This document shows positions 1-37,121 of a DNA stretch of 37,121 bases, piece after piece. Both the position numbers and the translations under genes were made by a program. Origin of the DNA: an uncultured Lachnospiraceae bacterium (GTDB taxonomy: Bacteria > Bacillota > Clostridia > Lachnospirales > Lachnospiraceae); NCBI GenBank assembly GCA_946566415.1, contig CAMNWW010000002.1, positions 1 through 37,121 of the forward strand, read 5' to 3'. Under the pieces are notes generated by a model. The model ran no database searches. It was given only the letters and a program-made list of their open reading frames with translations, and was not told the DNA's origin. Every line of letters starts with the position of its first letter. The first letter of the stretch is position 1.

Positions 1-91
1 TACCCAGTCCTCTCCCTATGTATTTACTCGCAATATAGCTTAGGTAAATAATAAGTATTACGGCAATAAAAGTGCCAATCACTCTCAGCAT
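1..91 (-). CDS. fliO: FliO/FliZ-like flagellar protein, N-terminal fragment (truncated by window edge)
   Basis: Minus-strand ATG at 91..89 translates as MLRVIGTFIAVILIIYLSYIASKYIGRGLG, a short TM segment directly downstream of fliY, where fliO/fliZ normally sits. Confidence 0.6.
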   Translation of the reverse strand, partial: MLRVIGTFIAVILIIYLSYIASKYIGRGLG

Positions 92-106
92 AATATATAT
101 ACTTCC

Positions 107-1534
107 CTACTGTAAAGTCATCATGTTGATTTTCATGATTTCTGTAATTCTGATTCCAAAATTGTCTTCTACAACCACCACATCGCCTTTAGCAATACAC
201 TGTCCGTTGACATATAGATCCACCTGTTCCCCGGCAAGTTTGTCCAGAACGACCAGCGATCCTTTCGTAAAATCAAGAATATCCTTTACCAGCTTCCTCG
301 TTCTGCCGATCTCAACTGATATCTCAAGAGGAACTCCCATGATCAGTTCCATATTTTCCTCTTGCTCGCCTTCCAGGACTACTTCGTTACCCTGTCTAAG
401 ACTAGTCTGTGTAGGCGTCTGCACATGGATCATCTTCGGCTCAGGCGCTTTTTTTTGTTCCTGCATCTGCTGCTGCATCGCCTGCATTTGCTGCATCATC
501 TGCTGCATCATCTGCATCTGCATCATAGACATATCCATTGCCGCCTGTGTAGGCGCCGCTTGCTGTATTGGCGCTGCCGCCGGCTGTACCGGCATCATCT
601 GAGGCGTCTGAGACATCTGTGGCGCTGTCTGTGGCTGAGACGCCGCCTGTGTAGGCGCTGCCGGCGCCGGTGCGCTCTGAACCGATTCGGGCGCCGGAGA
701 CGGCTCTGCTCCTCCTGCCAGCATTCTCTCGATCTCTTCTTGAGACATCGTCCTGCCGGACGACGGTTCTGATGCAGGCGCCGGAGACGGTGCGCTTGGC
801 TCCGGTTCAGACGACATGCCTGCCAGCATCCTTTCGATCTCTTCCTGGGACATCGTTCCGCCGGACGAAGGCTCTGATACAGGCGCTGGCGCCGGAGACG
901 GCGCTGCTTGCGGTGTTTCACCGTCAATATTAAGGATCTGGTCTTCCGGCAGGAATCCTTTCACCAGCCCTTTTGCAAGCTGGATCGGCATAACATTGAA
1001 GAATTCACTCTCCAGCTTATCCAGAATCTTAAGCGTAAATCCAACCACTACCTTCGGACGGTCGTCGATAAAATATTTATCAATAAATTCCTGCTCATTC
1101 TTTACTTCAAAAGAAATCGGGGTAGAAATGTTGACCATTCTGCCCAAAAACTCCGACAGCGCCGTTGAAGAGGCGCCCATCATCTGGTTCATAACTTCAC
1201 AGACTGCGCTGATATTTATTTCATTCAGCTCAAAATCCTCATCGGACATTTCCATTCCCATGAGCATTTCAACGATCACTTTAACATCATGCCTTTTAAG
1301 GAGCATGACGTTTTCGCCTTCCAGCCCCGCAACATATGTAATCTCAACGCCGACTGCCGGTTCTACCCTGTCCATCTCGAACTCTTCTTTTGACACAACC
1401 TTCACGACCGGCGTTGTGATATCAACTCTGGCATTCAGCATGGTGGAAACTGCTGTAGCTGACGCGCCCAGACTGATATTGAGTATTTCGCCTATCGCAT
1501 CTATCTCCATTTTGCTAAAACATTCCGAACTCAT
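107..1534 (-). CDS. fliY: Flagellar motor switch protein FliY (CheC-like phosphatase domain plus C-terminal FliN/SpoA domain)
   Basis: N-terminal CheC-like repeats with E-x-x-N sites (GEILNIS, CEVMNQM); C-terminal FliN domain 'MGVPLEISVEIGRTRKLVKDILDFTKGSLVVLDKLAGEQVDLYVNGQCIAKGDVVVVEDNFGIRITEI'. Confidence 0.95.
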   Translation of the reverse strand: MSSECFSKMEIDAIGEILNISLGASATAVSTMLNARVDITTPVVKVVSKEEFEMDRVEPAVGVEITYVAGLEGENVMLLKRHDVKVIVEMLMGMEMSDEDFELNEINISAVCEVMNQMMGASSTALSEFLGRMVNISTPISFEVKNEQEFIDKYFIDDRPKVVVGFTLKILDKLESEFFNVMPIQLAKGLVKGFLPEDQILNIDGETPQAAPSPAPAPVSEPSSGGTMSQEEIERMLAGMSSEPEPSAPSPAPASEPSSGRTMSQEEIERMLAGGAEPSPAPESVQSAPAPAAPTQAASQPQTAPQMSQTPQMMPVQPAAAPIQQAAPTQAAMDMSMMQMQMMQQMMQQMQAMQQQMQEQKKAPEPKMIHVQTPTQTSLRQGNEVVLEGEQEENMELIMGVPLEISVEIGRTRKLVKDILDFTKGSLVVLDKLAGEQVDLYVNGQCIAKGDVVVVEDNFGIRITEIMKINMMTLQ

Positions 1535-1574
1535 ACTACGATTTCTCTCCTTCCGGGCAAGTTACACCCACATA

Positions 1575-2015
1575 CTATTTTCCAACCTCCAACGCTTTCT
1601 GCGCCATCAGCTTCAGTGCGTTAAAAGCCGTAAGGTTTGCCTCATAGGACCTTGTGGCAGACATAGCGTCCGTCGTCTCCTTTACAAGGTCGACATTAGG
1701 CATCATAACATATCCGTCTTCATCCGCATCCGGATGATCTGGATTATAAACGGGGTTCAAATCTCTCTGGTCTTCAATGATTTCCGTTACTTTGACACCG
1801 CCTTTTGAAGCTGTCCGATTTAAAAGAGAGTTAAATCTCGTACGGAAGGATGTAGAAGGCACTTCCTGCAGCACCACCATTTTTCTTCGGTATGTTCCGC
1901 CGCTTTCTGTCCTGGTTGTCTGTGAGTTTGCAATATTCTCAGATGCGATATCCAGCCGCTGCCGCTGTGCAGTCAGTCCAGACGTACTAATATCAAATGA
2001 ATTCAAAAAAGACAT
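1575..2015 (-). CDS. flgC: Flagellar basal-body rod protein FlgC
   Basis: 'MSFLNSFDISTSGLTAQRQRLDIASENIANSQTTRTESGGTYRRKMVVLQE...VKVTEIIEDQRDLNPVYNPDHPDADEDGYVMMPNVDLVKE...ATRSYEANLTAFNALKLMAQKALEVGK' is colinear with known FlgC. Confidence 0.95.
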   Translation of the reverse strand: MSFLNSFDISTSGLTAQRQRLDIASENIANSQTTRTESGGTYRRKMVVLQEVPSTSFRTRFNSLLNRTASKGGVKVTEIIEDQRDLNPVYNPDHPDADEDGYVMMPNVDLVKETTDAMSATRSYEANLTAFNALKLMAQKALEVGK

Positions 2016-2031
2016 AACGGCCCTCCCCTAA

Positions 2032-2391
2032 TTAACCCAGAATTTTCTTCACTGTCGACAGGATACGCTCTGGTTTAAAAGGTTTTACAATGAAATCTTT
2101 CGCTCCGGATTTGATGGAATCCATTACCATTGTCTCCTGTCCCATAGCAGAACACATTACGATCGTTGCGCCCGGATCCATTGCTTTAATTTCCTTCAAA
2201 GTCTCAAGACCGTCCTTGTTAGGCATCGTAATATCCATAAATACAAGATCCGGCTTCTCTGCCGAATACAGATCGACCGCCTTCGCGCCGTCCTCCGCTT
2301 CAACAAGATCTGTATATCCAGCCTGTGTCAGCGTAGTTTTTAACATCATCCTCATAAATGCTGCATCATCCACTAACATAATTTTCGCCAT
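2032..2391 (-). CDS. cheY: Chemotaxis response regulator CheY
   Basis: 119-aa single receiver domain 'MAKIMLVDDAAFMRMMLKTTL...DLVFMDITMPNKDGLE...CSAMGQE...GAKDFIVKPFKPERI'. Confidence 0.95.
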   Translation of the reverse strand: MAKIMLVDDAAFMRMMLKTTLTQAGYTDLVEAEDGAKAVDLYSAEKPDLVFMDITMPNKDGLETLKEIKAMDPGATIVMCSAMGQETMVMDSIKSGAKDFIVKPFKPERILSTVKKILG

Positions 2392-2483
2392 TTTTTTTAC
2401 CTCGCTTCTTATTCACATTGTAATTTATATACTCAGATAAGTCCAGGGGAACTATCTGGTAATTAATTATAGCTCACGGTGTA

Positions 2484-3506
2484 TTATACCGCAACATCTT
2501 CTTTGGGTTCAACGATGCGGTTCTCGATCTTGACCGCAACATTCTTATTATGTACCCCAAGCTGACCGTTGAACCAAGGCTGACCTTCTATGTACAGTGA
2601 AATCAACGAATTTTGAGGTTTATTCAAATCTATTACATCTCCCACATGAAGATTATAAACATCATCCAGATTTAATTTTGCTACGCCCAGCTGTGCCATA
2701 ATATCCATCTTTGACTCTCTGATGCTGTCCAGGATATCGTCGCGGTTACTCCGCATATGCGTCTGGTCGCTCTTATCAGCCAAATGTTTTGTCTTATCAA
2801 TAATATCAAATATATTACCCAGCAGCGTTCCCGGAATACATATATTCATAGCGCCTTCCATGTCCCCCATCTGGATCCGCATCATGATAATGACAACGGT
2901 TTCATCTACACTGATTCCCTGGAACATACTAGGATTTTCTTCAATACGTTCAAACTCTGTATTAAATTTAATATACCCCGACCATACATCGGACGTTATC
3001 GCCACCAGATAACGGATGATTTTTGCATAGAGAGCTAACTCGATATCTGTGTAAGTATAGGACATATCCACCGACATATCCGTACCTGACCCTCCCAGCA
3101 TCCGGTCGATCATCGCTCCCATAAGGGCCGGCGCTATATGAAACACCAGAGGCGGATTCTTTGAATGATCCTGCAGTTCTACCTGTGCAAGCGTAAGTAC
3201 GTCGGTCTCGTTCAGCGCATTACCGAACTCATAGTACCGCTGTTCTTCTACTCCCACAACCTCGACTTCACTCGCCACCCGGAATAACCCGTTAATCTGA
3301 GAGCTTGCGATTCTCGCATAATTATCATAAATACTGCGGAGCATCTTGAGCTTATCTTTTGTGTACTTTTTCGGACTGTAGAAATCGTATTTCCTGTATT
3401 CCTGTTCTACTTTCTTTGGTTCTTTGGCCGCCTCATTTCCCTCGTCTGCACCCTGCAGAGAATTCAGCAGCGCATCAATCTGACTCTGCGATAATACATC
3501 TGCCAT
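2484..3506 (-). CDS. fliM: Flagellar motor switch protein FliM
   Basis: N-terminal CheY-binding motif 'LSQSQIDALLNSL', central FliM domain with 'DHSKNPPLVFHIAPALMGAMIDRMLGGSG', C-terminal SpoA domain. Confidence 0.96.
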   Translation of the reverse strand: MADVLSQSQIDALLNSLQGADEGNEAAKEPKKVEQEYRKYDFYSPKKYTKDKLKMLRSIYDNYARIASSQINGLFRVASEVEVVGVEEQRYYEFGNALNETDVLTLAQVELQDHSKNPPLVFHIAPALMGAMIDRMLGGSGTDMSVDMSYTYTDIELALYAKIIRYLVAITSDVWSGYIKFNTEFERIEENPSMFQGISVDETVVIIMMRIQMGDMEGAMNICIPGTLLGNIFDIIDKTKHLADKSDQTHMRSNRDDILDSIRESKMDIMAQLGVAKLNLDDVYNLHVGDVIDLNKPQNSLISLYIEGQPWFNGQLGVHNKNVAVKIENRIVEPKEDVAV

Positions 3507-3529
3507 GCTTAATTCCTACTTTCCTTATG

Positions 3530-4288
3530 TCATTCTCTGTTCATCTGCTGATAATATTCTTCCAGGCTATGTTCTACACTGTCAGACTTCGTAATTAACA
3601 GCTCTACCCTTCGGTTCTTCGCTCTGTCCTCCGATGTATCAAACGATGCAATCGGCCGGAACTGTCCGTATCCTATCGCCACCAGCTTTTCCGGTGCGAT
3701 CGTCGAACGGGTCTGAATAAAGGCAACCACCCGCGCCGCTCTCTCTGCAGAAAGAACTCTGTCGATCTCCGGGTCGTTCGGAGTGGCCGGATCCGCCTGG
3801 GACGTATGTCCCAAGACCTGAATCTCTTTAATAGACTCGTTCACTCCGGAAATAATCGACGCAAACTGTGCCAGAATCGTCTGACCCTCTTCCTTAATAA
3901 CGGAACTGTCTCCGTCAAAGAATACCCTGTCCTGGAACGTGATAAATGTATACCCATCACCTTTATATAACTCAACCTCGGCGGAAAGCCCTGCATTCTC
4001 CACCGCCGCCTGGAGTTGTTCGTACAACCCGTCAAAGTCGTCCGGATTGATACCTTCCTCAACTCCGCCCGGAACCTCGTCATTTCCTTCCGCGTCCTTG
4101 TCTGCGGCAATCTGAGAAATATCTTTCGCATCCGGGTTAAAGCTCCTGACAACCTGAATCCATTTTGCCTGGTCTACCGAAGAAATCGAATAGAGAAGTA
4201 CAAAAAAGCACAACAGCAGCGTCACCAAGTCGCCGTACGTGTCCATCCAGCTCCCGCCGTCTGCCTCCGGCTTGCTTCTTTTCTTCAT
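3530..4288 (-). CDS. motB: Flagellar motor protein MotB (OmpA-like peptidoglycan-binding)
   Basis: 'GSWMDTYGDLVTLLLCFFVLLYSIS' plug/TM and OmpA-like 'VLGHTSQAD...LSAERAARVVAFIQ...IGYGQFRPIASFDTSEDRAKNRRVELLI'. Confidence 0.95.
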   Translation of the reverse strand: MKKRSKPEADGGSWMDTYGDLVTLLLCFFVLLYSISSVDQAKWIQVVRSFNPDAKDISQIAADKDAEGNDEVPGGVEEGINPDDFDGLYEQLQAAVENAGLSAEVELYKGDGYTFITFQDRVFFDGDSSVIKEEGQTILAQFASIISGVNESIKEIQVLGHTSQADPATPNDPEIDRVLSAERAARVVAFIQTRSTIAPEKLVAIGYGQFRPIASFDTSEDRAKNRRVELLITKSDSVEHSLEEYYQQMNRE

Positions 4289-4297
4289 ATTCTCCTC

Positions 4298-5116
4298 CTA
4301 CTCCTTGCCTTTCTTTCCTTTCCCTGCCGGGGCAGCGTCTGGATCGAGCATCTTTGCACGTTTCTTCTGCGCAACATATGTAACCAGCTTCTCTTTGAGG
4401 AACTTCGGATTATCGCCGGCCTGAATTGCAAGGATACCCTCGATTATCACCTGTTTATACAACAGTTCTTCTTCATTCCTGACGGCCAATTTATTCGCCA
4501 TCGGATTAAAAAGTACGTTTGCAAGAATACACCCGTAGAACGTCGTGACCAGCGCAACCGACATGGCAGGACCAATATTTGAGGAACCGCCGCTGTCAAT
4601 ATCCATCTCCTTCAACATATTGATAAGTCCGACCAGCGTACCGATCATACCGAATGCCGGTGAGAATGCCGCCGCCTTCAGATACATATTCATTGCATCC
4701 TGATGCCGTGAATCCATGGCGTCCACTTCATTCTCAAGGAGAGTCCTTACTTCCTCCGGTTCCGTCGCGTCTACGATCAGCATGATCCCCTGCTTAAAAA
4801 ACGGGTCGTCGATCTCGTTCGCTTTTTCTTCCAAAGCAAGCAAGCCGTTCTTTCTCGCGAGCTGCGCCATCTCTTCCAATGTATCCATAAGCGCCGACAT
4901 ATTATACTTATTGCCCTGGATCAAAAGTTTCAGATGGCTTGGAATTGTCGCCAGCTTATTGAGCGGATAACTCGCGACAATTGCCGCTATCGCTCCACCG
5001 ATAACGATCGCCACACTCTGAGGATCCCAAAAGTTTCCAAGCTTTGACGGTCCGATACCGACGATTACAATTAGTACGACCGCCAAGACTAAACCTACAA
5101 TACTAGTTACATCCAC
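4298..5116 (-). CDS. motA: Flagellar motor protein MotA
   Basis: 'MDVTSIVGLVLAVVLIVIVGIG...FWDPQSVAIVIGGAIAAIVASYPLNKL...AAAFSPAFGMIGTLVGLINML...IGPAMSVALVTTFYGCILANVLFNPMANKL'. Confidence 0.96.
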   Translation of the reverse strand: MDVTSIVGLVLAVVLIVIVGIGPSKLGNFWDPQSVAIVIGGAIAAIVASYPLNKLATIPSHLKLLIQGNKYNMSALMDTLEEMAQLARKNGLLALEEKANEIDDPFFKQGIMLIVDATEPEEVRTLLENEVDAMDSRHQDAMNMYLKAAAFSPAFGMIGTLVGLINMLKEMDIDSGGSSNIGPAMSVALVTTFYGCILANVLFNPMANKLAVRNEEELLYKQVIIEGILAIQAGDNPKFLKEKLVTYVAQKKRAKMLDPDAAPAGKGKKGKE

Positions 5117-5133
5117 GTTGCTTCACCCCTTAC

Positions 5134-5334
5134 TTAATTATCTATTGTATGGTAACAATGGATTTTTCCATTGTACTCGATCGTTTTCTCAATAATCTCT
5201 TCCGCGCTCTCTTTTACAATGTAAAACTTTCCGTTCATCAAAATCACTTTGGATTCCGGTATCAGATCTACCGCTTCAATCTGTGCGCAGTTAATGACAA
5301 TCTTCGTATCATTCAGCTTAGTAAGTATTATCAT
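5134..5334 (-). CDS. flbD: FlbD family flagellar protein (start corrected to internal Met)
   Basis: 'MIILTKLNDTKIVINCAQIEAVDLIPESKVILMNGKFYIVKESAEEIIEKTIEY'. ORF track start at 5397 is upstream; ATG at 5334 has a GAGGA about 8 nt away. Confidence 0.88.
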   Translation of the reverse strand: MIILTKLNDTKIVINCAQIEAVDLIPESKVILMNGKFYIVKESAEEIIEKTIEYNGKIHCYHTIDN

Positions 5335-5356
5335 ACCACAGTTCCTCACATTTTTC

Positions 5357-5399
5357 AAATGTATACCGGATATATAATAAATATACCCGGTATACATTT
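5357..5399. repeat. 13-bp perfect inverted repeat (AAATGTATACCGG/CCGGTATACATTT), 17-nt centre, between flgE and flbD
   Basis: Direct reading; a T-run follows on the plus strand. Confidence 0.85.
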
Positions 5400-5425
5400 T
5401 TTACTATTAGATTACATCGCCTTCA

Positions 5426-6745
5426 CTAACGTTTCATACTAACAAGTTCCTGAAGCATCTCGTCTGTCACTGTGATGATCTTTGAGTTTGCCTGGAAACC
5501 TCTCTGGCAGGTAATCATATTAGAAAACTCGTTAGCCAGATCCACGTTAGCCATCTCCAAATAACCGCCTTTGATCTTTCCGGACGGTCCGCCGTTCGGC
5601 TTCATCGCTCCGATGTCGCCCGCGTTGGCTCCCGGTGTGTAGTAGTATCCGGTGGTCTTCTCCAGACCGTTCGGGTTTTCTACCGTGACAAGGGCAATCT
5701 GTCCGATCGGAATCGTACGGTTCTTCTTATCCACACCGATGATCGTTCCGTCCTCGTTGATCTTGTAGCTCTGGATCTCATACTGTTTCCCTGTCTCCGT
5801 ATCGATTGGGATCTGGAGTGCGGAAAGCTCGTCGGCGTAGACCGGATCTACACTGGAAATTCTGATATTTCCTTCATTCGTCGTACGCAAAATAGCGTCT
5901 CCGCCTTGCGGTGTCGGGAATGCCTTCCCTAGAAGTGTCGCCCCCGCGCTATCGTTCCCTGTCGTCTTTTTTGTGATAGTTAGATTCACAGTACCGCCGC
6001 CCGTTCCGCCGGCCGCATCCTGGTATCCGGTCAGGCTGATGTTGTATGTTGCAAACGGATTATCTACTGTAGCGCCCGTTGAATCTGTAACCTGAATATC
6101 TTTTCCCGCTATTGCCTTAATCCAGTCTTGTATCTGGTCTTCCAAATCGTCATGCCGGGTCGTCGCCTTCACGCCGCCGATCGTAATTTCCCGTACGCCA
6201 TTAACAGGAGCCGATACGGCTACATCTGCTCCTGTTACCGTGTACGTCGCCGCTGTTGCCGGAACCTCGGGGATTCCTGTGCCCTCCTGCACCGCATAGC
6301 CGTACACATAACTTCTCTGGTCGTCTACCAGGTAACCGTTGCTGTCAACTCGGAAAATACCCACACGGGATAAAAACAAACCGGAACTTTCTACATTGGT
6401 AAACGTTCCGTTTACCATGTTACCTACCAGGAAAAATCCTGTTCCGTCGATCATACAATCCAGCGGGTTAGAAGACGGAGACGGCGCTCCTGTCCCAAAC
6501 TCGTTCGTAATAGACGACATAACAGAACCGTAACCTACCTGAGAAGCGTTACGTCCGCCGGCCGCTCCCGCGAGAGTGCTTCCCGCTGAACTGTTCGTGG
6601 AATTTGCATACATAGAATCCGCAAAATGGTAGCTGTATCCTTTAAATCCCCATGTATTTACGTTTGCAATATTGTTGCCGATTACATCCATTTTTGATTG
6701 ATGTGATTTCAGTCCTGCGACTGCCGCAACCATTGATCTGACCAT
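5426..6745 (-). CDS. flgE: Flagellar hook protein FlgE (start corrected to MVRSMVAAVAG)
   Basis: 'MVRSMVAAVAGLKSHQSKMDVIGNNIANVNTWGFKGYSYHFADSMY' N-terminus and 'GGYLEMANVDLANEFSNMITCQRGFQANSKIITVTDEMLQELVSMKR' C-terminus. Confidence 0.94.
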   Translation of the reverse strand: MVRSMVAAVAGLKSHQSKMDVIGNNIANVNTWGFKGYSYHFADSMYANSTNSSAGSTLAGAAGGRNASQVGYGSVMSSITNEFGTGAPSPSSNPLDCMIDGTGFFLVGNMVNGTFTNVESSGLFLSRVGIFRVDSNGYLVDDQRSYVYGYAVQEGTGIPEVPATAATYTVTGADVAVSAPVNGVREITIGGVKATTRHDDLEDQIQDWIKAIAGKDIQVTDSTGATVDNPFATYNISLTGYQDAAGGTGGGTVNLTITKKTTGNDSAGATLLGKAFPTPQGGDAILRTTNEGNIRISSVDPVYADELSALQIPIDTETGKQYEIQSYKINEDGTIIGVDKKNRTIPIGQIALVTVENPNGLEKTTGYYYTPGANAGDIGAMKPNGGPSGKIKGGYLEMANVDLANEFSNMITCQRGFQANSKIITVTDEMLQELVSMKR

Positions 6746-6830
6746 TCTTATTACTTCCTTTCTTCTTAGCCTTACGCTGCCTTTGTATCTGCAAGTCATA
6801 CAGATACGAAACCTCCATAAATGGTCCGGC

Positions 6831-7223
6831 TTACATTAAAACAGCGCTGTCAATATTCGTAAAAATGTTGTCCTTCATTTCTCTGCCCGACATCGTGGTA
6901 ACCACAATATTGTTCGGGACATTCACAATAAAAGCTCCGTTCTCTCCGATGACGACTACATCTTTCGCGCCTTTTGCTTTTGCTTTCTGGACCGCCTGGT
7001 TCAGATCGGCAAGAAGATGGTCTGTCACCTCAATTCCACGCTCCTGCACCCGCAGCGCCGCATGTTTTGAAAACTGGACGGATGACGCTTTTCCTGCTTC
7101 CTTTTGTAAAAGATCCGCAAATTGTACGTCTGTGCTCGCCGCATTCGGCTTTGCCGAAAGTCCTGCTGTCGCATGCTGCAGCTTCAATGCACCGGCGTTG
7201 GTAATCTGATTGATCTTATTCAT
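6831..7223 (-). CDS. Conserved flagellar operon protein (TIGR02530/flg_new-like)
   Basis: 'FSKHAALRVQERGIEVTDHLLADLNQAVQKAKAKGAKDVVVIGENGAFIVNVPNNIVVTTM'; between flgD and flgE. Start chosen at MNKINQ; the ORF extends to 7301, overlapping flgD. Confidence 0.8.
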   Translation of the reverse strand: MNKINQITNAGALKLQHATAGLSAKPNAASTDVQFADLLQKEAGKASSVQFSKHAALRVQERGIEVTDHLLADLNQAVQKAKAKGAKDVVVIGENGAFIVNVPNNIVVTTMSGREMKDNIFTNIDSAVLM

Positions 7224-7239
7224 TCCCCCTGCACCGCCT

Positions 7240-7758
7240 TTATTCGCTCTCGGTGTTCTCGCCTGTATCCCCGCCGGCGTCCTCCTCGCTGCTGCCTTCA
7301 TCCGGAACGTTGCCTACTGCCATAACCTGCGCCAAATCATATTTAGTGCCGTTAACATATACAGACGTTGTTCCCGTAAGATCCACGCCGGATACAACAC
7401 CCTTAACCTTATCGACAATCTCTCCCTTTTCATTGGTAATAGCAATCGTTACCTCTTTGCCTAAAAGACCTGTCGAATAGCTGGTGAGCGTTACTGTTGA
7501 AAGATTATTGGTTACTGTTGAAAAATTACTGATTGCCTCTGCCAGCTTGGTCATGGTGCTCATAGACGACATTTGTGTCATCTGATTCATCATGTCCGCA
7601 TTACTCATCGGATTTGACATATCCTGATATTGAAGCTCCGCCGCAAACAACTTCCAGAAATCGTTCTCCGTCATGGATTTGTTTGACGACGCGGTAGTTT
7701 GTGTAGTCAGTGTTTCGTCGAACAAGCTGTTAACGATACTTCCTATTGAATCCGCCAT
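7240..7758 (-). CDS. flgD: Flagellar hook capping protein FlgD
   Basis: 'MTENDFWKLFAAELQYQDMSNPMSNADMMNQMTQMSSMSTMTKLAEAI' is the FlgD N-terminal signature; short form with acidic tail. Confidence 0.92.
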   Translation of the reverse strand: MADSIGSIVNSLFDETLTTQTTASSNKSMTENDFWKLFAAELQYQDMSNPMSNADMMNQMTQMSSMSTMTKLAEAISNFSTVTNNLSTVTLTSYSTGLLGKEVTIAITNEKGEIVDKVKGVVSGVDLTGTTSVYVNGTKYDLAQVMAVGNVPDEGSSEEDAGGDTGENTESE

Positions 7759-7784
7759 TTGTGTATCCTCTCCTTTCTGCTTTG

Positions 7785-8909
7785 TTAACCCGCAAAACCA
7801 GCAAGGCCTAACCGAAGTTTCTGAAGAAATTGCTCTGTATCGTCTTCATTCTGCTCTTTTCTTCCTTCTTTGTTCTGCTCCTGCTGTGCTTCCTGTCTGC
7901 CCTGGCCATTGTCGTCTCTCGCCTGGTTCAGATAGTCGTTCTCCGGCTTTTCTACAATCACTGTGGTATGTCCGCCGAAATTGCGTTCGATCACGCCGCA
8001 GATCTCTTTCAGGTTATTTCCCAGCGCTTCCACCGCCTTCTTCTCAGAACAGATAAGTGAAACATTCGCTTCTCCCTGCTGATAAGATATTTTAACGGCG
8101 ATCTTCCCCAGATTTTCCGGCTCGATATGTATCTCAAATTCATCGATGCCATTTTCCATCTTTGTTACGATCTGCTCTGTCACTTGCTGCGGAAGCTCTT
8201 CCGGCTGGTGTACCCGCACCGTAACCGTCTCCTTCGCCGCGGCTGTCTGCATCTCAGTCCTAACCGGTGTTTCCGGCGCGGTCGTCGCGGCTGCCTGCTG
8301 TGCGTCCTGATTACCGCTCTGGAAATTACCTGCTTCTTCATTCCGGGGCTTTGTCGTGCTTTTTAGGGCCTCTGATACTCTCGTCTCCGGTTTTACCGAA
8401 ACATCCGCCGATACTTCAACCGTTTCCGGTTTTACCAAACTCTCTGCTGTAATTTCCGCTTTCCCCGGGACATTATCCTGAATCATCTCCGGACTCTGCG
8501 TTTCTTCTTTCGGCACGGTTTCCATTATCGGAGCCGCTGCTTCTTCGCCGCCTAAGGCTGCTGTCACCTCCGGAAAAACGACTTCTGTTTCTTCCGTTTC
8601 CACCCGAATCATTTCAGGACGTAGGTTCTGGCTTATCTGATATGCCGCAAAAAGTCCGTCCGGCTGAACTTTTTCGTCCTTCTCCGGCTCTTTTGCAGGG
8701 GTTTCTTGTGTCTCTTCTTTCTTTTTCACCGTATCCTTTGTGTCTTTTGGGTCTTTTATGTCTTTTGAAGCTTCCTTCGTCTCTTCATTCTTACCCTGAA
8801 GCAGATTCTTGAAGTCGTCGTTCACTTCCCCTGAGTTATTCCCAGCCTTCCGGCTCTCGGCGGTCCGTTGATTTAGATTCAGAGACTGCCCTACGTTGAG
8901 CATATTCAT
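7785..8909 (-). CDS. fliK: Flagellar hook-length control protein FliK
   Basis: Low-complexity N-terminal region; C-terminal 'QVTEQIVTKMENGIDEFEIHIEPENLGKIAVKISYQQGEANVSLICSEKKAVEALGNNLKEI' Flg_hook domain. Confidence 0.88.
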   Translation of the reverse strand: MNMLNVGQSLNLNQRTAESRKAGNNSGEVNDDFKNLLQGKNEETKEASKDIKDPKDTKDTVKKKEETQETPAKEPEKDEKVQPDGLFAAYQISQNLRPEMIRVETEETEVVFPEVTAALGGEEAAAPIMETVPKEETQSPEMIQDNVPGKAEITAESLVKPETVEVSADVSVKPETRVSEALKSTTKPRNEEAGNFQSGNQDAQQAAATTAPETPVRTEMQTAAAKETVTVRVHQPEELPQQVTEQIVTKMENGIDEFEIHIEPENLGKIAVKISYQQGEANVSLICSEKKAVEALGNNLKEICGVIERNFGGHTTVIVEKPENDYLNQARDDNGQGRQEAQQEQNKEGRKEQNEDDTEQFLQKLRLGLAGFAG

Positions 8910-8980
8910 TGGTACTCCTCCTTTCTCATTGTTTTGTGGTCAAATGTTTTGACTTTATAGTAATCTGCATTCATGCAGGA

Positions 8981-9433
8981 TTACCCGGTTATTTTCGCCA
9001 TCGCGCTCTTGGTGGCGACAAATTCTTCGATAAACTTCTCTTCTTCTTTCTGAACCGCTTTATCGTATTCAGCCTTCTTTTTTTCCTTTAATTTATCGAT
9101 GGAAGAAGTCTCTTTTTTAGCTTCCACCACTTCATTCCTCTTTGCTTCTTCCTGTTCCATGAGCTTTTTGAGCTGTTCCTGCTTGATCCGTATTTTTATA
9201 TTAAGCGCTTCCAAATAATTCTCATAGCCATGAATCTCGCGGATTGTCATCCCTTCCATCTTATGCTCCCGAAGCTCCCGTGTGCATACCCTGTGTTCTT
9301 CTTCAAGCCTCTCTATCGCCTGCTCGCATTCTCTGACCTTGGCAAGAATCCTGGCGTGTTCTGCTTTCAAGCCGTCGAGCACCTGTTCCTTATAGTTCAA
9401 TACCGTATCTAATGCAAAAAAGAACTTCTTCAT
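8981..9433 (-). CDS. fliJ: Flagellar export chaperone FliJ
   Basis: Coiled-coil 150-aa protein starting 'MKKFFFALDTVLNYKEQVLDGLKAEHARILAKV', between fliI and fliK. Confidence 0.88.
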   Translation of the reverse strand: MKKFFFALDTVLNYKEQVLDGLKAEHARILAKVRECEQAIERLEEEHRVCTRELREHKMEGMTIREIHGYENYLEALNIKIRIKQEQLKKLMEQEEAKRNEVVEAKKETSSIDKLKEKKKAEYDKAVQKEEEKFIEEFVATKSAMAKITG

Positions 9434-10731
9434 CGTACAATACGCTCCATCATCTCAAATGATTCCTCTAAAGAAAAACTTTCATCTATCTTCTGCATCA
9501 AGAATTCGTTTACTTTGTCAATTTTTGCGATCGCCACATCCAGCTTGGGATTCGTCCCCGCCTTATAAGCGCCGATAGAAATCAAATCTTCATTTTTTGA
9601 ATATATACTCAGGATATCCCGCATCTTTGCCGCTGCCTCTCGATGTTCCGGGGGTACGATTTCTACCATCAGACGGGAAATACTGGCATTGATATCAATC
9701 GCAGGAAAGTGATTCTCATTAGCAAGTTTCCTTGTCAGTACAATATGTCCGTCCAAAATTCCGCGGACCGTATCGGAAATAGGCTCGTTCGTATCATCCC
9801 CTTCTACCAGCACAGTATAGACGCCCGTAATGGAGCCTTTCTCGAATTTACCGCTCCTCTCCAAAAGTTTCGGAAATTCGGCATAAATCGAAGGAGTATA
9901 TCCCCTCGCCACAGGCGGCTCCCCGGTCGCAAGCCCAATCTCGCGTTGTGCCATGGCAAAACGGGTAAGGGAGTCCATCATCAGAAGAACATCCTTGCCC
10001 TGATCTTTAAAATACTCTGCAATCGTTGTTGCTACAAGAGGGCACTTCATGCGAAGCATCGCAGGCTGATCCGATGTTGCAACGACCAGAACACTGCGCT
10101 TCATCCCTTCCGGACCGAGATCTTTTTCTATAAATTCCCGAACCTCACGGCCTCGCTCTCCTACCAGCGCGATTACATTGATATCTGCTTTTACATTTTT
10201 TGCAATCATACCCAAAAGGGTACTTTTTCCGACGCCGCTCCCAGCAAAAATACCGATACGCTGTCCTTTTCCTATTGTATTCAGTCCGTCGATCGCCTTT
10301 ACTCCAAACTCCAGCGTGTCCCTTATCGGCGGTCTTTGCAGTGGATTTATATATGTATTTTCTACATAATAGTATCTTGGAGAAGGAAATGAACCCAGGT
10401 CATCCATAGGCTTTCCTGTCGCATCAATGATCCTCCCCCGCAGAAATTCACCTACCGGAATTTTTAAACGGCGTTTCGTATTCCGGACAAAACTTCCCGC
10501 AGACACACCGTTTATATTCTCGTAGGCCATGAGCTGCATCTTATCGTCCCGAAAACCTACGACCTCCACCGGAATCTGCCGGTGAGTTTCTTCGTTATAG
10601 ATCATAGCAATATCACCGATGCTGGCATGATTCCCGGAGGATTCCATCGCCATTCCAACGACATTCTCTATTTTTCCAATATGACTTACTGTTTCTGTCT
10701 TTTGTATTAATTCCGGAAGTTTTGAAAACAT
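9430..10731 (-). CDS. fliI: Flagellum-specific ATPase FliI
   Basis: Walker A 'GIFAGSGVGKSTLLGMIAKN', 'VLLMMDSLTRFAMAQREIGLATGEPPVARGYTPSIYAEFPKLLERSG'. Confidence 0.97.
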   Translation of the reverse strand: MFSKLPELIQKTETVSHIGKIENVVGMAMESSGNHASIGDIAMIYNEETHRQIPVEVVGFRDDKMQLMAYENINGVSAGSFVRNTKRRLKIPVGEFLRGRIIDATGKPMDDLGSFPSPRYYYVENTYINPLQRPPIRDTLEFGVKAIDGLNTIGKGQRIGIFAGSGVGKSTLLGMIAKNVKADINVIALVGERGREVREFIEKDLGPEGMKRSVLVVATSDQPAMLRMKCPLVATTIAEYFKDQGKDVLLMMDSLTRFAMAQREIGLATGEPPVARGYTPSIYAEFPKLLERSGKFEKGSITGVYTVLVEGDDTNEPISDTVRGILDGHIVLTRKLANENHFPAIDINASISRLMVEIVPPEHREAAAKMRDILSIYSKNEDLISIGAYKAGTNPKLDVAIAKIDKVNEFLMQKIDESFSLEESFEMMERIVR

Positions 10732-10746
10732 ACTCTCTCCCCTTAG

Positions 10747-11532
10747 CTAAGCTCTTACATTGTTCAGTATGTCCTTGATATTTTCCAGTTGTGTACTGAC
10801 GCTGGCATCAATGATTTCGTCCGGCAATTCAATGATACAGGTTCCTTCTTCCCCATTATCCATGGTTATAATCTTAATATTGTCAGACAATCTCGCCATT
10901 GCCTCCAAAAATTCCGCGTCAATCTCCATCGAGATCCCTGTCTCGCATTTCGTTATATAAATTTTTGCCCAGCGTTTCTTGCGCATCTTGTCGGTCGCCG
11001 CAAGGATCATCCGTTTCACGATATCGCCGCTGGACTGAAGGCTGGTCTGAATAATCTTCTCGGCCACAGCAAGGGAAATCCGCTTCAGGTCGTCAATATA
11101 CTGTTCCAAAAGCTTATCTTTCTCCAGCGATACGCTTTTGATCACATCCGCGATATTAGTCTGAAGAGTACGAATCTCTTTATCAAGGATCTTTCGCTGC
11201 TCCTCGTACGCTTCCCGCAAGCCTTCCTGGTGTCCGGTTTCTTTCCCCTCATTATAGCCGCGGTTACGAAGTATGTCCGCCTGCTCCCTAGCGTCGCTTA
11301 GAATCTGAGCCGCCTGTTTCTGTGCATTCTCGATGATTTCCTGTTCTCTGGCTGATATCAGGTCCTCTTCCGGCTCTTCTTCCTCCTTCTCTTCCTCGTC
11401 CAGCTCTTCGCTTTCCTCTTCCGGCTCTTCTATCTTGAATCCGGCAAAGAAATCAAACGGTTTTACATTTTGATCCTTTTCCGGTTCTTTCATAATCCTA
11501 GGCAATGATCTCATCCTTTCCGCTCTTGACAA
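10747..11532 (-). CDS. fliH: Flagellar assembly protein FliH (start uncertain: 11532, 11514 or 11493)
   Basis: Acidic coiled-coil protein between fliG and fliI with 'LKRISLAVAEKIIQTSLQSSGDIVKRMILAATDKMRKKRWAKIYI'. Confidence 0.85.
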   Translation of the reverse strand: MSRAERMRSLPRIMKEPEKDQNVKPFDFFAGFKIEEPEEESEELDEEEKEEEEPEEDLISAREQEIIENAQKQAAQILSDAREQADILRNRGYNEGKETGHQEGLREAYEEQRKILDKEIRTLQTNIADVIKSVSLEKDKLLEQYIDDLKRISLAVAEKIIQTSLQSSGDIVKRMILAATDKMRKKRWAKIYITKCETGISMEIDAEFLEAMARLSDNIKIITMDNGEEGTCIIELPDEIIDASVSTQLENIKDILNNVRA

Positions 11533-12526
11533 TAATCAGTTCGCCGGCTTCTTCAAGTCTTCTGATCACACCCACAATCCTCTGCTGAGCTTCCTCCACA
11601 TCTCTCAGACGTACATTAACCGTAACTTCAAGATCTGACCGGATGCTTTCTGCCATACGTGTAGATACGTTGGCAAAGACAAGCTGTTTGATATTCTCAT
11701 CAGAGCCTTTAAGAGCGTATACAATATCTTTGACATCACATTCACGAATAAATCTCTGGATAGACCTGTTATCCATAGATACGATATCTTCGAATACGAA
11801 CATCTTCTTACGAATTGTATCCGCAAGCTCTTCATCCTCTTTGCCGAGTTCGTCAAAGATATATTTCTCATTCGCCCTATCCATATGATTCATAACGTCT
11901 GCTATGTAGTCGATGCCGCCGATCGTTGTGAAATCCTGTGTTGTAAGAATACTCTCGAACCTTTTCTTGAGCGTTCCTTCTACGATCTTGATCGCATCCG
12001 GAGACGCGCTTTCCATCCTTGCGATCGCTTCTACCACTTTAATCCGCTTTTCCTTCGGCAGTTCACTAATGATGGTCGAAGCCTGATCCGCCTCTGCATA
12101 TGATAATATCAACGCAATCGTCTGCGGACGTTCATGCTGCAGGAAAGAAAACAAATTCTTAACACTGCTCTTGCGGATAAATTCAAAAGGACGGACCTTC
12201 AACGACTTTGACAATCGATCCAGTAAGGTCTGCGCCGTACTCTCACCGAACGCCTTCTCCAATACCGCTCTTGCATATTCCATACCGCCGTCTGTAACAA
12301 CTTTTTGTGTCAAACAGGTTTTGTAGAACTCGTCTAAGACTTCCTCCATCTGTTCCGGCGTAACATGCCCTAACTTAGCAACCTCTATCGTAAGTTTCTC
12401 AATATCGCTCTCACTCAAGTGCTTATAAATCTGGGACGCCTTATCGGCTCCGAGAGAAACTACCACCGCCGCCGCTTTCTGCCCTGGCGTCAACTTCTCA
12501 TTACTCTCCATCTCCATTGCCTCCAT
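11498..12526 (-). CDS. fliG: Flagellar motor switch protein FliG
   Basis: 'LTPGQKAAAVVVSLGADKASQIYKHLSESDIEKLTIEVAKL...FSFLQHERPQTIALILSYAEADQASTIISELPKE...FVFEDIVSMDNRSIQRFIRECDVKDIVYALKG'. Confidence 0.97.
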   Translation of the reverse strand: MEAMEMESNEKLTPGQKAAAVVVSLGADKASQIYKHLSESDIEKLTIEVAKLGHVTPEQMEEVLDEFYKTCLTQKVVTDGGMEYARAVLEKAFGESTAQTLLDRLSKSLKVRPFEFIRKSSVKNLFSFLQHERPQTIALILSYAEADQASTIISELPKEKRIKVVEAIARMESASPDAIKIVEGTLKKRFESILTTQDFTTIGGIDYIADVMNHMDRANEKYIFDELGKEDEELADTIRKKMFVFEDIVSMDNRSIQRFIRECDVKDIVYALKGSDENIKQLVFANVSTRMAESIRSDLEVTVNVRLRDVEEAQQRIVGVIRRLEEAGELIIVKSGKDEIIA

Positions 12527-14105
12527 TTAGCCAGTTCCTGAGCAGCTGGGCAGAAATCTCAGCATTCTGCTCCGCAAACTCACGGATACTTCTCTTGAGT
12601 TCCATACCTCTGTCGTTCTGAAGCTCTTGAAGCTCTTGATTAAGGTCAAGCGTCGGAAGTTCAATCTCTTCTTCTCCTTCTGTCAGTTCTTCTTCTTCAA
12701 GCTCTTCTTCCTCCTGAGCCCTGCGCCGGCTCCTGATCACAAAGAATACAATAAGCGCGATCACGAGCAGCATAAGTACGATACCCGCGATGATCGCCCA
12801 GAGCGGTATCCCTTTCAGGATCTGCAATACACCGCTCGCCTCCTCTGTTTCTTCCTCCGTCTGGCTTCCGTTAAACACCGCGCTTACGACCGCGATCTTT
12901 TCTTCCTGTTCATAAGTTGAGATTCCCGCCGCATTCCCGATCAAAGAACGAAGCTGCGATTCTCTCAGACTCCCAAAGCTAGTGCCGTTGATCGCAACAG
13001 ACACCGTCAGATCATCTAATGCTCCCGGCGAAACCTGCCCTTGCTCCTTGATCTGATTCACCAGATATTCTCGGGAAATGCTTTCACTGTATGCATTTGT
13101 TCCGTTGTCTTCGCTGTCCGTATTATATTCTGTATTATCCGAATTCGTCTCGGAACCCGCGACTCCGCCGGCCGCGCCGTCTGCCCCTGCTCCTTCACGG
13201 TAAATCTGCTCCGTATCAACGATTCCCGTTTTATCATTTTCATCTATTTTTTCCGGCGTATTGTAAGTAATCGACTCACGGATCAAATTCTCCATATTGA
13301 TCTGCGCCCGTGCGGAAACCGAAACATTTTCCATTCCATAGATCGGTCCCAGTACTTTCATGACGTTACTGATGACCTGCTTTTCCACAACCCGCGCGAT
13401 CTCTTCCGCATCCGAGCTGTTAGCCGATTTCCCTTCCTCCGACTCAACGGATACGTCGTTTCCGTTTCCGTCAAAAACACCTACGTTCGTCATCTCCATC
13501 CCCGGCACGCTCTTTGAAACCAGGCGCTGGATTCCGCGCACCTGACTCTCGGAAGGAGACCCTCCATCCTTCATCACGACCGTTACCGATGCGCTGGCCT
13601 GCGTTGTATCGTCGCTCAGCACATATCTGCTCTGTTCTCCAAGCGCAATCGTTACCGTAGCTTCCTTCACCCCGTCGAACATGCGGATCGTCGCCCCTAT
13701 ACGGTCTTGAAGATCATAAAGCTCATACTGTGCCTTCTCAGAGTCCGTCGTCATCATCCCGGAATTATTGATATAAGTATCATATGTAAACCCGCTCTTC
13801 GGATACCCTTCCTGGACAAGCGCCGCCTTCGTCTGATCCACCACGTCTTTCTTTACCTGGATCGCGTCGTCTCCATCATACTTAAAATCAACACCGTCCT
13901 CCTGCAGCTTCGCGGTGATCTGCTGCGCTTCCGTCTCGCTCAATCCGGAAAACAACGTCTCGTATGGTTGGTTATTCAAAATAAGCGCAATAATCACCGC
14001 GCCGACAATCAGCGCCGCCGCGCCGATGATGATTATTTTTTTCGTTCTGCTATTTATTTTATCAGTCAGCTCTTTTAACTGAGCAATTCTCTCTTTTACG
14101 TCCAT
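12501..14105 (-). CDS. fliF: Flagellar MS-ring protein FliF
   Basis: 'NQPYETLFSGLSETEAQQITAKLQEDGVDFKYDGDDAIQVKKDVVDQTKAALVQEGYPKSG...' plus C-terminal TM and FliG-binding tail. Confidence 0.96.
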   Translation of the reverse strand: MDVKERIAQLKELTDKINSRTKKIIIIGAAALIVGAVIIALILNNQPYETLFSGLSETEAQQITAKLQEDGVDFKYDGDDAIQVKKDVVDQTKAALVQEGYPKSGFTYDTYINNSGMMTTDSEKAQYELYDLQDRIGATIRMFDGVKEATVTIALGEQSRYVLSDDTTQASASVTVVMKDGGSPSESQVRGIQRLVSKSVPGMEMTNVGVFDGNGNDVSVESEEGKSANSSDAEEIARVVEKQVISNVMKVLGPIYGMENVSVSARAQINMENLIRESITYNTPEKIDENDKTGIVDTEQIYREGAGADGAAGGVAGSETNSDNTEYNTDSEDNGTNAYSESISREYLVNQIKEQGQVSPGALDDLTVSVAINGTSFGSLRESQLRSLIGNAAGISTYEQEEKIAVVSAVFNGSQTEEETEEASGVLQILKGIPLWAIIAGIVLMLLVIALIVFFVIRSRRRAQEEEELEEEELTEGEEEIELPTLDLNQELQELQNDRGMELKRSIREFAEQNAEISAQLLRNWLNGGNGDGE

Positions 14106-14166
14106 AGTCCAACTCTCTTATTTTGATTCCCCGTCATCCTGCCGCGGGGTTCTTGACTTTACTCTC

Positions 14167-14268
14167 GAACTCAATCGCCTATTCGGCGATGAAGTTCATA
14201 AAGTATCCCTTTTGCATTCGGGACTCGCAAACTCAATCGCCTATTCGGCGATGCAATTCACAAAGTAT
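14167..14268. repeat. Two direct copies (62-bp period) of a stem-loop element aactcaATCGCCtattcGGCGATg..(TTCA.A.AGTAT)
   Basis: Copies at about 14168-14206 and 14230-14268, each with an ATCGCC/GGCGAT stem and TATTC loop. Confidence 0.85.
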
Positions 14269-14295
14269 CAGTGCATAAGCGCTATGCACTGATAC
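14265..14295. repeat. 13-bp perfect hairpin (GTATCAGTGCATA-AGCGC-TATGCACTGATAC) overlapping the 3' end of fliE
   Basis: Exact inverted repeat read from sequence; fliE stop lies inside it. Confidence 0.9.
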
Positions 14296-14599
14296 GCATG
14301 ATTTCGCTATAAGACTGCATCGCCGTGCTCCGCAGCGCCACAAGCAGATCAACCGCCAGCTGTGCCTTCGCGGCCGCGATCGGCTCGGCATGCGGATTGT
14401 CCGTCTGTCCTGTCGCCAGAAGATATTGTTCCTTCGCCAAAGTATCTTCCGAAGTTTTCACATCGTTAATCGCATTCGCAAACACATCTTTAAAGACAGA
14501 AATTCCGTTCTGCCCCGTTGATAATTCCTTCTCTGTTCTTATAACGCCATCGGTCGCCAACTCCCACGGCTGAATCGGAGTAATGAACATCTCTCCCAT
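14282..14599 (-). CDS. fliE: Flagellar hook-basal body complex protein FliE
   Basis: 'FKDVFANAINDVKTSEDTLAKEQYLLATGQTDNPHAEPIAAAKAQLAVDLLVALRSTAMQSYSEIMRISA'. Confidence 0.9.
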   Translation of the reverse strand: MGEMFITPIQPWELATDGVIRTEKELSTGQNGISVFKDVFANAINDVKTSEDTLAKEQYLLATGQTDNPHAEPIAAAKAQLAVDLLVALRSTAMQSYSEIMRISA

Positions 14600-14643
14600 T
14601 ATGTATCACCCTTTCTCTAATCTATGCATCCCGTCAAATCTCT

Positions 14644-15039
14644 TTATTGTGTCTTAAGCGCCGACCGGTATCTGTTGATATCAGATGTTATCGAATTAAG
14701 CAAGTACTGATACTGCAGCCCGTCCCGCGCAAGCTTCGACTGTTCTACATCCGCGTTCACATTATTCTCATCAACCCTCGACGAATCATCACGGCTGTAC
14801 AATTCGTAAGCGCTCCCTTCAATCGCATCCCGCATCGCGTTGCTGCTCTTTACACCGTCAGCCGCAATCAGCCTTTTACGGAATGTCTCCTCAAATTTAA
14901 CTTCCGTCTTCTTAAACCCCGGCGTATCCACATTCGCTATATTATTCAGTGTAGTCTCCTGTGATTTCCACAAGAAATCCAGGGCTTTTTCCGCCAGCGA
15001 AACTGTATTTCCAAATATCGCTATCTTATTCCAGGACAT
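14644..15039 (-). CDS. flgB: Flagellar basal-body rod protein FlgB
   Basis: 'AEKALDFLWKSQETTLNNIANVDTPGFKKTEVKFEETFRKRL...NNVNADVEQSKLARDGLQYQYLLNSITSDINRYRSAL'. Confidence 0.95.
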   Translation of the reverse strand: MSWNKIAIFGNTVSLAEKALDFLWKSQETTLNNIANVDTPGFKKTEVKFEETFRKRLIAADGVKSSNAMRDAIEGSAYELYSRDDSSRVDENNVNADVEQSKLARDGLQYQYLLNSITSDINRYRSALKTQ

Positions 15040-15241
15040 TACATCCTCACTCCCTTATCATTATTTTTATATTTGTCTATACCTTAACTTTACGTAGTTA
15101 TCTTATATATCATACACATATTTTTCTAAAATGTCCAGACTTCTCTCCACTTATTTTCTTCCTTTTTCAACCTTTTTTGTTCCAGGCTCCGGACTTTCCC
15201 GATCATACACCCCTTATTTCAATCCAGGTATATTTCATATA

Positions 15242-16027
15242 TTATAAGTAGAATCCGCCCTTTTCATCATCAGAACCCGTACCGCCCAACATAGAACTTC
15301 CGCTCTGCATCTGCATTCTGAGCATCTGAACATAGTACTGGGCGTCCTTCTGTGTATATGTATATGTATCCTGAAGCTTTTCCAGAAGCGAAACAACTCC
15401 TGTCCCGCTGCTTTCCCCGGTTCCCGGCAAAGTCACTCCCGTCGTAATGTCCGTTCCCATGTACTCTTTTACCTTTTTAATGTAATTCTGAGTCTCTTTA
15501 AACGGAGGCACCCCGCCGTATTTCGCCACATTACCGCTGCCCGCGTTATATGCCGCGAGCGCAAGTTCAATATTGCCGCCGTACTGTGTCAGCTTTTCAG
15601 AAATGTATTTGGCGCCGCCCATAATATTACTCCTCGCATCGTATGGATCGCTCACTCCAAGCGACGCCGCCGTAGCAGGCATGAGCTGCATGACTCCTAT
15701 CGCCCCTGCCGAAGAAACGGCGGAAGCGTCAAACCCTGATTCAGCCTTGCCGATCGCCTTCAGAAGATTCACCGGGACATTGTATATCTGAGCCGCCTCC
15801 TCAAAGACCGCGTCCATACTTTCCGGAACGTCAAGCCCTGAATCCTTATTTTTAAAATATTGAAAAGTATCTGCAAAGCTCCTGCCGGAAACTGTCTGGG
15901 CAGAGGATGTCCGGCTGCCCGAATATTGATCTGCCGCGCCTGAACCCATCTGAATCTGTTTCAAAACATTGCTGATGCGGTCATAATAACTTTGATAAGC
16001 AGAAAAATCTGTATAATTGCCCGCCAT
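15242..16027 (-). CDS. Lytic transglycosylase (SLT domain)
   Basis: 'FEEAAQIYNVPVNLLKAIGKAESGFDASAVSSAGAIGVMQLMPATAASLGVSDPYDARSNIMGGAKYISEKLTQYGGNIELALAAYNAGSGNVAKYGGVPPFKETQNYIKKV'. Confidence 0.94.
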   Translation of the reverse strand: MAGNYTDFSAYQSYYDRISNVLKQIQMGSGAADQYSGSRTSSAQTVSGRSFADTFQYFKNKDSGLDVPESMDAVFEEAAQIYNVPVNLLKAIGKAESGFDASAVSSAGAIGVMQLMPATAASLGVSDPYDARSNIMGGAKYISEKLTQYGGNIELALAAYNAGSGNVAKYGGVPPFKETQNYIKKVKEYMGTDITTGVTLPGTGESSGTGVVSLLEKLQDTYTYTQKDAQYYVQMLRMQMQSGSSMLGGTGSDDEKGGFYL

Positions 16028-16259
16028 TCTATCCTTCCTTTCTTTACTTCTAACAGAACATTAATTAACACTATATCACTTTTTTATATTTATGAAAAGT
16101 CATTTCAAGAAGTTTTCATAACTTTTCCTTTTTTCCGTAAAACATCCAAGAAAAAACGACATGATTTTAAGAAACAGATATTTACTTTCCTTCTGATTCG
16201 TTATAGAATGGTAATATGTTTATATTTAATTATTTATTGAAAGGCAGGAGGAGTAAATC

Positions 16260-18086
16260 GTGTTTAAAAATTTGAAAATGAGAAACAAGCTTTTCCTCTC
16301 ATTCGGTACTGTGATTGTGTTTTACCTTATCACTGTTGTTTTATCGTTTGTTGGGTTAAGCCGTGTTTCAAGCGGATTGGCATCTTTTTATGAGGTCCCT
16401 TATCCGATGGTGCAGCATACGCTGGAACTTCAGTCGACTACCCGGCAGGTATATTTAGACCTGTTCCGCGCTCTTGTGGCCGATAATGCTTCCGACAGGC
16501 AGGTCACTTTGGCCGCTATCGAGGATGCCGCGAAGCAAAAAGATGCTTCTTTGGCAGCGCTGAAGGCGTGTTATGAAGGAGATCCGTCAACGCTTCAGGC
16601 AATCGAAGCAGCAGCAGCAAAAACCGGAACTTTAAGAGAAGAGGCGGCAGGTTACATAAAATCCGGCGATACCGATAACGCGCTGGCTACCATCACCGGC
16701 GATTATAATTCCGCTTGCGATGAGCTTGACGAAATTTTAAACCAGACCATTGACAGCGCGAAGATTACGGCGGATGATTATTATTCTTCCGGTATGTCCA
16801 CCAAGAAAATATGCCAGACCATTTTATTTGTACTTGCTATTGTGTGCGTCATTTTAACATTCCTTCTTATTTTCTGGATTGTTCGGGCAATTACACAGCC
16901 GTTGGCTGAGATTCAGACCGCTATGATAGCAATGTCAAAGGGCGATATGCATCCCGATGTTTCTTATCAGTCTAACGATGAGTTTGGCGATTTGGCGGAT
17001 AAGCTGCGGTTTGTACTGAGTACATTAGCCAGTTATATCGAGCATATCTGTTCTAAGATGGATTCGCTTGCAACAGGTGATTTCTCTGTAGATTTTGATA
17101 TGGATTATCTCGGTGAATTTGAATCTATTAAGTATTCCGGCTCTAAGATCCTGGAATCCTTGAACGATACTTTAAGCCAGCTTCATCAGGCAGCGGACCA
17201 GGTGGCAAGCGGCTCTGACCAGGTTTCAAGCGGCGCGCAGGCATTAAGCCAGGGCGCTACTGAGCAGGCAAGTTCCGTCGAAGAACTGGCGGCGACTTTG
17301 AACGATCTGTCTACCCAGGTTAATCAAAATGCTCAGAATTCCCGCGATATTAATAATTTGATCGCCCTTACCGCAGGTGAGGTTGACAACAGTAACCGTC
17401 AGATGGAACAGATGATGTCTGCCATGACGAAGATTAACGACTGCTCAAGCCAGATTGAAAAGATCATTAAGACGATCGAAGACATCGCTTTCCAGACCAA
17501 TATCCTTGCATTGAACGCCGCCGTTGAAGCAGCTCGTGCAGGAGAGGCCGGCAAGGGCTTTGCCGTTGTTGCAGATGAAGTCCGCAGCCTTGCTTCTAAG
17601 AGCGCGGAAGCGGCAAAGGATACCACGGTTCTGATCAGCAATTCTTTGAATGCTGTTTCCGAAGGAAATCAGATTGCGGCAGATACACAAAGCTCACTTT
17701 TGAAGGTTGTCGCCAATGCCCAGAAGATTGCGGACGGCATGGCAAAGATTACGGATGCTTCCGACTTGCAGGCCGAAGGAATCACACAGATCACGCAGGG
17801 AATCGACCAGATTTCTTCCGTTGTTCAGACCAATTCCGCGACTGCAGAAGAAAGCGCTGCTGCCAGTGAAGAGTTGTTCAGCCAGTCCAGCCTGCTTAAG
17901 AGTTTGGTCAGCAAGTTCCGGCTGAAAGGTATGCCTGCCGCGGTATCGGCTCCTCCGGTTTCAACCACGACTACGGATGAGCCGGATATGGATTTATCGT
18001 CAGGTACGAGCTATACTCCAAGCTATACCCCTACCAGCAGCAGTTATAGCTCTCCAAACTTTGTTGACGACAATGCGAAATATTAG
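16260..18086 (+). CDS. Methyl-accepting chemotaxis protein (4HB-like sensor, HAMP, MCP signalling domain)
   Basis: TM1, ~150-aa extracytoplasmic helical region, TM2, HAMP, and conserved hairpin tip '[55 protein letters not shown]'. Confidence 0.95.
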
Positions 18087-18100
18087 TATCTAAGAATTTA

Positions 18101-18142
18101 AAAGGGTCTGCAAAATGGATTTTACCATTTTGCAGACCCTTT
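18101..18142. terminator. Bidirectional intrinsic terminator between MCP and TPR gene
   Basis: 18-bp perfect stem AAAGGGTCTGCAAAATGG-atttta-CCATTTTGCAGACCCTTT between convergent genes. Confidence 0.88.
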
Positions 18143-18162
18143 GTTACTTTAAAAATTTCCAT

Positions 18163-19008
18163 TCAAAAATTCCAGAGTTCCTGTGAGCCATATTTAATCG
18201 GATCTGTCAGAAAATTACGGAACAACTTATCATACTCCTTCTGGTAATGGTCCGCCTTTTCCTGATCCTCCATCACACGGAAAAAGGTCGCCGCCTGCAT
18301 GAACTTATCTTGTGTCTGGTAATTGCATTCCAGCCCTGTCATCGCCTCCTCCATCAGACCGATCGCCTTCTCCTTTTGTCCCCGTCCTGCAAGGTAAGTT
18401 CCGCATGAGCAGACACACTCAAAATTGTCCGGCTCTTCGCGATACCAGTTTTCATACCAGGCATCGCTCTCTTCCACTCTCTTCAGACTGTAAAGCGCGT
18501 CTCCGATCGCGCGGTTGTAATCGTTCGGCCTTTCCTTTTCCCACGCAAAAGTCTTTTTGACATCGTGACAGAAATCTATTGCATCCTCAAACCTCCTCAG
18601 GCAGAAATACACCGTGACTACCTTGGGAAGCCATTCCGCAAAATTATACCGGAACTCTGTCGCCTCGTCCACGTCAAACAGCTCCAGCTTTCGATAAGCC
18701 TCCGCAACATTCTCCTTGATTCTCTCCCAGACCGGATACCACGCTTCGAGGCACTGTTCCATCTCATACTTTTCATATAGCCCGTCGCCCGTCCTTAGCG
18801 CCGCGGCTACTCCTTTCCAGAGATCGCCCTCCTCTTTCTCCCCGCCTTCATCCTCAAGGGCTTCCTCATCCCACTCGTCATCGTCCAGAAAATCCTCATC
18901 AAACAAATCATCGTCAAAAGACATTTTATCAAAATCCTTCTGGCGCTTTACCGCCTCAAATATAGACTTCTGTAAAAGTTGGTTTGACATCTTCGTACAT
19001 TCCTCCAC
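18163..19008 (-). CDS. Acidic TPR-like repeat protein of unknown function
   Basis: Helical repeat pattern ('RAIGDALYSLKRVEESDAWYENWYREEPDNFECVCSCGTYLAGRGQKEKAIGLMEEAM') with Asp/Glu-rich N-terminal region; probable start at internal MSNQLL. Confidence 0.65.
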   Translation of the reverse strand: MEECTKMSNQLLQKSIFEAVKRQKDFDKMSFDDDLFDEDFLDDDEWDEEALEDEGGEKEEGDLWKGVAAALRTGDGLYEKYEMEQCLEAWYPVWERIKENVAEAYRKLELFDVDEATEFRYNFAEWLPKVVTVYFCLRRFEDAIDFCHDVKKTFAWEKERPNDYNRAIGDALYSLKRVEESDAWYENWYREEPDNFECVCSCGTYLAGRGQKEKAIGLMEEAMTGLECNYQTQDKFMQAATFFRVMEDQEKADHYQKEYDKLFRNFLTDPIKYGSQELWNF

Positions 19009-19121
19009 ATTGTTTCCTTCCCCAACCCTTATCCATCGTATTGCTTTTCTCCCATAAAATTCAATATTGCATATAAGCGTTTTTATTATAGCAAATGTTC
19101 ACTCACTTGACTAGTGTTTAT

Positions 19122-19640
19122 TTACCTTTTTCCGCCGTTCTCAGACAGCATCTCCTGTGTCAGTTCAAACGCAAGACGTTTCGTCCCGTCCTGAACAAAG
19201 ATGTTTCCGCAATACTGAAATCCATTCTTCTGCAGCACTCTTTGCATGACCTTATTATTCTCATGGGTGTCAATCCGCAGATGTCCCCCTGACTGTGCAA
19301 ACGCCCACCCGATGCAAAAGGAAGCAACGCCTCGTCTCCCCCTATCCGCCGCAATCCGATGGATAACCCCATAAGCAAAGTCACTCTTCCATTCCCCTTC
19401 ATAGATAACGGCATAATTTGGTTCCTCCATAACTTTAAAGAAAAACACGCCGATGATTTCCGTTCCATCCAGACACACATAGCTGTCGCCGTCGGCAATG
19501 TCCTTTAGGACCCTCATAGCCTGCGGCTCCTTCTCTCCCCACTGTGTCGGATTCCCGTTCTCTCTCATAAATGCCCTGGCATCCTCATAAATTTGTAATA
19601 TTCTTTCCAAATCCTCTTTCTTTGATTTCCTAATCTTCAT
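19122..19640 (-). CDS. GNAT family N-acetyltransferase
   Basis: 'MKIRKSKKEDLERILQIYEDARAFMRENGNPTQWG...IIGVFFF...HRIAADRGRRGVASFCIGWAFAQSGGHLRIDTHENNKVMQRVLQKNGFQYCG'. Confidence 0.88.
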   Translation of the reverse strand: MKIRKSKKEDLERILQIYEDARAFMRENGNPTQWGEKEPQAMRVLKDIADGDSYVCLDGTEIIGVFFFKVMEEPNYAVIYEGEWKSDFAYGVIHRIAADRGRRGVASFCIGWAFAQSGGHLRIDTHENNKVMQRVLQKNGFQYCGNIFVQDGTKRLAFELTQEMLSENGGKR

Positions 19641-19673
19641 TCCTCTTTCATTCCTTTTTACAATATTTACTCT

Positions 19674-22427
19674 CTATTTTCTGCCAAGGCGTATTTTCTC
19701 CATGTCCGCCGCCAGTTCCCGGTCCATATGGTGAAATAAATAGTTCTTTCCCTGGTCTTTATGTTTTTCATATTCCTCCTGTATCTGCCTCCTGGTAAAC
19801 TCTATTTCATTTAAAAACTCACGGGATGAAATCAGCGTGCCGCCTTGTCCCAATGTAATGACCTGCTCCACACCGTCTGATGTCACCACCGTCACATGGT
19901 ATTTCCGTCCGATTTCATGCACCACTTTTTCAATATACTGGTCTGCAGTCTCCGCCTTTTTTGTATAAACCACATGGATATTGTGATATTTCAAAACTTC
20001 CATATTGAAGTTATCTACCTTATACGCATCAAACACCAGGATTAAAACGCATTTCTTAAACCCTTGATAGTTGCAGAGAATATCCATTAATTTATTCCTG
20101 GCAGCCTCGATATTTTCCTTTGCAAGCTCTTTCAGATCGTCCCATGCGAATATGACATTATATCCGTCTACCAACAAATATTCCTGCACGGCCTTTTCCT
20201 GTTTCCCCGGCTTCTTCTGTGAATCTGCCGTGACCGTCCTGGTTTCGCTGCTCCTCTTCCTCTCAACACGCCCGTATGTGCGGATGAAAATCTCCTCCAG
20301 TTCACAGTCTTGTTTACGGTTCCTCTCATATTCTCCATCACCGTATCTTTCGTGTATCCTTGACGGGCCCTTTCCGCCTTTAACCCCATCCAAATCCTGC
20401 TCTTCTGACTCTTCCCTGTCTTCTTCCTTATATAACTGGCTTTCAATATGCATATATTGGGGGACCTGGTCCCACGGCACATAAAATCCAGCCCCATGTG
20501 CGCAGAAAATAGAGCCTGGCGGATTTTCCACATCCCGTTCTGCGTCATAACCTGCTTCCTCTATGACTTCCTCTGCATTGGAACAGGGCGCATAACCCCC
20601 GAATTGACAGGAAATCCTGCCCTGTCCTCTGGTGTATGCATTGACTTCCCTTTGATAATCGCGCATCCCGGCGACCGGCGCCGTTCCTTTAAGAAGACAC
20701 ATTTCCCCGGCCGTCTCGGGAGCGGTAAATTCTCCTTGCATTTTCTGGATATCCGCCAGGGCGCGGCCTGTATATTCCGCCGGAACTTCCAGCCGGAATC
20801 TGTAATATGGTTCCAGAAGGACGCTGTCCGCCTGCATCAGCCCCTGCCTTACCGCACGGTAAGTGGCCTGCCGGAAATCGCCCCCTTCCGTATGCTTAAT
20901 ATGTGCCCGTCCCGCAAGCAGTGTAAACTTTATATCAGTGACTGCCGCTCCTGTCAGTACACCGCGGTGCTCTTTCTCTGCAAGATGTGTCAGAATCAGC
21001 CTTTGCCAGTTTCGATCCAGCACATCTTCGCTGCAACGGCTCGCGAACGTCACCCCGCTCCCCGCCTCGCCTGGCTCCAGAAGAAGATGCACCTCCGCAT
21101 AGTGGCGCAGCGGCTCAAAATGCCCTACTCCTTCCGCCGCCTTACGTATCGTCTCTTTATATACGATTTTCCCTGTGCCAAAAGAAGCCTTGATGCCGAA
21201 ACGCTCCTCAATCAGGCTGCGCAGGATTTCGATCTGAATCTCTCCCATGATCTGGGCATGAATTTCTTCCAGCTCCTCATTCCATACAATCCGAAGAAGA
21301 GGATCCTCCTCCTCCAACACCCTAAGATTTTGAAGCATTATATGGGGATCCACCGATTCCGGAAACAGCACACGGTAACTCAGCACCGGCTGAAGAACAG
21401 GCTTGGGGGACTCCTCCTCTGTTCCCAGACCTTCGCCGGGATATGTATGCGTAAGCCCCGTAACGGCGCAGACCACCCCCGCCTCAGCCTCCTGAAGCAT
21501 TTCAAATTTTTCTCCGGAATAGAGCCTGATCTGGTTCACCTTTTCTTCCCAAATCTCCGACGCATTTTCCGCGCTCCTGAGGTTGTCCTTAACCTTTAGT
21601 TTCCCTCTGGTGACCCGCAGATGCGTCAAACGGTTTCCCTGCAGATCCCGTGAAATCTTGTAGACTCTTGCTCCAAAAGAATCTCCCTGCTCCTTGCCAA
21701 GGGCCCGGTTTCCTATTGTAAAACGGCATATTCCTTCCAGAAGCCTGTCCACCCCCTGTATCTTAAGCGCCGAGCCAAAATAACAAGGGAAAACTTTCCG
21801 CTCCGCGATCAGACGGATAACCGAATCTTCCCCTATCCTCTCCTTCTCGATATACTCTTCCATCGCCTCCTCGTCAGAAAGCGCAAGCTGCTCCCAGAAC
21901 AGTTCCCGCTCTTCGGCTTCCTCATCAAAGGCAATACATCCCTCGTCCAGGATATTCTTCAATTCTTCCAATATTTTCTCCCGTTCCGTCCCCCTCTGGT
22001 CCATCTTGTTGACAAATACAAATACAGGTATCCCATACCTCTTTAACAGTCTCCAGAGCGTGCGGGTATGCCCCTGCACACCGTCCGCGCCGTTGATCAC
22101 AAGAATCGCATAATCCAGCACCGGAAGAGTCCTCTCTGTCTCCGCGGCAAAATCCACATGCCCCGGCGTGTCAAGCATCGTCATATATACGCCGTCCAGC
22201 ACAAGCTCCGCCTGTTTGGAGAAAATCGTAATCCCTCTGCCCCGCTCTAATATATGAGTATCCAGAAAGGCATCCCCATGGTCTACCCTCCCAGGTTTTC
22301 TTATATTTCCGCAAAGATACAGAATACTTTCCGATAATGTCGTCTTTCCCGCGTCTACATGGGCCAACAAACCCACACTAATATGTTTTCTATGTCCAAT
22401 TGGTTTATTTTCCGAGGTTTCCGCCAT
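19674..22427 (-). CDS. TetM/EF-G-like translational GTPase fused to a C-terminal YacP/Rae1-type NYN (PIN-like) nuclease domain
   Basis: N-terminus: G1 'AHVDAGKTT', 'RGITIF', G3 'DTPGHVDF', G4 'NKMD' and TetM-like domains; C-terminal ~170 aa 'YLLVDGYNVIFAWDDLKELAKENIEAARNKLMDILCNYQGF...LVFDAYKV...VVYTKKAETADQYIEKVV...VTVVTSDGVEQVITLGQGGTLISSREFLNEIE' matches YacP/Rae1 (DUF901). Confidence 0.93.
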   Translation of the reverse strand: MAETSENKPIGHRKHISVGLLAHVDAGKTTLSESILYLCGNIRKPGRVDHGDAFLDTHILERGRGITIFSKQAELVLDGVYMTMLDTPGHVDFAAETERTLPVLDYAILVINGADGVQGHTRTLWRLLKRYGIPVFVFVNKMDQRGTEREKILEELKNILDEGCIAFDEEAEERELFWEQLALSDEEAMEEYIEKERIGEDSVIRLIAERKVFPCYFGSALKIQGVDRLLEGICRFTIGNRALGKEQGDSFGARVYKISRDLQGNRLTHLRVTRGKLKVKDNLRSAENASEIWEEKVNQIRLYSGEKFEMLQEAEAGVVCAVTGLTHTYPGEGLGTEEESPKPVLQPVLSYRVLFPESVDPHIMLQNLRVLEEEDPLLRIVWNEELEEIHAQIMGEIQIEILRSLIEERFGIKASFGTGKIVYKETIRKAAEGVGHFEPLRHYAEVHLLLEPGEAGSGVTFASRCSEDVLDRNWQRLILTHLAEKEHRGVLTGAAVTDIKFTLLAGRAHIKHTEGGDFRQATYRAVRQGLMQADSVLLEPYYRFRLEVPAEYTGRALADIQKMQGEFTAPETAGEMCLLKGTAPVAGMRDYQREVNAYTRGQGRISCQFGGYAPCSNAEEVIEEAGYDAERDVENPPGSIFCAHGAGFYVPWDQVPQYMHIESQLYKEEDREESEEQDLDGVKGGKGPSRIHERYGDGEYERNRKQDCELEEIFIRTYGRVERKRSSETRTVTADSQKKPGKQEKAVQEYLLVDGYNVIFAWDDLKELAKENIEAARNKLMDILCNYQGFKKCVLILVFDAYKVDNFNMEVLKYHNIHVVYTKKAETADQYIEKVVHEIGRKYHVTVVTSDGVEQVITLGQGGTLISSREFLNEIEFTRRQIQEEYEKHKDQGKNYLFHHMDRELAADMEKIRLGRK

Positions 22428-22431
22428 AGAA

Positions 22432-22535
22432 AATGTCCCTTTCTGCTGTTTATTGTACTATATTGATGATGTTGCCCGATAAATGAGTCCACCGTCGGGC
22501 CCCATATTAATTATCATAACACAGAAAGGGACATT
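22432..22535. promoter_or_regulatory. 14-bp perfect inverted repeat (AATGTCCCTTTCTG / CAGAAAGGGACATT) spanning the leader/promoter of the TetM-NYN gene
   Basis: Arms 22432-22445 and 22522-22535. In minus-strand orientation the proximal arm contains the AGAAAGGGA Shine-Dalgarno 5' of ATG at 22427. An inner GCCCGA/TCGGGC hairpin lies between the arms. Confidence 0.7.
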
Positions 22536-22655
22536 AGTCGATAAGTGAAAATTACGCAGCAGGCTTCAACGGCTGACGCCTCCTTTTGTTCATGCGTCCA
22601 TGATACGGCTCCACCGTTAAACAAACAATCGCTAAAAACCGAAACATTTTCTATA

Positions 22656-22691
22656 AAAGACGTATGAGATGGTCACATCTCATACGTCTTT
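22656..22691 (-). terminator. Intrinsic terminator downstream of the 22695-23366 gene
   Basis: 16-bp perfect stem AAAGACGTATGAGATG-gtca-CATCTCATACGTCTTT, 3 bp after the stop codon. Confidence 0.85.
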
Positions 22692-22694
22692 GCC

Positions 22695-23366
22695 CTAAAT
22701 CGTACCTAATGTTATCATAATATTAAGTATCCACATGATAATCGCCACGCAGACCCCGATAATGCACAGCGCTTTTCCTGCCTTCGCTCTTCCCGCCATG
22801 CTGGAGCCGGAACCCATACGCGCCCTACCAAACCCGACGCACCCTAGAAGGATGCTCACTATCGGTATCAAAAATGCAGATACAAGGCTTAGTATCCCAA
22901 ATACAAGAGCCATATTGGCTGCTTTGGTATTGTCCACTGTCCTCACCGGGATCGGCTGCCCTGTAGGCAGTCCCATTGATCCGTTGAACGGCTGGGCGCC
23001 CATTGATCCATTCATCGGCTGCCCTCCCGCAGGTCCTTGCTGTACAGGAAGCGGCTGCTGAAGCGTTCTAAACAAATCTTCCAGGCTGTTCTTATAAGGT
23101 TTCTTAGAAAGAGTTCCGACAAATCCATCCAGATCCCACTCGCCTCCGACAGTCCCTTTCATCCACGCCTCTAAGTGGAACACCCCGCCTGCGTAAGACC
23201 ATTTCAGATATTTAAACCCTTCCATCATCGCGTCCCCTGCGCGGTATGCCGGTTCTCCATGCCAGTCAGACATGCTGAACTGATTCTTCTGCAAATAATC
23301 ATTCATGATAAAACTCACGAAATCGTCCGGTTTATTAAGCACCAGATCCTGCACATATCTTGCCAT
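22695..23366 (-). CDS. Membrane protein of unknown function with C-terminal DUF4190-like two-TM region and Gly/Pro/Gln linker
   Basis: 'NGSMGAQPFNGSMGLPTGQP' linker then 'NMALVFGILSLVSAFLIPIVSILLGCVGFGRARMG...KAGKALCIIGVCVAIIMWILNI'. Confidence 0.7.
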   Translation of the reverse strand: MARYVQDLVLNKPDDFVSFIMNDYLQKNQFSMSDWHGEPAYRAGDAMMEGFKYLKWSYAGGVFHLEAWMKGTVGGEWDLDGFVGTLSKKPYKNSLEDLFRTLQQPLPVQQGPAGGQPMNGSMGAQPFNGSMGLPTGQPIPVRTVDNTKAANMALVFGILSLVSAFLIPIVSILLGCVGFGRARMGSGSSMAGRAKAGKALCIIGVCVAIIMWILNIMITLGTI

Positions 23367-23411
23367 TTACTTTTCCTCTTTTCCTCTCTTCCCTCGCCTC
23401 CGGCTTACTAC

Positions 23412-25064
23412 TTATCTCATCTGGCGGAGATTAAACTTACTTGTCTGCTCCTCCAGATAATGTACCTGCTCGAAGAGCTGCTGGCTCACCGCCGCCGACT
23501 CCTGACTGCTTGCGGAGTTCGTCTGTACCACTGAAGATATCTGGCTGAGTCCTTCACTTACCTGTGCAATCGCCGTCGCTTCATTCTCTACCGCTTGTGC
23601 TATTTTCCCGATCTCATTGTTAGACTTTGTTACAAGCGACAGCGTCTTCTCCAATGTATCGGAAACTTCGCCTACGATCCGGCTACCCTTTTGCGTTGCC
23701 TGAACAGAGTTCTCAATCAGTTCTTTCGTCGCTTTCGCCGCCTGGTCTGACTTCGCCGCCAAATTGCGCACTTCATCAGATACCACGGCAAAGCCCTTTC
23801 CTGCTTCTCCGGCACGCGCGGCTTCTACTGCCGCATTCAAGGCAAGTATGTTTGTCTGGAATGCGATATTTTCAATCGTCGCAATAATGTTGCTGATCTG
23901 CTGGGACGCCTGGCTGATGTCGGCCATCGCCGCTACCATCTCGCGCATCTGCTCGCCGCTGACGGAAACCTGCTCGCCTGTCTGACGTGCATTTTCCTGT
24001 GCTTCAGACGCTGTCTTCACATTCTGTTCCGCATTCTTAGCCAGTTCCTCCAACGTAGCGGACAACTCCTCCACTGCGCTTGCCTGCTGCGTCGCCCCCT
24101 GTGATAAAGACTGAGAGCTGCTGGAGAGCTGTTCCGCATTCCCGGATACATTGTGACCTGCCTGATATATCCCGGCAATCGTCCCGGAAAGTGAGTTTGT
24201 CAACGACTCGATAGATGTTTCGATAGACTGGAAATCCCCAATAAACGGCGCAGATGTATGGACGTTAAAATTCCCCACTGACAACTGTCCCATAATATTA
24301 TTAAGATCCTCAACATACTCATGAATCAGCCCAAGAGACTTATTCAAATTAGCTGCCAAATCCCCCAGCTCGTTCTTAGCTTTAATATCCAGTTCCAGTT
24401 CAAGACGCCCCCCCTCCAGCGGCCGGGTCTTTTCACTGATATACAGGATCGGGCTCACAATCTGCCGGATCACATACTGGATCAGGCTGATCAGACAGAA
24501 CAGTGCGATTACAAGGCAGACTCCGCAGAGTATGTTCATCATCAGGATTGTATTTTCCATATTTTTCATACTTTCCTGGCTCATAACCCCAGCCCGCTCG
24601 ATCGTCTGATCCAACAGACTCACAAGCTTGGAAAGAGTGCCCTGTATGGTATTCTGGTAATATGCCTGTGCCTGCGAAGGGCTTGTTTTCAGTCTGTTCA
24701 GCGCCTCTAACGCAGATTCATGCAGTTCTTTATGTAAGGGTTCCATCTCCGACTGAAGGGCAAGTATCGTCTCATCATCTGTTAATGCCTCCCCATACAG
24801 CCATTGTCCCAGGACACAGCCGGTCGAATCCGTGCTTCCCGTAAACTCCGTCCCGGCATATAACGCATTGCTCAGGTTGCTGGACCACTTATAATGTGCC
24901 GTCTCAGCTTTCTGTGCCTTATCCAGCACAAGCGCCGCTTCCGCCTGCCCCTCTTGCATATCCTGAATACGCATAATATTGATAGTCATCGTAACGCTAA
25001 ACAAAATTACGGAAACAAGCGTCGCTATTACGCGGGCTCCAACCATTGTCTTAATGCTCTTCAT
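23412..25064 (-). CDS. Methyl-accepting chemotaxis protein with predicted extracytoplasmic CZB-like zinc-binding domain
   Basis: TM1, sensor region with H-Y-K-W ... C-V-L-G-Q-W-L-Y ... H-K-E-L-H, TM2, HAMP-like linker, MCP signalling tip '[45 protein letters not shown]'. Start likely MKSIKTM (ORF extends to 25091). Confidence 0.92.
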
Positions 25065-25167
25065 CTCAATTTCCTCTCTTCTTAGAATCATTAGTTGATA
25101 TTAGTATAGCAGACCGTCTACTGCTTTTCAACGATTTATTTACCTTTGGCATCGCTTCCCTTCCGCT

Positions 25168-26061
25168 TTATCCAGCGAATTTCTCTACTTCTTCCATTGT
25201 CGGAATAGCGACTCCGGCTCCGGCTCTCGACACAGTGACCGCCGCCGCTTTTGCCGCCATATCCATTGCCTTTTCCACCGGGAGTTCCTGAATCATTCCC
25301 GCAATAAAATACCCGGTAAATGTGTCGCCCGCCGCTGTTGTATCCACCGTTTCCACCTTATATATTTCCTGAGCATGCCTGCGGACGCCGTCAAAATAGA
25401 CAGAGCCGTCCCCGCCCAGCGTCAAAACGATCCTGGCTCCCGGGAATTTCTCCGCCAGAGCTTCTGACAGTTCCTGCCCGCCCTGGTTTTCCATTCCTAA
25501 TATCTGTCCGGCTTCTATCTCATTTAATATGAAGTAGTCGATCTTATCCAGAGGCAGTTCCAATACTTTTTCATCCATAGGAGAAGGATTCAGGACGATC
25601 TTCATTCCTTTTTCATGCGCTTTTTCTACTATATATGCCACTTCATTGATCTCATTTTGCAGGATCAGATAATCTCCCGCATCAAAAGCAGACAATGTCT
25701 CGTCCACCTGTTTTTGCGTAATCGTCTGGTTCGCGCCGCCATACAAGAGAATACAATTGTCCCCATTGTCGTCATTTTGTATAATCGCGTGACCGCTCTT
25801 CACCTCCGGAAGGACATGGATATAATCCGTACCCACTCCCGCCTCATTTAGAAATTCTTTGAGAAACAGTCCTTCCTGCCCGATACACCCCGCATGATAT
25901 ACCTCTGCGCCTGCCTTCCCCAGAGCGACCGACTGATTCAGCCCTTTCCCGCCAGGGTAAGTGCAAAGCTCTCTGGAAGAAATCGTCTCTCCCCTTTTCA
26001 CCACATGGTTCACCTTGTAGACATAGTCAATATTCAGTGATCCAAAATTCAGTACTTTCAT
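25168..26061 (-). CDS. PfkB family carbohydrate kinase (ribokinase-like)
   Basis: 'YPGGKGLNQSVALGKAGAEVYHAGCIGQEG' and 'VDTTAAGDTFTGYFIAGMI'. Confidence 0.92.
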   Translation of the reverse strand: MKVLNFGSLNIDYVYKVNHVVKRGETISSRELCTYPGGKGLNQSVALGKAGAEVYHAGCIGQEGLFLKEFLNEAGVGTDYIHVLPEVKSGHAIIQNDDNGDNCILLYGGANQTITQKQVDETLSAFDAGDYLILQNEINEVAYIVEKAHEKGMKIVLNPSPMDEKVLELPLDKIDYFILNEIEAGQILGMENQGGQELSEALAEKFPGARIVLTLGGDGSVYFDGVRRHAQEIYKVETVDTTAAGDTFTGYFIAGMIQELPVEKAMDMAAKAAAVTVSRAGAGVAIPTMEEVEKFAG

Positions 26062-26079
26062 CCTTCTTTTCTCCTCCTG

Positions 26080-26871
26080 TTATTTAAGGTATTTGGCCAT
26101 AATCTCATCAAATGTCCCATCTTTTTTAAGCGTGGCCAGCGCCTCGTTCAGCTTTTCGCACAACTCATCATTTCCCTTCTTCACGGCAAATGCATATTCT
26201 TCCTCCACATAAGCCGTCTCCAGTACCTTTAGCCTATTGTCGTCTTCGGTCAGGAACTTTGCCGTCTGTTCGTCAAGAATGGCGGCGTCGATCTTCCCTT
26301 CAAAAATTGCTCCCAGCGCATTCGTCCCCCATGCAAAACGCTGGATGTTTTCGTCTCCAAACTCATCCGTCGCATAGATATCGCCCGTCGTCCCTTTCTG
26401 CACCCCGATCCGCTTACCCGCAAGAGTCTCCTGACCGGTAACCGTGCTGTCTGCTTTTACGACGATCGCCTGCTTGCCGCTTCCGTATGAATCCGTAAAT
26501 TCCACCTGCCCCCGCCTTGTGTCAATGGCTAAAAGCCCTGCGGCTCCCATATCTGCATCATCACTCTGCACTGCCGGCAGGATTGACTCGATCTCCATCT
26601 CCTTTACAACAAGCTCGCGGTTCATTTTTTCGGCAATGGCGCCGACAAGCTCTACGTCGATTCCGATAAGTTTCTCTTCCTCATAATACCCATAAGGCGG
26701 AAGCTCTGCACTTAGAGCAACAACCAATTTCTCCTTTTTGCTTTCTTTCTTTTCCTGTACTTCCTTTTCTTCTGCTTTTTTTGATCTGCACGCCCCTGCC
26801 GCGCACGCCAAGGCAACTACGCACGCCAAAAAAAACGCCCCATACATAATTTTCTTCTTTTTTATCTTCAT
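26080..26871 (-). CDS. Amino-acid ABC transporter substrate-binding protein (SBP_bac_3), cysteine after signal segment
   Basis: 'LVVALSAELPPYGYYEEEKLIGIDVELVGAIAEKMNRELVVKEMEIESILPAVQSDDADMGAAGLLAIDTRRGQVEFTDSY'. Confidence 0.92.
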   Translation of the reverse strand: MKIKKKKIMYGAFFLACVVALACAAGACRSKKAEEKEVQEKKESKKEKLVVALSAELPPYGYYEEEKLIGIDVELVGAIAEKMNRELVVKEMEIESILPAVQSDDADMGAAGLLAIDTRRGQVEFTDSYGSGKQAIVVKADSTVTGQETLAGKRIGVQKGTTGDIYATDEFGDENIQRFAWGTNALGAIFEGKIDAAILDEQTAKFLTEDDNRLKVLETAYVEEEYAFAVKKGNDELCEKLNEALATLKKDGTFDEIMAKYLK

Positions 26872-26878
26872 ATGCCAG

Positions 26879-27697
26879 CTATCCCCATACTATAAAATAC
26901 AACAGCACCAGGACGCCGAGTACGATCCGGTAATATCCAAACGGTTTGAAATCATGCTTTTTAATATAAGACATCAAAAATTTAATCGCGAATACCGACA
27001 CGAAAAACGCAACCAGGCATCCTACAAGCAGAATCGCAACCTCCATGCCTGTATAGCCAAATCCGAACTTAAAAAGCTTAAGGGCGCTCGCTCCGAACAT
27101 GACTGGAATCGCAAGATAAAACGTAAATTCCGCCGCCACAGCTCTTGAAGTTCCGAGAAGAAGGCCTCCAAGTATCGTCGCCCCGGAACGAGACGTACCG
27201 GGAACCAGGGCAAGGACCTGGAACAGACCAATATATAGTCCGGTTGAATAGGGAAGTTCTGACAGTTTCGTGATTCTTGGACGCGTATGGGCGTTTCTTT
27301 TCTCGATCAGTATGAAAAAAATCCCATAGATGATCAGCATCAAAGCTACCACCACATAGTTGTAGAGATATTTATCCAAAAGGTCGTCGAACAAAATTCC
27401 GATTACTCCGGCCGGAATGCAGGAAACAATAATCTTCATCCATAGGTTTATGGTTAGTCTCTTCTGCTTTGCCGTCTTTCTCCGTGAAAACGGATTCAAT
27501 TTGTGGAAATACAAGACAACTACCGCCAAAATCGCTCCAAGCTGGATCACGACGCGGAACATCTCCATAAACTCTTCACTTTGAGACATGTGAAGGAACT
27601 CTTCTACCAAAATCATATGCCCTGTGCTGCTGATAGGGAGCCACTCCGTGATTCCTTCCACCACCCCCAGGATAACTGCGATTAATATATCTGCCAT
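26879..27697 (-). CDS. uppP: Undecaprenyl-diphosphate phosphatase UppP/BacA
   Basis: '[25 protein letters not shown]' and '[19 protein letters not shown]'. Confidence 0.96.
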
Positions 27698-27781
27698 TTT
27701 TTCTCCTCTTTTCTCTCTTTGTACTTTCTTTGCCTTTTACTTTATTTTATGTATGCTCTCTTTATGTATGCCCCTTTGCGC

Positions 27782-28606
27782 CTATAATACGAATTTCTCC
27801 ACAGCCAGGGCGGCTCCGTTCTCGTTGTTGGAAAGCGTGATGTAATCCGCCGCTTCCTTTACACTTTCCACAGCGTTCTCTACCGCAACGCCAAATCCGA
27901 CCGACCGGATCATCGCCAGATCGTTCTCGCCGTCTCCGCACGCCATGATCTCCTCCCTGGGGATGCCCAGATAACTGCCCAGCCGTAAAAGTCCTGTCCC
28001 TTTATCAGCTCCCAGCGCGTTGGCCTCCAGGTTCCTTGAAATCGCGCTGGTGACGACAAGGCCTCCCAGCTTTTCAATCCTCCTTCTGGCCTCCTTTTGG
28101 TCCTCTTCTCTTCGGAAAACAGCATGCACTTTATCCAGTCCATGCCCTTCCATCTCACGCATCTTTTCCCATAGATCCGGCACCCCGGCACGGGTACTGC
28201 GGATGTATTCTACCACAGGCTGCGACCCTACATAATACTCAGCTCTGGCAATCTCTTCCTCCTTAGCATAACCCATACCGTCAAAATAAATCTCCTTCAG
28301 AGTATCGTATTCATCAAATATTCTAAGAACTCTCACCGCCAAGTCATATCCGACCGGGCATTCATAAATCACCTTCTTCTCCTGTCTGTCCACGATCCTT
28401 CCTCCGTTGGAAGCCAGTACGTACCGCATTCCAGGAAATTCCAGCAGTTCCTTCGGCACCCCCGTCACCGGACGTCCTGTTGCGACGACAAGCTCGACGC
28501 CTTTTTCCCTGGCCCTACTCAGCACACTCCGGGTATATTCCGTCAGCTCCTTCTGGTCGTTTAAAAGTGTCCCGTCAAGATCGAAGCCGATCATTCTTAT
28601 ATTCAT
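27782..28606 (-). CDS. Cof-type HAD-IIB family hydrolase (start likely internal, MNIRMIGFD; ORF extends to 28690)
   Basis: 'MIGFDLDGTLLNDQKELTEYTRSVLSRAREKGVELVVATGRP...GIPREEIMACGDGENDLAMIRSVGFGVAVENAVESVKEAADYIT'. Confidence 0.93.
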   Translation of the reverse strand: MNIRMIGFDLDGTLLNDQKELTEYTRSVLSRAREKGVELVVATGRPVTGVPKELLEFPGMRYVLASNGGRIVDRQEKKVIYECPVGYDLAVRVLRIFDEYDTLKEIYFDGMGYAKEEEIARAEYYVGSQPVVEYIRSTRAGVPDLWEKMREMEGHGLDKVHAVFRREEDQKEARRRIEKLGGLVVTSAISRNLEANALGADKGTGLLRLGSYLGIPREEIMACGDGENDLAMIRSVGFGVAVENAVESVKEAADYITLSNNENGAALAVEKFVL

Positions 28607-28761
28607 ATTTTCTGCTCGATTCATTATTTTCACCCTTATCTTACTTGGTCCTCCTATCATCCCATCTCGATATGAAGCCAAATCCCCCATGCAGACAGAT
28701 AGCCTAAGCGCCGCATGGCTGAACTGTTTTAAAAAATTTATATTTTATAGTATAACAAAGT

Positions 28762-28804
28762 TTGCGAAATAAAGCAATTTGTAGTATACTATTAAAAGTA
28801 TACT
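28762..28804 (+). promoter_or_regulatory. Candidate sigma-A promoter TTGCGA-17-TATACT with two AGTATACT palindromes
   Basis: -35 28762-28767, -10 28785-28790; palindrome AGTATACT at 28783-28790 and 28797-28804, upstream of the cell wall hydrolase. Confidence 0.6.
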
Positions 28805-28826
28805 TTTGTAGAAAGGAATTTGCGGC

Positions 28827-29906
28827 ATGAAAAAGAAGCTGAAATCATTGCTTAAGGTTTTTACTGCTTTCGCCTGCGCTATTTCTATTTGCACACTTAC
28901 CGTTCGCGCAGACGATTCATCACCAGTGGACAGCCTTACAAAGAAAACCTCAGATCTACAGAACCGTTTGGACAATCTGAATAATCAGCTCACAGAGTTA
29001 AGCGCGGAGATTACAGACCTGGCTGTAAAAATTGAAGAGACTGACAGCTCTATAGCGAAAGCAGAGCTTGACCTTGCTGCGGCAAAGCTGAACGAGCAGC
29101 TGCAGTATGATGCAATGAAGAAACGAATTAAATACATGTATGAATCAGGAAACACATCCCTTCTTGAGATTCTTTTTTCTTCTGAGAGTATGGGTGAGTT
29201 CCTCAACAATACAGAATTTGTCAGAAATGTTACCGAGTATGACCGGAACATGCTTAACGATCTCCAGCAGATACATAAGGAAATTTCCGAAAAGGAACAG
29301 GCATTAAAAGAAGAGCAGGAAGAGCTTGCTGCAATGAAGGAAGATATGGAGTCGCGCCGGAGTTCTCTCAACACCGCCATCTCCACGACGTCCGGGGATC
29401 TCAAAGCCTCGGCGGACGCACTCTCTAAGGCGAAGGCTGCCGAAGCCGCAGCACAGGAGGCGTTGAAAGAGCAGGCCAATCACGAGAATAATTCTTCCGG
29501 AGGCGGCGGACAGTCGTCAGGCGGGAGCAGCGACAGCGTTACAGTCGACCCGCTCCCATCTAATACTGGTGAATTGGTCTTGTTTGCGGCGATTCTGGAA
29601 TGTGAGGCGGGAAGCTCTAATTACGACGCTCTCCTGGCTGTAGCGACAGTTGTTATGAACAGGGTCGCAAGCGGAAGCTATCCCGGAACCGTCACCGAAG
29701 TTATTTACCAGCGCGGACAATTCTCTCCCACTTGGAATGGGAGCCTGAACAAGGTCCTTCAAAGAGGTCCCTGTTCTCTGAGCTATCAGGTAGCCCAGGA
29801 TGCTCTGAATGGGAAACGGCTGTCAGCCGTCAGCGGATGCTATTCGTTCCGGGCGTCCTGGACAGGCTATCCCGGAGTTATCATCGGCGATAACGTTTTC
29901 TTCTAA
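28827..29906 (+). CDS. Secreted cell wall hydrolase (coiled-coil N-terminus, SleB/Hydrolase_2-like C-terminus)
   Basis: Signal peptide, PcsB-like coiled coil, Ser/Gly linker, 'LAAILECEAGSSNYDALLAVATVVMNRVASGSYPGTVTEVIYQRGQFSPTWNGSLNKVL'; real C-terminus follows ORF call. Confidence 0.88.
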   Translation: MKKKLKSLLKVFTAFACAISICTLTVRADDSSPVDSLTKKTSDLQNRLDNLNNQLTELSAEITDLAVKIEETDSSIAKAELDLAAAKLNEQLQYDAMKKRIKYMYESGNTSLLEILFSSESMGEFLNNTEFVRNVTEYDRNMLNDLQQIHKEISEKEQALKEEQEELAAMKEDMESRRSSLNTAISTTSGDLKASADALSKAKAAEAAAQEALKEQANHENNSSGGGGQSSGGSSDSVTVDPLPSNTGELVLFAAILECEAGSSNYDALLAVATVVMNRVASGSYPGTVTEVIYQRGQFSPTWNGSLNKVLQRGPCSLSYQVAQDALNGKRLSAVSGCYSFRASWTGYPGVIIGDNVFF

Positions 29907-29915
29907 ATCGAATTT

Positions 29916-29961
29916 AAATAGGGGGCGATATGATTTGTATGAATCACATCGCCCCCTATTT
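29916..29961 (+). terminator. Intrinsic terminator after cell wall hydrolase
   Basis: 20-bp near-perfect stem AAATAGGGGGCGATATGATT / AATCACATCGCCCCCTATTT. Confidence 0.88.
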
Positions 29962-30003
29962 TGAACTATCTATTTCTCGACAGCCTCATTTTTGACCTAC
30001 ATG

Positions 30004-30235
30004 ATTGATGCCATCCCGGATTGTTCCGTGCTTCGCACTCCCACAATCCGTACCTGCATTAATTGATGCCATCCCGGATTGTTCCGTGCTTCGCACTCCC
30101 ACAATCCGTACCCGATATTCGGATATCGTGGCGCTGACGCGCCACTTACATCCTCATATCGGGGCGGGTCATTAAGCCATAGAACCACTTATGTGCAAGC
30201 ACACCGTGGTCCATGGCTTTTGACCCTGGCATCAA
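30004..30235. repeat. Composite structured intergenic element: two 51-bp direct repeats plus several hairpins, bounded by ATTGATGCC ... GGCATCAAT
   Basis: Direct repeats 30004-30054 and 30062-30112 (identical); internal hairpins CGGATTGT/ACAATCCG, CGATAT/ATATCG, GTGGCGC/GCGCCAC, GCCATaGaACCAC/GTGGTcCATGGC. Confidence 0.85.
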
Positions 30236-31482
30236 TACATCATTCTGCTTATTGTTTCCTGCTGCAGATTATCCTTTGTCACCCACACATAACCGGTATT
30301 CACCTCTGCCTCATTCGCCTGATCCAGTATCGCTCTTGCGCAGGCGACAACAGTCGCATATCCCATACCATATGGGTTCTGCACGATCAATCCTTCCAAT
30401 TTTCCGTTTTCAAGTAGTTCCAGCTGATCCTCACCGCCGTCAAAACTAACGATTTTTATGTCCTTATTCTCCATCTCTTCCAGCACGCTTACCGCCAGCT
30501 TGGCCGCTTCTTCATTCGTCGTATATATTCCTTTTATATTGGGATTCTTCTCAAGAAGGTATCTCACAACATCCTCCTGCGTCATGTCCGCCGCTTCTTC
30601 CCCTAAATCCTCCGAATCCGTTGTTCCTCCATTATCAGACGCCGTCTCGGTATTTTCCGGTACTTCTGGATCCGAGTTTTCCTGGCCTTCTAAATCTTCC
30701 CCGGCATTTTGTTCTTCCGAAATTGTCTTCTGCATTTCTTCCAGCTCATCTAATCGGTATACCGCAGCTATCTTTACTTCCGGGTGCTCTTCTTGAATAG
30801 CATTTGTAAAACCTTCCTCCCGTTTCTGTGCGGAAGTCGACTTAGAATCATGGACTAGAAGGAGCAGCTCCCCTTCCTCGCTAATGCTGTCGCAGAGCTT
30901 GCTTGCCGCTGTATGCGACGCTTCCATATTGTCCGTATCCACCATACTCATGATATCTGGGTAGTGTGTTCCGGAGTCAAATGCCACAATCGGAATATGG
31001 TTCTCCGCCGCCAGGTCAAACTGCACTTCGCACGCGTCTGCGTCAACCGCCGCGATCCCGACAGCCGCTGGATATCTGGCAAGCTCTTCGTCGAGAATGT
31101 TTACCTGGTCGTCCACATCCGTCTCTGTCTGCGGCGCAGAGTAGACCATTGTAATCTTATCGCCGCCCTTATATCCAAGCTTGTCATTCATATCCTCAAT
31201 CGCCTTCTCGGCCCCGGCCTTTATCTCAGACCAATACGGAGACGAATCTCCTCTTCCTATAATTGAAATACGCGTTCCCGATTCCAGTTTCAGACCGTCT
31301 ACATTACTGTACGCCATCGGGTGGATAACATCCAGATTACACTGACGTACATTTTCCTCGGTCTGTTCCCCTCCCTGGGAGTCATCCTTTTTATCACCGG
31401 TTCCCTGCACGGCGGCCGTGCATCCCGCCGCTATCAGAGCCACACAGCACCCTGCCGCCACTATATTCCATGGTCTTTTCAT
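30232..31482 (-). CDS. Sugar-type ABC transporter substrate-binding lipoprotein (Peripla_BP_4-like)
   Basis: Lipobox-like 'AALIAAGCTAA' region; 'ISIIGRGDSSPYWSEIKAGAEKAIEDM...IVAFDSGTHYPDIMSMVDTDNMEASHTAASKLCDSI'. Confidence 0.88.
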   Translation of the reverse strand: MKRPWNIVAAGCCVALIAAGCTAAVQGTGDKKDDSQGGEQTEENVRQCNLDVIHPMAYSNVDGLKLESGTRISIIGRGDSSPYWSEIKAGAEKAIEDMNDKLGYKGGDKITMVYSAPQTETDVDDQVNILDEELARYPAAVGIAAVDADACEVQFDLAAENHIPIVAFDSGTHYPDIMSMVDTDNMEASHTAASKLCDSISEEGELLLLVHDSKSTSAQKREEGFTNAIQEEHPEVKIAAVYRLDELEEMQKTISEEQNAGEDLEGQENSDPEVPENTETASDNGGTTDSEDLGEEAADMTQEDVVRYLLEKNPNIKGIYTTNEEAAKLAVSVLEEMENKDIKIVSFDGGEDQLELLENGKLEGLIVQNPYGMGYATVVACARAILDQANEAEVNTGYVWVTKDNLQQETISRMMY

Positions 31483-31565
31483 AAATATCGCCCCTTTCCG
31501 CTATGCTTCTTCATCTTCTTTTGTACTTCAAGCGGATTCCGATTACCCTCTGCTAAAATTAACGC

Positions 31566-31607
31566 CCAATTTGAATCGCCTAACCGGCGATGTGTTTCAC
31601 ATAGTAA
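31566..31607. repeat. Third copy of the ATCGCC-N5-GGCGAT stem-loop element
   Basis: 'gaATCGCCtaaccGGCGATGtgtTTCAcatAGTAa', same stem and flank as 14167-14268 but a different loop. Confidence 0.7.
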
Positions 31608-31673
31608 CCACTATACACCAAAACATCAGAAAATGCCAAAACTTTTTCTTAAGATTTCGTAAAGAATTTTTAC

Positions 31674-31702
31674 TTGTATATTTAAATCATATGTATTAAA
31701 AT
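31674..31702 (+). promoter_or_regulatory. Candidate sigma-A promoter of ferredoxin gene (TTGTAT-17-TAAAAT)
   Basis: Spacing and hexamers read directly; about 115-nt leader follows. Confidence 0.55.
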
Positions 31703-31822
31703 AGAGTCATGCAAGCAATGTTAGGGCCAGAAACTATTTTGACCTATGATACCTACGGATTGATCCGCACTTTGTGGTATCGTGCAGATTGCAATACTAT
31801 AAGTAAAAGGAGGGTACATATT

Positions 31823-31993
31823 ATGGCACATGTAATTTCTGATGCCTGCGTAAGCTGCGGCGCATGCGAAAGCGCTTGTCCGGTAGGCGCCATTTCAATG
31901 GGCGAAGACCATATGCAGATCGACGCCGGCGCTTGTGTTGACTGCGGCGCTTGTGAAGCTGCATGTCCAACAGGAGCTATTTCTGCCGAATAG
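31823..31993 (+). CDS. 2[4Fe-4S] ferredoxin (56 aa; start corrected from 31709)
   Basis: 'MAHVISDACVSCGACESACPVGAISMGEDHMQIDAGACVDCGACEAACPTGAISAE'; SD AGGAGG upstream of ATG 31823. Confidence 0.96.
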   Translation: MAHVISDACVSCGACESACPVGAISMGEDHMQIDAGACVDCGACEAACPTGAISAE

Positions 31994-32023
31994 TCTAATG
32001 TTGAAATAATTCAAACAGGTAAT

Positions 32024-32064
32024 GGGAACGGATTTCTGCGGACAGCCGCCGGATACCCGTTCCT
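32024..32064 (+). terminator. Intrinsic terminator after ferredoxin
   Basis: GGAACGG...CCGTTCC stem with inner GCGG/CCGC stem followed by T-rich run. Confidence 0.75.
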
Positions 32065-32230
32065 TTTTCTTTTCTTTCCAGCGGTTCTTTTGCCGCGCAT
32101 CATTTGTCGAACGATTTTTGTCCCACATGTCCTATTATATGCTACAATATACTTGTCACATGAAATACTTCAGAAACTTTTTTAGTTCTGTTCCTGAAGT
32201 GCCTACATAAATAATAAGGGGGTAAATCGT

Positions 32231-32815
32231 ATGGGCGACGTTCACTATATGATTTCGGAAACGTCCAAGCGGGTTGGTGTGGAATCCCATGTCCTCCGCT
32301 ACTGGGAAGATGAACTAGAGCTCCCCATCGGGCGTACGGAAATGGGACATCGGCACTATACGGAAGACGATATACAGCTTTTTAGCTGTATTAAAGAACT
32401 CAAGGACCAGGGCATGCTTCTCAAAGAGATCAAAAGCGTCCTGCCGGACATGCTCCGCGCCAAAGAACAATTAAGAGCAAAGCGTAAAGCGCTCGCAGAA
32501 AAATCAGACGCATCAAAATCCGCGGCAGAACTCTCTGTGCAGAACGGAAAGTTTGCCGAGTTGGAAGCTCTTCTGACGTCTGCCTTGCAGAACGTATTAT
32601 TAGAAAACAATAAGATCTTAGAGGACAATATCTGTAAGGGGGTGACTGAAAAAGTCGCGAAAGACATGGATTTCCTCCTCCAGGCGAAAGAGCGCCAGGA
32701 AGAAGAACGTTTCCGAAGGCTTGACCATCTCATCCGCCAACAGCAGTCAATACGGCGTGAAGCGGCAAAGCCCGCTCCCGCCCGATATCTGAGAAAGGTC
32801 CTCGGCGAATACTGA
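32231..32815 (+). CDS. MerR family transcriptional regulator
   Basis: 'YMISETSKRVGVESHVLRYWEDELELPIGRTEMGHRHYTEDDIQLFSCIKELKDQGMLLKEI' MerR HTH; coiled-coil tail; strong SD. Confidence 0.92.
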   Translation: MGDVHYMISETSKRVGVESHVLRYWEDELELPIGRTEMGHRHYTEDDIQLFSCIKELKDQGMLLKEIKSVLPDMLRAKEQLRAKRKALAEKSDASKSAAELSVQNGKFAELEALLTSALQNVLLENNKILEDNICKGVTEKVAKDMDFLLQAKERQEEERFRRLDHLIRQQQSIRREAAKPAPARYLRKVLGEY

Positions 32816-32824
32816 TTATAAGAC

Positions 32825-32871
32825 AGGGGCTGTGAAAAAGGAGTTGGAACACTCTAAATTTTACAGCCCCT
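32825..32871. terminator. Hairpin terminator between convergent merR and dnaB
   Basis: AGGGGCTGTgaaa...tttACAGCCCCT. Confidence 0.7.
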
Positions 32872-32884
32872 CTGCTGCTTCTCT

Positions 32885-34237
32885 TTATTCGTCATTTCCT
32901 GCCGGTCTCTGTGAATTTGCAAATTTCGTGTACTGCGGAAGCCAGGTCAGGTTCACGGTCCCAATGGGACCGTTCCTCTGTTTTGCGATAATAATCTCCG
33001 CTTCATTCACATGCTCGGTATCTTTGTGATAATAATCATCGCGGTAAATGAACATTACCACGTCCGCGTCCTGCTCGATGGCCCCCGACTCACGCAGATC
33101 CGACAGCATGGGCCGGTTGTCCTTCCTTTGTTCCACCGTCCGGTTAAGCTGTGACAATGCGACGACAGGTACGTTAAGTTCCCGCGCAAGCGCTTTTAAG
33201 GACCTCGAAATCTCCGAGATTTCCTGCTGCCGCGATTCGCTCCGGCTTCCGACACTTCCGCTCATAAGCTGGAGGTAGTCGATGATGATCATCTCAATAT
33301 TATGCTCTATTTTATATTTCCTGCACTTCGAGCGAAGCTCAGATATCGAAATTCCCGGTGTGTCGTCAATGATCAAATTCGATCTGCCGATCACCCCCGC
33401 CCCTTCGATCAGTTTCTCCCAATCAGAATCCTTGAGATTTCCAGTTCTTATAAGCTGGGCGTCCACATAGGACTCTAAGGCAAACAGACGATTAACCAAC
33501 TGTTCTTTTGACATTTCCAGGCTGAAGACTGCTGTCGCCTTGTTCTGGCGAAACGCCACATGCTGGGCAATATTCAGCACAAACGCCGTTTTCCCCATGG
33601 AAGGCCTGGCCGCCACCAGGATAAGCTCCGACGGCTGCAGCCCTGACGTTTTATAATCCAGGTCAATAAACCCTGTAGGTATTCCCGTTACCGTCCCTTT
33701 ATTTTTGGACGCTTTCTCAATCTTCTCTAAAGCATTTAGGACGACCTGCTTGATCGGAACGTACTCTCCGCCGGTCCGTCTCTGCGCCAGATCGAAGACC
33801 TGCTTTTCCATCCTCTCGAAAATAGCTTCTACCGGCTCTTTTGCGAGATAGCAGGAGTTTACCAGCTCTTCATTCATCCGAATGATCTTTCGCAGAGTCG
33901 CCTTTTCCGCCACAATCTCCGCATAATGCCTGATATTTGCGGAAGTCTGCACCATTGTTAGAAGATCCCGTCCAAATTCAAGGCTGCTGATCTCTTCCGG
34001 TACGTCTTTCTCCTTAAGGCGGTCTTGCAATGTCACCAGATCGACAGGGGTTCCTTCATTAAAAAGTTCTACAATAGAATCAAAAACCACTCCATAAGCC
34101 TTCTGGTAAAAATCATCTCCGCAGATGCTTTCCGACGCCGTAGCAATCGCGTCCCTATCCATCAGCATGGCGCCGAGCACGGACTGTTCCGCCTCTATAC
34201 TGTGCGGCAGAACCCGCTTAATGAGCGCTTCATCCAT
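32885..34237 (-). CDS. dnaB: Replicative DNA helicase DnaB
   Basis: 'PHSIEAEQSVLGAMLMDRDAI...LVAARPSMGKTAFVLNIAQHVA...MIIIDYLQLM...VPVVALSQLNRTVEQRKDNRPMLSDLRESGAIEQDADVVMFIYRDDYY'. Confidence 0.97.
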   Translation of the reverse strand: MDEALIKRVLPHSIEAEQSVLGAMLMDRDAIATASESICGDDFYQKAYGVVFDSIVELFNEGTPVDLVTLQDRLKEKDVPEEISSLEFGRDLLTMVQTSANIRHYAEIVAEKATLRKIIRMNEELVNSCYLAKEPVEAIFERMEKQVFDLAQRRTGGEYVPIKQVVLNALEKIEKASKNKGTVTGIPTGFIDLDYKTSGLQPSELILVAARPSMGKTAFVLNIAQHVAFRQNKATAVFSLEMSKEQLVNRLFALESYVDAQLIRTGNLKDSDWEKLIEGAGVIGRSNLIIDDTPGISISELRSKCRKYKIEHNIEMIIIDYLQLMSGSVGSRSESRQQEISEISRSLKALARELNVPVVALSQLNRTVEQRKDNRPMLSDLRESGAIEQDADVVMFIYRDDYYHKDTEHVNEAEIIIAKQRNGPIGTVNLTWLPQYTKFANSQRPAGNDE

Positions 34238-34263
34238 TCTGGTTCCTCCTTAAAGCCTCACTC

Positions 34264-34710
34264 CTAAGCCTCGCCTACATGGACCGTAAGCTCTGCCGTC
34301 ACCTTGGGATGGAGTTTTACCGGAACACGGTGTACGCCCAGAGACTTGATCGCTTCCTTAAGCTGTATCTTTTTCTTATCAATCTCGTAGCCCATCTGTT
34401 CCTGCACAGCCTGGGCGATTTCCTTGGAAGAAACAGATCCGAAAACTCTTCCTCCTTCGCCGGTCTTGATACCAAGCTCAACTTTTCCGGCTTCCAGCTT
34501 TGCTGCCAGCTCTTTGGCTGCTTCCAGGTTCTCCTGTGCGATTTTCTCCTTATTTTGCTTTTGGAGCTTCAAATCATTCATATTCTTGTTGTTTGCTTCC
34601 AGCCCCAGCTTTCTCGGCAAAATATAATTTCTCGCGTATCCGTCATTTACATCTACAATCTCACCCTTTTTTCCCAGCGACTTAACATCCTGCATCAAAA
34701 TTACTTTCAT
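34264..34710 (-). CDS. rplI: 50S ribosomal protein L9
   Basis: 'MKVILMQDVKSLGKKGEIVDVNDGYARNYILPRKLGLEANNKN' (start corrected from 34764). Confidence 0.96.
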   Translation of the reverse strand: MKVILMQDVKSLGKKGEIVDVNDGYARNYILPRKLGLEANNKNMNDLKLQKQNKEKIAQENLEAAKELAAKLEAGKVELGIKTGEGGRVFGSVSSKEIAQAVQEQMGYEIDKKKIQLKEAIKSLGVHRVPVKLHPKVTAELTVHVGEA

Positions 34711-34801
34711 CTTTCTTCTCTCCTCTTTCCTTATAAATAATATCCGGAACAAAAGCTTACGCATAATTCATACCGTACTTTACGCTTTTGCGCCGGCATC
34801 T

Positions 34802-36850
34802 TTATATGGCTCCTTCGGCTATCATGGCGCTGATCGTTCTCTTCAGGTCTTCGATACCGCGCTCCATATCGGTGTGATCAAACTGCGCGCCGGCCGTATT
34901 CAAATGACCGCCGCCTCCCAAACGCTCCATAATGATCTGGACATTGACTTCGTCGATGGCCCTTGCGCTGACGTAAATCTTACCATTATACTCCGTAAGG
35001 ACAAAGGACGCTTTAATCTCTTCGATGTCAAGCAGCTCGTTTGCTGCCTGCGCGCCGATAATCGTCGGGCTTTCAATCCCTAAATGCTGTCCTCTTGCAA
35101 TCGCGTACACATCCCGATACACCTCCGCGCTGCTGATGATCGCCGCCTTCGCCCGATAGGAAGCCATATCGTCGCGCAAAAGCTTGCGCACATAGGTAAT
35201 GTCGGCGCCGCACCGGCGCAGATACGCCGCCGCCTCAAACGTGCGCACCCCTGTACGGTTCACAAAATTATTCGTATCAACCAAAATCCCTGCATACATA
35301 CTGTTCGCCTCTGTGGGAGTCAGCTTCAGGTCATCGTTAAAATACTGCAGCACTTCCGCAACCATTTCACATGCAGAAGACGCATACGGTTCGATGTAGG
35401 AAAGCACCGCGTTTTCAATCACTTCGTCGCTCTGCCTATGGTGGTCCAGCACCGCGATGGTCTTCGTCAGCCTAAGCAGACGCTCGCACTCCGTCATTTT
35501 CGGCTTATTCGTGTCCACCACGACTACCATAGTACCCTCATTTGCCAGTTCTTCCGCCTCACGCGAGTCAACAAACAGGTCCTCCGGATATGCCGGATTG
35601 TTTCTGAACGACTCATAGAACGGACGCAGAGCCACGGAAATATCGTTCAGAACGATGTGCACCTTCTTTTCCAAAGTCGCCGCGGCACGGTAAATTCCAA
35701 TCGCAGCGCCGAACGAATCCACATCCGTCATCTTATGTCCCATGACGATAATCTGTTCTTTTGCTATGATAAATTCCCGAAGGGCTTCCGCTTTTACCCG
35801 TGCTTTTACGCGGGTATTTTTGGATGTCTGCTCTCGCTTTCCTCCATAATAAGATATTTCTTGCCCGTCTTTTACAACAACCTGATCGCCGCCCCTGGCA
35901 AGAGCCAGATCGATAGCGACACGCGCATAATTATATCCGATAAGATAAGTATCCCTGCTAAGTCCCACTCCAAAGCTTAATGTAACCGGAACCTGGTTCC
36001 CAATATTAACATTTTTTACGTCCTCAAGCAGTGAAAAACGATCCTCCTCCATTTCTTCAAAGCTTTCCTTCTTTATGATTACAAAGTATTTATCCTTTTC
36101 CAGCTTTTTCGCGATTCCATTCTGATTCGCTATATACTGGTTTATCTTACGGTCGATGAGCGCCACCAGAAGCGACTGGCGTACCTCCTCCACACTGTTC
36201 ATAACTTCGTCATAATTATCAATATAAATAAGTCCCGCCACAAGACGCTGTTTCTCATTCTCCCGCAGACATTCATTCAGCTCTGTCACATCCTGAAGAT
36301 GGACTGCGATAAAATAATTTTTCTCTGTAGGCATCTCCATAAGCTGCTCTGTCTCGCTCAGCCCGTCTACTGAAACGCAGCGTATCTCCGCCTGGTAATC
36401 CCTCTCGCTATAACTGAATTCCAGAGTTACTGTCGCATCCTCCTCTTTCGGAAACACACTCTGGTTCATCTCGGGAATATATTTACTTAGATAAGCATCC
36501 CGTATCGTATCTTCTCCCAAGACATCCCTAAACTGCGTATTCGCCCAAACGATCTTGCCGTCGTCCAAAAGGATCGCATAGGGAACCGAGAGTTCCTTCA
36601 GCAGCGTGTTCTGCACAATACCGTACTGTGCGGAAAATTCCACCATATCAGCTAATAAAAGCGACTTGTTGGAAAAATACATGATTCCCACCACGGCTGC
36701 ATAGACCAGGATGAATGCAAACATGAGTGTTCCCGCTTTTCGGTTAGTCTTGAATATCCAGATATCCATAGCGGCCAAAAGAAGAATCATTATTGCCGGC
36801 CACTGCATATACAGCCTTAATTGACCCTTTAACTTTACATTTTGCTTCAT
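34802..36850 (-). CDS. gdpP: Cyclic-di-AMP phosphodiesterase GdpP (2 TM, PAS, degenerate GGDEF, DHH-DHHA1)
   Basis: 'VMGHKMTDVDSFGAAIGIYRAA...VVVVDTNKPKMTECERLLRLTKTIAVLDHHRQSDE' DHH motifs; 'GGGGHLNTAGAQ' DHHA1; located upstream of rplI-dnaB. Start corrected from 37024. Confidence 0.95.
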   Translation of the reverse strand: MKQNVKLKGQLRLYMQWPAIMILLLAAMDIWIFKTNRKAGTLMFAFILVYAAVVGIMYFSNKSLLLADMVEFSAQYGIVQNTLLKELSVPYAILLDDGKIVWANTQFRDVLGEDTIRDAYLSKYIPEMNQSVFPKEEDATVTLEFSYSERDYQAEIRCVSVDGLSETEQLMEMPTEKNYFIAVHLQDVTELNECLRENEKQRLVAGLIYIDNYDEVMNSVEEVRQSLLVALIDRKINQYIANQNGIAKKLEKDKYFVIIKKESFEEMEEDRFSLLEDVKNVNIGNQVPVTLSFGVGLSRDTYLIGYNYARVAIDLALARGGDQVVVKDGQEISYYGGKREQTSKNTRVKARVKAEALREFIIAKEQIIVMGHKMTDVDSFGAAIGIYRAAATLEKKVHIVLNDISVALRPFYESFRNNPAYPEDLFVDSREAEELANEGTMVVVVDTNKPKMTECERLLRLTKTIAVLDHHRQSDEVIENAVLSYIEPYASSACEMVAEVLQYFNDDLKLTPTEANSMYAGILVDTNNFVNRTGVRTFEAAAYLRRCGADITYVRKLLRDDMASYRAKAAIISSAEVYRDVYAIARGQHLGIESPTIIGAQAANELLDIEEIKASFVLTEYNGKIYVSARAIDEVNVQIIMERLGGGGHLNTAGAQFDHTDMERGIEDLKRTISAMIAEGAI

Positions 36851-36882
36851 AATTTTACCCTCTTTGACTGTGTGGAACTGAC

Positions 36883-37035
36883 AGGCATTAAGCGGCGCGC
36901 GGCTCTCCTCGACGGGCCTAAGCTCATGCGACGCAGCGCATTCGCTCACGGGCTTCGCCCTATGGGAACAGGAGACGGCAGCCCTGCCTGCAAGCAGGCG
37001 TTCTGCCGTTTCCTGTTCCCGCACGTCTCATGCCT
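36883..37035. repeat. Structured leader element upstream of gdpP: 18-bp hairpin, inner 6-bp hairpin, GGGC/GCCC hairpin, bounded by AGGCAT...ATGCCT
   Basis: GGGAACAGGAgACGGCAG (36964-36981) / CTGCCGTtTCCTGTTCCC (37003-37020); GCCTGCaaGCAGGC within; GGGCttcGCCC to the left. Confidence 0.8.
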
Positions 37036-37121
37036 ACTTGAACATTATACCACTGTTTCTATATTTAGGAAAGAAAAAAGTAACGGGGACGCCGGGCAAA
37101 AAAGATTTACAGATTAATTCA

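Follow-up and report, generated by a model that had tools for sequence, protein, structure and literature searches.

A fusion of an EF-G-superfamily GTPase and a Rae1-type NYN nuclease is a common core gene that usually takes the place of free Rae1

A gene encoding a translational GTPase of the elongation factor G (EF-G) superfamily fused to a Rae1-type NYN nuclease was analyzed in a 37,121-nucleotide stretch of DNA (hereafter, the window) from an uncultured Lachnospiraceae bacterium (contig CAMNWW010000002.1). The fusion is a common core gene, near-universal in its family, and it usually takes the place of free Rae1. It is probably (roughly 55%) the Rae1 of the cell, i.e., a translation-dependent mRNA endonuclease that would be carried to the ribosome by its own GTPase. 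Neither the fusion nor the RNase idea is new: Tet proteins of ten Clostridiales species were described as having gained a YacP-like NYN RNase domain, maybe as a novel resistance mechanism involving RNase activity (Atkinson 2015, PMC4342817). The proteins in that report show the same fusion, but were filed under a Tet subfamily with possible resistance, whereas here they form a separate subfamily; what is new is that the gene belongs to the core and stands in for free Rae1, that its domain IV loop speaks against Tet, and that it has invariant nuclease acids, a conserved linker motif and a promoter-like block. No ribosome-binding or cleavage data were found in the literature for any member of the fusion.

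The gene occupies positions 19674-22427 of the minus strand, on which all of its parts are given below, and forms a single open reading frame of 917 amino acids, with its ATG at 22427 and no internal stops. Pfam searches placed the G domain (GTP_EFTU) at residues 14-235 (21723-22388), with the P-loop DAGKT, DTPGH with the catalytic His, and NKMD all intact in the alignment, followed in order by EF-G domains II (residues 252-326; 21450-21674), III (residues 346-417; 21177-21392), IV (residues 419-533; 20829-21173) and V (residues 536-617; 20577-20822). By domain order, GTPase motifs and catalytic His, this part is a translational GTPase of the EF-G superfamily. The sequence-only reading had proposed a 917-residue GTPase-NYN protein, which the open frame and the Pfam domain order confirmed; its borders for the linker and the NYN domain were correct to about 50 bases, and the motifs it quoted (VDGYN, ETADQYIEK and TSDGVEQ) were all found in the protein. 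In an AlphaFold2 model built with 35 relatives as input (mean pLDDT 81.8), the predicted fold consisted of an EF-G-like body and a separate confident domain, with low confidence at residues 674-705 and 722-745, both within the linker. Foldseek grouped the body with EF-G, and its PDB matches were Tet(O), Tet(M) and EF-G. The fusion is no assembly artefact, since it was found in 76 of the 80 best named loci, the others either ending at a contig edge (two) or having the NYN domain in another frame directly downstream (two). In loci L141 (3876-6432) and L130 (3807-6370), GTPase and NYN were found in separate overlapping or neighbouring frames, which may reflect a frameshift, an error in sequencing or a real fission of the gene. 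The suspicion of stops inside the gene of genome G260 was rejected, as its frame of 894 amino acids is open.

The C-terminal domain (residues 751-913; 19689-20177) matched the NYN_YacP profile (PF05991) with 179.2 bits against a cut-off of 24.6 (E 8.7e-53), covering positions 1-165 of 166, and its sole match in the PDB was Bacillus subtilis YacP/Rae1 (5MQ8, 5MQ9; 2.7e-24), with which it shares the same acidic residues and a score of 89 bits by sequence. Residues D754, N757, D800, D829, E833 and D851 were identical in 138/138 fused NYN domains, including very divergent ones, and D754, D800, D829, E833 and D851 were also kept in 41/41 stand-alone NYN domains; thus, the predicted Rae1-type nuclease with its catalytic acids was borne out, and loss of these acids across homologues was not seen. 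The B. subtilis protein is reported to be a ribosomal A-site endoribonuclease acting in a translation-dependent manner (PMC6613710, PMC10100781). YacP NYN domains had earlier been predicted to function in rRNA and tRNA maturation (cited in PMC4342817), and on that basis the fusion could instead be a maturation or ribosome-assembly factor, with the GTPase checking subunits and the nuclease trimming RNA. This is improbable, considering the A-site mRNA cleavage reported for B. subtilis Rae1 (PMC6613710) and the conservation of all EF-G domains together with the His at the domain IV tip (H509, 127/131 fused members), which fits the 70S ribosome better. GTPase motifs and catalytic His were kept almost without exception in the aligned fused members. 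Judging from the two active sites, selection seems to keep both halves of the protein functional.

The nature of the GTPase bears on the reading derived from PMC4342817, namely that the fusion is a ribosomal protection protein for tetracycline resistance with an added RNase. The five-domain EF-G architecture and an identity of approximately 30% to Tet(M)/Tet(O) over residues 11-614 are in line with it, as is the RefSeq naming of many members as TetM/TetW/TetO/TetS family; some carry the RefSeq name "translation factor GTPase family". Differences were found at loop III of domain IV (residues 508-519; 20871-20906), located by PDB match and alignment, which reads AHIKHTEGGDFR here and YYSPVSTPADFR in Tet(M). 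The residue of Tet(M) that clashes with the drug is Pro509 (PMC7456112); the equivalent position is K511 in the fusion, Lys in 129/131 fused members and Pro in none of the 131, while it is Pro in 4/4 resistance proteins compared. This Lys is part of a conserved KHT loop, in which the adjacent His is nearly invariant and the Thr invariant. Two positions before the Pro509 site, EF-G has a His and Tet(M)/Tet(O) a Tyr, and the subfamily carries the His (H509) mentioned above. The fusion shares fold, domain order, GTPase motifs and this tip His with EF-G, but its tip runs on as KHTEGGDFR, an extension, linker and nuclease are added, and it falls far under the EF-G cut-off (TIGR00484, 301 vs. 659 bits). 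The NCBIfam cut-offs for resistance proteins were also missed by far (tet_protect, NF012153, 433.5 vs. 775; NF033148, 289.2 vs. 1100). Moreover, in trees that included only three or four resistance proteins, the fused and unfused GTPases grouped together with 100% SH-aLRT support and were separate from Tet(M), Tet(O) and TetB(P), and in a plasmid table where tet(M), tet(O) and tetB(P) were flagged as resistance, matches to the subfamily came without any resistance prediction. The gene is also near-universal in its family, rather than sporadic. These results characterize the GTPase as a subfamily of its own, not Tet(M), without the S-P-V-S tip loop and with a different C-terminal extension. Of the TetM-like GTPase named in the sequence-only reading, the shared EF-G architecture therefore stands and the closer kinship does not, whereas its suggestion that this is not a plain tetracycline-resistance determinant is supported by the missed cut-offs and the replaced drug-displacing loop. 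Plain tetracycline resistance is unlikely, and a resistance protein that gained an RNase is highly improbable.

In order to evaluate how widely the fusion occurs, as the sequence-only reading had suggested, 294 genomes of the same order were surveyed. The PF05991 domain was present in 266 of them, nearly always exactly once, and a search with a model of domains IV-V detected the GTPase subfamily in 134 genomes, of which 101 had a fused form (848-1045 aa), 28 an unfused form (about 450-690 aa) and five a gene broken or at a contig edge; fused and unfused forms were assigned by open-frame length, with the NYN domain confirmed directly only at individually retrieved loci. Genomes with the fusion rarely had a second NYN match (3 of 101), and in all 28 cases the unfused GTPase was accompanied by an NYN gene elsewhere in the genome. 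In the family itself, the fusion was carried by 63 of 71 genomes, four the unfused pair, one a cut gene, and three lacked the GTPase, two of these also lacking NYN. At the phylum level the GTPase was detected in 31/398 genomes, mostly fused, and named carriers include Lachnospiraceae, Oscillospiraceae, Hungatella, Anaerovorax, Monoglobus and Desulfosporosinus. A stand-alone yacP was not found in the genome of the window itself, which proves little alone, as the draft is 69% complete and EF-G is missing too. In B. subtilis, Rae1 is reportedly a free protein of approximately 170 aa co-transcribed with yacO/rlmB, whereas the NYN domain of the fusion is the tail of a GTPase and is not near rlmB: by a simple motif, rlmB was found nearby in 0/168 fused loci (some redundant) vs. 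22/44 stand-alone genes. A conserved gene neighbourhood was not found among 99 fusion loci, the best cluster (an ABC-type ATPase) occurring in 10.

The phylogenetic analysis of the NYN domain showed that the split between fused and stand-alone forms needs two changes, as opposed to 31.8 with shuffled labels; in the GTPase tree, the fused label needed three changes once divergent members were included. An unfused GTPase from Ligilactobacillus was nested among the fused ones, which fits a loss of NYN. The simplest reading of these trees, which were quick and do not settle the rooting or how many times fusion occurred, is that of an old and mostly stable fusion. Unfused proteins (e.g., "translation factor GTPase family protein" of Ligilactobacillus salivarius pMP118) belong to the same subfamily and share the tip loop (mostly) and the extension that follows domain V, but end near residue 665. 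Because the GTPase also occurs unfused, including the Ligilactobacillus case inside the fused clade, it has some role for which an attached nuclease is not needed. Where compared, the gene of the unfused GTPase and the NYN gene lay on separate contigs or at a large distance from each other, so that a partnership between the two finds no support from an operon. The pMP118 gene (L193, 3998-5932) is located on a megaplasmid, bears the RefSeq name of a tetracycline-resistance gene and has the tip NVHTVGGDFR in place of IKHTEGGDFR. As regards mobility, most of the fusion is covered by three plasmid records, two of which were examined and are large non-mobilizable replicons; the phage records that match the NYN domain carry no annotation, and these matches probably represent host DNA.

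The extension after domain V (residues 618-665, ...SIFCAHGAGFYVPW...MH; 20433-20576) was confidently folded in the model and, based on the alignment, is common to fused and unfused members and absent from Tet and EF-G. Four residues in this region (C607, C615, C642 and H660; 20433-20609, residues 607-665), mostly kept in fused members and also absent from Tet and EF-G, represent a possible metal site. The linker that follows (residues 666-750, 85 aa; 20178-20432) is charged, with a D/E/K/R share of 48% compared with 28% in the GTPase part, is mostly disordered as judged from low pLDDT, and its length varied between 67 and 139 residues across relatives (from H660 to the NYN start). It contains a motif, E709-L-x-x-I713-F-x-x-T717 (20277-20303), identified by pattern search, alignment and model, in which I713 was identical in 35/35 and E709 in 33/35 aligned proteins. 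The pattern was present in 120/138 linkers and in 0.6% of shuffled ones, with many of the exceptions being near variants. Unfused proteins stop before the motif, which is thus fusion-specific; it lies inside a predicted helix (residues 699-718, modest model confidence) and may be a docking element. These features are relevant to another explanation, according to which the two parts are independent ribosome factors, joined in one chain only for the sake of common expression or dosage, one with an EF-G-like job (e.g., resetting stuck ribosomes) and the other performing ordinary Rae1 decay. The occurrence of each part alone in many genomes and the long, disordered linker are consistent with this possibility, yet the conservation of the fusion-specific motif and the retention of the fusion across many families suggest that joining matters, and we regard two independent factors as rather unlikely.

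Under the preferred reading of the fusion as the Rae1 of the cell, we infer that the GTPase with GTP would bind the factor site of the ribosome and insert domain IV in the decoding centre, and that the NYN domain, on a flexible linker of about 70-140 residues, would then cut mRNA. The targets would be ribosomes that stay stalled or that vacate the A site. Domain IV and the Rae1 domain would not be expected together in the A site, so that cutting would either come after GTP hydrolysis and a hand-over of the A site, which the linker would allow, or take place on mRNA elsewhere on the ribosome. The further proposal of a dedicated GTP-driven ribosome surveillance enzyme, in which the KHTEGGDFR tip would sense stalling, the tethered nuclease would get the A site after GTP hydrolysis and the linker motif would serve in docking or timing, is tentative and somewhat doubtful. 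In many Lachnospiraceae and relatives, which are common gut bacteria, the means by which Rae1 reaches its target ribosomes seems to be part of the protein itself, and the fused EF-G-like GTPase makes Rae1 recruitment directly testable. For resistance surveys, it is relevant that these core genes often bear the name of tetracycline-resistance genes in public annotation while the drug-displacing loop is missing.

Upstream of the gene, a pattern search detected a promoter-like block of the form TCGAC-N18-TATGAT (TCGACTAATGTCCCTTTCTGTGTTATGAT; 22513-22541, minus strand), suggesting that the fused gene has a promoter of its own. The pattern had one match in the whole draft genome and occurred at the fused gene in 2/7 other genomes searched, one of these with a second, unrelated match. 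Blocks of this form preceded 24 of 130 distinct fused genes, compared with 0.8 expected, a pattern that requires TCGAC, so that its conservation comes partly from the selection of sequences. The spacer of the block holds a sequence complementary to the ribosome-binding site (5' arm AATGTCCCTTTCTG, 22522-22535, minus strand), as determined by folding and complementarity tests, its partner being the 3' arm CAGAAAGGGACATT (22432-22445, minus strand), which contains the Shine-Dalgarno sequence. The resulting hairpin over the ribosome-binding site had a z of -3.0 in the window. Among the 24 spacers, 12 held at least 8 bases perfectly complementary to the ribosome-binding site (0/480 shuffles), and matches within genes exceeded those across genes, with 0/20,000 permutations as good, although these are largely two sequence types and relatedness was not corrected. 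This complementarity (22432-22541, minus strand) was kept in several relatives with two Shine-Dalgarno types. Since the 5' arm lies within the predicted promoter spacer, the hairpin would form only on transcripts started further upstream, and the complementarity may represent either a block on read-through transcripts or an inverted repeat acting at the DNA level. In relatives, the promoter-like block lies approximately 70 bases 5' of the start codon, and a Tet(M)-type drug-sensing leader was rejected on account of the too little room left between them.

In the window, a repeat that is dispersed through intergenic regions of the genome (CGACGGTGGACTCATTTGTCGGGCAAC; 22471-22497, minus strand) is found once between the two arms and lengthens the leader. 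The 2.3-Mb draft contains another 23 copies; many of them lie at contig ends, and most have an upstream GTCGATTTTGGGAGTGCAAAGCACGGAAAAATCGAC part that the copy in the window does not have. A role of this repeat as a regulon signal was rejected, given that the copies are dispersed, intergenic and in either orientation to genes. Two nearby open reading frames of the minus strand, of 223 (22695-23366) and 281 aa (18163-19008), had zero Pfam/NCBIfam matches, and a Clostridiales-1 RNA (RF01699) was identified with 144.8 bits at positions 30064-30234, also on the minus strand.
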